Assembly (NCBI GenBank): GCA_902635795.1
Contig: CACPPH010000002.1
Coordinates: forward strand, 1-64,000
Direction of reading: 5' to 3'
Length of the DNA stretch: 64,000 nucleotides
DNA from: an uncultured Pelagibacteraceae bacterium
GTDB taxonomy: Bacteria; Pseudomonadota; Alphaproteobacteria; Pelagibacterales; Pelagibacteraceae
Shown here: positions 1-64,000 of the stretch, piece by piece
Position numbering within the stretch: position 1 is the first letter of the stretch
Layout: every line of letters begins with the position of its first letter
The notes under the pieces: model-generated
What the model was told of the DNA's origin: nothing
Database searches by the model: none
Seen by the model: only the letters and a program-made list of their open reading frames with translations
Program-made: the position numbers and the translations under genes

Positions 1-390
1 CTGTTTCTCCGATCTTGCGATGACAGACTTTCTTGGTGTTTTTATTAGTTGTTTAAAAGATTTTACATTTGACTGTTCTATTTCAATATTCTTTTTCACT
101 GAAAAGAGTATATCCTCATTTTCTATAATTTTTGTTAAAAAATATTTTTCAACTAAAAACTTTAGGGCATCACAAAAAATGTCAATCTTATCTTTTTTTC
201 CTTTGCAAGTTATTGAATTTCCTCTAAAAAAAACATTTGTTCTTGTTAATTTTGCAAGCTCTTTAAGGTTTTGATCAAATTGTCCCACAATTGACATTAA
301 CATTTGATTATCATTTATTTGGATATTTACAGTTTCACTGTCAATTTTTTTTATAATCAGATTTTGATCAAGTTTACTTATCTCAGACAT
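1..390 (-). CDS. PhoH family ATPase, N-terminal part (runs off the window start)
   Basis: Reverse-strand translation starts at 390 (MSEISKLDQNLIIKKIDSETVNIQINDNQMLMSIVGQFDQNLKELAKLTRTNVFFRGNSI...), typical of a PhoH-like N-terminus; lies downstream of miaB. The + strand ORF 20..274 is its antisense. Confidence 0.8.
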   Translation of the reverse strand, partial: MSEISKLDQNLIIKKIDSETVNIQINDNQMLMSIVGQFDQNLKELAKLTRTNVFFRGNSITCKGKKDKIDIFCDALKFLVEKYFLTKIIENEDILFSVKKNIEIEQSNVKSFKQLIKTPRKSVIARSEKQ

Positions 391-392
391 GT

Positions 393-1760
393 TTAAGCTG
401 CGAATTCAGTTTTTTTTTCCTTTTCATTTATTTCACCAAATAGAGTGTTATGATTTACATCTGTGATTTTGACTTTTCTTATTTTTCCTTTTAAATCTTC
501 ATTTGTATCTATTAAAACTGGATTTGAAAATTTATCTTTACCAAAATAATTTTTATTTGTTTTTATTTTATTTTCAAATAAAACTGTTGAATAATTATTA
601 ATAAGAGTTTTTCTATAACTTAGTTTTATTTCCGCAGCTTTTTTTTGAAACGTTAATAGCCTTTCTTTTGCAATTGTGCTTTCAACCAGTTTCATTTTTG
701 CTGCAGGTGTACCAACTCGAGGACTAAAAATAAAAGAATATGAATTTATAAACTTTACATCTTCTAAAAGTTTTAGTGTATCATTAAAATCCTCGTTTGT
801 TTCACCTGGATAGCCAATTATAAAATCACTTGAGAACTCAATTAATGGATTAATTTTTTTTAGTCTTTCTATTATTTTTAAATAGTCCTCTACCGAATGT
901 TTTCTGTTCATGTTTTTTAAAGTTTTATTAGATCCACTTTGAACTGGTAAATGAATCATGGGCATTAACTTTTCGACAGAACCATGTGCCTCTATTAAAT
1001 CATCAGTAAAATCGTTAGGATGCGAAGTGGTATACCTTATTCTCTTCAGATTTTTTATTTTAGAAATCTCCTTAATCAAATCGGAAAGTTTTTTTTCTTT
1101 ATACTTAAAATCATTTACATTTTGCCCCAGCAGAGTAATCTCTCTCGCTCCATTATCAACTAAATTATTGCACTCCAATAACAGTTCATCAATTGATCTT
1201 GAATGCTCAGGTCCTCTTGTATATGGAACTACACAAAATTTACAAAATTTATCACAGCCTTCTTGTATGGTTAAAAATGATGAAATCTTATCATTTGAAT
1301 TTTTAAGTTGATTTAATTTATTAAACTTATCTATTACTTCAAAATTTGTTTCGTTTAATTTGTTAGAAGATTTTTCAATTTTAAGTATTGTCTCGTTTAA
1401 TTGATGATAAGATTGAGGACCAATAACAGCATCAATATATTTTTCTTTATTCAATATAATTTCTCCTTCAGCTTGTGCAACGCATCCGGTGATTAGCACA
1501 ATTGGTTTTTTTTTATTTTTGAAACTTTTTTTAATTCTACCTATATCGTGATAAACTTTATCTGTTGCTTTTTCTCTTATATGACAAGTATTTAAAATAT
1601 AGCAATCTGCATCTTCTGAAATATTTGTTTTTTTATAATTAATTTTTTTTACTAAATCATATATTCGATTACTATCATACTCATTCATTTGACAACCGAA
1701 AGTTTTTATGAAGATTTTTTTTTCCAATTTATTTTTTAATTTTTGATCCGTATAATTCAA
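393..1760 (-). CDS. miaB: tRNA-2-methylthio-N6-dimethylallyladenosine synthase MiaB
   Basis: IKTFGCQMNEYDS motif, radical SAM CxxxCxxC (GCDKFCKFCVVPYTRG), IHLPVQSGS and TRAM-like C-terminus. Confidence 0.97.
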   Translation of the reverse strand: MNYTDQKLKNKLEKKIFIKTFGCQMNEYDSNRIYDLVKKINYKKTNISEDADCYILNTCHIREKATDKVYHDIGRIKKSFKNKKKPIVLITGCVAQAEGEIILNKEKYIDAVIGPQSYHQLNETILKIEKSSNKLNETNFEVIDKFNKLNQLKNSNDKISSFLTIQEGCDKFCKFCVVPYTRGPEHSRSIDELLLECNNLVDNGAREITLLGQNVNDFKYKEKKLSDLIKEISKIKNLKRIRYTTSHPNDFTDDLIEAHGSVEKLMPMIHLPVQSGSNKTLKNMNRKHSVEDYLKIIERLKKINPLIEFSSDFIIGYPGETNEDFNDTLKLLEDVKFINSYSFIFSPRVGTPAAKMKLVESTIAKERLLTFQKKAAEIKLSYRKTLINNYSTVLFENKIKTNKNYFGKDKFSNPVLIDTNEDLKGKIRKVKITDVNHNTLFGEINEKEKKTEFAA

Positions 1761-2148
1761 GTTTATGATCTACTAAGTTATATCCCAATTTTTTTGCAAT
1801 TTTTTTTTGAAGTTCTTCTATATCTTTATCTACAAATTCAACTATCTCACCGCTATTAATATCAATTAAATGATTGTGATCATCATTTATTTCATAACGA
1901 GCTTTACCTGCTTTGAAATCATGTTTAACTAAAATTCCTGCCTCTTCGAAAAGTTTTACAGTTCTATAAACAGTTGCGATACTAATTTTATCATCAAGAG
2001 CTGAAACTCTTTTGTGTAGTTCATCTACATCTGGATGATCTTTAGATCCATAAATTTCTTTAGACTCTGATAAGATTTTAGCTATTACCTTTCTCTGATC
2101 GGTAAGTCTCACTCCTTTTTGTTTACATTTTTCCTCTATAATGCTCAT
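1729..2148 (-). CDS. fur: Fur family transcriptional regulator
   Basis: RLTDQRKVIAKIL, ISIATVYRTVKLFEEAGI and HNHLIDINSGEIVEF motifs. Confidence 0.93.
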   Translation of the reverse strand: MSIIEEKCKQKGVRLTDQRKVIAKILSESKEIYGSKDHPDVDELHKRVSALDDKISIATVYRTVKLFEEAGILVKHDFKAGKARYEINDDHNHLIDINSGEIVEFVDKDIEELQKKIAKKLGYNLVDHKLELYGSKIKK

Positions 2149-2156
2149 ACCTTAAT

Positions 2157-2540
2157 CTAACTTAAATAGATGGCTTTAATCAATTTTTTTTCAATTAATT
2201 TTTCATTCAATAGTTTTTCTACATTTTCTTGGTCAAATTGCTTTAAATCAGTATTCCTAAAACCAAATATTTTCACCTTTTTTGAGATTTCTAACCCTTT
2301 TGCAATCGCTAAAGCAATTCTAACTCCAGAAAAACTTCCAGGCCCTTGATTCACAATCACACTAAAGCTTTCATTAGGTTTTACTTTATGTCTATTTAGA
2401 AAGTCAAAAATTTCTGAAACAAGGTGTTTATTAATTTCTTTTTTTTTATCAATAGTATGGATAAAAAAATCTTTATTTATTCTTAAACCTAATTTATCAT
2501 CCTTACCAATGCAATTTATTATTAGAAAGTTACTAATCAT
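2157..2540 (-). CDS. tsaB: tRNA threonylcarbamoyladenosine biosynthesis protein TsaB (short, 127 aa)
   Basis: NQGPGSFSGVRIALAIAKGLE motif; lacks most of the C-terminal domain. Confidence 0.82.
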   Translation of the reverse strand: MISNFLIINCIGKDDKLGLRINKDFFIHTIDKKKEINKHLVSEIFDFLNRHKVKPNESFSVIVNQGPGSFSGVRIALAIAKGLEISKKVKIFGFRNTDLKQFDQENVEKLLNEKLIEKKLIKAIYLS

Positions 2541-3564
2541 AACATTATTTATTATATCTTTTCAAACCAATCAATCAAAGTTGTTTGCTGAAAAAAAATA
2601 TAGTTTCGATGATTTTGGTTTAATTTCGATAATGTATCATAGATTTAATGAAAACAAATATCCCTCAACAAACATACAGATGGATGTTTTTAAAAAACAA
2701 TTGGATATTATTGAAAGCGAGGGCATCAAATTTATTCACCCAAAAGATTTTAAGAGAAGTCTCAGTGAAAATAAAAAAGATAGAAAAATTTTGTTAACAG
2801 TCGATGATGGACTATTATCCTTTTATCAAAATGCTTGGCCAATTTTAAAAAAAAAAGAAATCCCTTTTATTTTGTTTGTAAATACAAGAGAAGTTGGCTC
2901 TTTTAATTACATGAATTGGGATCAAATTCTTGAACTTCATAAATCTAAAAATGTAGAAATAGGAAATCATAGCCATTCTCATGAATACCTTGTTGAGGAA
3001 AATCCTGATTTTATAAAAAAAGATATTATAACATCAATTGAAATTTTTGAAAAAAAATTAGGAAAAAATTCTGATTTTTTTTCTTATCCCTTTGGAGAAT
3101 ATAGTTCAGAGTTTAAAAAAATTATAAAGGATTTGGGTTTTTTGTATGCCTTTGGGCAGCACTCCGGTGTGATAGATGAAACAAAAGATTTATGGGAGTT
3201 ACCCAGGTTTCCAATCAACGAAAAATATGGAGAAATCAACAGATTTAATACTTTAATGAAAACTCTTCCGTTAAAGTACAAAAGTATTTCACCTGAAGAT
3301 AGGTACCTACTACAAGTAAAAAACCCACCAAATGTAATCATACAATTTCAAAATAATATAAAAAATCTTAAACAAATTAATTGTTTCTCAAACGAGGGAA
3401 ATAAATGGAGAAACTCTGAAATAGTTTTTGTCAATGACAATACTCTAGAAATTACAATTACTGAAAAATTTGTGGGTGAGCGCGGTAGAATTAATTGTTC
3501 TTTGAAAGAAAGTGACGGCTTTTGGAGATGGCTTGGGGTTCAATACGTTATTAGCGAGAGATAA
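2509..3564 (+). CDS. Polysaccharide deacetylase family protein (exported)
   Basis: Signal-peptide-like N-terminus; LLTVDDG, GNHSHSH and FSYPFGEYS motifs of NodB-like deacetylases. Confidence 0.88.
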   Translation: MQFIIRKLLIITLFIISFQTNQSKLFAEKKYSFDDFGLISIMYHRFNENKYPSTNIQMDVFKKQLDIIESEGIKFIHPKDFKRSLSENKKDRKILLTVDDGLLSFYQNAWPILKKKEIPFILFVNTREVGSFNYMNWDQILELHKSKNVEIGNHSHSHEYLVEENPDFIKKDIITSIEIFEKKLGKNSDFFSYPFGEYSSEFKKIIKDLGFLYAFGQHSGVIDETKDLWELPRFPINEKYGEINRFNTLMKTLPLKYKSISPEDRYLLQVKNPPNVIIQFQNNIKNLKQINCFSNEGNKWRNSEIVFVNDNTLEITITEKFVGERGRINCSLKESDGFWRWLGVQYVISER

Positions 3565-3565
3565 A

Positions 3566-5041
3566 TTAAGACTTCAATTCTATTTGTCTAACAGAATTTA
3601 CTAATCTTACTGGCTCAAAGTCTGATAGTCTATTTTGAGTTATTATTTGGTTAAGAATTTTCGTATATTCAGATCCCGTTTGAGCATAATTTTTTAAAGT
3701 ATTTGTTAGTGCTAAACCGCTAATGCTTTTATTTTTTTTTCTTAACTGATCTCTTTTTTCCCTAAATTTGATGTAGCTCTTATGTGTGTTTAGATTATTT
3801 TTATAAGCTTTTACTGAAGCGCGTAAAATTGGGAATTTTAAAATTTTATGATTTTTATCCCCATCTCTATTTAACGGAGCTATTCCTTGTCCATCCCAAG
3901 TCCATTGTCCAAAAATTGCGTTACCCTCTAAAGCGAACCTAGAAGTTCCCCATCCACTTTCTTTTGCTGCTTGCGCAAGCGCTATTGAAACAGGTATCAT
4001 GTCCATTCTTAACATCAGTTTTCCAAGATCACTTTTTTTAACCTTGTATTCTAAAAGCTTTTGTCTCAACCATTGTTTTTCTGCATCAGTTGTAAATTTT
4101 TTCTCTATTAGTGTTTTAAGTTTTTCTCTATCGTCTAGTATTTTTTCATTTTCAGCAACTATTAAAGGCAGAACAATTTTAATAAATGTTTCTTTTTTAA
4201 GTTGCACGCTTTGTAAGTTATCTAGATCTCTTGGAAACTGAGTAAAGTAAATAGGTTTTACTAATTTTTCATTTCTCACAGTTCTTAGATCGTAATCTAC
4301 ATCTTTAAACAATTGAATAACTGTCTCTGTCTTTAGATTTAAATCAGGCAAAATTACTTCCGCAACATTATTTCTTTTAACTTTAAGCTCGGGTTTTTTA
4401 GCTTCTTTTTTTATTTTTGGTTCCGGTTTTTTAGCTTCTTTTTTTATTTTTGGTTCCGATTTTTTAGTTTCTATTTTTTTGCTTGAAAAATCGTAATTTT
4501 TATAAGCGTTAAAACCGGAATAAATTGCAGTAGTGACTCCAATAATTACAAAGAAGCCTACAATTACATTTCTTGCACTCTTTTGATCAATTTGTTGATT
4601 ATAAATTGAATTAAATACATCAGTGAAAAGATTGCCAAAAAAGTTTTTAACTGTGATTCCTAATTTTGGTAAAACATTTAAAAAGTTTATTCCGGCAGAT
4701 CCAGCGCCCTTCCACAAATTGTTTAAACCGTGATTAAATTTTCTAGATGTATCATACTTATAGTTTTCGACTCTTCTAAAAAGTCTATTCTTATCTTTAA
4801 TTTTTTCTTCTTTGTAATTTATGATATTTGATTTTAATCTTGTTACAGGTTTAACAAAATTTTCTTTAAAAAAACTTGTTTTAAACTCTTTCGGAATAAT
4901 GATCTTATTTTTTTTTAAAATTAATTCTATTTGACCAGTTGTTAAATTTTTTCTATTTTTAGTATAGTCTTGTACCTCTTTTACATTATAGATGTAAGCT
5001 AACTCTAATAGTTTATCTCTGTAACTTAATTTTTTTTTCAT
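3566..5041 (-). CDS. Glucosaminidase-domain (Bax-like) protein with one TM segment
   Basis: C-terminal PVSIALAQAAKESGWGTSRFALEGNAIFGQWTW...YAQTGSEYTKILN resembles Bax/glucosaminidase domains; KKPEPKIKKEA linker repeat. Confidence 0.82.
   Translation of the reverse strand: MKKKLSYRDKLLELAYIYNVKEVQDYTKNRKNLTTGQIELILKKNKIIIPKEFKTSFFKENFVKPVTRLKSNIINYKEEKIKDKNRLFRRVENYKYDTSRKFNHGLNNLWKGAGSAGINFLNVLPKLGITVKNFFGNLFTDVFNSIYNQQIDQKSARNVIVGFFVIIGVTTAIYSGFNAYKNYDFSSKKIETKKSEPKIKKEAKKPEPKIKKEAKKPELKVKRNNVAEVILPDLNLKTETVIQLFKDVDYDLRTVRNEKLVKPIYFTQFPRDLDNLQSVQLKKETFIKIVLPLIVAENEKILDDREKLKTLIEKKFTTDAEKQWLRQKLLEYKVKKSDLGKLMLRMDMIPVSIALAQAAKESGWGTSRFALEGNAIFGQWTWDGQGIAPLNRDGDKNHKILKFPILRASVKAYKNNLNTHKSYIKFREKRDQLRKKNKSISGLALTNTLKNYAQTGSEYTKILNQIITQNRLSDFEPVRLVNSVRQIELKS
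4393..4472 (-). repeat. In-frame 33-bp tandem repeat (11-aa KKPEPKIKKEA unit, about 2.5 copies) in the Bax-like gene
   Basis: Repeated ggttttttagcttctttttttatttttggttcc. Confidence 0.8.
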
Positions 5042-5044
5042 AAT

Positions 5045-5593
5045 TTAATTTGCTTCTACAGAGTTAACCTCTTTAACATAATGTTTTAAAAGATTTTGAA
5101 CTCCTTGTTTTAAAGTCATAAGAGAACTTGGGCAACCAGAACAGCTTCCTTGTAACTCAACTTTCACAACTCCATCTTCAAAAGATTTAAACTTTATGTC
5201 ACCTCCGTCTCTAGCTACTGCTGGCCTAATTTTAGTATCCAAAACATCAATTATTTTTTTAACTATTTCGTCATTTTCTTCTTTGTTAATATTAGATTTC
5301 GTATTTTCTTTTAAAATTGGCGTGTCATTTTTTTCAAAATAGTGATTTAAATGGGAAATAACCATTGGTTTTAATTCATTCCAGGAAACATCATCAGTTT
5401 TTTTAACAGATAAAAAGTTCTTTGATAAAAGAACTAACTCGACACCTTTAAACTCTAAAAGTTCTTTAACAAACTTATTTTTTAAATCTTTAGACTTCTC
5501 TCTTTGAAACTCTTCAGTTCCAATAGCTGAAATAACTTTCTCCGAAAGAAATTTAAGTGAATTAGGATTAGGTGTAGTTTCAGTTTGTATCAT
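5045..5593 (-). CDS. NifU family Fe-S scaffold protein (Nfu_N + NifU C-terminal domain)
   Basis: MIQTETTPNPNSLKFL Nfu_N start and RPAVARDGGDIKF...GSCSGCPSSLMTLKQGV CxxC motif. Confidence 0.93.
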   Translation of the reverse strand: MIQTETTPNPNSLKFLSEKVISAIGTEEFQREKSKDLKNKFVKELLEFKGVELVLLSKNFLSVKKTDDVSWNELKPMVISHLNHYFEKNDTPILKENTKSNINKEENDEIVKKIIDVLDTKIRPAVARDGGDIKFKSFEDGVVKVELQGSCSGCPSSLMTLKQGVQNLLKHYVKEVNSVEAN

Positions 5594-5605
5594 GAGAAAT
5601 TTATA

Positions 5606-6610
5606 TTATATCAATCCCACTTTTTCACGTATATTTTTAAGGTTTTCCTCAGCAATAATATTGGCTTTTTCTTTACCTTTTTCCAAAATTTGCATCAAAT
5701 GTGCTTTATCATCTAAAAGTTTTTTAATTTTTTTACCTACTGGCGCTATCTCACTAATTAAAACATCTGATAACTTTGTTTTTAAAAATGAATACTCCTT
5801 GCCAGCTACTTCATTAAGTACAGAATCTAAACTTTTTTTAGTCATTTCGGCATAAATATTTACTAAATTTAAAGCCTCTGGTTTTTTTTTTAAATTACTT
5901 AAGTTATCGGGAATAGGCTCGGAGTCAGATTTAGCTTTTTTAATTTTTTTTAATATTTCATCTGCATTATCTTTCAAATTAATTCTTGAAAAATCTGATT
6001 CTTCAGATTTGCTCATTTTTTTTGTACCATCTCTTAAACTCATTACTCTTGATATATTTTTTGGAATTAATGGATCAGGTATCGGAAAAAATTCTTTACA
6101 ATTAAAATCGTTGTTGAATTTTTGCGCAATATCTCGTGAAAGTTCTAAATGTTGTTTTTGGTCTGCTCCAACTGGAACATGAGTTGCTTTATAAAGTAAA
6201 ATGTCAGCTGCCATTAGATTAGGGTAAATATATAATCCAACACTTGCTTTTTCTTTGTCTGATCCGGCTTTATCCTTAAACTGTGTCATCCTATTTAACC
6301 AGCCAATTCTTGAAACACAATTTAAAATCCAAGCTAATTCTGTATGACCTGGAACTGATGATTGATTAAATATTATACTTTTACTAGGATCTAAACCAGT
6401 GGCTATAAAACTAGCAACAGTTTCTAAAACATTATTTTTTAATTCATTAGGCTTTTGAAAGGTTGTAATAGCATGCAAATCTACGACACAGTAAATGCAT
6501 TCCATTTCTTTTTGAAGTGAAACAAAATTTTTTAGAGCTCCAAGATAATTACCTAAATGTAAATTACCGGTAGGTTGAACTCCAGAAAATACTATTTTTT
6601 TTTTACTCAT
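5606..6610 (-). CDS. trpS: Tryptophanyl-tRNA synthetase
   Basis: FSGVQPTGNLHLGNYLGA and KKMSKS signature motifs. Confidence 0.97.
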   Translation of the reverse strand: MSKKKIVFSGVQPTGNLHLGNYLGALKNFVSLQKEMECIYCVVDLHAITTFQKPNELKNNVLETVASFIATGLDPSKSIIFNQSSVPGHTELAWILNCVSRIGWLNRMTQFKDKAGSDKEKASVGLYIYPNLMAADILLYKATHVPVGADQKQHLELSRDIAQKFNNDFNCKEFFPIPDPLIPKNISRVMSLRDGTKKMSKSEESDFSRINLKDNADEILKKIKKAKSDSEPIPDNLSNLKKKPEALNLVNIYAEMTKKSLDSVLNEVAGKEYSFLKTKLSDVLISEIAPVGKKIKKLLDDKAHLMQILEKGKEKANIIAEENLKNIREKVGLI

Positions 6611-8137
6611 TTAATTTGTTTTATAGTTTTTTATTTTCAATAATCCAAAAACATAACAAGATAACAAATAAACAGTTCCCGCGAAACCTACAATAACTAA
6701 TAAATAAACTGATTTTAATGAGTATGTATACTCAAGATAGCTAGAATATTCATTTAAAACATAAAAAAGCACTGAAGCCATAAATAAGGATGAAATGATA
6801 ATTTTAAAAACATTATCAAACAATTTTTTTTGCAGAAATAAATGATTATTTTTCACTAATAAATATAAAAATATTAATACACCTATCCAAGTTGAAATGG
6901 AGGATGCAATGGGAATAATTAAAAATCCTATTTTATTAAAAAAACTTATACTTATTATTACGTTTAAAAAAACAATAATTGAAGAAATGTAAAACGGTGT
7001 CATAGTATTATCTCTTGCAAAGAAAAAATTAGCTAAAATTTTCACTAAAGCAAATGCAATTACTCCATATCCAAAAAACATCAATGCGTCCGAGGTCATT
7101 TCAACATCTTTACTTGTGAAAGATCCGTAGCCAAACAGTGCACTAACTATTTCTTTTGAAGCAATTATTAATCCAAGACTGGCTGGAACCGACAAAAGTA
7201 AAGATAATTGTAAAGACTTATTCTGTATGTTCGTAATTTTGGAGTTATTTTTCGATTGAAATGCTTTTGAAAGCACTGGTAATGAAACAGTTCCAACAGC
7301 TATTCCTGCAACAGCTAAATTTATTTGATATACTCTATCTGCATAGTACAAGTAAGAAACTGCCCCAGACTGAAACGAAGCAATTATTGTGCCCACTAAA
7401 ATATTAATTTGCGTAACGCCAGATGAAAAAATACTGGGTAACAGTTTTTTAAAAAAAAATTTTACTTTACTGCTCATTTTAAAACTTAGTTTAAAATTAG
7501 GTTTATAGAACTTATAAGTGAAAAAAATTAAGAATATTAATTGCACAACTCCTGCAAAAGTAACACCAAAGGAGAGATATTTAGCAATATTTAAGCTTTG
7601 GAAGTATGAAATTAAAATACTAATTATTAAAATTATATTTAAAATTATTGGTGCTGCTGCTGCAGCTGCAAATTTATTGTTTGAATTTAAAATGCCTGAA
7701 AAAAATGAAGATAAACTCACGAACAATAAAAAAGGGAAAGTAATTCTAGTAAGCTCTACTGCTAGATTGAACTTTATATTATTGTCTACAAATCCTGGGG
7801 CAATTAAATAAACTAAATAAGGAGTAAATATTTCAACAAGTGTGACTATGAAAAGTAGAATTAATAAAAGTAAACTTAAAACATCATCAGCGAATTTTTT
7901 CCCTTCTTTATGACTTTTTAATTGAGCGGAGGTATAACTAGGTATGAACGCGGCATTGAAAGTGCCTTCTGCAAAAAGTCGTCTAAAAGTATTAGGTAAT
8001 CTAAAGGCAACAAAAAAGGCATCAGCAAAAATTGAAGCTCCTAAAAAAATTGCAATTAATATGTCTCTTAAATAGCCTAGAATCCTGCTAATTATTGTAA
8101 AAAAACTAAATATGGAAGCTGAGGAGAGTAAGTTCAT
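6611..8137 (-). CDS. murJ: Lipid II flippase MurJ (MviN)
   Basis: Polytopic membrane protein; FFVAFRLPNTFRRLFAEGTFNAAFIPSY motif. Confidence 0.96.
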   Translation of the reverse strand: MNLLSSASIFSFFTIISRILGYLRDILIAIFLGASIFADAFFVAFRLPNTFRRLFAEGTFNAAFIPSYTSAQLKSHKEGKKFADDVLSLLLLILLFIVTLVEIFTPYLVYLIAPGFVDNNIKFNLAVELTRITFPFLLFVSLSSFFSGILNSNNKFAAAAAAPIILNIILIISILISYFQSLNIAKYLSFGVTFAGVVQLIFLIFFTYKFYKPNFKLSFKMSSKVKFFFKKLLPSIFSSGVTQINILVGTIIASFQSGAVSYLYYADRVYQINLAVAGIAVGTVSLPVLSKAFQSKNNSKITNIQNKSLQLSLLLSVPASLGLIIASKEIVSALFGYGSFTSKDVEMTSDALMFFGYGVIAFALVKILANFFFARDNTMTPFYISSIIVFLNVIISISFFNKIGFLIIPIASSISTWIGVLIFLYLLVKNNHLFLQKKLFDNVFKIIISSLFMASVLFYVLNEYSSYLEYTYSLKSVYLLVIVGFAGTVYLLSCYVFGLLKIKNYKTN

Positions 8138-8206
8138 AGAGATCTAAATTAAGCCATAAATTTATAGTGAATTAAATTTCTTTATATTACATACTCTTAA
8201 AAATAA

Positions 8207-10489
8207 ATGCCAAAGAAAACAGAAATTGATCATTATTCCGATAAAGAGGCACTTGATTTTCATATAAAAGGGAAGTCAGGCAAAATTGAGATTAATTCGA
8301 GTAAACCTTTAACTACAAAAAGAGATCTTTCCTTAGCGTATTCACCAGGAGTTGCTGCTCCAGTTAAAGAAATCGCTAAAAATCCAGATTTAGCTTATGA
8401 CTACACTAGTAAAGGAAATTTAGTAGCTGTAATAAGTAATGGATCAGCAATTTTAGGGTTGGGGAATTTAGGATCACTAGCTTCAAAACCAGTAATGGAG
8501 GGTAAGTCTGTATTATTTAAAAGATTTGCTGATATTGACTCGATTGATATTGAAATAAATAACAACAACCCTGACTCAATTATCGAAACAATAAAAAATA
8601 TTGGTGGAACATTTGGGGGAATAAACTTAGAAGATATAGCCGCGCCTGATTGTTTTATAATAGAACAAAAGTTAAAAGAACTTTTAGATATTCCAATATT
8701 TCACGATGATCAACACGGTACTGCTATTATTACAACAGCTGCACTAATTAATGCCCTAGATATTTCAAAAAAAAAAATTGATAAAGTAAAAGTTGTAATA
8801 AATGGAGCTGGTGCCTCCGCTCAAGCTTGTTCAAATTTATTCAAAAGCTCAGGGGTAAAAAATGAAAATATTATTATGTGCGATAGCAAGGGAGTTATTT
8901 ATAAAGGGAGAAAAAATATTGATCAATTTAAATCAACTCATGCAATTGAAACCAGACATAGAACACTAGATCAGGCAATGAAAAATGCAGATGTTTTTTT
9001 AGGTTTATCTGCAAAAGATGTCGTTTCTAAAGAAATGGTTAAGTCAATGGCTAAAAATCCAATTATATTTGCCTGCGCAAATCCTGACCCCGAAATTAAA
9101 CCCGAATTAATTCAAGAGGTAAGGTCAGATGCAATAATTGCTACAGGAAGATCTGACTATCCAAATCAAGTAAATAATTTAATTGGGTTTCCATATATTT
9201 TTAGAGGCGCACTCGATGTTAGAGCCAAAGAAATAAACGAAGATATGAAGGTTGCCGCTGCTAAAGCAATTGCACTTTTAGCACGTGAGAGTGTCCCCGA
9301 TGAAGTAGTTTCAGCTTATGGAGGTGATAGACCGAGGTATGGAAAAGATTACATTATTCCATCTACTTTTGATCCAAGATTAATTAGTGTTATTCCCTCA
9401 GCTGTGGCCCAAGCAGCAATGAAGAGTGGAGTTGCTCGAAAGAATATAGTTGATTTAGAAGTTTATAAAGATCAACTTACTAATAGACTTGACCCTACTA
9501 TGTCATTGATGCAAGGGATTAATGCAAAGGTAAGAAAAAATCCTAAGCGGGTTATTTTTGCTGAGGGTGAAGATGAAAATATGCTTAAAGCAGCAATAGA
9601 ATTTGGAAAAAATAAATTAGGTACACCAATTTTGATAGGAACTGAAAAAAGAATTAAAGAGCAGCTAAAAAATATAGGTTTAGATGAAAATTATAAAATT
9701 AAGATTGTTAATTCAACAGATAAAGAAAAAAGAGAAAAATATGTCAAACATTTATATAAAAGACTTCAAAGGGAAGGGCAGCTTGAAAGAGATGTTGATA
9801 GATTAGTTCGTAATGACAGAATAGCTTGGGGAGCATCTATGATTGCATGTAATGATGCGGATGCCATGGTTACTGGTAATATTCGACATTATGCAGCATC
9901 TATAGAAAAGCTAAAAAGAGTAACAGATCCAAGACCAGGTGAAGAAATTTTTGGAATGACTATGATTACTCTAAAAGGAAAAACTATTCTAGTTGCTGAC
10001 ACAAACGTACAAGATTTTCCTTCTCCTACTAGATTAGTAAAAGTTTCAAAATCATGTGTCCGAGTTGCAAGATTGTTTGGTTTCGACCCAAAGGTTGCTT
10101 TTCTATCTCACTCAACTTTTGGAAAACCAATTTCTAAAAATACTAAGCATGTCAGAGATGCTATAGAACTTTTAAAGAGTGAAAAAGTAGACTTTGACTT
10201 TGATGGTGAAATGCAGCCAGATGTTGCATTGAACCCAATTTATAGAGAAATTTATCCTTTTTCAAAAATAGTTGGTAACGCTAATATTTTAATTATGCCG
10301 GCACTTCATAGTGCTGCAATCTCAACAAAACTAATGAAAGTATTCGGTGGTGGAAAATTAATCGGCCCACTTTTAATAGGTTTGGGTTCTCCTATTGAAG
10401 TCGCCCCTCTGAGAGCTAGTACTTCAGAGATTCTAAACTTGGCTTCCATAGCTGCTTATTCATCTGATGTTATTGATTATTCTAATTAA
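8207..10489 (+). CDS. maeB: NADP-dependent malic enzyme (malic enzyme plus phosphotransacetylase-like domain)
   Basis: LAYSPGVAAPVKEIA, FHDDQHGTAI and C-terminal PTA-like domain. Confidence 0.96.
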   Translation: MPKKTEIDHYSDKEALDFHIKGKSGKIEINSSKPLTTKRDLSLAYSPGVAAPVKEIAKNPDLAYDYTSKGNLVAVISNGSAILGLGNLGSLASKPVMEGKSVLFKRFADIDSIDIEINNNNPDSIIETIKNIGGTFGGINLEDIAAPDCFIIEQKLKELLDIPIFHDDQHGTAIITTAALINALDISKKKIDKVKVVINGAGASAQACSNLFKSSGVKNENIIMCDSKGVIYKGRKNIDQFKSTHAIETRHRTLDQAMKNADVFLGLSAKDVVSKEMVKSMAKNPIIFACANPDPEIKPELIQEVRSDAIIATGRSDYPNQVNNLIGFPYIFRGALDVRAKEINEDMKVAAAKAIALLARESVPDEVVSAYGGDRPRYGKDYIIPSTFDPRLISVIPSAVAQAAMKSGVARKNIVDLEVYKDQLTNRLDPTMSLMQGINAKVRKNPKRVIFAEGEDENMLKAAIEFGKNKLGTPILIGTEKRIKEQLKNIGLDENYKIKIVNSTDKEKREKYVKHLYKRLQREGQLERDVDRLVRNDRIAWGASMIACNDADAMVTGNIRHYAASIEKLKRVTDPRPGEEIFGMTMITLKGKTILVADTNVQDFPSPTRLVKVSKSCVRVARLFGFDPKVAFLSHSTFGKPISKNTKHVRDAIELLKSEKVDFDFDGEMQPDVALNPIYREIYPFSKIVGNANILIMPALHSAAISTKLMKVFGGGKLIGPLLIGLGSPIEVAPLRASTSEILNLASIAAYSSDVIDYSN

Positions 10490-11064
10490 ATTTTATTTCT
10501 ACTCAGTTCGGTAACTAAATAGATAGATGGAAAAATATTATTTACATCGTAAATTTTGTTAGCTTCATTTAATACTTCCTTTTTTTCCTCTTTATCCATT
10601 GCAATACCAAATATATAGATATTTCTATTGATGGTCTCTAATGTATAATTTCGAGATTTAGTTTTTTTGTTAAAAATTAATGCAGATCTAAGCTGACTTG
10701 TGATCATTATATCTTTTGCGGTGCTTTTAAAATTAGTTTGACCTTTAATTGTTATCGCATTTTTAACAGAGCGGACGCCTTTGGTTTCCCATGCCATCTT
10801 TGTTATTTTAATTTTTTCCTCTGGCTGATCGACTTTACCTGAGAGAAAAATCCTTCCATCTAATACCTCTGATTGAATTGACAAAAAATATTTTTTATCT
10901 GCTAAAATAAGCCTAGCTGAAAGATTTTTTTCCATAATTTTATCATCGATGTACATTCCAATTGTTCTTGGATCAAAAGTGACATCTACTCCTGTTCCAA
11001 ATCTTCCCACTTTGCTGCATGAAACTAAAATTAAAATTAAAAAAATACTAATTACTTTTTTCAT
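10486..11064 (-). CDS. BON-domain lipoprotein (OsmY/DolP-like)
   Basis: Lipobox LILVSCSKVG; two BON-like modules (LSGKVDQPEEKIKITKMAWETKGVRSVKNAI). Confidence 0.85.
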   Translation of the reverse strand: MKKVISIFLILILVSCSKVGRFGTGVDVTFDPRTIGMYIDDKIMEKNLSARLILADKKYFLSIQSEVLDGRIFLSGKVDQPEEKIKITKMAWETKGVRSVKNAITIKGQTNFKSTAKDIMITSQLRSALIFNKKTKSRNYTLETINRNIYIFGIAMDKEEKKEVLNEANKIYDVNNIFPSIYLVTELSRNKI

Positions 11065-11890
11065 TCTTCAAATTTAAACATAATTGATAAACTTCTTTTT
11101 TATTAATATTTTCTGTCTCTAAAATCAATTCTACAGTATCTCTTAAACTATATTTTTTTAGAAATTTTTTTGCTTTGTTAATAATTTTTTTTTTATCAAT
11201 GGAAATAGCCTTTTTTTTATCTATCTCAGAAACTACTAATGTTAGTTCTCCTTTAATAGGGGACTTAAATAAAGAGAACTTATCAACATCATCCCTATAA
11301 AAAGTTTCATACATTTTAGTTAATTCTCTACAGACAATTAATCTTCTTCCGCTAAAAAAAGTTTTAATTTTTTTAAGATAAAAATTTATTTTAACTGCTG
11401 GTACAAAAAATATTTGTGCAAAATTATAATGTGACAGTTCTGATAGAACTTTATCAGTTTCTTTCTCAGTTTTAGGTAAAAATCCATAAAATAAAAACTG
11501 ATCTTTAAAACCAGATATGCTCATAGCTGTAGTTACTGAAGAAACACCCGGAACAGGGATAATGTTAATTTTTTTATCAATGCACTTTTTTAAAAGTAAA
11601 AGGCCAGGATCAGAGAGCAAAGGTGTGCCTGCGTCTGAGATTAAAGACAAAATTTTGCCCTGATTGATGTATTCAATAATGTATGAAATTTGTTTTTGCT
11701 CATTAAATTTGTGATAAGAAACCAACTTTTTTTTAATATTAAAATAATTTAACAATTTTAATGATCTACGGGTATCTTCACAAATAATTATGTCTGAATT
11801 TTTAAGTACTGATAATGCTCTAAGAGTTATATCATCAAGGTTTCCAATGGGTGTTGAAACAATATATAAACTATTAGTTGATAAATTCAT
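11048..11890 (-). CDS. rsmI: 16S rRNA 2'-O-ribose C1402 methyltransferase RsmI
   Basis: LYIVSTPIGNLDDITLRAL, ICEDTRRSLKLL and ISDAGTPLLSDPG motifs. Confidence 0.96.
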   Translation of the reverse strand: MNLSTNSLYIVSTPIGNLDDITLRALSVLKNSDIIICEDTRRSLKLLNYFNIKKKLVSYHKFNEQKQISYIIEYINQGKILSLISDAGTPLLSDPGLLLLKKCIDKKINIIPVPGVSSVTTAMSISGFKDQFLFYGFLPKTEKETDKVLSELSHYNFAQIFFVPAVKINFYLKKIKTFFSGRRLIVCRELTKMYETFYRDDVDKFSLFKSPIKGELTLVVSEIDKKKAISIDKKKIINKAKKFLKKYSLRDTVELILETENINKKEVYQLCLNLKNEKSN

Positions 11891-11893
11891 TAT

Positions 11894-13048
11894 ATGAAAA
11901 AAAAAATTACAATACTTTTATCTTACATAATATTTTTTTTTAATACTAATCTTTTTGCTAACGAGCATAATCAAATTTTGAAAATCGGGCTACTAGCACC
12001 ATTATCTGGAGAATATAAAGAATTAGGTAATTCAATTTTGTATTCTCTTCAGTTAGCACTTGATGAAATAAATGACGAGAAAGTTTTTATTGTTCCTAAA
12101 GATTCTGGTTTTAACGATGATAAGAAATTAATTGAGTCAATAGAAGATTTAAAATCTCAAGATATAAAAATTATTATTGGACCAATAAGCAAAAATAATT
12201 TTAGAGAGTTAAAAAAATATAATGAAATGGTTTTTATCTCACCATCAAACATTGACCCTAAATTTACAAACAACATTATAAGCATCGGTATAAGTTTAGA
12301 ATCCCAATTAATTGCTTTAAAAAAATTTATAAAAAAACAAAAAAAACGTAAAACTGTAATAATGTTTCCTAATAATGACTACGCTCCACTAATTGAAGAA
12401 AATTTAAAAAAAATGGATTTTCAAAATGCAAAAATATTTAAGTATAGTTCCAATCCTGAAGTGCTCACGGGAGAAATTGAAATTTTAACCAATTACTCTC
12501 AAAGAAAGAAAAATTTAGAGTTAAGGAAAAAAATGTTCGAAGATAAAGAGGATGCACAATCAATCAAACAGCTTGAAAAGTTAGAGCAACTTTATACGTT
12601 AGGTGGAGTAAATTTTGATTCTTTAATTATAATAGACTTTGGAAATAATTTAAAAAGCGTTTTAACATCTCTTGTTTACACAGATGTAAATCAAAACGAA
12701 ATTTTATTTACTACTATAAATCAGTGGTTTGATGAAAGTATTTTTTATGAAAATACAATTAAAAACCTTTACTATCCATCCATTGATTATAAAGAGTTTA
12801 AAAAATATAATGAAAACTATTTTAAAAAATTTGGCACATATCCAAATGAAATAACAATTCTTACTTACGATGCCTTAGGCCTTATTTATTACGCTTGGAA
12901 AACAAATGATAAAATTAATTCTATAAATGACTTTATGTTTAAAAACAAAATAAAAGGTAAAATAGGAACTTTTAGTTTTAAAGATCGGAAAGTTATTCAA
13001 GAATTAGATATTTATAAAACAGATAAAAACAAATTTATAAAGTTTTAA
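11894..13048 (+). CDS. Penicillin-binding protein activator / periplasmic-binding-like protein (LpoA/LivJ fold)
   Basis: Signal peptide then KIGLLAPLSGEYKELGNSILYSLQLALDEIND. Confidence 0.75.
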   Translation: MKKKITILLSYIIFFFNTNLFANEHNQILKIGLLAPLSGEYKELGNSILYSLQLALDEINDEKVFIVPKDSGFNDDKKLIESIEDLKSQDIKIIIGPISKNNFRELKKYNEMVFISPSNIDPKFTNNIISIGISLESQLIALKKFIKKQKKRKTVIMFPNNDYAPLIEENLKKMDFQNAKIFKYSSNPEVLTGEIEILTNYSQRKKNLELRKKMFEDKEDAQSIKQLEKLEQLYTLGGVNFDSLIIIDFGNNLKSVLTSLVYTDVNQNEILFTTINQWFDESIFYENTIKNLYYPSIDYKEFKKYNENYFKKFGTYPNEITILTYDALGLIYYAWKTNDKINSINDFMFKNKIKGKIGTFSFKDRKVIQELDIYKTDKNKFIKF

Positions 13049-13613
13049 CTATTTTTTTTAATTTTTTAAAAGCTAAGTATCTATGATCTATTTTAATTTT
13101 TTTTTTTTTTAACATTTCACCAAAAGTTTGCTGATAGTTTTTTGGAATGAAAATTGGATCGTAACCAAACCCTTTTTTTCCAAGTATTTTATTTGATATA
13201 TTTCCATGTAATTTGCCAACCGCTGAAATAATTTTTCCTGAAGGATCTTTAAAAGTAAGAGAACAAACGAAGGTGGCTCCTCTATTTTTTTTATTTTTTA
13301 ATTTTTTTAAGATAAATCTCATAGCTTTTAAAAAGCTTCCATGTTTTTTTGCCCATCTTGCAGAGTAAATACCAGGTTTGTTATTAAGTGCTTTTATACA
13401 AATTCCAGAGTCATCAGATAAAACTGAATAAGTGACAAATTTAGAGAAGAATTTAGCCTTTAATTTAGAGTTTGATAAAAAAGTTTTTCCGGTTTCTTTA
13501 GGACTTGGTAAATTAAGTTTTTTTGGTGAGATCTTTCTGTATTTCTTTGAAATCAAGTAAGCTATTTCCTTGAATTTTCCTTTATTATGCGTGCCAATTA
13601 ATATTTTTCTCAT
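13035..13613 (-). CDS. rdgB: XTP/dITP diphosphatase
   Basis: ILIGTHNKGKFKEI, LSDDSGICIKALNNKPGIYSARWA and GFGYDPIF motifs. Confidence 0.95.
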   Translation of the reverse strand: MRKILIGTHNKGKFKEIAYLISKKYRKISPKKLNLPSPKETGKTFLSNSKLKAKFFSKFVTYSVLSDDSGICIKALNNKPGIYSARWAKKHGSFLKAMRFILKKLKNKKNRGATFVCSLTFKDPSGKIISAVGKLHGNISNKILGKKGFGYDPIFIPKNYQQTFGEMLKKKKIKIDHRYLAFKKLKKIVKTL

Positions 13614-13656
13614 TCCTACCTAGTAATTTTGTAAATATTTACTATATAGCAATAAG

Positions 13657-14238
13657 ATGTCAGAAGATAAAAAAAAAAGTATTGAGGAAGTTAAAAAGAA
13701 GGATCAAGACACTTCAACTGAAAAAGTAGAAGAATTAACAATAGACCAAAAGTTGAAGGATACTGAGGATAAACTCCTTAGATCACTTGCAGAAATTGAG
13801 AATCAAAGGAGAAGATTTGAAAAGGAAATAAAAGATGCATTTGAATTTGGTTCATTTAACTTTGCAAGAGAAAGTCTGGCAATTCTTGACAATTTGCAAA
13901 GAGCTAAAAGTGCGATTAAAAATGACGAAATTTTAAAATCTAACAAAGATTTGGATAAATTTCTTGAAAATATATCAGTAATTGAAAAAGACTTAATTTC
14001 GATATTTGAAAAAAATAAAATTACAAAAATTGAAGCTAAAGGTAAAAAATTCGATCCTAATATTCACCAGGCGATGGCTGAAATAGAGGATGATATGTCA
14101 GAAGTTGGTTCTATTGTTCAAGAAATTCAGCCTGGCTATATGTTGGGTGAAAGATTGTTGAGACCAGCATTAGTTGGGGTTGCTAAGAAAAAAAGTACTA
14201 AAAATGAGGAAAAAAAAGCGGAAAAAAGGGGAAAATAA
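13657..14238 (+). CDS. grpE: Nucleotide exchange factor GrpE
   Basis: AEIENQRRRFEKEI and FDPNIHQAMAEIE...GYMLGERLLRPALVGVAK. Confidence 0.96.
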   Translation: MSEDKKKSIEEVKKKDQDTSTEKVEELTIDQKLKDTEDKLLRSLAEIENQRRRFEKEIKDAFEFGSFNFARESLAILDNLQRAKSAIKNDEILKSNKDLDKFLENISVIEKDLISIFEKNKITKIEAKGKKFDPNIHQAMAEIEDDMSEVGSIVQEIQPGYMLGERLLRPALVGVAKKKSTKNEEKKAEKRGK

Positions 14239-14239
14239 G

Positions 14240-14268
14240 CTTGTAGATGAAAAAAAAATCCCCATATA
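14240..14268 (+). promoter_or_regulatory. Candidate sigma32 (RpoH) promoter upstream of dnaK
   Basis: CTTGTAG (14240-14246), 13-nt spacer, CCCCATATA (14260-14268), against consensus CTTGAAA-N(12-14)-CCCCATNTA; 21 nt before the dnaK ATG. Confidence 0.75.
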
Positions 14269-14289
14269 AAAATTACAAAAGGAAAAACG

Positions 14290-16215
14290 ATGAGTAAAGT
14301 AATTGGAATTGATTTAGGAACAACAAACTCTTGTGTAGCCATAATGGATGGGACACAGGCCAAAGTTTTAGAAAATGTTGAAGGTGCAAGAACAACACCT
14401 TCTGTTGTCGCTTTTTTAGATAATGAAGAAAAATTAGTTGGCCAACCAGCAAAAAGACAAGCTGTAACTAATGCAGGAGATACAATCTTCGCAGTAAAAA
14501 GACTAATAGGAAGAAAATTTGATGGCCCTTCTGTTCAAAAAGATATTTCGAAAGTTCCATACAAAATAGTTAAATCAGATAATGGTGATGCTTGGGTTGA
14601 AGGAAAAGGCAAAAAATATTCACCAGCTCAGATCTCAGCTTTTGTTTTACAAAAAATGAAAGAAACAGCTGAAAAATATTTAGGTCAAGCTGTAACAAAA
14701 GCTGTGATCACTGTACCGGCTTACTTCAATGACTCCCAAAGACAAGCAACCAAAGATGCAGGAAAAATTGCTGGTTTAGAAGTCTTAAGAATTATTAATG
14801 AACCTACTGCAGCATCACTTGCTTACGGTCTAGATAAAAAAGGGGGCAAGAAAATCGCAGTTTATGATTTAGGTGGTGGTACATTTGATATTTCTATTTT
14901 GGAGATAGGCGATGGAGTATTTGAAGTTAAATCAACAAATGGAGATACCTTTTTAGGTGGTGAAGATTTTGACGACTCTATTGTAGAGTATCTTGCAACT
15001 GAATTTAAAAAAGATAATGGTATTGACTTAAAAACTGACAAATTAGCTCTTCAAAGATTAAAAGAGGCTGCAGAAAAAGCTAAAATTGAACTTTCATCTG
15101 CAGCTCAAACAGAGATTAATCTACCATTTATTACTGCGGATAAATCTGGACCTAAACATTTAAATCTAAAATTTACAAGGGCTAAACTTGAGGCTCTAGT
15201 ACAAAACTTAGTTGACAGAACTTTAGAGCCTTGCAAAACAGCCTTAAAAGACTCTGGTTTCTCGGCCGCAGAGATTAATGAAGTAGTGCTTGTTGGTGGA
15301 ATGACAAGAATGCCTAAAATAATCGAAACAGTTAAGAATTTCTTTGGAAAAGAACCAAATAAAAGCGTTAACCCCGATGAAGTCGTTGCGATGGGTGCAG
15401 CTATTCAAGGTGGTGTACTTCAAGGAGATGTTAAAGACGTATTGCTTTTAGATGTTACTCCTTTATCACTGGGTATTGAAACTCTTGGGGGAGTATCAAC
15501 TAAATTAATTGAAAAAAATACTACTATTCCAACAAAAAAAAGTCAGGTTTTTTCAACAGCAGAAGATAATCAACCTGCAGTTTCTATAAGAGTCTTACAA
15601 GGTGAGAGAGAGATGGCTGCAGATAACAAAATTTTAGGTAATTTTGAACTGGTTGGTATTCCTCCAGCGCCAAGAGGTACGCCACAAATTGAAGTGACAT
15701 TTGATATTGATGCTAATGGAATAGTTAGCGTTTCAGCGAAAGATAAAGGGACAGGAAAAGAGCAAAAAATACAAATCCAAGCGTCAGGGGGTTTATCGGA
15801 AGATGAAATTCAGAAGATGGTAAAAGATGCTGAAGCTAATAAAGAAGCAGATAAAAAGAAGAGAGAAACTGTAGATGCAAGGAACCAAGCAGATAGTTTA
15901 GTTTTTTCTACAGAAAAGAGTTTAAAAGATCATGGAGATAAAGTTTCAGCTGAAGAGAAGAAAGCTATTGAAATAGGCATAGCTGATCTTAAAAAATCTT
16001 TAGAAGGAACGGATATTGAGGATATAAAGAAAAAGACTCAGAGTTTAATTCAAGCTTCTATGAAACTAGGAGAAGCTGTATACAAAAGCCAACAGAAACC
16101 TGATGATAAAGACAAAGGTGCTGGAGGGCCAAAAGATACAAAGCCTGGTGAAAAAGATAATGTAGTTGACGCAGATTTTGAAGACGTAAAAGAAGATAAA
16201 GAAAAAAGCGCCTAA
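14290..16215 (+). CDS. dnaK: Chaperone DnaK (Hsp70)
   Basis: [34 protein letters not shown] and [15 protein letters not shown]. Confidence 0.99.
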
Positions 16216-16238
16216 GATAGAAAATAAGGAGACGTCCT

Positions 16239-17363
16239 GTGGCTAAAAGAGATTGTTATGATGTCTTAGGTATTCCGAGAGGAGCTTCGAAAGACGATAT
16301 CAAAAAAGCTTACAGAAAATTAGCACTAAAATACCATCCAGACAAAAATAAAGGAGATAAAGCTTCTGAAGAGAAATTTAAGGAGGCGAGTGAAGCGTAT
16401 CACATTCTTTCAGACGATAAAAGAAAAGCAAACTATGATCAATTTGGTCATGCAGCATTTGAAGGAGGTGGTGGAGGTGGTGGCTTTCAAGGTTTTGGAG
16501 GTTTTGATAATTCATCATTCTCAGATATCTTCGAAGATTTCTTTAGCGACTTTGGTGGAGGTACTTCAAGGAGAACAAGCAACAGAGGTAATGATTTAAG
16601 GTATGATGTAAGCATAAGTTTGGAGGATGCTTATAAAGGAACTGAAAAAAACGTACGATATACTACCTACAAAACTTGTAAGTCTTGCTCAGGAAGTGGA
16701 GCGGCAAAAGGCTCTAAACCAATAAGATGTGATTACTGCTCTGGAAGAGGAAAGGTAAGAACAAATCAAGGTTTTTTTACTGTTCAACAAACTTGTCCTC
16801 AATGTAGCGGTTACGGTGAGATGATTAGTACACCTTGTAACAGTTGTAGTGGTAATGGAAAAATGCAAGCCAACGAAAATGTAACAGTTAAAATTCCAAA
16901 AGGAGTTGATGACGGCACTAGAATAAGGCTTTCCGGAAAGGGTGAAGCAGGATCAAAAGGTGGTTCAAACGGAGATTTATATTTATTTATATCTATAGAT
17001 AATCATAATATTTTTAAAAGGTCTGAGGAAAATTTATATTATGAATTACCTATAAGCTTCTCAGACGCAACATTAGGAACTTCGGTAGAAGTGCCTTCAA
17101 TTGACGGAGGTAAATCTAAAATTAAAATTCCTTCAGGAACTCAACATGGAAAACAGTTTAGATTAAAAGGAAAAGGTATGCCCATCCTTAGAAGAAATCT
17201 GTTTGGTGATCTTTACATAAGAATAGTTACCCAAATACCTACTTCACTTTCCAAAAGACAAAAAGAAATTTTAGAGGAATTTAATGAAATTGAAGCTAAT
17301 AAACCCGACCCAATAATTAAAAACTTTTTTGAGAAAGCTAGGAAATTCTGGAAAAAAACTTAA
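16239..17363 (+). CDS. dnaJ: Chaperone DnaJ (Hsp40), GTG start
   Basis: J domain with HPD, Gly-rich region, four CxxCxGxG zinc motifs. Confidence 0.98.
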
Positions 17364-17368
17364 ACTAA

Positions 17369-17536
17369 ATGGAAACTGATCAAATAATGTCCGCAATATT
17401 TCTAATTGCGGTTCTTGCTTTAATCTTACCTGGTTTTTTATCCACCAATAACAAGCTAAAGCAATTTTTAAACAATTTATCTATCTGGACTATAATTGTA
17501 CTAATAATTATTGTAGTTATTTATTTGATTAGATAA
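17369..17536 (+). CDS. Small membrane protein, 55 aa (not in supplied ORF track)
   Basis: ATG 17369 to TAA 17534-17536: METDQIMSAIFLIAVLALILPGFLSTNNKLKQFLNNLSIWTIIVLIIIVVIYLIR; two hydrophobic helices; stop overlaps the dapB start (TAATG). Confidence 0.7.
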   Translation: METDQIMSAIFLIAVLALILPGFLSTNNKLKQFLNNLSIWTIIVLIIIVVIYLIR

Positions 17537-18312
17537 TGAAAAAAATCAATTTAACTATAACAGGTTGTATGGGTAGAATGGGTAAGCAACTCATTAAATC
17601 TACAAATAAAAATAAAATTTTTAAACTCGTATCTCTAACTGAAAATAGAAAGATAAATAAAAAAATTTCTGGAATTAGACCTGAAATAAACTCACATGCA
17701 GCTTTTAAAAAAACAAATGTAATTATAGATTTTACCGTGCCAAAATGTACGTTAGAAATTCTAAAAATAGCTGCAAAACAGAAGAAAAGAGTAGTCATTG
17801 GTACTACAGGTTTTACAAAAAGACAGGAAATGTTAATTAAAGATTTCTCAAGAAAAATTCCAATACTTAAAGCTGGTAATATGAGCCTTGGGGTAAACTT
17901 ACTTATGTATTTAACAGAGATAGCATCAAAATCTTTAGGTAATAATTTTTTGAGTAAAATATATGAAGTACATCATAAACATAAAATTGATTACCCTTCT
18001 GGAACAGCTTTAATGCTGGGAAAAGGAATTGCTAACGGAAAGAATAAAAATTTTTATAATTTAATAGGTAAAAAATATTTAAATAAAAAATCTTTCCCTT
18101 ATTCAAAAAAAATAAATTTTAATTCAATTCGTAAAGGTGAAGTAATTGGGGAACATGAAGTCAGATTTTTTAGTGGAAAAGAAATTATAAAACTTAATCA
18201 TAAGTCTTTTGATAGAGCTTTATATTCTGAAGGTGCCTTAACTGCAGCTGCTTGGTTAATGTCTAAAAAAGTAGGTCTTTACTCTATGAGAGACCTTCTT
18301 AATTTTAAGTGA
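17536..18312 (+). CDS. dapB: 4-hydroxy-tetrahydrodipicolinate reductase
   Basis: ITGCMGRMGKQL, IGTTGF and HHKHKIDYPSGTAL motifs. Confidence 0.96.
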   Translation: MKKINLTITGCMGRMGKQLIKSTNKNKIFKLVSLTENRKINKKISGIRPEINSHAAFKKTNVIIDFTVPKCTLEILKIAAKQKKRVVIGTTGFTKRQEMLIKDFSRKIPILKAGNMSLGVNLLMYLTEIASKSLGNNFLSKIYEVHHKHKIDYPSGTALMLGKGIANGKNKNFYNLIGKKYLNKKSFPYSKKINFNSIRKGEVIGEHEVRFFSGKEIIKLNHKSFDRALYSEGALTAAAWLMSKKVGLYSMRDLLNFK

Positions 18313-18962
18313 ATAATAAAAAAAAAGCTAAAATTATTTTAAGGATATTAAATAAAACATATCCTAAAGTACCTATACCTTTAAATTATAAAAATACTTT
18401 TACACTTCTGCTTTCAGTTCTTCTTTCAGCTCAATGTACTGATGTGAATGTCAATAATGTTACAAAAGATATTTATCCAAAATATAATAAACCAAATCAT
18501 TTTGTAAAACTTGGCAGAAAGAAAATTGAGAGGTTAATAAAAAAGATTGGAATATTTAGAATTAAAGCTAAAAGTATATTTTACTTATCAAAAACATTAG
18601 TTGAAAAATACAAAGGTAAAGTTCCAAAAACTTACGAAGAGTTGGAACAGCTTCCTGGCGTCGGTCACAAAACTGCAAGCGTGGTCATGTCTCAAGGTTT
18701 TGGATTTCCTGCTTTTCCAGTCGATACACATATTCATAGATTAGCTCAAAGATGGGGTTTAACAAATGGGAAAAGTGTTATTCAGACAGAAGAAGATTTA
18801 AAAAAGATTTTTCCAAAAAAATATTGGAACAAGCTTCATTTACAAATAATTTGGTACGGAAGAGAACATTGCAAGGCCCGAGATTGTTATGGAATAACTT
18901 GTAAAATTTGTAAAAGCTGTTATCCCAATAGATCAAAACCTATTAAAACAAAAAAAGCTTAA
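18309..18962 (+). CDS. nth: Endonuclease III (GTG start)
   Basis: LLSAQCTDVNVN, LEQLPGVGHKTASVV and CKARDCYGITCKICKSC 4Fe-4S loop. Confidence 0.96.
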   Translation: MNNKKKAKIILRILNKTYPKVPIPLNYKNTFTLLLSVLLSAQCTDVNVNNVTKDIYPKYNKPNHFVKLGRKKIERLIKKIGIFRIKAKSIFYLSKTLVEKYKGKVPKTYEELEQLPGVGHKTASVVMSQGFGFPAFPVDTHIHRLAQRWGLTNGKSVIQTEEDLKKIFPKKYWNKLHLQIIWYGREHCKARDCYGITCKICKSCYPNRSKPIKTKKA

Positions 18963-19892
18963 ATGAAAATCCTAGGAATTGGTAATGCAATTGTTGATGT
19001 AATTTGTAAAGTTGATGACAAATTTATTTATCAGAATAACTTAACAAAAAGTACAATGAAACTAGTGGATGAGAATGAATTTAAAAAACTATTATCTACT
19101 CTTAAAATAGAGGAAACCATCTCGGGTGGATCGGTTGCAAACTCAATGGTATGTCTCTCACAACTTGGTAGTAAAGTTGGCTTTATTGGTAAAGTAAATG
19201 ACGATGATTTAGGTATCAAATATGAAGAAGGCTTAAAAAAAGAAAATGTGCAATACCTTTATACAAAGAAAAAAGAAGCAATTCCAACTGGAACTTGTTT
19301 GATATTAATTACACCTGACTCTGAAAGAACCATGGTAACTTTTCTTGGCACCGCAGGTAGAATTAACGAGAACGATATTAATAAAAATGCAGTAAAGAAT
19401 AGTGAAATTTTATTTTTAGAGGGATATCTTTGGGACGAAGGCGAGCCTAAGAAAGCATTTGAAAAAGCAATTAATAATTCGAATAAAGTTGCGATGTCAT
19501 TATCTGATCTATTTTGTGTAGAAAGACACAAGTCACATTTTCTAGAATTGGTAAAAAATAAATTAGATATTACTTTTGCAAATGAGCAAGAAATTATGTC
19601 ACTTATTAATGGAAAAAGATTTGATGATGTAATCAATTTTGCCAAAAAAGTAAATAAATTAATTGTTATTACTCGTGGTGAGAAGGGTGCAATTGCGATA
19701 AATAAAAATGAAGTTGTAGAGTGCTCAGCCAAAAAAAATCTTCAAATAAAAGATTTAACAGGTGCAGGAGATTTATTCGCGGGTGGTTTTTTACACGGTC
19801 TAATAAACAATAGATCTACAAGAGAAAGTTTAGAAAAAGGAACAGAAATGTCATCGAAAGTAATTCAAATAATAGGTGCCAGGCTGAATTGA
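18963..19892 (+). CDS. PfkB family carbohydrate/nucleoside kinase (adenosine kinase-like)
   Basis: ILGIGNAIVDVI, GGSVANSM and DLTGAGDLFAGGFLHG. Confidence 0.92.
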   Translation: MKILGIGNAIVDVICKVDDKFIYQNNLTKSTMKLVDENEFKKLLSTLKIEETISGGSVANSMVCLSQLGSKVGFIGKVNDDDLGIKYEEGLKKENVQYLYTKKKEAIPTGTCLILITPDSERTMVTFLGTAGRINENDINKNAVKNSEILFLEGYLWDEGEPKKAFEKAINNSNKVAMSLSDLFCVERHKSHFLELVKNKLDITFANEQEIMSLINGKRFDDVINFAKKVNKLIVITRGEKGAIAINKNEVVECSAKKNLQIKDLTGAGDLFAGGFLHGLINNRSTRESLEKGTEMSSKVIQIIGARLN

Positions 19893-19913
19893 TCAAGTAC
19901 TTAACATTATTTT

Positions 19914-20036
19914 TTAAAAAGAACCTAGATTAGTTTTTTTTCTTTTGTAGCTTCCTTTTCCTTTTTTAGGTTTAACAACCCTTTTTCGATACTTTTTAGT
20001 AAATAATTCTAATGCAAATTTATTTCTTTTTTTCAT
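19914..20036 (-). CDS. arfA: ArfA-like alternative ribosome-rescue factor, 40 aa (not in supplied ORF track)
   Basis: Translation MKKRNKFALELFTKKYRKRVVKPKKGKGSYKRKKTNLGSF; matches the ArfA core pattern (ALxxxxFRQRVxxxKKGKGSYxRK); start overlaps the upstream stop as ATGA. Confidence 0.8.
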   Translation of the reverse strand: MKKRNKFALELFTKKYRKRVVKPKKGKGSYKRKKTNLGSF

Positions 20037-20653
20037 AGATGATAACCGTCTTTACTATTTAAAATAAATTCTTCATCCATAAATATATTATTTATCTTTT
20101 TTCTTAATCTATAAATATGAGTTTCGACAGTATGAGTATCAGCGTCAGAGGAATATTTCCAAACTAAAGAAAGGATTTCACTCTTAGAAATAGGTTTTGA
20201 ATTTTTTAAAAATAGTTCAAGCAATTGAATTTCTTTTTCTGTTAAAATAACAAATTTATTTTTATGGGATAACTTTTTTTCATTTTTATCTAACAAATAC
20301 GATTTAATTTTGATGGAAGAATTTTTATTGAATTTTTCTTTTGCAACAATATTCTCAATCAGATCGTTGAACTCTTTTACAGAGGTTGGGAGTTTTAAAA
20401 TATAATCAAAAAATTTATAATTATTAATAGGCTCTAAGGTTGCTAAAACCTTAAAACAATTTTTTGCTCTAATTTCATCTATTTCATTTTTACTTAAATT
20501 TTCGTCAAAACAGATTATTCCGTCGTGGTCGCTAGGGGTATTTGATAATTTTTTTTTGTTTGAGGTTAGGTTAAACTTTAAGTAAGGTTTAAGTTCATTA
20601 AATGTTGTTTTAAAACTTTCAGGGCCGTAAATTAAAATATTAAGTTTATGCAT
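20033..20653 (-). CDS. OmpR/PhoB-type winged-helix DNA-binding protein with degenerate receiver-like N-terminus
   Basis: C-terminal LTEKEIQLLELFLKNSKPISKSEILSLVWKYSSDADTHTVETHIYRLRKKI wHTH; N-terminus lacks the usual acidic pocket. Confidence 0.85.
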   Translation of the reverse strand: MHKLNILIYGPESFKTTFNELKPYLKFNLTSNKKKLSNTPSDHDGIICFDENLSKNEIDEIRAKNCFKVLATLEPINNYKFFDYILKLPTSVKEFNDLIENIVAKEKFNKNSSIKIKSYLLDKNEKKLSHKNKFVILTEKEIQLLELFLKNSKPISKSEILSLVWKYSSDADTHTVETHIYRLRKKINNIFMDEEFILNSKDGYHL

Positions 20654-21139
20654 GTATTAATCAAAAAAAATCATCTAGTTTTAAAAGATTATAAGATAAA
20701 ATGTGCCGTTGGTAAAAGAGGAATTGGTAAAAAAAAAAGAGAAGGAGACTTAATAACACCAAAAGGTACATTTAAAATAAAGAAAGTGTACTATCGGAAA
20801 GATAGAATTAAAAATTTAATTACAAAAATTAAAAAAATAGCTATCAAAAAAGATATGGGTTGGTGCGATGACCCCAAATCAAACAAATATAATAAGTCTG
20901 TAAAGTTTCCTTTTAAATATAAATCAGAAAAACTTTTTAGAACCGACAATATTTATGACATAATTCTAGTTTTAAACTTTAACATGAATCCGACAATCAA
21001 AAATAAAGGAAGTGCTATTTTTATCCATGTTGCGAAAAACGACTTAAGGCCTACTAAAGGATGTATTGCAGTAAAAAAAATAGAATTACAAAAAATTCTA
21101 AAATTTTTTACAACTCGCACAAAAATTAAAATCAGTTAG
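20648..21139 (+). CDS. L,D-transpeptidase (YkuD) family protein, no evident signal peptide
   Basis: ITPKGTFKI and C-terminal IFIHVAKNDLRPTKGCIAVKK (H..GC catalytic region). Confidence 0.85.
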   Translation: MHVLIKKNHLVLKDYKIKCAVGKRGIGKKKREGDLITPKGTFKIKKVYYRKDRIKNLITKIKKIAIKKDMGWCDDPKSNKYNKSVKFPFKYKSEKLFRTDNIYDIILVLNFNMNPTIKNKGSAIFIHVAKNDLRPTKGCIAVKKIELQKILKFFTTRTKIKIS

Positions 21140-21786
21140 TTTCTATTTCCAAATATCGAACTTCCAATTCTTACAAATGTTGAATTAAACTCTATTGCGT
21201 CTAAGTAGTCTGATGACATGCCCATACTTAAATCTTTAAGTCCAAGAGACAAATTTAAATCTCTTGAAATCTCGAAATACTTTCTAGTTTTTTCATCATT
21301 GGGAGGTATTACCATTAATCCCAATATATTTAGGTGTCTTTCTTTAGAACAGTAATTAAAAAAGGCATCGAGTTCATTAATTGGAATTCCAGATTTCTGA
21401 ATTTCATTGCCTATATTTACTTGAATAAAATATTTCAGTTTTTTGCTATTATTTTTTTCATACTTAGAAAAGATATCAGCTAATTTTTGATTATCTAAAG
21501 AATGAATATAATCAAAAAGATCAGCTGCATTTTTTGCCTTATTGCTTTGTAGTTTACCAACCATATGTAATTTAATGCCTGGATTTAATCTCTTTACAGA
21601 AGTCCACTTTCCAGCTGCTTCTTGGACTTTATTTTCACCAAAATGATTGTGTCCATAATCAATTAAAGGTTTAATCTTATCTATAGAAAATGTTTTGCTT
21701 ACAGCAATTATATTCACTTTCTTTTCTGAATTAAGTTTTTGAATATTCGAATTTATTTTTTCAAATCTTTCAATTATGTTATTCAT
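21136..21786 (-). CDS. YggS family PLP-binding protein
   Basis: IIAVSKTFSIDKI, HFGENKVQEA, HMVGKLQSNKAKN and LSMGMSSDYLDAIE. Confidence 0.95.
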   Translation of the reverse strand: MNNIIERFEKINSNIQKLNSEKKVNIIAVSKTFSIDKIKPLIDYGHNHFGENKVQEAAGKWTSVKRLNPGIKLHMVGKLQSNKAKNAADLFDYIHSLDNQKLADIFSKYEKNNSKKLKYFIQVNIGNEIQKSGIPINELDAFFNYCSKERHLNILGLMVIPPNDEKTRKYFEISRDLNLSLGLKDLSMGMSSDYLDAIEFNSTFVRIGSSIFGNRN

Positions 21787-22365
21787 ATGTTTATTTTTAA
21801 AAGAAAATACTTTCTTTATATTGAAAATACCAAAGATATCGAATTAGAAAACATTAAAAATCGTAATAAATTTATAATAATTTACCGAAATCAAAGAAAT
21901 ATTGAAAAAATAGATGAATTGAAATATTTTCGAAAAAAATGCAAGTGTAAAAATATAGCATTTTTGGTAGCAAATAATTTAATTTTAGCAACTCTTCTCA
22001 AAGCAGACGGCTTTTATTTGTCAGCTTATAATAAAAGCTTTAATGCAGCTTACAGAAAGAAAAATTGCCTTTTAGTTGGATCAGCTCATAACATAAAAGA
22101 TATAAACTTAAAAAAAAAACAGGGCTGTGAATACATCTTGTTTTCAAAATTATTTAAAGTTTCGTATAAACCAAAAATGAACTATTTGGGTATTAATAGA
22201 TATAATAGTTATGTAATTAATTTAAAGATAGCCAATGAAATTGTTCCTTTAGGTGGAATAAATATTAATAATTTGAATAAACTTAAAATTGTTAGATCTA
22301 ATGGTATTGCGCTTTTGTCGGAAATAAAAAAAAAGCCGGCTAAAATTATTAGCCGGCTTTTTTAA
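21787..22365 (+). CDS. Divergent thiamine-phosphate synthase (ThiE/TenI-like) family protein
   Basis: Weak TIM-barrel signature: NNLILATLLKADGFYLS, LLVGSAHNIKDI, IVPLGGININNLNKL..SNGIALLSEI. Start set at ATG 21787 rather than ORF-track 21739. Confidence 0.65.
   Translation: MFIFKRKYFLYIENTKDIELENIKNRNKFIIIYRNQRNIEKIDELKYFRKKCKCKNIAFLVANNLILATLLKADGFYLSAYNKSFNAAYRKKNCLLVGSAHNIKDINLKKKQGCEYILFSKLFKVSYKPKMNYLGINRYNSYVINLKIANEIVPLGGININNLNKLKIVRSNGIALLSEIKKKPAKIISRLF
22327..22364 (-). terminator. GC-rich bidirectional intrinsic terminator, mainly for the porin gene
   Basis: AAAAAGCCGGCTAA-loop-TTAGCCGGCTTTTTT hairpin; T-run on the minus strand after the porin stop and also on the plus strand. 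Confidence 0.9.
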
Positions 22366-22383
22366 AAATAACTTAAACGTTAA

Positions 22384-23472
22384 TTAAAACGCCATAGCTA
22401 CTGAAAATACAGTGTCTTTTATGTCAACTGCATTTTGGTATTTAGCATTTGAATGATCGTTCATAGCAATAGCTAATGTCATTCCACCCATAGTGTATGC
22501 AGCTTGTATACCTGTAGACTCTAGAGTGTAGTTTGCTGTTCCAGCAGTTGTAAAGTCAGGATTTGACTCTTCGTGCTCGTAAGAAATTGATAAATCATCA
22601 CTTACGTTTGCTGAGATTGAGTATTTAGTAGACTCAATTGACTCAAGCACGTCTGCTGAAGCACCGATAGCTGTAGCTAAGTAACCTTTTGCGTAACCAA
22701 TTGTTGCTGGACCAAAAGCATATGTTAAGTAGTATGCTCCTGACTCAGGAGATTGGAAAGTAGCACCAACAACATTAGAATAATCTAAGTAGTCAGCACC
22801 AACTGTTAAACCATCAATTGGAGAAGCAGTTACTTGGTAGTGTGTAGCAGATCTACCCATTTGAGCTGTTTGGCTAAATGGAGATGCTGTCGTACCCACT
22901 TTTGTCGCTGTTGTGAAACCTTCTGATACAGCAGCACCACCAGCTTTGTAGCTGTTGATTGATGCAGCAGAACCTGAAGCAGGTGCGTAAGCAACTTTAG
23001 CTGAAATTCCAAACGGTAATAAGTCCGCTGGAGTGTGGTATTGAAGTGTATTCATTCCACTAATGTTAAAGTTGTCTAACATGTTTTCACCATACGATGT
23101 ATCAGATGGTCTTGAAATAACTGATTGAGAAGATTTGTTTATTGTTTCTAATCCACCCTCAGATATAAAGATACCAAATGTACCAATGTCTGTTGTTAAT
23201 GTTAATTTACCATCGTCTTGCACTGTAGCACCATCTATATCTGTAGCATAGCTCCATGACATACCGTTATCTAACTCGCCTGACGCTGATAATGTAAATT
23301 CGTTAGCAACACCAAGACCTTTTCCTTGTTGTAAAGCAGCTGAACCCGAGTCACTTGAAGTGATCGCGTAAGAAGCTTTTGCTGAACCAGTTACTGATAA
23401 TTCACCAGCTTGCGCAACAGAGAAAGATAAAGTTGTTAATGCAACTAACATATATTTCATTATGTTTTTCAT
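22384..23472 (-). CDS. Outer membrane porin
   Basis: Signal peptide MKNIMKYMLVALTTLSFSVAQA; alternating beta-strand pattern; C-terminal aromatic SVAMAF. Confidence 0.88.
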   Translation of the reverse strand: MKNIMKYMLVALTTLSFSVAQAGELSVTGSAKASYAITSSDSGSAALQQGKGLGVANEFTLSASGELDNGMSWSYATDIDGATVQDDGKLTLTTDIGTFGIFISEGGLETINKSSQSVISRPSDTSYGENMLDNFNISGMNTLQYHTPADLLPFGISAKVAYAPASGSAASINSYKAGGAAVSEGFTTATKVGTTASPFSQTAQMGRSATHYQVTASPIDGLTVGADYLDYSNVVGATFQSPESGAYYLTYAFGPATIGYAKGYLATAIGASADVLESIESTKYSISANVSDDLSISYEHEESNPDFTTAGTANYTLESTGIQAAYTMGGMTLAIAMNDHSNAKYQNAVDIKDTVFSVAMAF

Positions 23473-23682
23473 TATTTATCCTTTGTTTTATTTAAATTAA
23501 TTTAAATTAAATTAACTCCAGCAATTTAATAAATTTGCCCATTTTTGCTTTAAAATTTACTTATTTTGAGGTTTTTTCTTGTTATTGTGATATTTTTACA
23601 ACACTTAGAAAAGCCTTAATTTATTGAAAAATTTATTTTATTTGTGTTTTTATACGATTATTGATTGCATAGCATTATTATT

Positions 23683-24189
23683 ATGAAAATTTTCTTATTT
23701 TTAGCCATGTCCGCAATGTTTATATTAAACTCTTGCGGTGGAGTTAAATACAGTCCTGCTAGAGATAATCCTACAAAGGCATCAGAGCGAGCTAGAAAAA
23801 ATATCGAAGAGGGTAGAGGCATTAACATCGGAGGAGGATTAAAAAGAGGGACTAATTACGAATTTAGTACTGCCAATCCAATGTGGAGAGCTTCTCTTGA
23901 AACTTTAGATTTTTTACCTTTAACGACTGTAGATTATTCTGGTGGAATGATAATCACTGATTGGTACTCTGAAAATAATTTTAATGAGTCTATAAAAATT
24001 ACTGTAAGATTTTTATCTAACGAAATAGCTGCAGAAAATCTTAAAATTATAATTCATAAAAAAACTTGTAACAAAGACGATAACTGTAAAACTAAATTGC
24101 TTGAGAATAGTAAAATAAGAGATGAACTTATATCGACCATTGTTAAAAAAGCTGCTAAACTTGAATTAGACTCTAAGAAGAAAAAATAA
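23683..24189 (+). CDS. DUF3576-like lipoprotein
   Basis: Lipobox LNSCGG; NPMWRASLETLDFLPLTTVDYSGGMIITDWY. Confidence 0.8.
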   Translation: MKIFLFLAMSAMFILNSCGGVKYSPARDNPTKASERARKNIEEGRGINIGGGLKRGTNYEFSTANPMWRASLETLDFLPLTTVDYSGGMIITDWYSENNFNESIKITVRFLSNEIAAENLKIIIHKKTCNKDDNCKTKLLENSKIRDELISTIVKKAAKLELDSKKKK

Positions 24190-24195
24190 ATTTTT

Positions 24196-26709
24196 ATGGA
24201 GAGATTGAATTTTCAAGTTATTGAAAAGAAATGGCAGGAAAAATTTAAATCTTTAAAGCTTTACAACAATAGTCCTGATAGCAAAAAATTTTATTGTTTG
24301 GAAATGTTCCCGTATCCTTCAGGGAAAATTCATATGGGCCATGTAAGGAACTACACAATCGGAGACGTCATTGCACGTTATAAGTTTTTGAATAATTATA
24401 ACGTTTTACATCCGATGGGCTGGGATGCTTTTGGTCTTCCAGCAGAAAATGCTGCAAAATCAAATAAAGAAAATCCAAAAGATTGGACAAAGAAAAATAT
24501 AGAGGTAATGAAAAAACAATTACAGCAACTTGGTCTTTCAATAGACTGGGATCTGGAAATAGCTACATGTGATAAAAATTATTACAAACATCAGCAAGAG
24601 CTATTTATAGATTTTTATAATAACGGTTTAGTCTCAAGGAAGGAAACTTATGTGAATTGGGATCCTGTTGAAAAAACTGTACTTGCGAATGAGCAAGTTA
24701 TCGACGGTAGAGGATGGAGGTCTAACGCAGTCGTAGAGAGAAAGAAATTATCTCAATGGTTTTTTAATATTACAAAATTTTCAAATAATTTATTAAGTGA
24801 TTTGGAAAAGTTGGGTGGATGGCCTGAAAAAGTAAAACTAATGCAAAAAAACTGGATAGGTAAATCTTTCGGATGTGAAATAAAATTTGAATTAAGCAGT
24901 GAGACAAGCAAAATAAATATTTTTACAACTAGACCAGACACAATTTTTGGGGCAACATTTATTGCTTTATCTGTTGACCATCCCCTGAGTAAGAAATTTA
25001 TAAATAGTAATGAATTTCAAGAATTTAAGAATGAATGCAACAAAACAGGTACCACTGAAGAGTCTTTAGCTAACGCAGAAAAAATTGGATTTGACACTAA
25101 ATTATTTGCAAAACATCCTTTTATAAAAGAGAAAAAAATACCAATATTTTTTGCAAATTTTGTTTTGATGGATTACGGCAATGGGGCAATCTTTGGGTGT
25201 CCTGCGCATGATCAAAGGGATTTTGATTTTGCAAAAAAATATAATCTTGAAGTTATTAAAGTTGTATCTGATAAACAAGAAGAAGAATTAAAAGAAGCTT
25301 ACACTGGAGATGGTGTTATTATAAACTCAGAATTTTTAAATAATTTAAATGTAGAAAATGCTAAAGAAAAGATTATCGAAGAAATTGAGAAAAGGGGAAT
25401 AGGTAAAAGAAAAACTTTATTTAGATTAAAAGACTGGGGAATATCTAGACAAAGATATTGGGGATGTCCTATTCCAATAATCTATTTAGAAGATGGTAGC
25501 ATAGTTCCAGTTGATAAAAGTGAACTGCCAATAGAACTTCCAGAGGATATAAACCTTAATTCTCCCGGTAACCCCTTGGAATACCACCCTACTTGGAAAA
25601 ATACAATCCAAAGATCTACAGGGAAAAAAGCAACGAGAGAAACAGACACATTGGACACTTTTGTGGACTCGTCGTGGTATTTTTTAAGATTTTGTTCGCC
25701 AAATTTTAAACAAAAACCTTTTGATGAAAAAAAAATCAATTATTGGATGCCAGTCGATCAATATATTGGCGGAATTGAACACGCAATTCTTCATCTTCTA
25801 TATTCTCGTTTTTTTACTAAAGCTCTAAAAGATTGTAATAAAGAGTTTAAAATTTCTGAACCTTTTCAAAATCTTTTTACTCAAGGGATGGTTTGTCATG
25901 AAACCTACAAAGATCAAAATGGTAATTGGCTTTATCCTGAGGAAATTGAGAAAGAAGGATTAAATAAAGCTAAAAAAAAATCTGACAAAAGTAGTGTCGT
26001 TGTGGGACCCCCCGAATCCATGTCGAAATCAAAAAAAAATACAATCGATCCAGAGATTATGGTTAAACAGTACGGAGCTGATGCTGTGAGATGGTTTATG
26101 CTTTCGGACAGCCCTCCCGAAAAAGATGTACAGTGGTCAGATATTGGTGTTTCGTCTGCTAACAAATTTTTGCAGAAAATTTGGAATTTAAATTATTTAG
26201 TTGCTAATAGGAAAGTGAAAAAACCTAATAATCAGGATGAAAAAGACATTATTCAGGGAGTTAATAGCTTCCTTAATAAAATTGATCTTTCTATCAATAA
26301 TTTTAGGTTTAATGTTTGTATTGCTAATTTTTACGAAATGTACAATTTTTTTAGAAAATATTTAGATACTAATGTGAGTGAAAAGATTTTGAAAGATAAT
26401 TTGACAAAAATTATGAAATTAATGATACCATTTACACCTCACTTAGCTTACGAATGTTTAGAATTATTAGATTGCAAATCAATTAATAAATGGCCTGAAA
26501 TAGATAAAAAAAATTTAAAGGAAGAAATTAAAATGGCAGTTCAAATTAATGGTAAAACAAGAGACATACTAACAATTAAAAAAGATTTAGTAGAGAATGA
26601 AATAAACTCTATAATTCAAAATTCTTCTAAAGCAAAGAAATTTTTAGAAAATAAAAAAGTGGTTAAAACTATCTTTGTAAAAAATAAGATTATTAATTAT
26701 ATAATATAA
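24196..26709 (+). CDS. leuS: Leucyl-tRNA synthetase
   Basis: [17 protein letters not shown] and MSKSKKN motifs; CP1 editing domain. Confidence 0.99.
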
Positions 26710-26710
26710 A

Positions 26711-27178
26711 ATGATAAAAAGTTTAAAATTTAGTATTTTTTTACTATTATTCTTTACAGGTTGCGGGTTTGAAATAGTGAACAGGTCCTCTGTAAATTTC
26801 GACATTATAGACATAAAAACCGAAGGCGACAAAAGAATAAATTACAAGATTAAAAACAATCTTTTAGCAAATGCTGACCAAAATAATTTAGAAAAAATAG
26901 TGCTTGAGCTTAAGACTAATAAAACTAAAATTGTAAAAGAAAGAAACATTAAAAACGAAATCACAAAATATCAAGTCAAAATAACAACAGAAGTAAAATA
27001 TAATAAAATTAGCAACAATAAATTCATAAATTTCAGTCTTAGCAAAAGTGGTGACTTTGATGTAGCTTCTCAATATTCTCAGACATTAACTAACGAGAAA
27101 AAATTAGTTAGTTCATTGGTAGGCGAATTAATAGATGAAATTTTAGATAAATTAGTCTTTTCATTAAATGATTTATAA
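26711..27178 (+). CDS. lptE: LPS-assembly lipoprotein LptE-like
   Basis: Lipobox LFFTGCGF; position between leuS and holA; C-terminal helix. Confidence 0.78.
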   Translation: MIKSLKFSIFLLLFFTGCGFEIVNRSSVNFDIIDIKTEGDKRINYKIKNNLLANADQNNLEKIVLELKTNKTKIVKERNIKNEITKYQVKITTEVKYNKISNNKFINFSLSKSGDFDVASQYSQTLTNEKKLVSSLVGELIDEILDKLVFSLNDL

Positions 27179-28151
27179 AAGCTACATTTTAGAGCAAAAT
27201 TTTAATATAGATCAAAACTTTTTTTTATTTTTTGGAGAGAATTTAGGATTAAAAAATGATTTTAAGGCTAAAATTAAAAGAAACAATACAGAGTTCGATA
27301 TAATAAAATTATCCGAAGATGATATTCTGCAAAACAAAGACCTTCTATATAATGAAATAAGTAACATTTCCCTATTTGATAAAGGGAAAATTATAATAAT
27401 TGATCAAGCTAGCGATAAGTCTTTGCACCTTTTGCAAGAAATTATTCCTCTTATAGAAAACCACAGAATTTTTGTTTTTGCTGAAATGTTGGATAAAAAA
27501 TCTAAACTTAGAAATTTTTTTGAAAAATCAGATAAATGTGTAGCAGTAGCGTGTTATCAAGATAATGAAATAAGCATCAAAAAGATTATAACCAGCGAAC
27601 TAAAAGGATACCAAGGATTGACCTCACACAATATCAATTTAATTGCTGAGAATGTTTTAATGGATAGAGCAAAATTAAAAAATGAATTAGATAAAATTAA
27701 AATATTTTTTGAGAGAAAAACAATTGAAACTGAAAAATTAGAAATTCTTTTAAATTTAAAGGTAAACGATGATTTTAATATTTTGAAAGATGAAGCTTTG
27801 TTGGGAAACAAAAATAATACAAATAAACTACTTAGTGAAACTTACTTGGAAAGTGAGAAGAATATTTTATATTTGAACATTATAAATCAAAGATTTTCTA
27901 AGTTGTACGAAATAAGAAGTAAAACAGACGTAAACATCGAAAATTTTGTGAATAGCTTAAAACCACCTATATTCTGGAAAGATAAACCTAACTTTATAAA
28001 GCAGGCCTTGAAATGGAACCCTGACAAAATAAGACAAGTACAGAAGAACACTTATCAATTAGAAATGAACTTCAAAACTAATTCTTTAATAAACAAAAAT
28101 TTACTCTTAAAAAAATTAATAGTTGATATTTGCCATTTAGCTAATGCTTAG
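27168..28151 (+). CDS. holA: DNA polymerase III delta subunit
   Basis: FLFFGENLGLKNDFK, EISNISLFDKGKIIIID; location after lptE. Confidence 0.87.
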   Translation: MIYKSYILEQNFNIDQNFFLFFGENLGLKNDFKAKIKRNNTEFDIIKLSEDDILQNKDLLYNEISNISLFDKGKIIIIDQASDKSLHLLQEIIPLIENHRIFVFAEMLDKKSKLRNFFEKSDKCVAVACYQDNEISIKKIITSELKGYQGLTSHNINLIAENVLMDRAKLKNELDKIKIFFERKTIETEKLEILLNLKVNDDFNILKDEALLGNKNNTNKLLSETYLESEKNILYLNIINQRFSKLYEIRSKTDVNIENFVNSLKPPIFWKDKPNFIKQALKWNPDKIRQVQKNTYQLEMNFKTNSLINKNLLLKKLIVDICHLANA

Positions 28152-28995
28152 TGAGAAGATCTGAAACTAGTTGAAACTGGTCTAAATCCTTGTATTCAAT
28201 TGTAATCTTACCTGAGTTATTTTTCTTGTTAGTGATGTTAACCTTAAGCCCAAGAACTTTTTCCAGTCTTTCTTGAGTTTTTAAAATATTAGCATCAATG
28301 GTCTTTTCTATTTTTCCACCCTTTTTATTTCGTACAATGTATTCTACTTTTCTAGCACTATAATTTTTTGAAACAATCTCCTCTGCAATTGAAGAGGCAT
28401 TAGATATTCCGATTAAAGGTCTAGCTTGGCCTGAGGTTAAAGTCCCCTCCTCTAACATAGCCACTACATCAGTAGGAAGAGTTAAAAGTCTTAAAGTGTT
28501 ACTTATGTGACTTCTGCTTTTTGACATTAATTTTGAGATACTTTCATGATCATATTTAAATTCCTCATTCAATCTTTTGTATCCTTTAGCTTCCTCAATC
28601 GGGTTAAGATCATCTCTCTGGATATTCTCAACTATTGCCACTTCTAGAGACTCAACATCAGATAAATCCAGTATTCTAATTGGAATTTCATGTAAGCCTG
28701 CCCTTTGAGCTGCTAACCATCTTCTCTCACCTGCTACTATTTCATATTTTCCAGAATCAGATTTGCTAGGTCTTACAGCTATTGGCTGAATAATCCCGTT
28801 TTTCTTTATAGAACTGGCTAATTCATTAAGTTTTTCCTCTTTAAAATTTTGTCTAGGTTGATAAGGGTTTCGAGTTAAATCTGCGACAGCTGCCATAGTA
28901 TTTTGATTAATAAAAGATGATTTTTCTTTAGGAGGCGTATCACCAAATAATGCAGATAATCCTCTACCTAAACCTTTCTTTTTTCCAGAATTCAT
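28141..28995 (-). CDS. parB: Chromosome partitioning protein ParB
   Basis: GLGRGLSALFGD, NPYQPRQNF, GERRWLAAQRAGL, ENIQRDDLNPIEEA. Confidence 0.98.
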   Translation of the reverse strand: MNSGKKKGLGRGLSALFGDTPPKEKSSFINQNTMAAVADLTRNPYQPRQNFKEEKLNELASSIKKNGIIQPIAVRPSKSDSGKYEIVAGERRWLAAQRAGLHEIPIRILDLSDVESLEVAIVENIQRDDLNPIEEAKGYKRLNEEFKYDHESISKLMSKSRSHISNTLRLLTLPTDVVAMLEEGTLTSGQARPLIGISNASSIAEEIVSKNYSARKVEYIVRNKKGGKIEKTIDANILKTQERLEKVLGLKVNITNKKNNSGKITIEYKDLDQFQLVSDLLTKH

Positions 28996-29789
28996 GCAGC
29001 ACTTTCAATTTGATTTTTTTTTAAAAATTCTTCAGCAAGTTTAAAATAAGATTTGCTTCCAACACAGTTTTTATCATATATTACGCAAGGTAATCCATGA
29101 GAGGGCGCTTCTGATAAACGTACATTTCTTTGGATTACAGTCTGATATACCTTATCCTTAAAATAATTTCTTGCCTCTCTGTCAACCTCAGAAGAAAGTT
29201 TATTTCTTTTATCAAACATTGTCAGTAATATACCTCTGATCTTAAGACTAGGATTTAGATTTTCTTTTATGCGATCTATTGTTTTTACAAGTTGAGTAAT
29301 TCCCTCTAATGCAAAGAATTCTGTTTGAAGTGGCACCAACAATTCATCTGAGGCAACTAATGCCATTATAGTAAGTAAGCTTAGAGACGGTGGACAGTCA
29401 ATAAAAATATTATCGTATTTTTTTAATAAACCTTCTTTTTTTGAATTCAAAATTTCTTTCAGTACAAATGCTCTGTTAGAGTCATTAGCAGTTTCTACTT
29501 CAAGACCGGAAAGATTTACATGAGAACCTATTAAATCTAGATTTTTAATATCAGTTTTCTGAATTATATTTTCAATATTATTTTTTTTAATTAAAAGATT
29601 GTAAACATTTTTTTCTTCATCATTATTGTTTTTACCTAGCCCAGTTGTTGCATTGCCTTGTGGATCCAAATCAATAACTAAATTATTTTGACCCATAATG
29701 GACAGTGAAGCAGCTAAATTTATTACGGTAGTGGTTTTTCCCACGCCACCTTTCTGATTTATGATTGCTAGTGTTGTAGGTGATGACAT
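28992..29789 (-). CDS. parA: Chromosome partitioning ATPase ParA
   Basis: INQKGGVGKTTTVINLAASL deviant Walker A. Confidence 0.98.
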   Translation of the reverse strand: MSSPTTLAIINQKGGVGKTTTVINLAASLSIMGQNNLVIDLDPQGNATTGLGKNNNDEEKNVYNLLIKKNNIENIIQKTDIKNLDLIGSHVNLSGLEVETANDSNRAFVLKEILNSKKEGLLKKYDNIFIDCPPSLSLLTIMALVASDELLVPLQTEFFALEGITQLVKTIDRIKENLNPSLKIRGILLTMFDKRNKLSSEVDREARNYFKDKVYQTVIQRNVRLSEAPSHGLPCVIYDKNCVGSKSYFKLAEEFLKKNQIESAA

Positions 29790-30407
29790 TTACTTGTTAA
29801 TCTCCATCAAAATTATTTTTGAATCTTTATTTGTCATGCTGCTTTCTAATTTATAAGGGTATTTTTTTGTTTTAAAAGAATTTTTTATTTCTTCCTGTGC
29901 ATTTTGACCCTTTAGAATCATTAATTTATGCGGTTTTTGGGCGATTTCACGTGAAACTTGTATTATTTGATCTAATTTTTTAAAAGCCCTGCAGATTATA
30001 ATCTCAGAATCTATAACTTCATCTCTTACATCTCCTAAAACTTCTGCATTTAAACTTAGTTCCTTAATTACACTCGTTAGGAACCTTCTTTTTACTGGTG
30101 ATTTTTCGTATAATTTCACGTGAAAAGCCTTATTTTTATTGAATATTTCTACTACTAGACCCGGAAATCCTGCGCCAGTGCCAAGATCAGCCATGGAATT
30201 GAGGTTAAAATCAATAAACTTAACCAATTGAGCAGAGTCGAGTATATGTCTATGCCAAATTTGATTTTCTGTGCTTTTAGAAATTAAGTTATAATTTTGA
30301 TTTTCCTTTAAAACTAGATTTGTGAACTTTTTAAGTTTTTCAATTGAATGATCACTAAAATTAAGACTCTTTTTAAGAATATTTATGACTTCAAGCTGCT
30401 GCATCAA
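29790..30407 (-). CDS. rsmG: 16S rRNA (guanine-N7) methyltransferase RsmG (GidB)
   Basis: [13 protein letters not shown] and [14 protein letters not shown] motifs. Confidence 0.96.
29945..29956. promoter_or_regulatory. Candidate parS site 1 (inside rsmG)
   Basis: TTTCACGTGAAA palindrome, core of parS consensus TGTTTCACGTGAAACA. Confidence 0.85.
30114..30125. promoter_or_regulatory. Candidate parS site 2 (inside rsmG)
   Basis: Second TTTCACGTGAAA palindrome, 169 bp from the first. Confidence 0.83.
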
Positions 30408-32272
30408 GCAGTGGCTTTATATCTAAGTTTTTTAATGTGTGAAAGAAGAATAATTATAGCTGCTGGCGTAACGCCATCAATACGAATAGCTTGACCAAGT
30501 GTTTTAGGCTTCACTTGAAGCAGCTTACTCTTAATCTCATTAGATAGACCGCTGAGTTTTTCATAATCTATACCCTCAGGTATGATAACGGACTCGTCTT
30601 TCTTAAAAGACTCTATATCTTTATCTTGTCTTTCCAGGTAACCCATGTAATGGGCGTCTGTTACAACTTGATTTTCAATAGACCTTGGAAAACTAGGAAT
30701 ATCAGGAAACACTTGCCTTATTTTTGCCATATTTACTTTTCGCTGACCCATAATCTCTAAACAAGATCTTTTTACTCCATCCATAGCAATTTTAATATCA
30801 TATTTCTTAGCTTGATTAGGTGATAGATAATTATTTTTTAGAATTGAATTAAGAGCCAAGATATTTTTTTTCTTTTCATCAAATATTTTTTTTCTTTCAG
30901 ACTTCACTAAATTTAAATTGATCCCAAAATCAGTTAGTCTTTGATCCGCATTATCAGCTCTTAAAGTTAATCTATACTCGGCTCTAGATGTAAACATTCT
31001 ATAAGGTTCTGTAACTCCTTTAGTAATGAGGTCATCAATCATAACACCAATATAAGAAGTTGATCGATCTAAAATAAACTCCTGTTGATTTTGAATTTTT
31101 AAAGCCGCATTAATTCCTGCTATCAGACCTTGTGATGCAGCTTCTTCATAACCTGTAGTTCCATTAATTTGTCCAGCGAGAAATAAAGAATTAATTTTTT
31201 TGGTTTCTAATGTTGCTTTTAACTCCCTTGGATCCACATAATCGTACTCAATTGCGTATCCAGCTCTCTTCATCACAACATGCTCTAAACCCTTGATTTT
31301 ACTCAATATTTTAAGCTGAATCTCCTCCGGAAGTGAGGTTGATATACCATTTGGGTAAATAGTATTGTCCTTTAATCCTTCTGGTTCTAGGAATATTTGG
31401 TGTTTTTCTTTTTCTTTAAACTTAACAATTTTATCCTCTATAGATGGACAATACCTAGGCCCTACTCCTTTTATGTTTCCTGAATACATAGCGCTTCGTG
31501 AAATGTTATCGCTAATAATTTTATGAACATCATTATTAGTATAAGTCATCCCACATTTGATCTGCTTATTGTCGATCTTATTAGTCAAGAAAGAAAAATA
31601 GTAATGATCATCATCAGCAGGCTGCATTTCTAGGTCATCATAGTCAATTGTATCGCCGTCAAGTCTAGGTGGCGTTCCGGTTTTTAATCTTCCAATTTGC
31701 ATATTGAATTTTGCTAGTTGTTCACTTAAACCGGTAGATGGTTTTTCATCAAACCGACCAGCTGGTATCTGTGTTTCACCTATATGTATTAAACCATTCA
31801 AAAAAGTTCCCGTAGTAAGTATCAGTTCTTTAGTTCTTATTTCTTTACCGCTCTGACAAACGAACCCTATTACTTTGTTGTTATCAAATAAGAATTTTAC
31901 TACTGGATCAGCTACGACTTCTAAATTTTCATAATTTAATAAAATCTTTTGCATGTGCTCTTTGTAAAGAGCTCTATCTGATTGGGTTCTTGGTCCTTGC
32001 ACTGCTGGACCACGACTTCTATTTAATAATCTAAATTGAATACCTGATTTATCAGCTACGACACCCATCACACCATCTAAAGCATCGATTTCTCTTACAA
32101 GATGTCCTTTTCCAAGTCCTCCTATAGCTGGATTGCACGACATTTCCCCTATAGTCTCGATTTTATGTGTAAAAAGAGCAGTATTTACGCCCATTCTAGC
32201 AGAAGCTGCTGCTGCCTCACATCCAGCGTGTCCTCCACCTATAACTACTACATCATAGCTTTGTTTTGTCAT
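30404..32272 (-). CDS. mnmG: tRNA uridine-5-carboxymethylaminomethyl modification enzyme MnmG (GidA)
   Basis: [42 protein letters not shown]. Confidence 0.99.
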
Positions 32273-32314
32273 TCTGTGAATGTAAACCTCTAGATTAAGA
32301 ATACAAGAAGTATT

Positions 32315-33643
32315 TTATTTACCGATACAGAAGTCTTTGAATATAGATCCAAGTATTTCTTCCACATCTACCTTACCGACGATGCTACCAAGATGTCGTG
32401 TGGCCATTCTTAGGTCTTCTGCTGCTAATTCGAGGTCTTTGTTTTGATCCTTTTTAAGAAACTTATCAATTTCTTTTAAACAATCATTGAGCTTAACTCT
32501 GTGCCTTTCTCTAGTAATTAAAGCGCTATTACTGGATGTAAATTTTTTGCTTAACTTAGCTTTAATCAAATCTATTAATTTGTCGATATTTTTATTATTT
32601 TTTACTGAAGCTAAAACTGTATCAAAATTAAATTTATGATTTTGTTTATCTGAAACATCTGATTTATTTAAAAAAATTATAGTATCTTTATTGATCATAT
32701 TCTGTATTTCTTTGTTAATTTTTTTTGACGAATTATCAATGACTATTATATTTAAATCTGCATCTTTTGATTTTCCTAAAGCTAAAGAAATACCTTTTTT
32801 TTCAACTTCATTTTTAGCTTCTCTTATACCAGCAGTATCAGCCAGAATTACAGGGTATCCATCCAAATTTAAATAGGTCTCTATAACATCTCTAGTCGTA
32901 CCAGCCTCATCTGATACAATTGCTACTTCTCTTTTTGAAAGTAAATTTAATAATGATGATTTTCCTGCATTAACTTCTCCTGTAATTGAAACCCTAAAAC
33001 CATCTCTAATTTTTTCTCCAACTTTATTATCTTCAATTATTTTTGTAATTTCTGAATGAATTTCTTTAATTGATTTGTGTGCATCTTTTAATACTTTTTC
33101 TGGAAGATCTTCCTCTCCAAAATCAATTTTTGCTTCTATAAAAGCAAGGGATTTTATTATTTTTTCCCTCAAATCATTATAATAATTTGATACATTGCCC
33201 TGAACTAATTTAACTGCTTGTTGTCTTTGTAGTTCCGTCTCGGAATGGATTAGATCTCCTATACTTTCTGCTTTTAACAAATCGATTTTATCATTTTGAA
33301 ATGCAATTTTAGTGAACTCACCTGGTTCAGCTAATCTGCAGTTTTTTTGCTCGGAAAGTACTCTTAATAAAGCGTTTATTACTGCGTTACTTCCATGGAT
33401 TTGTAACTCTGCTAGATCTTCTCCGGTATAGCTATTTGGCCCGGGAAACCACAATAATAGAGCCTCCGGATCTATTACATCACCATTGTTAGGGTTATAG
33501 AACTTACAAAAATTAACTTCGTTCGGCTTTATATCTTTAGACTTAATCAAATTTTGACAAATCTTGAGTGTTTCACTGCCTGATATTCTAACGATAGCTA
33601 TTCCAGAGGGACCTCTACCCGAAGATAACGCGTAAATGTTCAT
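32315..33643 (-). CDS. mnmE: tRNA modification GTPase MnmE (TrmE)
   Basis: GEVNAGKSSLLNLL, DEAGTTRDVIE, C-terminal CIGK. Confidence 0.98.
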   Translation of the reverse strand: MNIYALSSGRGPSGIAIVRISGSETLKICQNLIKSKDIKPNEVNFCKFYNPNNGDVIDPEALLLWFPGPNSYTGEDLAELQIHGSNAVINALLRVLSEQKNCRLAEPGEFTKIAFQNDKIDLLKAESIGDLIHSETELQRQQAVKLVQGNVSNYYNDLREKIIKSLAFIEAKIDFGEEDLPEKVLKDAHKSIKEIHSEITKIIEDNKVGEKIRDGFRVSITGEVNAGKSSLLNLLSKREVAIVSDEAGTTRDVIETYLNLDGYPVILADTAGIREAKNEVEKKGISLALGKSKDADLNIIVIDNSSKKINKEIQNMINKDTIIFLNKSDVSDKQNHKFNFDTVLASVKNNKNIDKLIDLIKAKLSKKFTSSNSALITRERHRVKLNDCLKEIDKFLKKDQNKDLELAAEDLRMATRHLGSIVGKVDVEEILGSIFKDFCIGK

Positions 33644-33647
33644 TGAA

Positions 33648-34757
33648 TTATAATGATAAACCTCGATTAGAGATTATTTTACTGAATTTTTTTAATGTCT
33701 CGTTGTTCTTAATATTTTTTACAATAATTTCTTTGAAGGGATCTAAATATTTATTTTGTTTAAAGAAGCTATGAGTAACATCGACACCTAAACTCATAAT
33801 AGTATTTTCAGGTTTTCTACTATTATAAAAATCATTTAGAGCATAGCTATTTTTAATAGAAATACCTAATCCCACGTAATATTTTATAATCTCTTTTAAT
33901 TTTTTTATATCCCTTAGAACTAGATTAAAACCCTGACCGGCCACTGGATGTATAGTATGCAGACCTTCACCAAGAATTAATATATTTTTTTGATGATACT
34001 GTCGTCTTAAACTAAGAGAAATAGGATACGACTGAATATTACTAATAGTAATATCTTGTTTGTTCTTCAACAATTCAACTATTTTGTTTTTTACTAAAGT
34101 TGAAATTTTTTTTAGATTATTTTTGAAAAAATGTTTTTTTACACTCCAAACAAAAGACAAATAATTTTTTGAAAAAGGTAGTATAGCTAACGGGCCTTCT
34201 TTTAAAAAGAATTGGCTTGTGTTAATTTTCTTAAAATTATGTTTTACATATCCTGTAATAGCTATTTCTTTATAATCTTTCTTGATAGATCTAATTTTTG
34301 TTATGTTATCATAAATATTAGATTGTCCTCCTATACAGAGGATAATCAAATCATAATTTTTTAATTCATCTAAGTTTTTTAAATCTTTTCTGATTAATTT
34401 AATTCTATTTTTTAAAATTTCTTTCAATAATACACTTTTAATTTTATCATTTTCAAAAACATACATTAGATTGGAGTTTGCTTCGTTTAGATTTAAAAAA
34501 TTTATATTTTCTTTAGAGGTTTCGTAAAAAAGGTCAATTTTTTGTGAAGGCCAGAACAATTTTTGTTCCAAACTTTTAATATTTTGATTAATGAACTTGT
34601 AATTTGTATCTGATATGGCAGTGGTCCTTTTATCAGTGTTTTTTATGCCTTTTTTAGCTATTAAATTTACCTCTACACCTGATACTTTAGATAAAATTAC
34701 AGCTGTCATTAAGCCTGAAAGACCGTCTCCAACAATGCATATTCTCTGTTTTATCAT
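33648..34757 (-). CDS. UbiH/UbiF family FAD-dependent monooxygenase (ubiquinone biosynthesis-like)
   Basis: ICIVGDGLSGLMTAVILSK and HTIHPVAGQGFNLVLRDI. Start set at MIKQRICI (34757); the upstream extension in the ORF track overlaps ftsK. Confidence 0.85.
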   Translation of the reverse strand: MIKQRICIVGDGLSGLMTAVILSKVSGVEVNLIAKKGIKNTDKRTTAISDTNYKFINQNIKSLEQKLFWPSQKIDLFYETSKENINFLNLNEANSNLMYVFENDKIKSVLLKEILKNRIKLIRKDLKNLDELKNYDLIILCIGGQSNIYDNITKIRSIKKDYKEIAITGYVKHNFKKINTSQFFLKEGPLAILPFSKNYLSFVWSVKKHFFKNNLKKISTLVKNKIVELLKNKQDITISNIQSYPISLSLRRQYHQKNILILGEGLHTIHPVAGQGFNLVLRDIKKLKEIIKYYVGLGISIKNSYALNDFYNSRKPENTIMSLGVDVTHSFFKQNKYLDPFKEIIVKNIKNNETLKKFSKIISNRGLSL

Positions 34758-34812
34758 ATTAAAATTTTTAACACTTTCATAAAAATGGTAAAAAGTACGT
34801 AATCGATTCGTA

Positions 34813-36894
34813 ATGAATACAAACTTTTTGGATAGTGTAACAAATTTTTTGAAAAAGCGAACCTTTGAATTGCTAGGTTTAATCCTAGTTTTATCAAGTG
34901 TCGCACTCGCAATAGCTTTTACAACATATTCTCCTGAAGATCCTTCATTCATTTATGGGGATACAAGTTTTGAGATCCAAAATTTTTTTGGGATTTATGG
35001 AAGTAGCATTGCAGATTTTTTATTACAAAGTTTCGGTTTAGCCTCCTTTTTATTATCACTTAATTTTTTATTTTGGGGATTAGATTTAATAATAAAGAAA
35101 GAATTAAGAAGAATAATTTTAAAACTATTTTTAGTTGTAGCATATTTAACTGTTGGAACAGTTTTTATCTATTTAACATTCGATAATTCTTTTTGGTTAA
35201 TTGATAATGGCAATTCAGGTTTCGTTGGAAAAATAACATATAACTTTATTAATACTTGGGCTCCGTGGATTGATAATACATATTCAATTTATGGACTGCT
35301 TTTATTAACTATTATTTTTTTTTCATTTTCAGCAGATATAAATTATAAAAAAGTATTCTCAGTAATTATTTCACTTTTTAGAAGAAAGCCTGTGGAAAAT
35401 ATTGAGCCAGATTTTAGTAAAATTAATATTGAAGACCGGCCACAGACATTAGAAAAGCCCCAGCAATCATTTTCATTTGATACTGACACAAGTTCTCAAA
35501 CAGAACAAGTCACTACAAAAAATAAATATAAATTACCAGATATAAATTATTTAGAAAAAAATTTATCTAAACTTAGTTCTGACGGAAATAAAAATCGTCC
35601 TGGCGCTGAGTTTATGGAAAAAATATTATTAGACTTTGGTATAGACGGAAAAATTAAAACAATAAATAATGGTCCTGTAGTAAGCCTTTATGAATTTGAA
35701 CCAGCGCCTGGTGTAAAAGTATCAAAAATAATTAATTTATCTGAGGATTTAGCAAGAAATACTAGTTCAACTTCTACAAGAGTTTCCGTCATTCCTGGAA
35801 AAAATACTGTTGGAATTGAAATTCCTAACGAAGAAAGGGAGGGCGTATCACTACGAGAAATAATTTCTTATGATAAATTTCAAAAGAAAGATGTGAGACT
35901 TCCAATAGCACTAGGTAAAAGTATTTCGGGAATGCCAATTGTTGGTGATTTAACATCAATGCCTCATCTTTTAATTGCAGGTACCACTGGTTCAGGAAAG
36001 TCTGTTTGCATTAATACAATAATTGTTTCTCTACTTTACAAACTAAGTCCAGACCTTTGTAAATTTATTTTAATTGATCCAAAAATGTTAGAGCTATCTA
36101 CTTATGAAGGAATACCTCATTTATTAACTCCAGTTATTACTGATGCTAAAAAAGCTACATCAGCTTTATCTTGGACAGTAAAAGAAATGAACAGCAGATA
36201 TAAATTAATGAGCAAGGTAGGAGTAAGAAACATTGATGGCTATAACTCTAAGCACAAACTTAAAATGCCTTACATCGTTGTAGTAGTTGACGAGATGTCA
36301 GATTTAATGCTTGTAGCTGGAAAAGAAATCGAAAACTATATTCAAAAATTATCACAAATGGCAAGAGCTGCGGGCATTCATATCATCATGGCTACGCAAA
36401 GACCAAGTGTTGATGTAATAACAGGTACAATAAAAGCAAATTTCCCTACAAGAATATCTTTCCAAGTAAGTTCCAAAATTGATAGTAGAACCATTTTAGG
36501 GGAGCAGGGTGCCGAACAATTACTTGGTAAAGGAGACATGTTATTCATGTCATCAGCAAACAGAATAATTAGAATTCACGGTCCATATGTTTCTGAACAA
36601 GAAATTGAGAAAATTACAAACTCATTAAGAGCACAGGGAGAACCAGATTATATGGAGGAAATTACTTCACAAGAAACAACGGAAAGCTCATTAACCCCTG
36701 GAAATGAAGGTGATGAGGATGAATTATTTAATCAAGCCGTAGAAATTATACAAGTAGAAGGAAAAGCTTCTACAAGTTTTTTACAGAGAAAATTACAAAT
36801 CGGATATAATAGAGCTGCTAGAATTATTGATATGATGGAAGAAAAAGGTATTGTTAGTAAAGCAAATCATGTTGGTAAACGTGAAGTTCTTTAA
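34813..36894 (+). CDS. ftsK: DNA translocase FtsK
   Basis: N-terminal TM segments; LLIAGTTGSGKSVCINTII; C-terminal gamma domain. Confidence 0.97.
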   Translation: MNTNFLDSVTNFLKKRTFELLGLILVLSSVALAIAFTTYSPEDPSFIYGDTSFEIQNFFGIYGSSIADFLLQSFGLASFLLSLNFLFWGLDLIIKKELRRIILKLFLVVAYLTVGTVFIYLTFDNSFWLIDNGNSGFVGKITYNFINTWAPWIDNTYSIYGLLLLTIIFFSFSADINYKKVFSVIISLFRRKPVENIEPDFSKINIEDRPQTLEKPQQSFSFDTDTSSQTEQVTTKNKYKLPDINYLEKNLSKLSSDGNKNRPGAEFMEKILLDFGIDGKIKTINNGPVVSLYEFEPAPGVKVSKIINLSEDLARNTSSTSTRVSVIPGKNTVGIEIPNEEREGVSLREIISYDKFQKKDVRLPIALGKSISGMPIVGDLTSMPHLLIAGTTGSGKSVCINTIIVSLLYKLSPDLCKFILIDPKMLELSTYEGIPHLLTPVITDAKKATSALSWTVKEMNSRYKLMSKVGVRNIDGYNSKHKLKMPYIVVVVDEMSDLMLVAGKEIENYIQKLSQMARAAGIHIIMATQRPSVDVITGTIKANFPTRISFQVSSKIDSRTILGEQGAEQLLGKGDMLFMSSANRIIRIHGPYVSEQEIEKITNSLRAQGEPDYMEEITSQETTESSLTPGNEGDEDELFNQAVEIIQVEGKASTSFLQRKLQIGYNRAARIIDMMEEKGIVSKANHVGKREVL

Positions 36895-37438
36895 AAAAAC
36901 ATTTTTAATCTCATTTTTTCTATTTATAACAACGAATTTGTTAGCTAATGAAAAAGATCAAATAGTTGCTCAATTAAATACCTTAAACTCTTTAGAATTT
37001 ACATTTGATCAATTAATTAATGAAAAAAGAGAAAAAGGTAGTTGTCTTTTAGAGTTTCCGGGGAAATTAAAATGCAATTACTTTGATGACAAGAAAAAGG
37101 AACTAGTTATTAATAATAAGAGGTTAGCAATAACGCAGAAAAGGTATAATAAAACTTACCATTATCCTATTTCAAAATCTCCATTCCTAAATATTTTGTA
37201 TAAGGATAAACTTTTAGAAATAGTACAATCAGGGAAATTAGAGTTAACTGATCAAATAATTAAGCTTGTTTATTTTGGTGATAACGAAATTACAATTTTT
37301 TTTGACAAAAAAAATCTAGATTTGAAAGGGTGGGAGATTAAAGATCAATACAACAATAATATAAATTTCTCCCTAAGGATTGTTGCTAAAAATGACGTCT
37401 TTAAAAAAGGAACCTTTAAAGTACCTGAAATAAACTAA
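36869..37438 (+). CDS. lolA: Outer membrane lipoprotein carrier LolA-like protein (start overlaps ftsK)
   Basis: Signal peptide; LEFTFDQLINEKREKGSCLLEFPGKLKCNYFDDKKKELVINNKRL. Start uncertain. Confidence 0.83.
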   Translation: MLVNVKFFKKTFLISFFLFITTNLLANEKDQIVAQLNTLNSLEFTFDQLINEKREKGSCLLEFPGKLKCNYFDDKKKELVINNKRLAITQKRYNKTYHYPISKSPFLNILYKDKLLEIVQSGKLELTDQIIKLVYFGDNEITIFFDKKNLDLKGWEIKDQYNNNINFSLRIVAKNDVFKKGTFKVPEIN

Positions 37439-37941
37439 GCTACAAAATCAATTTCTTCTTCTTTGAAAATTTCAAAGCCTTTGGATTTATAATTTTTTAA
37501 TGCGTGTTTGTGGTCTAAACTACAAGTATGAACCCACATCCTTTCAGGATTTTTTCTTGATGCACTTGCGATAGCATGATTCACAAGTGTCGAACCAAGT
37601 TTCAGACCTCTAAATTCTTTTAGTACTCCAAGATTGATAAGCTCTACTTCATTAGATCCGGGGTGATATTCTTGCTCATAATACCCAACTAGATCTTCAC
37701 CTTTTTTAAGAACATGAGTCTCCAGATTTATATTTGTGACATATTTTACCCACTCACTATCAGACCAAAGTAATCTGTCTCTCCAATAGTGATCTACGCC
37801 TATTTGTTTATAGAAAAATCTATTTAAGTGGAAATTATCTTTATCATCCAAAATAATTTGAAAGTTTTCTGGTAGATTCAAATCAACAGTCTTTGAAAAA
37901 TCTTTTATTTCTAAAAAATATCTTTTTACTCTTGATACCAT
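37435..37941 (-). CDS. GNAT family N-acetyltransferase
   Basis: LINLGVLKEFRGLKLGSTLVNHAIASA...HTCSLDHKHALKNYKSKGFEIF. Confidence 0.88.
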   Translation of the reverse strand: MVSRVKRYFLEIKDFSKTVDLNLPENFQIILDDKDNFHLNRFFYKQIGVDHYWRDRLLWSDSEWVKYVTNINLETHVLKKGEDLVGYYEQEYHPGSNEVELINLGVLKEFRGLKLGSTLVNHAIASASRKNPERMWVHTCSLDHKHALKNYKSKGFEIFKEEEIDFVA

Positions 37942-38297
37942 TAGCTGACCATCTTCCCGATTTTTTCGCCTGCGAATATATGAAAATGTAAGTGAGGAAC
38001 TTCCTGCCCCCCATCGCTGCCGATATTAGTTAAAGCTCGGTAACCTTTGTCTTTTGCACCCACTAAATTTGCAACATGTGTCACGGCTTTATTTAACTCT
38101 ACAATCTCTTTATCTGAAGCTTTACTGTTGAAATCATTAAGATCTACATATTCACCTTTAGGAATAACTAAAACATGAACTTTCTTTTGAGGATTAATAT
38201 CATGAAAAGCTAAAACATGATCATTTTCATAAACTTTTTTACATGGAATCTCTCCTCTTAAAATTCTAGCAAATATGTTATTTTTGTCATAACTCAT
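37941..38297 (-). CDS. HIT family protein (HinT-like)
   Basis: FARILRGEIPCKKVYENDHVLAFHDINPQ and HLHFHIF HIT triad. Confidence 0.96.
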   Translation of the reverse strand: MSYDKNNIFARILRGEIPCKKVYENDHVLAFHDINPQKKVHVLVIPKGEYVDLNDFNSKASDKEIVELNKAVTHVANLVGAKDKGYRALTNIGSDGGQEVPHLHFHIFAGEKIGKMVS

Positions 38298-38566
38298 TTC
38301 TGTCTTTTCTTAAGTTCGCTCATCACATCTTCAATTTTTATGTTGTTAGCCTCTAAGTAAACCATCAAATGATAAACCACATCAGCAGCTTCGTGTACCT
38401 TATTTGAATTTTTTTCCACAGATTCTATTAATTCGCCTATTTCCTCTTTTACTTTTGAAACACTTAGATTTTTATCGTTCAAAAGTTTATTAGTATAAGA
38501 TTTATCTGGAGAAGAATTTTTTCTCTCCCTGATTGTTTTAATTAATTGTTCTAAGTTTTCAAACAT
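38294..38566 (-). CDS. hisE: Phosphoribosyl-ATP pyrophosphatase
   Basis: KVKEEIGELIESVE..NKVHEAADVVYHLMVYL. Confidence 0.94.
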   Translation of the reverse strand: MFENLEQLIKTIRERKNSSPDKSYTNKLLNDKNLSVSKVKEEIGELIESVEKNSNKVHEAADVVYHLMVYLEANNIKIEDVMSELKKRQK

Positions 38567-38567
38567 T

Positions 38568-39326
38568 TTATAACCTTACTGATACATTTTTAGAATTCAA
38601 ATATTCTTTAACATCTTTGATTTTATACTCGCCATAATGAAAAATAGAAGCCGCTAAAACTGCACTTGCTCCACCTTTAACTATGCCATCATATAAGTGA
38701 TCTAGACTTCCAACTCCTCCGGAAGCTATCACCGGAATATTAGTACTATTTGTGATTGCTTTTAATAAATCAACATCGTAACCAGATTTAGTTCCATCTT
38801 TATCCATCGAAGTTAATAAAATTTCTCCAGCTCCATTTTCTTCAACTTTTTGAGCAAAATCCACTGCATCGATACCAGTTTTATTCCTTCCACCGTGTGT
38901 AAACACTTCCCATTTATTTTCAGAAATTTTTTTTGCATCGATTGCAACGACAATACATTGAGATCCAAATTTTTTTGAAGCTTCCTTAACAAAGTCGACT
39001 TTCTTTACAGCGGCAGTGTTAATGGAGACTTTATCTGCACCAGCTAACAATAAATCGGTAATATTTTGAATAGTTCTAACTCCACCTCCAACAGTTAAAG
39101 GAACGAAACATTCTTTAGCAGTTTTTCTAACAATTTCAATAATCGTTTCTCTATTTTCATTTGAAGCGGTAATATCAAGAAAACAAATCTCATCAGCGCC
39201 ACCGTCACTATAAATCTTAGCTTGTTCTACTGGATCTCCAGCATCTTTTAATTCAACAAAGTTAATACCTTTAACAACTCTTCCATCTTTAACATCAAGA
39301 CAAGGTATAATTCTATTTTTAAGCAT
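38568..39326 (-). CDS. hisF: Imidazole glycerol phosphate synthase cyclase subunit HisF
   Basis: [28 protein letters not shown]. Confidence 0.98.
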
Positions 39327-40044
39327 TAATTTCCTTTGCTAACTCATCAAGTTTAATATCACCATCGTAAATAGCTTTACCAACAATAATACCTTCAATT
39401 TTTTTATTATTTAATTTTTTAGCCTTCTTAATATCATTTATTGAGGAAACACCTCCTGAAATAACAACAGGACAATTAGAAAGCCCCGCAATTTTAACAC
39501 TCTCATCTAAATTGGGGCTAGTTTTCATTCCATCTCTATTTATATCTGTAAAAATAATTCTGCTTACGCCAAAATCATTTACATCTTTTAAAAAATCTAT
39601 GGTTTTAATTTCTAGATTTTCTTTCCAGCCTGATACTGAGAGATTTCCATCTTTTGCATCTAATCCCAAGGCAATTTGACCTTTAAATTTTACGCAAGAC
39701 TCTTTTAAAAATTCTTTATTTTTAATAGCACCACTTCCTAAAATTACTTTCTCGACCCCAGTATCGACATATTGTTTAATGCTTTCGAGAGATCTAACAC
39801 CACCACCTATTTCAATCTTTAAATCGTATTTAATTACTATTTCTTTTATAATATTTAAATTGACTGTTTTACCCGTTAAAGCTCCATCTAGATCAACAAT
39901 GTGTAAGTTTTTAAAGCCATGATCTTTAAATTTTGCTGCTTGCTCAATCGGTGAAGTTTCATATTCAGTTTTATTTTTGAAGTCACCTTTAATTAATCTT
40001 ACGCATTTCTTATCTTTTATATCTATTGCAGGAAATATTTTCAT
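39319..40044 (-). CDS. hisA: ProFAR isomerase HisA
   Basis: [29 protein letters not shown]. Confidence 0.97.
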
Positions 40045-40673
40045 TATAATGTTAAAAAGTTATCAATCATCTTTAATCCTATTTTATCACTCTTTTCAGG
40101 GTGAAACTGTGTTCCAAATAAATTATCTTTCTCGATAGAACAGACAATTTTAGATGAATAATCAGTTGTTGCTGAAATGACTGACTTATCTTCAGGGATA
40201 AACTCATAGCTGTGAACGAAATACATATGAGATTTGTTTTTTATATCTTTAAATATTTTGCTATTTTTATGAATTTCAATTTCATTCCAACCAATGTGCG
40301 GGAGCTTAAATTTTCCTTTTTGATTATCAATTCTAGAAACTTTTCCAGGTATCCAACCTAGTCCTTTAGTTTCCGCTTCTTCATAACCCACATCAGCGAA
40401 CATTTGTAAGCCTACACAAATTCCTAATAGAGGTTTCTTATTTGTAATTGCAAATTCTTTGAGTGTGTCAACTAATCCAAAAACTTTATTTAAAGAGTCT
40501 ACGCAGCTTTTAAAAGAACCTTGACCAGGTAAAACAATCTTGTCGCTAGACTTAATCTTTTGAATATCTGAAGTTACCTTTAGATTAACTTTACCTTTAG
40601 CTACCTCTGTGAAAGAATTTATGACAGAGCTTATATTGCCCGATTGGTAGTCAACAATTGTGACGTTCATCAA
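40044..40673 (-). CDS. hisH: Imidazole glycerol phosphate synthase glutaminase subunit HisH
   Basis: LPGQGSF, PLLGICVGLQMF, GTQFHPEKS. Confidence 0.97.
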   Translation of the reverse strand: MMNVTIVDYQSGNISSVINSFTEVAKGKVNLKVTSDIQKIKSSDKIVLPGQGSFKSCVDSLNKVFGLVDTLKEFAITNKKPLLGICVGLQMFADVGYEEAETKGLGWIPGKVSRIDNQKGKFKLPHIGWNEIEIHKNSKIFKDIKNKSHMYFVHSYEFIPEDKSVISATTDYSSKIVCSIEKDNLFGTQFHPEKSDKIGLKMIDNFLTL

Positions 40674-40675
40674 TT

Positions 40676-41266
40676 TTAAATAGAGCCTTTTGTCGAAGGT
40701 ATAGAGTTTTTAATCCTCTTATCAATCGCTAAAGCATCTTTTAATGATCTAGCTAAACCTTTGTAACATGACTCAATTTTGTGGTGACTATTTTCACCGT
40801 AAATATTTTCTATGTGTAAAGTAACTCCAGCTGATTGCGAAAAAGCTTGAAACCACTCTTTAAATAATTCTGTATCCATCTCACCTAATTTTTCCACAGG
40901 TAAATTAACTTTCCAGATTAAATAAGGTCTATTTGATATATCTATAGAAACTCTGCTTAAAGTTTCATCCATAGGAATCATTGTTGAGGCGTATCTTGTA
41001 ATTCCTTTTCTATTACCTGCTGCTTTTTTAATAGCCTCACCAATTGCTATACCTGTATCCTCAGTAGTGTGGTGTAGATCTATATGTGTGTCACCTTTTG
41101 CTTTCACCTCTAAGTCTATAAGAGAGTGTTTTGATAATTGCTCCAACATATGATCTAAAAAACCTATTCCAGTTTTAATTTTATACTTTCCTTTGCCGTC
41201 TAGATTTACTGCGACAGAAATATTGGTCTCTTTTGTTTTCCTGGTTATTTTTGCTTTTCTACTCAT
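40676..41266 (-). CDS. hisB: Imidazoleglycerol-phosphate dehydratase
   Basis: [35 protein letters not shown]. Confidence 0.97.
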
Positions 41267-41327
41267 AAACTATGCCTGATTAACCATTGATATATATTTA
41301 ATTGGTCATTTTATCAATAAATCACTA

Positions 41328-41355
41328 TTGAAGATTACAAATTAATCTCCACATA
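41328..41355 (+). promoter_or_regulatory. Possible sigma32-like promoter upstream of hslV
   Basis: TTGAAG, 13 nt, CTCCACATA; weak match to CTTGAAA-N13-CCCCATNTA; 7 nt before the ATG. Confidence 0.35.
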
Positions 41356-41362
41356 TAACTTC

Positions 41363-41902
41363 ATGAATACAGCTGAAAAATGGCATGGTACTACAATTGT
41401 CCTTCTTAGAAAAGGTGGGGAAACCATTGTAGCAGGTGACGGCCAAGTCAGTCTTGGTAATACAGTTTTAAAAAGCAAGGCCAAGAAAGTTAGAAAAATT
41501 GAGAGCAGAGGTGTAATTGCAGGCTTTGCTGGCTCAACTGCAGACGCATTAACTTTATTTGAGAGGCTTGAGGCAAAATTAGAAAAACATGCCGGCAACT
41601 TACAAAGAGCAGCTGTTGAATTAGCTAAAGATTGGAGAAGTGATAAATTTTTAAGAAGATTAGAAGCATTAATGGCGGTAGCAGATAAAAATCATAGCTT
41701 TATAATTTCTGGAACTGGTGATGTTTTAGAACCAGAAGATGGGATTATTGGAATAGGATCTGGAGGAAACTATGCTCTTGCAGCTGCTAAAGTTTTAATC
41801 GAAACTGACATGAAAGCTGAAGAGATAGCAAAAAAGGCCTTGAAGGTTGCATCAGATATTTGTGTATTCACGAACAATAACGTGACAATGGAAAAAATTT
41901 AA
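41363..41902 (+). CDS. hslV: ATP-dependent protease subunit HslV
   Basis: [26 protein letters not shown] catalytic Thr region. Confidence 0.98.
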
Positions 41903-43279
41903 ATGTCAAAATCAAAAAAAGAAACAAATTTAAAACTTGTTAAAGGATCTAAAACTGACAGCTCAAAGGTCAGCGCTCTGTCTCCAAGAGAAATAGTTTC
42001 AGAGCTAGATAGATATGTAATCGGTCAAAAAGAGGCAAAAAAAGCTGTCGCTGTTGCATTAAGAAATAGGTGGAGAAGACAGGCCCTTACTGATGAAATG
42101 AGGGACGAAGTGTTACCAAAAAATATACTTATGATTGGTCCAACGGGAGTAGGCAAAACTGAGATATCAAGAAGACTTTCGAGATTAGCTGAAGCACCTT
42201 TCATAAAAGTTGAAGCGACAAGATTCACTGAAGTAGGATACGTAGGTAGAGATGTTGAACAAATCGTTAGAGATTTGATTGAGATTGCTATAGCGATGGA
42301 AAGAGAAAGAAAAAGAAAAGAAGTTAAAGCTAAAGCCGAGTTAAAGGCAGAAGAAAAGGTTTTAGATGCCTTAGTCGGTAATAAAGCAAGTGTCGCTACA
42401 AGAGAAAGTTTTAGAAAAAGATTAAGAAACGGCGACTTAGATAACAATGAAATAGAGATTGAAGTTCGAGATAACTCTTCTGGGTTGCAAAGCTTTGAAA
42501 TACCTGGGATGCCTGGAGGAAATGTCGGTATGGTAAATTTAGGAGATATCTTAGGTAAGTCAATGGGTGGGAAAAAAGGTAAGAAAAAAAAGATGTCTGT
42601 TAAAGAGTCTCACGGAATTTTGGTAGCCCAAGAATCAGATAAAATGATCGAAGAAGATAAAATTATTAAAGAAGCAAAGAAAGCTACAGAAGAAAATGGA
42701 ATTGTGTTTTTAGACGAAATAGATAAAGTCTCTGCAAGAAGCGATAGAGTCGGTGGAGACGTTTCAAGAGAAGGAGTTCAAAGAGATTTGTTACCTCTGA
42801 TTGAAGGTACAACTGTGAGTACTAAACACGGTCCGATTAAAACTGATCATATTCTTTTTATCGCTTCAGGAGCCTTTCAATTAGCGAAACCGTCTGATCT
42901 CTTACCAGAGCTACAAGGAAGACTTCCTATAAGAGTAGAGCTAAATGCTCTTAATGAAGATGATTTCAAAAGAATCTTAAAAGAGCCAGATAACAGTTTA
43001 ATCAAGCAATACAAAGCTTTATTAAAGACTGAAGATGTTAATCTTGAATTTTCTGAAGACGGAATTGATATGCTTGCAAAAATTTCTGCAGAAGTAAATT
43101 CTTCAGTTGAAAATATTGGTGCTAGAAGACTTCATACTATAATTGAGAAAGTTTTAGATGATATAAGTTTTAATGCTACTGATAAGGCTGGAGAAACTAT
43201 TACTGTAGATAAAAAGTTCGTACAAGATAACTTGGGTAACTTAGTGAAAGACACAGACCTTTCAAAATTTATACTATAA
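41903..43279 (+). CDS. hslU: ATP-dependent protease ATPase subunit HslU
   Basis: [36 protein letters not shown]. Confidence 0.98.
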
Positions 43280-43693
43280 ACTTTTTAACTTAATTATTAT
43301 TGCTCCCTCACCGCCATCCTTAATTTTCGCATCTTTAATTGAAACAATCAGTGAGTTTAATTCTTGATCAGAATTGATAAATTCAGGAACTGAATATTTT
43401 AACCTTCCAAAATCCTTGGAAGTATAAATATCTTTGTCATTTGTGGAATGTTTTCCTTTTCCAGTTATAAGTAATACTTCTTTATATTTTTTTTCAACAC
43501 ATGAGAGAATAATTTCTTTCACTTTTTTGTTAGCTTGATCAAGTGTTAAACCATGTAAGTCAAATCTAAATCGACTATTTTTCTCAGTATTTACAGAATT
43601 TGTTTTATCTTTATCAAATACATCCGAGGGATTTTTTATATAATCTTCCCAATTTTTTTTATCCTCTGGAGAAAGATCTTTGTGTTTGTTCAC
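43274..43693 (-). CDS. Smr-domain protein
   Basis: [32 protein letters not shown]. Confidence 0.92.
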
Positions 43694-44310
43694 TGACTAA
43701 TGATTTCGGACAAATACCAGTTCGGGCTTTTATTATTAATATTTTTAGTAAACTTCCAACTATCGGTTACAAACTTTATTTTGTCGGGATTTCCCTCGAT
43801 AATCTTATTGTCCTTGTCTCTTTTAACAGAAATTACCTCTGCAACAAATTTTACTGTAGCGAATAAATTATCTTTAATTTTTTCATATTTTTCGACTGAA
43901 GATTCTTTAACTCCTATAAATGTGAACTCTGATTTTATATTTTGTTTGTTTCTTTGTTTGATCGCATCTGAGAAATTTGAAAACATTTTTGAGGATAATA
44001 AAGCTTTTAGTTTTATCAAATCTCCAGCAGAAAACGATGTAAGAATACTCTCGTACGCTATTTCGGCACCTCTCAAAAATTCTTTTTTGTCTTTTCCCTC
44101 TAAAATTTCCAAATTCTTTTCCAGTGGCTTATTCTCTTTTTGTGGTATATTAAATTTTTTTTCAGCGAAATTTGGGTAAACTTTGGACTCGTGACCAGTT
44201 TTTCTACCTAATATACTTCTTAACCTCAAGATTATAAATCCTGCGATCATTCCAAGCAAAATAATATCTAAATATCCAAAACTATTACTCATAATTTGAT
44301 AAATATACAT
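43690..44310 (-). CDS. Tim44-like domain protein
   Basis: N-terminal TM, then FLRGAEIAYESILTSFSAGDLIKLKALLSSKMFSNF and FVTDSWKFTKN. Confidence 0.9.
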   Translation of the reverse strand: MYIYQIMSNSFGYLDIILLGMIAGFIILRLRSILGRKTGHESKVYPNFAEKKFNIPQKENKPLEKNLEILEGKDKKEFLRGAEIAYESILTSFSAGDLIKLKALLSSKMFSNFSDAIKQRNKQNIKSEFTFIGVKESSVEKYEKIKDNLFATVKFVAEVISVKRDKDNKIIEGNPDKIKFVTDSWKFTKNINNKSPNWYLSEIISQ

Positions 44311-44336
44311 GAATAATATAATTTTGTATCAGACAA

Positions 44337-44759
44337 ATGAACACATTTTTTCTTATTTTTATAGTCTTGCCTGTATTTGAGGTATTTCTTTTAATTAAAA
44401 TTGGGGGTGAAATTGGAGCTTTAAATACCGTTGCGCTTATATTGTTAACTGCAATAGTAGGTATTTATTATGCGCGAATACAAGGTATTCAAACTTTAAG
44501 ATCTGGAATAATAAACATATATCAAAATAAGACTCCAATTTATGAGTTGATCTCAGGAGCCTCTATTGCATTTGCCGCCGTACTATTAATAATACCTGGT
44601 TTTTTTACAGATTTAATTGGATTTTTGTTATTAATTCCTTTCTCGAGAAAGATAATATTTAAAATAATTCTTAAAAAAGGAAAAAAAACTAATTTGAAGG
44701 AGAAGAATAAGACAATTGATGGTGAAATAATTAATAGAGGCGAAAAGGATGACCTATAA
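44337..44759 (+). CDS. fxsA: FxsA family membrane protein
   Basis: FLIFIVLPVFEVFLLIKIGGEIGALNTVALILLTAIVG; IPGFFTDLIGFLLLIP. Confidence 0.93.
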   Translation: MNTFFLIFIVLPVFEVFLLIKIGGEIGALNTVALILLTAIVGIYYARIQGIQTLRSGIINIYQNKTPIYELISGASIAFAAVLLIIPGFFTDLIGFLLLIPFSRKIIFKIILKKGKKTNLKEKNKTIDGEIINRGEKDDL

Positions 44760-45171
44760 AATCATTGGAAAATATATAAAGAATTTAAGCTTTAATATTC
44801 CTAATGCTAAAACTTTTTTTTTACTTACTAAAGATATCGCAAATTATAAAATTAATATTGATATTAAAAGCAATCAAATTAAAGAGAGCATCATAGAAGT
44901 TTTAACTTCGATCAATTTAGTTCCCACCAGAGATGATTTTGAAATGATAAACACCAAAATTGTTTTTGCCACCATTGTAGAATTACCAAACAATAAATTG
45001 GAAAAAAATGAAATAGAAAAAATTGTCTTAGTAAAAGTGCCATCTGAAATTTATGCAGAACTGAGAAAAATATTTGTAAATTTATTTGAAAATTCAGGAT
45101 TTAGAGACATAAAAATAAGTGAAAAAGTTGATTTTCAAAAACTATACGATATGAAAAAATTTCAAAAATAG
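44749..45171 (+). CDS. secB: Protein-export chaperone SecB
   Basis: YIKNLSFNIPNAKTFF and C-terminal PSEIYAELRKIFVNLFENSGFRDIKISEKVDFQKLY. Confidence 0.85.
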   Translation: MTYKIIGKYIKNLSFNIPNAKTFFLLTKDIANYKINIDIKSNQIKESIIEVLTSINLVPTRDDFEMINTKIVFATIVELPNNKLEKNEIEKIVLVKVPSEIYAELRKIFVNLFENSGFRDIKISEKVDFQKLYDMKKFQK

Positions 45172-45821
45172 TTTTTTTTCAATTCCTTTTTAATAAATTC
45201 TTTGTGTGAATTAAGTTCATTTTCAGAAATTTGCAAAATTTTTTTATTATAAACATTATTTTTTACAATCTTGGTTTCTAAACTATTAGATGATAAATTA
45301 AATTTTGGTTCTTTTGCGTCTAGAAGATTAATATAAACCTCTCTTAATAATTCACAATCTAACAGTGCATTATGTTTGGTTCTTCTAGAAAGATCCACAT
45401 TGAATCTTTTACATAACGCGTCCAGTGAGTTTGATGCACCTGGAAACTTATTTCTGGCTACTGCTAAAGAATCAATTATCAGTTTATTATCTATTAACTC
45501 TTTTTTTAATAGACCTAACTCACCATTTAAAAAACTTAAATCAAAAGGCGCATTATGTATTATAATTTTTTTTCCATTTATAAAATCAAGAAAATCATCA
45601 GCTACTTCTTCAAAAGTGCCTTTGTCACTTAAGAATTCTTTTGAAAAACCATGTACTTTAAAAGCATCAAGAGGAATATCTCTTTTTGGATTTATTAACC
45701 TATGAAACACTTTTCCTGTAGCAACAAGATCTTTGGTTTCGATACAAGCAATTTCAACAATTTTGTGTCCTTCCTTAAATGATAATCCTGTTGTTTCTGT
45801 GTCTAAGAATATCTCATTCAT
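45162..45821 (-). CDS. dnaQ: DNA polymerase III epsilon subunit
   Basis: IFLDTETTGLSFKEGHKIVEIACIE; HNAPFDLSFLNGEL; HNALLDCELL. Confidence 0.96.
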   Translation of the reverse strand: MNEIFLDTETTGLSFKEGHKIVEIACIETKDLVATGKVFHRLINPKRDIPLDAFKVHGFSKEFLSDKGTFEEVADDFLDFINGKKIIIHNAPFDLSFLNGELGLLKKELIDNKLIIDSLAVARNKFPGASNSLDALCKRFNVDLSRRTKHNALLDCELLREVYINLLDAKEPKFNLSSNSLETKIVKNNVYNKKILQISENELNSHKEFIKKELKKNYF

Positions 45822-46380
45822 ATTTTGCTAATATATCCATTAAATTTTTTTTTAAAATCTTTTTATTTTTATCGTTAACAATTACGTGATCACTATAAGT
45901 TTCTTTTTTTCTATCGCTAAGTTGTTTTTTATCTAATATTTCAAATATTTTCCTGCTTCCTCCTTTTGATAAAAATCTTTTTAATCTTAAATTTTTTTTA
46001 GCTTTTATAAAAATTATTATATTAAATTTATTCATCAATTTGCTTTCAATTAAAAGGGGAATTTCGTAAAAAGCAAATTTTTTCCTGATATTCTTTTTTG
46101 AAAAATTTGCCATCTCTTTTCTCACTAGCGGGTGAAGTATTTTTTCAAGCTTCTGAATGTTGCTTTTCTTTTGTGTAATTTTTTTTCTTAATACTATTTT
46201 TAGGTTTAATTTACTTTTAATTTTAAATCTTTTTCTTATTTTATTTTGGATATGTTTATTCTTGTAAAAACTCTTTACAATTTTGTCAGCACTAAATAAT
46301 GGACCTTTGTTAAAGGACAAAATTTTACTAGCAGTTGTTTTGCCCGAAGCCAATGAACCTGTTATACCAATTTTTTTCAT
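45814..46380 (-). CDS. coaE: Dephospho-CoA kinase
   Basis: IGITGSLASGKTTASKIL; position between dnaQ and aroE. Confidence 0.92.
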   Translation of the reverse strand: MKKIGITGSLASGKTTASKILSFNKGPLFSADKIVKSFYKNKHIQNKIRKRFKIKSKLNLKIVLRKKITQKKSNIQKLEKILHPLVRKEMANFSKKNIRKKFAFYEIPLLIESKLMNKFNIIIFIKAKKNLRLKRFLSKGGSRKIFEILDKKQLSDRKKETYSDHVIVNDKNKKILKKNLMDILAKYE

Positions 46381-47198
46381 TTAAGTTTTGAATGTAACAA
46401 CTCTATTAATTTTTGATCAATTTCTGGGTTGATTTTATTCCACAGGTAAAAGGATTTTTGTCCTTGGTATATAAACATATCAAGCCCATTGAAAACTTTT
46501 ACATTTTTTCCTTTTAGATACTTTAAGCTTTTTGTTTCCAGAGGGTTATAAATTGTATCGATATAGATGAGATTTTCATTTTTTGTTTCAAAATTGAAGT
46601 TAAAATCTTGACCATTTTTTAACCCTAAACTTGTAGCGTTAATTATAATATCAAAATTCTTTAATTCATGATGAAAATTATTCCACTCAATGATGTTTAA
46701 ACTTTTAAATTTTTTTTTTAAAAAAAAACATTTTTCTATAGTTCTATTTACTATTGAAATATTGCCGATCCCAGATTTTTGGAGTGCAAGAATTATAGAT
46801 GGGGATACGCCCCCAGCCCCTATAACTAATGTTTTTTTTTTGGAAATATTATCAACCTCTTTTAAATAGGCTGCCTGTAAACCAAATACATCTGTATTTT
46901 CTCCGATAATATTATTATGTTCATCTAGGTAAATTGTGTTTACTGAACCAGTGGTTTCTGCTTCATTGATTAAAATATCTAGGTAGGGAATAATTTTTTG
47001 CTTGTATGGCAAAGTAACATTTATGCCGTTAAGATCTTTGTTTTTGATCTTTTGAACAATATTTCCTATTTCTTTATCACTTGTTTCTAATATAGAATAA
47101 TCAGCATTTAAGCCATATTTTTTGAACCAATAATTATGGAGAACAGGCGACAGCGAATGTCTTATAGGGTTCCCAATTATTCCAAACTTTTTTTTCAT
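46377..47198 (-). CDS. aroE: Shikimate dehydrogenase
   Basis: FGIIGNPIRHSLSPVLHNYWF; GINVTLPYKQ; VIGAGGVSPSI. Confidence 0.97.
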   Translation of the reverse strand: MKKKFGIIGNPIRHSLSPVLHNYWFKKYGLNADYSILETSDKEIGNIVQKIKNKDLNGINVTLPYKQKIIPYLDILINEAETTGSVNTIYLDEHNNIIGENTDVFGLQAAYLKEVDNISKKKTLVIGAGGVSPSIILALQKSGIGNISIVNRTIEKCFFLKKKFKSLNIIEWNNFHHELKNFDIIINATSLGLKNGQDFNFNFETKNENLIYIDTIYNPLETKSLKYLKGKNVKVFNGLDMFIYQGQKSFYLWNKINPEIDQKLIELLHSKLK

Positions 47199-47779
47199 TT
47201 TTTATACAAATTAATATAATTTAAAATCTCTTTTATTGGCAGACCCATTATGGAATAACGATCACCTTTTACATACTCAAAAAGCTTAAAACCTTCAGCT
47301 TCAATTTGATAAACACCATAAGCTAACAATGTTTCAGTTTTTATTTTATGTAAATAATTTAAAATTTGTTTTTCAGAAAGATTCTTCATTTTTAACTCAG
47401 ATGCTTCAGTGTAATTCCAGATCATAGCACCATTTTTTGAAATACACACAGAGCTTATGAGGTGGTGTTTAGAATTGTTGAGTTTTTTTAGGATTTCAAA
47501 GGCTTCCTCTCTTGATTTTGGTTTATTTATCACTTTGTTATTGAATGCAACCACACTATCGGCACCAAGAACTAACTGATCTGGGTTTTTGCTACTTACC
47601 TTGATTGACTTAATCTCTGCTAGATTCTTAGATATAACAGTTGGATCTGCGCCTTCAGCCTCAAGGGAAATTTTGATTTCATCCTCATCTACATTTGAAG
47701 ATATCACCTTACTAGCAACTTTATGCTCATCAAGGATTTTTTTTCTTACACCGCTCTTGGAAGCTAAAATAATTTTCAT
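47195..47779 (-). CDS. maf: Maf family nucleotide pyrophosphatase
   Basis: IILASKSGVRKKIL; LVLGADSVVAF; NKPKSREEAFEIL. Confidence 0.96.
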   Translation of the reverse strand: MKIILASKSGVRKKILDEHKVASKVISSNVDEDEIKISLEAEGADPTVISKNLAEIKSIKVSSKNPDQLVLGADSVVAFNNKVINKPKSREEAFEILKKLNNSKHHLISSVCISKNGAMIWNYTEASELKMKNLSEKQILNYLHKIKTETLLAYGVYQIEAEGFKLFEYVKGDRYSIMGLPIKEILNYINLYKK

Positions 47780-48594
47780 TTATTTTTTTTTATCTCTATA
47801 ATTTTCAAAATAGATGCAGCTGTTTCCTCTACAGATCTTCTTGTAACATCAATTATAGGCCAATTATTCTTTTTAAAAAGATTTTTTGAATCAATGATTT
47901 CTTTCTTAATAAACTCCAAATTTGTATATTCTCTAAGTTTATTATCTTTCATAATTGCAACCCTGTTTCTCCTAATATCTGCTAATCGTTCGGGATCAGC
48001 AACAAGGCCTACAATACATGCTTTTGTGTTTGAAATTAAATCCTTTGGTATTTTCTGTTCCAAGACTAATGGAATGTTGATTGTTTTATAACCTCTGTTA
48101 GCTAGATAAATTGAAGTAGGTGTTTTACTGGTTCGACTAACTCCTAATAGTATTACGTCAGCGTTTTCTATATCATCTACTTTTTTGCCGTCATCATGGG
48201 ACATAGTAAATTGTATAGCTTCGATTCTTTTATAATAATCATCATCTAAAACATGTTGTGCACTTGGTTTATGAATAGCCTTTTGATTTAATAGTTTTGA
48301 AAAACTTAAAATTAAATTTCCTAAAATTCCAAAACAGGGAACATTGTTTTTTTCGCTTTGATTTGATATGTATTTGGCTAGTCTGGTTTCAACAATAGTA
48401 TAAAGAATAAGCGAATTTTTAGAATCGTTACAGCTCTTGATGATTTTGTCAATTTGTTGTTCTGTTCTAATAAATGCAAATTCTTTTTTTTCATAGGTAA
48501 AATTTGCAAACTGAGATTTTAAAGATAAAAAAATTCTATCTAAGGTTTCACCAGTAGAGTCAGACACAAGATATACATTGTATTTTTCGTTCAT
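47776..48594 (-). CDS. DUF299 / pyruvate,phosphate dikinase regulatory protein family
   Basis: VYLVSDSTGETLDRIFLSLKSQF; LGVSRTSKTPTSIYLANRGYK. Confidence 0.95.
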   Translation of the reverse strand: MNEKYNVYLVSDSTGETLDRIFLSLKSQFANFTYEKKEFAFIRTEQQIDKIIKSCNDSKNSLILYTIVETRLAKYISNQSEKNNVPCFGILGNLILSFSKLLNQKAIHKPSAQHVLDDDYYKRIEAIQFTMSHDDGKKVDDIENADVILLGVSRTSKTPTSIYLANRGYKTINIPLVLEQKIPKDLISNTKACIVGLVADPERLADIRRNRVAIMKDNKLREYTNLEFIKKEIIDSKNLFKKNNWPIIDVTRRSVEETAASILKIIEIKKNK

Positions 48595-48866
48595 ATATTT
48601 GTTAATAAATTTATAATAAATTATGTTTTTTCACTTTTTTTTGTAAAAGTTAAAAATAATTAACATTAATTAACACTATTTCTACATTTTATTCGATGTT
48701 GATAATCATGTTTTACTAATGTTTATAAGATTAATAAAGTCTACAAATTATGAATTTTTTAAAAAAATTATTAAGCTAAAGATGTATAAAATATGTATAA
48801 AAAGTTATAGCCTTTTTAAACAGGAACTAACATCAAAAACAACGTTTTAAAAAAACTTAATTTAAT
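48595..48866. other. Candidate chromosomal replication origin (oriC)
   Basis: 272-bp AT-rich gap between DUF299/ppsR and hemE, the oriC-flanking genes described in Caulobacter and Rickettsia; three TGTTNATAA motifs (48600, 48697, 48720), each one mismatch from TGTGNATAA; gene blocks diverge from it. Confidence 0.72.
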
Positions 48867-49874
48867 ATGAGCAATCTTAAAGAAATTTTATTAGACAGAA
48901 ATTCTTGCAAATCAATTTGGTTTATGAGACAAGCTGGAAGATATTTACCTGAATTTAGAAAGATTAGATCTGAAAATAAGGATTTCATAAAACTTTGTTT
49001 AAACAGTGACCTTAGTTCAGAGATAACACTTCAACCAATCAAAAGATTCGATCTTGATTCGGCAATAATTTTTTCTGATATTTTAATGATACCGTATGCT
49101 CTCGGTCAAAATGTAACTTTTACCAGCGGAAGGGGACCAAAACTTAGTAAGTTCGACATAAAAACTTTTCTAAAAAAGAGTGGAAAAGATATCTCTCAAA
49201 ATTTAAGTCCTATTTATAAAGCGATTGAAATAACAAGAAGAAAATTAAATAAAAAAAAATCATTAATATCTTTTGTAGGTGCTCCGTGGACTCTAATGAT
49301 CTATATGCTCGAATTAAAGAATTCACATAGCAGCAAAGCGCAAGTAAAAATAAATTTTAAAGAAGAAGAAATCCAAATAATTATAAAAAAATTGATTGAA
49401 TTTTGCTGCATTCATATAAAAAAACAGGCAGAATCAGGCTGTGATGTTGTTCAAATATTTGACTCGTGGGCAAGTAAAATTCCAGAAGATAAATTTGACA
49501 AATATTGTTATGCACCTAATCGAGAAATAGTAGAATTTTGTCAAAAAGAAAAAATACCTAGTATTTGTTTTCCTAAAGGAATAGGAAATAGATACAAAAC
49601 CTTTAATGAAGTTGTAAAACCGAATGGAATTAATTTAGATTATGACATAGATCCTTTGTGGGCAAAAAACAACCTTAAGGATGTCGTGTTGCAAGGAGGT
49701 ATGAGTCCTAAATTGCTTTTGGATGCAGATGAGGAGATGTTTGCAGGAGCGACGAAATACATTCAAATATTTAAAGATATTCCTTATGTTTTCAACCTAG
49801 GGCACGGTTTACTTCCCGAAACAGATCCTGATAAAGTAAAAAAATTAATTGAATTTTATAGGAAATTTAAATGA
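48867..49874 (+). CDS. hemE: Uroporphyrinogen decarboxylase
   Basis: IWFMRQAGRYLPEFRKIR; GAPWTLMIYM. Confidence 0.98.
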   Translation: MSNLKEILLDRNSCKSIWFMRQAGRYLPEFRKIRSENKDFIKLCLNSDLSSEITLQPIKRFDLDSAIIFSDILMIPYALGQNVTFTSGRGPKLSKFDIKTFLKKSGKDISQNLSPIYKAIEITRRKLNKKKSLISFVGAPWTLMIYMLELKNSHSSKAQVKINFKEEEIQIIIKKLIEFCCIHIKKQAESGCDVVQIFDSWASKIPEDKFDKYCYAPNREIVEFCQKEKIPSICFPKGIGNRYKTFNEVVKPNGINLDYDIDPLWAKNNLKDVVLQGGMSPKLLLDADEEMFAGATKYIQIFKDIPYVFNLGHGLLPETDPDKVKKLIEFYRKFK

Positions 49875-50863
49875 ACAACGAGCACCCAGAGGTAAAATTT
49901 GGTAAGACAGGCGTTTTAATAATTAATTTAGGAACTCCAGATTCCACAAATTGGTGGGATATAAGAAAATACCTAAAAGAATTCCTTTCAGATAGGAGAG
50001 TTATAGAAGTAAATCCATTTATTTGGAAGATTATCCTTCACCTTTTCATTTTAACATTCAGACCATCAAAAACTGCACATGCTTATAAGAAAATATGGAG
50101 GGAGGAGACAAACGAGTCACCATTACTTTACTTCACCAAGAGCCAAGCAAAAAAATTAAATGAAAAAATTGGAAATGATAATTTAATTGTGGATTTTGCA
50201 ATGAGATATGGAAACCCCAGCATAAAATCGAGATTAAATGCGCTTAAAATGAATGGCTGTGAAAACATAATCATACTACCTTTATATCCACAGTATGCCG
50301 CTGCTACTACTGCCACAGTTTGTGATGAAGTTTACAGATCTTTGATGCAAATGAGGTGGCAACCGAGCCTACAAATCGTTCCACATTATGAAAGTGAACC
50401 TCTTTATATAGAAGCACTTGTAAACAGTATCGAAAATAAATTAAAAGTTATTGATTGGAAGCCTGATTTGATAATTTCCTCCTATCACGGAATTCCTAAA
50501 TCTTATTTTGACAAGGGAGATCCTTACCACTGCTACTGCCACAAAACTACGAGATTAATAAAAGAAAAATTTAATAAAATAGATATTCAGACTACTTTCC
50601 AATCAAGGTTTGGCCCTCAAGAGTGGTTAACACCATATACAGACAAAACCATAGAAAGTTTGCCCGAGAAAGGAGTTAAGAATTTATTAGTTATTTGTCC
50701 AGGGTTCGCATCTGATTGCGTTGAAACTCTAGAAGAAATTAATATTCAAGGTAAAGAAAGTTTTTTAGAAAAAGGAGGTATTAATTTTGAACTGATATCT
50801 TGCTTAAATGATAATTTGGAACATATAAAACTTTTTGAAAAGCTCGTGAAAAAATATATATAA
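49871..50863 (+). CDS. hemH: Ferrochelatase
   Basis: GVLIINLGTPDST; SYHGIPKSYFDKGDPYHCYC; ICPGFASDCVETLEEI. Confidence 0.98.
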   Translation: MNNEHPEVKFGKTGVLIINLGTPDSTNWWDIRKYLKEFLSDRRVIEVNPFIWKIILHLFILTFRPSKTAHAYKKIWREETNESPLLYFTKSQAKKLNEKIGNDNLIVDFAMRYGNPSIKSRLNALKMNGCENIIILPLYPQYAAATTATVCDEVYRSLMQMRWQPSLQIVPHYESEPLYIEALVNSIENKLKVIDWKPDLIISSYHGIPKSYFDKGDPYHCYCHKTTRLIKEKFNKIDIQTTFQSRFGPQEWLTPYTDKTIESLPEKGVKNLLVICPGFASDCVETLEEINIQGKESFLEKGGINFELISCLNDNLEHIKLFEKLVKKYI

Positions 50864-51295
50864 ATGAATTTATATTTATTATTTAAATCATTACATTTAA
50901 TAGCGGTTATATCCTGGATGGCTGGTTTACTCTATTTACCAAGAATATTTGTTTACCACTCAGAAGCAGATCATGACTCTCAAAAGAAAGTTTTCAAGAC
51001 CATGGAAAGAAAACTTTATAATTACATAATGATGCCAGCTATGTTGTTATCCTGGCTATTTGGCTTCTTGTTAATTCATAATATTGGATTTGATATATTT
51101 AAAGAGCTGTGGATGCAAATAAAGACACTGGCAGTTGTTATATTAACTTTTTATCATTTTACACTTGGAAAATATTTGAGCGATTTTGCCATAGACAATA
51201 ATGAAAAATCATCAAAATTTTTTAGATTTTACAATGAAATACCCACAATAATACTAGTCGTAGTTATATTTTTGGTTATTTTTAAGCCTTTGTAA
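50864..51295 (+). CDS. hemJ: Protoporphyrinogen oxidase HemJ (CopD-like)
   Basis: FKSLHLIAVISWMAGLLYLPRIFVYHSE; membrane protein after hemH. Confidence 0.95.
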   Translation: MNLYLLFKSLHLIAVISWMAGLLYLPRIFVYHSEADHDSQKKVFKTMERKLYNYIMMPAMLLSWLFGFLLIHNIGFDIFKELWMQIKTLAVVILTFYHFTLGKYLSDFAIDNNEKSSKFFRFYNEIPTIILVVVIFLVIFKPL

Positions 51296-51302
51296 TTAGG
51301 GC

Positions 51303-51330
51303 TTGAAATTTTTTTAAAAAGTCATATATT
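51303..51330 (+). promoter_or_regulatory. Candidate sigma70 promoter for rho
   Basis: TTGAAA, 16 nt, TATATT; 32 nt before the rho ATG. Confidence 0.45.
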
Positions 51331-51362
51331 TTTATAACATTCCTTTAAACAATAACAATCTC

Positions 51363-52637
51363 ATGAACTTACAACAACTTAAGCAAAAAAATCCTGCAGA
51401 GCTAATCAATGAGGCCGAAAAATTAGGCATAGAAAATCCAAGCACTTTAAGAAAACAAGAAATTCTTTTTGCTATTTTAAAAAAACTTGCTGAAAAAAAT
51501 GAACAAATAACTGCAACAGGAGTCTTGGAGGTGCTACAAGATGGCTTTGGTTTTCTTAGAGCTATAGAGTCAAATTACCTTCCAGGCCCGGACGATATTT
51601 ATGTAAGCCCGAGTCAAATACGAAAGTTTGGTCTAAGAACAGGAGACTCGGTCGAAGGAGAGATTAGAGGACCTAAAGATGCCGAAAGATATTTTGCTCT
51701 CTTGAAGGTAAACAAAATAAATTTTGATGATGCAGATAAAGGCAAGAACAAAATTGCCTTTGATAATTTAACCCCATTATATCCAAATGAGAGGATAAAG
51801 CTGGAGGTGGAGATTAATAAGGTTGAAAAGAAACCCGATAACACAGCAAGGTTAATTGATTTAGTAAGCCCGATTGGAAAAGGACAAAGATCACTTATCG
51901 TATCACCACCAAGGGCAGGAAAAACAATTATCCTTCAAAATATAGCGCAGTCAATTACCGCTAACCATCCAGAATGCTACTTAATGGTTTTATTAATTGA
52001 CGAGAGACCCGAAGAGGTTACAGACATGCAAAGATCAGTAAAAGGTGAAGTTGTGGCTTCTACATTTGACGAGCCTGCCTCAAGGCACGTTGCAGTAGCT
52101 GAAATGGTAATTGAAAAAGCAAAAAGATTAGTTGAACACAAAAAAGATGTTGTAATATTGTTGGACTCTATTACAAGATTAGGAAGAGCTTATAATGCTG
52201 TAATTCCAAGTTCTGGTAAAGTTTTAACAGGGGGTGTAGATGCGAACGCTCTTCAAAGACCAAAGAGATTTTTTGGTGCAGCAAGAAACGTTGAGGAAGG
52301 AGGTTCTTTAACAATTATTTCAACTGCATTAATAGACACCGGAAGCAGAATGGATGAAGTTATATTTGAAGAATTTAAAGGAACAGGTAATTCCGAACTG
52401 ATTCTTGATAGAAAAGTTGCTGATAAGAGAATTTACCCAGCATTAGATATAACTAGATCTGGGACAAGGAGAGAGGAGCTTTTATTTGCGAAAGATGAAC
52501 TTTCAAAAATGAATGTTTTACGAAGAATTATAAGCCCGATGGGAACTATGGATGGAATCGAATTTTTAATTTCTAAGTTGAAGAATACAAAAAATAACTC
52601 TGATTTCTTCGACTCTATGAATAAATCCGCTAACTAA
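51363..52637 (+). CDS. rho: Transcription termination factor Rho
   Basis: [44 protein letters not shown]. Confidence 0.99.
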
Positions 52638-52640
52638 ATT

Positions 52641-53258
52641 TTATTGAATCGTTTGATTAGTAAAATTTGTATCATGTAAATAAAAACTAATAATATTTTC
52701 TAAGGTTTCAATCTTATCTTGTACTGTAAGAGCTTCTAAAAGTTTTTGTTTTTCTTCATTAGTAACAGGCGCGATCATTGATAAGGTGTTAACTCTTTGT
52801 ATTTTATCTAGCTTTTCGAACTCTCTCCAATTTAATAATAAACCATTTCTTTTAAAAAAGGTTTTTGCTTTGCTCATTAACTTTTCTGTATTTTGATCAT
52901 CAGATGAAATTTCTAAGTCTTGCTCAAAGTTTTTGTAATCAACTTTAAATTCTCTGTATAGTTTCTTATTTTCAATTTCTTGTAAAATTTGAAATCTTGA
53001 AATGCCTGTGAGATTAATTAAAATTCTTCCATCTTTACTTTTTTGCAGATCACTAATTTTACCAAGGCAACCAACTTTATAAACTTCATTTCCACTTTTT
53101 TGTGATTGCACCATCCCCATTAACTTATCTTTGTTGTATGTATCATTAACAAGATCTAGATATCTTTTTTCAAAAATATTTAATGGAAGATTTGTTTTAG
53201 GAAAATAAATTACCCCATTTAATGGAAAGATAGGAATAACATTAGGAAGTTCTTTCAT
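52641..53258 (-). CDS. Lon N-terminal (substrate-binding) domain protein
   Basis: IPIFPLNGVIYFPKTNLPLNIFEKRYLDLVND; no ATPase domain. Confidence 0.92.
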   Translation of the reverse strand: MKELPNVIPIFPLNGVIYFPKTNLPLNIFEKRYLDLVNDTYNKDKLMGMVQSQKSGNEVYKVGCLGKISDLQKSKDGRILINLTGISRFQILQEIENKKLYREFKVDYKNFEQDLEISSDDQNTEKLMSKAKTFFKRNGLLLNWREFEKLDKIQRVNTLSMIAPVTNEEKQKLLEALTVQDKIETLENIISFYLHDTNFTNQTIQ

Positions 53259-53310
53259 GTGATAACTATATTAAAAATTTCCTAGTAACGATAGTGACAT
53301 TTTATAATGG

Positions 53311-53340
53311 TTGACCCTTTAGGATGCATTGTATTATAAT
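53311..53340 (+). promoter_or_regulatory. Sigma70-type promoter for tRNA-Gly
   Basis: TTGACC, 18 nt, TATAAT; 12 nt before tRNA position 1. Confidence 0.75.
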
Positions 53341-53352
53341 TCTACCAGAAAT

Positions 53353-53427
53353 GCGGGCATAGCTCAGTGGTAGAGCGTCTCGTTGCCAACGAGAAGGTCG
53401 AGGGTTCAAGTCCCTTTGCCCGCTCCA
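53353..53427 (+). tRNA. tRNA-Gly (anticodon GCC), encoded CCA
   Basis: gcgggca acceptor, D-arm gctcagtggtagagc, anticodon arm ctcgtTGCCAacgag, T-arm gagggttcaagtccctt, tgcccgc-t-cca. Confidence 0.97.
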
Positions 53428-53464
53428 AAATTTATTAATATTTTATAAAAAAATTGATTTAAAA

Positions 53465-53800
53465 ATGGACGATCTGGCAAAAAAAAAATGTGTTCCTTGT
53501 GAAGGGGGCATTCCTCCGTTTGATAAAAGTGAAATACATAAATATCTAAAAAAAGTAGATGGTTGGGATGTTAAAAGTAATGATGATAGCAGCTATTATT
53601 TAACAAAGGATTTTAAATTTAAAAATTTTATTGAGAGTCAAAATTTTATTAATAAAGTGGGTGAAATAGCCGAGAGAGAGAACCATCATCCTGATATCAT
53701 GTTTGGCTGGGGTTATTGCAATATAAAAATTTTTACACACGCAATAAAAGGTTTAGCAGAAAGTGATTTTATTTTAGCAGCAAAAATAGATCAAATTTGA
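53465..53800 (+). CDS. 4a-hydroxytetrahydrobiopterin dehydratase (PCD/DCoH family)
   Basis: CEGGIPPFDKSEI, VGEIAERENHHPDIMFGWGYCNIKIFTHAIKGLAESDF. Confidence 0.95.
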   Translation: MDDLAKKKCVPCEGGIPPFDKSEIHKYLKKVDGWDVKSNDDSSYYLTKDFKFKNFIESQNFINKVGEIAERENHHPDIMFGWGYCNIKIFTHAIKGLAESDFILAAKIDQI

Positions 53801-55354
53801 TTAATGATTGAAATGCCTAATTCCGGTGAACAACATCTTAACTTTTGATTTATTAGCTTCCCTTATAACTTCTTCATCTTTTATAGAACCACCTGGTTGA
53901 ATAATTGTTTTTACACCAGCTTTTACCAAGGTTTTAATACCGTCAGCAAAAGGAAAAAAAGCATCAGATGCTGCAATAGAATTTTTTATTTTTTTTGGCT
54001 GAAATTGTTTTGCTTTTTGAATCGCAATTTTACAGCTGTCTAATCTGCTAGGTTGTCCCGCCCCTATTCCGATAGTTGAAAAATTATTACAAAGTACAAT
54101 TGCATTCGATTTAACATATTTTCCGACATTAAATGCAAATTCTATTTCAGCCATTTCTTTTTTACTAGGTTTTACTTTAGTAACGCATTTAAGTTTTTTT
54201 TGATCTATAACTATTTTATTTTTATTTTGTATTAAGAAAGAACCATCAAAATTTTTAATTGACGTAATATTTTTAGGTTTATATTTTGAAATATCAATTA
54301 TTCTCAAATTTTTTCTTTGTTTTAAAATCTTGAGAGCCCCCGGATCAAATCCTTTAGCCAATATTACCTCTAGAAAATTTTTTTTAATCATTAAGGCTAA
54401 TTTTTTGTTGATCTTAAAATTACATGCTATCACTCCTCCAAAGGCACTAATTGGATCACAAGAGTATGCATTATTAAATGATTTATAGGGATCTTTATTC
54501 TCAGATACTCCACAAGGATTTGCGTGTTTTATAATCACCGTTCCTGATTTTTTTTTAATTGAAATTAAAATCTCTAAAGCGGCGTAAATATCGTTATAAT
54601 TATTATAGCTTAGCTCTTTTCCATGTAATTGTTTCAATCCAAGTTGTTGATCATTATAATCGTTTATATATAAGGAACTTTCTTGATGAGGATTTTCACC
54701 ATATCTAAGTTGTTTGAACTTTCTTCCAAATATGGTTTTTCTTTCAGGAAATAATATTTTGAGCCTTTCATTGAACCAGTTTGCTATCATAGCATCATAG
54801 TAAGCGGTTAAACCAAATGCCTTCGAAGACATCATTTCTCTGAATTTGATAGATGTTTTACCTTTATATCTATTTAATTCCTTTATTAGACTTGAGTAAT
54901 CATTCTTATTTGTAATTATCGCGACATTTTTAAAATTTTTGGCTGCAGCTCGGACCATTGTAGGGCCGCCTATATCAATATTTTCAATTATATTTTTTGA
55001 ATTCTTCGACTCTCTCACTACTTTTTGAAAAGGGTAGAAATTTACTACTATCAAATCTAAAGAGGGAAATTTTTTCTTTGTCATTTCGTTCTTATGATTT
55101 TTGTTGAGTCTATCGTGTAATATCCCTGCATGAATTTTTGGGTGTAATGTTTTCACTCTTCCGTCAAGCATTTCTTCAAATCCAGTGTATTGAGACAATT
55201 CAGTGCATTTATATCCAAGTTTTCTTATAGACTTAAAAGTTCCTCCAGAACTAATAATTCTAATATTAAATTTTTTAAGAGTTTTTAATAAAGGTACGAT
55301 TTTTTCTTTGTCGGAAACGGAAATTAATGCATTTTTAATTTTTAAATTCATCAC
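53801..55354 (-). CDS. purH: AICAR transformylase/IMP cyclohydrolase
   Basis: ALISVSDKE, GGTFKSIRKLGYKC, KTLHPKIHAGIL, KHANPCGVS. Confidence 0.98.
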   Translation of the reverse strand: MMNLKIKNALISVSDKEKIVPLLKTLKKFNIRIISSGGTFKSIRKLGYKCTELSQYTGFEEMLDGRVKTLHPKIHAGILHDRLNKNHKNEMTKKKFPSLDLIVVNFYPFQKVVRESKNSKNIIENIDIGGPTMVRAAAKNFKNVAIITNKNDYSSLIKELNRYKGKTSIKFREMMSSKAFGLTAYYDAMIANWFNERLKILFPERKTIFGRKFKQLRYGENPHQESSLYINDYNDQQLGLKQLHGKELSYNNYNDIYAALEILISIKKKSGTVIIKHANPCGVSENKDPYKSFNNAYSCDPISAFGGVIACNFKINKKLALMIKKNFLEVILAKGFDPGALKILKQRKNLRIIDISKYKPKNITSIKNFDGSFLIQNKNKIVIDQKKLKCVTKVKPSKKEMAEIEFAFNVGKYVKSNAIVLCNNFSTIGIGAGQPSRLDSCKIAIQKAKQFQPKKIKNSIAASDAFFPFADGIKTLVKAGVKTIIQPGGSIKDEEVIREANKSKVKMLFTGIRHFNH

Positions 55355-56997
55355 TAAATTTTCTTTTTAATTTCCCAGTTAAAAGATTTATCTTTGTTAA
55401 CTAGATTACCAGAAATACTTATACATGTGCTATCTAAAATTTTTTTTCCTCCCAAAAAAATACTTTTTTCTACTTCTAAATTCTCTTCTTTAACACTAAA
55501 TAACACCGATTTATTTCTAGAAATTTGTATTAAAGCACTATTTCCACTCATAGTTTTTACAGCGGTTAAGGAAGGATTTAAATGGAATCTAAATACATAT
55601 CTTATAGGTATCCCGTCATTTCTTTTGAAAATATGATCTGTACCGGATAATTTATTATTTATTTTATCGATATAAATTTCTCTCTTATGTATACATTTAA
55701 AATTTTTTTCATAACCGTCATGTTTTATTGAACAGCCTATATAACTATTATTGTCTTTAAAATCTAAATCAATAGTCTTAAAAGTATTTTTTATTGAATT
55801 TCCAAAAACTCTATTAATAAGCTTATTTCTCTCAAACTTTGTAATAGCAGTATCGTTAATAGTTAAAGTCGATTGACTAGCAGTAAACCTGCTTATCAGT
55901 TCCGCTTTTGAAGAGATATTACTACCAAATCCGCAGTTTGTTATAATTTTCATTCCATCTAAGTAATATTCAAAAGAAAGTGGCCCAGATTGATAATTAT
56001 TTGAAAAACTTTTTTCTGGAGGACCCTCAACATCCATATAAAAGATCTGATTTTTTGTCCTCGCACATAAAATTCCACCTACGATATTTTTTTTATTTTT
56101 TTTATTAATTTTGAAATTTTCTATATATTTATCAAAATAATTTAGGTTTGTTTCCAAACCACCATTAAACAATGGAATACTATCATTTGGGGTTTTCATT
56201 AAATTTATACATGCAAAACCTTTTTTTATTATATCTCTTAAATATTCAGGTACATACTGTTCAGCGTCCTTTATGCTTTCACTACACAATAACAAATATT
56301 TCATTAAAAATATTAAATCATTAGGATTTCTAGAAAACGGGAAACCATCTTTATCAAAATTTGATTTAATAAATTTTTCAAGGTCTTTCAAACCCGTTTT
56401 GAAATTTTCTTCGTAATCTTTGAAAGTTAAACCAGATAGTATTAATGCAGTTAAAATTTCTATCTTTTTTTGGTTATTTTTCTCAAATTTGAGATTATTT
56501 TTTAAATGATTACATTGAATAACAATACTTTGAAAAAAACTTTTTTTAAATTCGAATGTTCCATTTTTAATTATTATATCTATGTTTAATATCCAGCTTA
56601 TGACTCTAGAACTTAATGTTGAACTTTCCCAAATTCTTTTTTTAAATTTTGAAAACTTAAGCATCCATAAATAAATTATTTTTTGAATATTCTTACCATC
56701 AGTTTTTCTATCAATAAGGTTTAACCATAAAAAGTTGTGGTACTCTTTAAATTTTTTATTTTTATTTTCAATCCAAAAATCATTAGAATTAATTTCATTT
56801 ATTTTAAAAGATTTTTTTTCGTAAGGTGAAATTATTGATAAAAGAAATGAGTTTGGACTAAATATAGCCTGGCTTGGAGCTTTCGATATCAATGTTTTAT
56901 TATAATGACCAGTTGAAAAATAAACTTTTTTTAAAAATTTTATTAAATTAATTTGAATAGCAACAAAATAATAATAGGCATCTTTTAAGCCAAACAT
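55354..56997 (-). CDS. Heparinase II/III family protein
   Basis: LILSGLTFKDYEE...DGFPFSRNPNDLIFLMKYLL; GPLSFEYYLDGMKIITNCGFGSN; adjacent to purH. Confidence 0.88.
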   Translation of the reverse strand: MFGLKDAYYYFVAIQINLIKFLKKVYFSTGHYNKTLISKAPSQAIFSPNSFLLSIISPYEKKSFKINEINSNDFWIENKNKKFKEYHNFLWLNLIDRKTDGKNIQKIIYLWMLKFSKFKKRIWESSTLSSRVISWILNIDIIIKNGTFEFKKSFFQSIVIQCNHLKNNLKFEKNNQKKIEILTALILSGLTFKDYEENFKTGLKDLEKFIKSNFDKDGFPFSRNPNDLIFLMKYLLLCSESIKDAEQYVPEYLRDIIKKGFACINLMKTPNDSIPLFNGGLETNLNYFDKYIENFKINKKNKKNIVGGILCARTKNQIFYMDVEGPPEKSFSNNYQSGPLSFEYYLDGMKIITNCGFGSNISSKAELISRFTASQSTLTINDTAITKFERNKLINRVFGNSIKNTFKTIDLDFKDNNSYIGCSIKHDGYEKNFKCIHKREIYIDKINNKLSGTDHIFKRNDGIPIRYVFRFHLNPSLTAVKTMSGNSALIQISRNKSVLFSVKEENLEVEKSIFLGGKKILDSTCISISGNLVNKDKSFNWEIKKKI

Positions 56998-57000
56998 TAA

Positions 57001-57663
57001 TCAATTTTTTCTAAGTATCTCTATGTTTTTTTTTAGATTTCCTTTATTTTCTTTAAATATTGTAGACCCAGACACTAAAATATTCGCACCTGCTTTTTTT
57101 GCCATGCTACAATTTTCAAAATTTATTCCACCATCGATTTCTATGTCTACTTTTAAATTTTTACTTTTGATTATTTCTTTAATAGATTTGGTTTTTTCTA
57201 GAACTTCAGGCATAAATTTTTGCCCTCCAAAGCCAGGTTCCACACTCATGATTAAAACTAGATCAATTTCAGATAAATAATCTTTTATTAAATCAATTTT
57301 TGATTTAGGTTTAAGAGAAATTCCAACTTTCTTATTTTCCTTCTTAATAAGTTTTATTGTATTTGAAATGTTATCAGTAGCTTCAGGATGGAAAGTGATT
57401 ATATCGGCGCCTGCTTTTGCAAAATCTTTTATAAAATTATTTACTGGAGATATCATCAGATGAACATCAAATATCTTTTTAGTTAGTGGCCGAAGATTTT
57501 TTATGACTTCTGGACCAATTGTTAAATTTGGTACAAAATGACCGTCCATCACATCAATATGAATATAATCAGCACCAGCTTTTTCCAACGAAATTACCTC
57601 ACTGCCAAGCTTACTAAAATCAGCAGATAAAATTGAAGGTGAAATTTTGACTAAATTACTCAT
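57001..57663 (-). CDS. rpe: Ribulose-phosphate 3-epimerase
   Basis: ISPSILSADFSKLG; IHIDVMDGHFVPNLTIGP; MSVEPGFGGQ. Confidence 0.98.
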   Translation of the reverse strand: MSNLVKISPSILSADFSKLGSEVISLEKAGADYIHIDVMDGHFVPNLTIGPEVIKNLRPLTKKIFDVHLMISPVNNFIKDFAKAGADIITFHPEATDNISNTIKLIKKENKKVGISLKPKSKIDLIKDYLSEIDLVLIMSVEPGFGGQKFMPEVLEKTKSIKEIIKSKNLKVDIEIDGGINFENCSMAKKAGANILVSGSTIFKENKGNLKKNIEILRKN

Positions 57664-57707
57664 AACTATATTTATATTTTAAACAAAAACTTTGTCAAAA
57701 AATAAGC

Positions 57708-58043
57708 TTAATTAAACAGTTGATATAATTGTCTTGAAAAATCGCTTTCTAATGGAAAAGCTAGCATTCCCCAGACATCATAGCCAAGTATGTATGGCAT
57801 TGCATAAAACCTGAAAAGGTAGAAAAACCAAGCTACATATAAAGCAATAAAAGGTCCAAAAAGAAAACTTGGAGTTATAAATTTAAATAAATTAATTATG
57901 GGATTTGTAGTTTTTACGAATATACGCATGAAGAAAAAGGTTGAGTCTTCCCTTTGAAAAATATTCATAAATGCGCGACCTATTAAAGTCCACATTATAG
58001 TTCCTAATGCATAATCTAAAACTATTGCCCAAGTTGGTATCAT
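57708..58043 (-). CDS. Small membrane protein of unknown function
   Basis: 111 aa with 2-3 hydrophobic stretches, no family recognised. Confidence 0.7.
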   Translation of the reverse strand: MIPTWAIVLDYALGTIMWTLIGRAFMNIFQREDSTFFFMRIFVKTTNPIINLFKFITPSFLFGPFIALYVAWFFYLFRFYAMPYILGYDVWGMLAFPLESDFSRQLYQLFN

Positions 58044-58067
58044 ATTTTTAAAATATCACGATTTAGG

Positions 58068-58100
58068 TAAAAAAAAAGGGGCGAATAAATCGCCCCTTTT
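58068..58100 (-). terminator. Intrinsic terminator for the SSS symporter gene
   Basis: AAAAGGGGCGA-loop-TCGCCCCTTTT hairpin with a T-run on the minus strand, 20 nt after the stop. Confidence 0.9.
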
Positions 58101-58119
58101 AATTTTAAATAATTGTTAA

Positions 58120-59976
58120 TTAGTGTTGCTTACCAAGAATAGCCTTACCTGTCGGTATTCTTGTATCGTCTACTAATTTTTGTGTAGCTGGACTTGGTTC
58201 TTTAGTCATTAAACTGACTACTACCATTACAACTAAACAAATTGGTGCTCCAATTAAACCAAATCTTAAGTGGTCAATACCTAAGAAAGGAGTATTTACA
58301 CCGCCCCATATTGGAACTGAGAATTTAGGGAACACCCACGTTAAGTAAACTGTTCCTGAAATAATTCCCGCCAATATACCAGCGATTGCACCTTCTCTAG
58401 TAGCTCTCTTCCACCATACACCAAGTACAAGTGGGAAGAATAAGCCTGACATTGCAAAGTCGAATGCCCAAGCAACCGAACCTAAGATACTTGTTAGCCT
58501 GAAAGAGGCTATGTAAGCACCAGCAGCTCCGATTATTACTAGAAGTGTACGAGCAACTAATAGTCTTTTAGCAGTTTCCGCTTTTGGATTTATGATCTTG
58601 TAGTAAATGTCGTGTGATAACGCATTTGAAATCGCAAGAACTAATCCATCAGCAGTTGACATAGCAGCAGCCATACCACCAGCAAACACTAGACCTGAGA
58701 TTACGAACGGTAGACCCGCTACTTCTGGAGTAGCTAATACTACAACGTCACCTCTCATGAACCATTCGTTTAACTGAAGTATTCCGTCACCATTAAAGTC
58801 TGCGATAAATACTTGTTTAACTTCAGACCATCTTTGTACCCACTCTATCGACTGAACTTCAGAAATAGATTTTCCGATAATTCCAGTTGGTAGATTTGGA
58901 TCCATCAATGCTAATTTAGACAATGTCGCTAACATAGGCGCTGAAGAGTAAAGTAAGAAAATAAAGAATAGCGACCAAGCTACTGATTTTCTTGCTGCTC
59001 TTACTGTAGGAGTTGTAAAGTATCTCATTAAGATATGAGGTAACGATGCAGTTCCTACCATCATACAAATCGCTAACGATAAGTATTTCCAGACAGCCAT
59101 TCCACCTTCAGGTACTCCAGAGTGAGATCCAGAGATATATTTCAATCCTCCTGGTACCCCAGCTGCTTTCATATCTGCGGCGCTGTTTTTAACTAGTCCA
59201 AATTGTTGTTCAAGTTCGCCAAGTCTTGCAACTTCATCACCTAACATTAAGTGAGGGAAAATTCCTCCACCTACGTTAGAACTAATCCAGAATACTGGTA
59301 TTAAGTATGCGATGATTAATACAATGTACTGAGCAACCTGTGTCCAAGTTACGGCTCTCATTCCACCAAGCATTGAACAGATAAGGATACTTATTAATCC
59401 TACCCATACGCCTGCTTCGAACGGAATTCCAAGAGCTCTAGAAGCAATTGTTCCCGTAGCATTAATTTGTGCTGTTACGTAAGTAAATGATGCTATGAAA
59501 AGCACGAATACTGATGCAGCTCTCACCGCATTACCACCGTATCGTGTTCCGATAAAATCAGGAACTGTGTAACATCCAAACTTTCTTAGGTACGGAGCCA
59601 TTAGAGTTGCAACAAGTACGTATCCACCTGTCCAACCTACTAAGAAGGCCATATAAGTATAGCCACCAAAGTAAACTCCACCCGCTAAAGCTACGAATGA
59701 TGCACCTGACATCCAGTCAGCTGCTGTTGCCATCCCGTTAAACACGGTTGGCACTTGTCTTCCTGCAACATAGTAGGCATCTACTTGAATGGTTCTTGAT
59801 AAATAACCGATTAAGGCATAAATCAATACCGTGAAAGCCACGAACATCACTCCGATGTTTTTAGCTGACACACCTGCTTGCTCTGCTAATGCCATCAAAA
59901 TGATGAACACTATAAAGCCACCAGTGTAGGTACCATATATTTTAGGAAGGTTTTGTATAAAATCTCCTTTAAACAT
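58120..59976 (-). CDS. Sodium:solute symporter (SSS, acetate/short-chain-acid permease-like, large subunit)
   Basis: Polytopic; VDAYYVAGRQVPTVFNGMATAADWMSGASFVALAG; AAMSTADGLVLAISNALSHD. Confidence 0.93.
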   Translation of the reverse strand: MFKGDFIQNLPKIYGTYTGGFIVFIILMALAEQAGVSAKNIGVMFVAFTVLIYALIGYLSRTIQVDAYYVAGRQVPTVFNGMATAADWMSGASFVALAGGVYFGGYTYMAFLVGWTGGYVLVATLMAPYLRKFGCYTVPDFIGTRYGGNAVRAASVFVLFIASFTYVTAQINATGTIASRALGIPFEAGVWVGLISILICSMLGGMRAVTWTQVAQYIVLIIAYLIPVFWISSNVGGGIFPHLMLGDEVARLGELEQQFGLVKNSAADMKAAGVPGGLKYISGSHSGVPEGGMAVWKYLSLAICMMVGTASLPHILMRYFTTPTVRAARKSVAWSLFFIFLLYSSAPMLATLSKLALMDPNLPTGIIGKSISEVQSIEWVQRWSEVKQVFIADFNGDGILQLNEWFMRGDVVVLATPEVAGLPFVISGLVFAGGMAAAMSTADGLVLAISNALSHDIYYKIINPKAETAKRLLVARTLLVIIGAAGAYIASFRLTSILGSVAWAFDFAMSGLFFPLVLGVWWKRATREGAIAGILAGIISGTVYLTWVFPKFSVPIWGGVNTPFLGIDHLRFGLIGAPICLVVMVVVSLMTKEPSPATQKLVDDTRIPTGKAILGKQH

Positions 59977-60233
59977 TAGTCATCCTCTCTTTCTGAGAAA
60001 CCATGTTCTTCGTCGATTTTTTCTTGTTTATTTGCAGTCCAAAACAAAATTATCACAAAGGCAAGAAGTGATCCTTGCGCAGTCATGTAATATGCTAGTG
60101 GATAGCCAAGAAAAGACATCGTGTTCAGTTCTGAACCAAACATGAAGATCACTAATGAGAAGAAAGCCCAAAGAACCAATGTTACTATCATATGGTTTTT
60201 GGTCTTATTCCAATATGCGTCTTTATTTGACAT
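59976..60233 (-). CDS. DUF4212 symporter small subunit
   Basis: YWNKTKNHMIVTLVLWAFFSLVIFMF...LSFLGYPLAYYMTAQGSLLAFVIILFWTA-type sequence; ATGA-like overlap with the symporter. Confidence 0.9.
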   Translation of the reverse strand: MSNKDAYWNKTKNHMIVTLVLWAFFSLVIFMFGSELNTMSFLGYPLAYYMTAQGSLLAFVIILFWTANKQEKIDEEHGFSEREDD

Positions 60234-60255
60234 ATTTCCCCCTATTTATTTTTTA

Positions 60256-60273
60256 ACTTTTTACGTAAAAAGT
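60256..60273. promoter_or_regulatory. Perfect 18-bp palindrome in a divergent intergenic region
   Basis: ACTTTTTACGTAAAAAGT equals its own reverse complement. Confidence 0.6.
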
Positions 60274-60388
60274 ACTCTTATTGCTGGGGAGCATACTGAT
60301 TATGAGTTGAATTAAAAGAGAAAAAAGGACCCCAAAACCAATTTGAAATGCTATAAGACAAGTAAATTAAAGGGTTTTTAAATACAAC

Positions 60389-61030
60389 GTGAAATTGAAT
60401 CTAGATAAATTGCGAAACACTCTTAGAACCACTCTAATTGACATTTGGGAGTATGTAATTCCAATTTGGAAAATATCTGGCCTTTTTAAAAGAATAAAGT
60501 CCAAAAAAGATTTGGAAAACTTCATTCAAGAAAGATCAGCACATGTTGCGCAAACGACTTTATATGGCTACCTAAAAACAAGAATAGGAGTCAAGTACAT
60601 CGCAATGATGGAGGATGAAGTTTTTCTAAAATCTATCAATATTGCAAAATGGAATATTTACGTGGTCGCATTAGCTGATTGTGCTTTCTATGTTTTTTCT
60701 TATCTTATTTCAGAAAAAAACTTGAAAGAGAATGATTGTAAAGAAATCTTTTTAAATATCTTAGAAAACGAAAAAGAAAATGGTTTAAGTGATGAAATTT
60801 TTGACAGAGGTAAAAAAAATTTTTTAGAGAGAATAAATAAAGTAAATTTTTCAAACTATTATTTAAATGATCCATTTAAGGAGAGTGGTCAAGCATTATA
60901 CTATTGGTCACCAATTGCAGATGAATTAAAATCACTAGACAAAAAAATAGTCTTAAACTCTATTCATTTAAAATGGGCATTGATGAAGGATGAATTTACA
61001 AAATTAACAAAAGATTTAAAATTTAGTTAA
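60389..61030 (+). CDS. Hypothetical protein (213 aa), unknown function
   Basis: Intact ORF between the symporter operon and acs; no recognised motif. Confidence 0.75.
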
Positions 61031-63162
61031 CCTTTATTTTGTCTATTTTCGACAAGAGATGTTACTACACTAGGATCCGCCAACGTTGTTGTGTCTCCTA
61101 AATTATCAGGTTCATTGGCAGCAATTTTTCTTAAAATTCTTCTCATAATTTTTCCAGATCTTGTTTTTGGTAATCCAGGTGCAAATTGAATTACATCCGG
61201 TGTAGCTATTGGACCGATTTGTTTTCTAACCCAAAGTTTAAGATCTCTTTCTAAATCTCCAGTAGGGTTTTCACCAGCGTTTAAAGTAACATAACAATAT
61301 AACCCGTTGCCTTTTATGCTATGCGGAAATCCGACCACAGCAGCCTCAGCTACTTTAGGATGAGCTACGAATGCACTTTCAATCTCAGCTGTTCCAAGAT
61401 TATGGCCCGATACAATAATAACATCATCCACTCTTCCTGTAATCCAATAATAACCGTCTTTGTCTCTTCTGCATCCGTCCCCAGTAAAATATTTTCCATC
61501 AAATTGAGAAAAGTAGGTATCTATAAATCTTTGATGATCTCCATAAACTGTTCGCATTTGACCCGGCCAAGAAGAAGCCATACAAAGTCTTCCCTTGCCT
61601 TCCCCTTTTACAGTTTTACCATCTTTATCAACTAAAACTGGTTTGATGCCGTAAAAAGGTTTAGTTGCTGAGCCAGGCTTTAAATCTATTGCTCCAGGTT
61701 GAGGCGCAATTAAAATTCCTCCAGTTTCTGTTTGCCACCAAGTATCAACAATTGGACATCTAGAGTCCCCAACTATCTTATAATACCACATCCAAGCCTC
61801 TGGATTTATGGGCTCTCCAACAGTTCCTAATAATTTTAGCGTTTTTCTACTTGTTTTTTTTACAGGCTTATCTCCCTCTCGCATCAAAGCTCTTATTGCT
61901 GTTGGAGCAGTATAAAAAATATTTACTTTATATTTATCAACTATTTGCCACCATCTTGAGCTATCTGGATAATTTGGAACTCCTTCAAACATAATAGTTG
62001 TAGCTCCATTAGATAGAGGTCCGTAAATAATATAACTATGACCTGTTACCCAACCTATGTCAGCTGTGCACCAATAAATATCATTAGCTTTATAGTCAAA
62101 AATATACTGATGGGTCATCGAAGCATAAACCATGTATCCACCTGTAGTATGTAGAACACCTTTAGGTTTTCCAGTAGAACCAGAAGTATATAAAATAAAT
62201 AGCGGGTCTTCTGCGCCCATTTCCTCCGGATCACATTTTGATGGAACTGATGAAATTAGCTCTTTGTAAGAAACATCTCTTTCATTATTCCAATCAACTT
62301 GATTGCCAGTTCTCTCAACAACTACACATTTTTTTACCCCAGGACATTGATCTAAGGCCTCATCAGCAATTTTTTTTAACGGAATTATTTTTCCACCTCT
62401 AACTCCTTCGTCCGCAGTTATCAAATATTCAGACTCGCAATCAGTAATTCTCGTAGCTATCGAGTCAGGTGAAAAACCACCAAATATAATTGAGTGAACA
62501 GCACCAATTCTTGCACAAGCCAACATAATGTAAGCTAATTCAGGGATCATAGTCAGATAAATTGTAACTCTATCTCCTTTTTGTATACCTAAACTTTTAA
62601 GGCCATTTGCAGCTTTACATACGTTTTGGTGCAATTCTTTGTAAGAAATTTTTTTTGTATCAGCGGGATCATCGCCGACCCAAATGATTGCTGTTTTGCT
62701 TGGATTTTTCTTTAAATGTCTATCTATACAATTCGCCGAAGCATTTAAAGTTCCATCATAATACCATTTTATTTTTACCTCATCTTTACTGTATTTTACG
62801 TCTTTAATTTTTGTATACTTTTTCATCCAAGTAATTCTTTTTCCCTCTTTAGCCCAAAATTTATCGTTTTCTTTAATAGACATCTTATATTTCTTTTTAT
62901 ATTTAGAATCGTTGACGTAAGCATGATTTGCCCAACTATCTGAGACTTTTATAACTGAATTGCCGTCGCTATCTTTTGAGTGTACGGGAGCTTTAAAATT
63001 AATTCGTCTTACTCTTCTAGTTTTTTTTCTGGATTTTTTTCTTTTTTTGGATTTTCTAGTTTTTTTTCTAGACCTACTGATTTTTCTAGACTTTTTAACT
63101 TTTCTAGATTTCTTCCTATATTTTTTTACTTTTGATTTTTTCTTTTTTTTCTTTTTAGCCAC
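61027..63162 (-). CDS. acs: Acetyl-CoA synthetase with Lys/Arg-rich N-terminal extension
   Basis: [51 protein letters not shown]; extra basic N-terminus. Confidence 0.97.
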
Positions 63163-63179
63163 AAATTCCCCTAAATTTT

Positions 63180-63593
63180 TTATATTTTACCCATGTTACA
63201 AATAATTTTCCAGCTTTTATAATCTATTGGCATCACTGACAATCTGCTTTGTTTTATCAACGCTAAATGAGATATTTTCTTGTTTTTTTTAATTTTTTCC
63301 AGAGAAATAGCCCTTTTAAATTTACTTACAAACCTAACTTGAACGGCCACAAATCTTTTTTTCTTATCAGTTCTATCGATAAAAGCTGATTTAATTACTT
63401 TTACTATGCCAACAATTTCTTTTCCGATATTTGAATGATAGAAAAAACATAAATCACCATTTTTCATTTTTCTCAAATTATTTGAGGCTTGATAATTTCT
63501 AACTCCATCCCAGGCAGCACCTTTCATGCCAGCTTTTATTTGCTGATCAATCGACCAAACATCAGGCTCAGACTTAAGTAACCAATATTTCAT
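63180..63593 (-). CDS. EVE-domain protein
   Basis: [20 protein letters not shown]...[28 protein letters not shown]. Confidence 0.94.
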
Positions 63594-64000
63594 TATAACT
63601 TTAAACCTGGCCCTTTCATGTACGGGGCATTTTCATCCAAAGGCCATCTAGATCTAGCATTAACATCTATTTCATTTAATAATTTTTTTTTAAATCTTTT
63701 AATACCTGCCCAAGCAATCATAGCAGCGTTATCACCACAAAATTTTAAATTAGGATAAATAACTTTAAATCCTATTTCTTTTGAAAGTTTTTTTAAATTT
63801 TCTCTTATTGAAATATTAGCAGCCACACCTCCGGCTACAACTAGATTAACATTTGATGAATTAATATTTTTTTTAAACATTTCAATTGCAATTTTTGTTT
63901 TTTTAAAAAGAATTTTGTTTATGGTATTTTGGAAAGAAGCTGCAAGATCAAATTTTAATTTTTTGTTTCCATTTATTTTTTTTGACTCTCTTAAAACTGC
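63593..64000 (-). CDS. tsaD: tRNA threonylcarbamoyltransferase TsaD, C-terminal part (runs off window end)
   Basis: LVVAGGVAANISIRENL; CGDNAAMIAWAG; ARSRWPLDE; frame stays open to position 64000. Confidence 0.94.
   Translation of the reverse strand, partial: AVLRESKKINGNKKLKFDLAASFQNTINKILFKKTKIAIEMFKKNINSSNVNLVVAGGVAANISIRENLKKLSKEIGFKVIYPNLKFCGDNAAMIAWAGIKRFKKKLLNEIDVNARSRWPLDENAPYMKGPGLKL

Follow-up and report, generated by a model that had tools for sequence, protein, structure and literature searches.

Where does chromosome replication start in SAR11, a group that is among the most abundant marine bacteria? The question is raised by a gap between the genes ppsR and hemE in a 64,000-nt stretch of DNA from an uncultured member of the Pelagibacteraceae (hereafter the window), which a sequence-only reading had put forward as a candidate oriC. 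Conserved synteny, the enrichment of DnaA boxes, the GC skew of relatives and the symmetry of inversions strongly support this proposal, and the chromosome of this SAR11 bacterium very probably has its single replication origin here. By position it would be an origin of the Caulobacter/Rickettsia type, in a variant form with a shifted box position 6 and without CtrA. A literature search returned no paper that maps a SAR11 origin to the ppsR/hemE gap, while an automatic Pelagibacter entry may exist in predicted-origin databases (DoriC). New here are the change from C to A at box position 6 across SAR11, the missing CtrA and, close to hemE, a conserved element resembling DnaA-trios, which is degenerate in this genome.

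The intergenic region and its sequence elements

The gap spans 272 bp (48595-48866) and is in fact the longest non-coding gap within the 64-kb window, having previously been counted among the longest. Its GC content is 16%, compared with 25-40% in 2-kb windows, placing its AT content above the genome average. From it, ppsR and hemE diverge on the minus and plus strand, respectively, and NCBIfam agrees with the names that had been given to these flanks (DUF299/ppsR, hemE) and to the neighbours maf, aroE, coaE, dnaQ, hemH, hemJ and rho. Searches of the gap with Rfam and tRNA models gave no match; the sole tRNA of the window is tRNA-Gly(gcc) at 53353-53427. The features are as follows:

45162..47779, minus strand: dnaQ, coaE, aroE and maf, reading away from the gap (NCBIfam, synteny)
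47776..48594, minus strand: ppsR (PRK05339 family, DUF299/COG1806), left flank (NCBIfam)
48595..48866, no strand: candidate oriC intergenic region
48600..48608, minus strand: DnaA-box variant 1, TTATTAACA; offset of about 6-10 common to most relatives
48657..48675, plus strand: a pair of TAATTAACA words at a distance of 10 bp, each differing from the box by one mismatch (own-genus alignment)
48697..48705, minus strand: DnaA-box variant 2, TTATCAACA; offset of about 103 kept within the own genus
48720..48728, minus strand: DnaA-box variant 3, TTATAAACA; offset of about 126 kept within the own genus
48783..48802, minus strand: tandem TGTATAAA repeats with an 11-bp period, kept in nearly all own-genus sequences
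48814..48829, plus strand: terminal element of box-like TTTTAAACA, GGAA spacer and CTA, a degenerate counterpart of the box, spacer and DnaA-trios of relatives
48867..49874, plus strand: hemE, right flank (NCBIfam)
49871..52637, plus strand: hemH, hemJ and rho, reading away from the gap (NCBIfam, synteny)

The three words reported earlier are exact (TGTTAATAA at 48600-48608, TGTTGATAA at 48697-48705 and TGTTTATAA at 48720-48728) and correspond to three TTATNAACA boxes, all on the minus strand; the canonical box TTATNCACA does not occur in the gap. Box forms are distinguished by position 6, with A in TTATTAACA, C in TTATCCACA and T in TTATTTACA. The gap is also the densest box cluster of the window, and a hand estimate from the window rate gives an expectation of about 0.001 three-box clusters within 129 bp per 64 kb. 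The enrichment over shuffled sequence that had been anticipated did not appear across the window as a whole (7 TTATNAACA found, 8.7 expected), so that the signal in the window is one of local clustering only. Since the DnaA box has about 24 variants with a single mismatch, of which TTATNAACA was chosen post hoc, a cluster in one window is no more than suggestive; the comparison across SAR11 is decisive for the box evidence. Among the other elements, the TAATTAACA pair falls in a block of the gap that is strongly conserved in the own genus, and its words are possible weak boxes. Where the own genus has the TGTATAAA repeats, other genera carry an array of TTATNAACA boxes, and the repeats may represent weak boxes or the hemE promoter.

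Synteny across SAR11 and other alphaproteobacteria

HemE was found in 137 of 148 SAR11-family genomes, and 60 loci of 8 kb each were extracted. Divergent ppsR and hemE with a gap of 258-297 bp are present in 57 of these, most of which show the full order dnaQ-coaE-aroE-maf-ppsR<>hemE-hemH-hemJ-rho within the 8-kb extracts; all three exceptions belong to genus g8. The ppsR<>hemE gap itself also occurs in 26 of 30 sampled loci of other alphaproteobacteria. The interval between hemE and COG1806 ('DUF299') is the experimentally mapped origin of Caulobacter and the predicted origin of Rickettsia (PMC1914354), and the earlier identification of RP001 with DUF299 is correct, as COG1806 flanks both origins (PMC1914354). 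With Cori of Caulobacter crescentus (hemE/CC0001-COG1806), the SAR11 gap shares the flanking genes, their divergence, high AT content and DnaA boxes, but Cori is longer (404 bp versus 258-297 bp), and SAR11 differs in having mainly A at position 6, no CtrA ortholog and no clear CtrA-spaced sites. The oriC of Rickettsia prowazekii (hemE/RP001) has the same flanks, an AT content of about 82% and the intergenic position in common with the SAR11 gap; that origin measures 384 bp, and CtrA sites have been described there.

Enrichment and conservation of the variant box

Conservation of the motif in orthologous hemE upstream regions had been named as a check on the candidate, and the motif is indeed conserved: the SAR11 gaps hold 109 copies of TTATNAACA where 7.3 are expected, a 15-fold excess, together with 20 copies of TTATNCACA (1.9 expected). 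When all 4-N-4 words were counted de novo in 43 non-redundant SAR11 gaps, TTATNAACA ranked first by excess, being present in 38 of the 43 with 5.4 expected, and TAATNAACA was observed 25 times against an expectation of 5.5. Box offsets are fixed within genera, at 6, 103 and 126 in the genus of the window and at 9, 85, 105, 190, 200 and 234 in g4, and 14 loci of a second collection (uncultured Pelagibacteraceae; 4 repeats) agree on the boxes. Within the own genus, the exact TTATNAACA is absent from the G119 subclade (L018, L020, L059), whose box offsets are instead occupied by TGTTGATAT and TTAATAT-type words. In the gaps of 26 loci from other alphaproteobacteria, the excess lies with TTATNCACA (18 versus 0.4 expected) and TGATNCACA (4 versus 0.5), and TTATNAACA is at chance (1 versus 0.5). 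The suggestion that the lineage uses a box variant of its own thus gains support and would extend to the whole SAR11 order.

The excess of TTATNAACA might also reflect AT-biased decay of canonical boxes under an unchanged DnaA specificity, a reading that concerns the boxes only and is compatible with an origin at this place. SAR11 genomes are AT-rich, and TTATNAACA and TTATNCACA interchange (A/C) at identical offsets among SAR11 gaps, both of which fit such decay. It is nevertheless unlikely: decay also predicts T at position 6, and the T variant remains at chance (6 versus 7.2 expected), as does the G variant (2 versus 1.2), whereas A is 15-fold enriched; moreover, two AT-rich gaps from outside SAR11 (24-27% GC) keep TTATNCACA and contain no TTATNAACA.

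Boxes that outlast a flanking gene

The region could alternatively be nothing other than a long divergent promoter of ppsR and hemE, with the boxes serving as operators, either for a repressor or for DnaA in the role of a transcription factor. Both genes need promoters in the gap, promoter-like matches are present and TATAAA-like words near hemE are conserved, but the promoter-like sites number only 6 against 3.5 in shuffled sequences. Here, lineages that lost one flank are informative. In genus g8 (L041-L043), HemE shares only some 30% identity with SAR11 HemE and its gene is not beside ppsR, an indication that a foreign or paralogous hemE has taken the place of the original; in G008 of this genus, a 233-bp stretch at the 5' end of ppsR contains three boxes. 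A search of 11 genomes of f77, a sister family in the same order (sampled from G223-G236, with no positive control among them), did not find ppsR, the PEP synthase/PPDK regulator, and both genomes that were read have two boxes 120 bp apart upstream of hemE, one site being TTATCAACA in one genome and TTATCCACA in the other. The retention of boxes beside ppsR without hemE and beside hemE without ppsR argues against plain promoter conservation, and the skew minimum and the inversion axis of complete chromosomes, described below, coincide with the gap, making a promoter alone a very unlikely account.

Skew, box clusters and inversions in complete chromosomes

Because the genome of the window is only 65% complete (39 contigs), genome-wide tests rest on relatives, namely two complete SAR11 chromosomes sampled at 61-69% (G020, 1,308,759 bp; G005, 1,160,202 bp). 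In both, the ppsR/hemE gap is the densest cluster of TTATN(A/C)ACA boxes, with 4 in 280 bp, and every sampled 280-bp window outside it holds at most 2. The minimum of cumulative GC skew had been expected at the gap. This holds for orientation-corrected skew, whose minimum falls in the hemE bin of G020 and G005 with maxima nearly opposite hemE, and less precisely for raw skew, with a minimum within about 25-55 kb of hemE in both. A 638-kb contig of the own genus (G119; C1, L141-L172) is ambiguous: its gene-strand bias turns at hemE, its raw skew is flat and rises past hemE, and its orientation-corrected skew around hemE is inverted relative to the two complete genomes. Between G020 and G005, 394 orthologs conserve their distance from the gap (r = 0.81), 183 of them lie on its other side and 84% of the latter are strand-flipped. 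Symmetric inversions thus pivot about the gap, with the best axis 15-25 kb away on a 10-kb grid, and orientation is unchanged in a core region extending over several kb around the gap.

A further alternative places the origin elsewhere within tens of kb, for instance beside dnaA, and regards the gap as just syntenic. Published SAR11 alignments are rotated to the start of dnaA (PMC12421898), and offsets of 15-55 kb from the gap are seen on coarse grids for the minima of raw skew and for the best axis of inversion. The distance between dnaA and the gap is 63-75 kb, with dnaA to the right in g4 and g10 and to the left in g1 and g5; in G008 and G016 of genus g8 the gene lies about 73 kb from ppsR. 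Whichever the side, it is always transcribed outward from the gap. A location beside dnaA or elsewhere nearby is extremely improbable, given that dnaA switches side by inversion at a nearly constant distance from the gap, that its upstream regions in relatives show no box enrichment (1 versus 1.65 expected) and that no other sampled 280-bp window of G020 or G005 holds at least three boxes. For SAR11 genome maps, the gap would be a better zero than dnaA, and an origin defined at the base level, 63-75 kb from dnaA, would serve as a reference for peak-to-trough estimates of growth rate from ocean metagenomes.

DnaA and a possible shift in box specificity

A dnaA search of the window's own genome (65% complete) gave no match, which is attributed to incompleteness, as 27 of 28 relatives have the gene. 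Their DnaA proteins have the RDHTT motif of the recognition helix intact, and the preceding residue in domain IV is G in g5, g7, g8, g9 and g10 and N in g1-g4 (dnaA loci L176-L199), a G431N change in E. coli numbering. As a sole cause of the box shift this change was rejected, because g5 and g10 have GRDHTT and also use TTATNAACA. Boxes ahead of dnaA were likewise considered as independent proof of TTATNAACA specificity and rejected for lack of enrichment. On balance, the comparisons slightly favour a change of DnaA-box specificity across the whole SAR11 order, with A replacing C at position 6 (TTATNAACA instead of TTATNCACA), accompanied by the loss of control by CtrA at an origin that is otherwise ancestral; in part of the order, the G-to-N change before RDHTT would have followed. 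Such a shift would make this lineage, which lost CtrA, a simple and testable example of DnaA and its sites evolving together.

CtrA and a candidate unwinding element

Pelagibacter has been reported to be without CtrA (PMC2877005). In agreement, a CtrA ortholog is absent from SAR11, where the best matches reach 31-36% identity; the query is validated by orthologs of 68-83% identity in three of four other alphaproteobacteria examined. CtrA-spaced sites in SAR11 gaps were rejected as lacking a specific signal, since TTAA-N7-TTAA (30 versus 13.5 expected) is no more enriched than the same pair at N6 spacing (36 versus 13.7). Some hemE origins have been reported without CtrA sites, which are therefore a variable feature of this origin class (PMC1914354).

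Most SAR11 gaps contain, 40-55 bp before hemE, the motif (A/C)ACA followed by 4 bases often ending in C and by triplets of the CTA-TTA/ATA type, and AACANGACC, GACCNATTA and CCTANTACA from this element are among the highest de novo z-scores. The listing of the element was anchored partly on CTA. With anchoring on the box only, T is concentrated at the middle of the triplets (0.56 versus 0.26 and 0.10), a contrast exceeding all 2000 shuffles, although the p-value is optimistic as the sequences are related. On the opposite strand the triplets are of the TAG/TAA type with the box on their 3' side, and a box 3' of the trios is the polarity of the basal unwinding system (BUS), for which the criterion applied was a DnaA box, a spacer of 0-16 bp and at least 3 trios. 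The DnaA-trio motif is 3'-GAT-5' (PMC8287927). Many SAR11 gaps resemble the Bacillus-type system in ending with a box, a spacer of 4 nt and correctly oriented CTA/TTA/ATA triplets; a difference lies in the window genome, where the element is degenerate and has one trio only. Because of this degeneracy, and because a generic box-spacer-trio scan performed no better than shuffles, the conserved hemE-proximal element is put forward as a proposal for the unwinding element.

Under the proposed mechanism, DnaA would bind TTATN(A/C)ACA boxes, mostly with A at position 6, via the helix-turn-helix of domain IV, and several same-strand boxes together with weaker tandem sites would build a DnaA oligomer. 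The duplex would open in the AT-rich part, most likely beside the hemE-proximal element, in which a box, a 4-nt spacer and CTA/TTA triplets may be read on the other strand as DnaA-trios. Two forks would move outward, co-directionally with the flanking genes and dnaA, whose orientation is observed. The gap is also a candidate part for replicating SAR11 plasmids.

A separate observation concerns the gene next to hemE. HemH encoded there is 68-86% identical in most genomes and 26-31% identical in L022, L029, L031, L032, L037, L044, L055, L056 and L060, so that one type of ferrochelatase seems to replace the other at this single place beside hemE.
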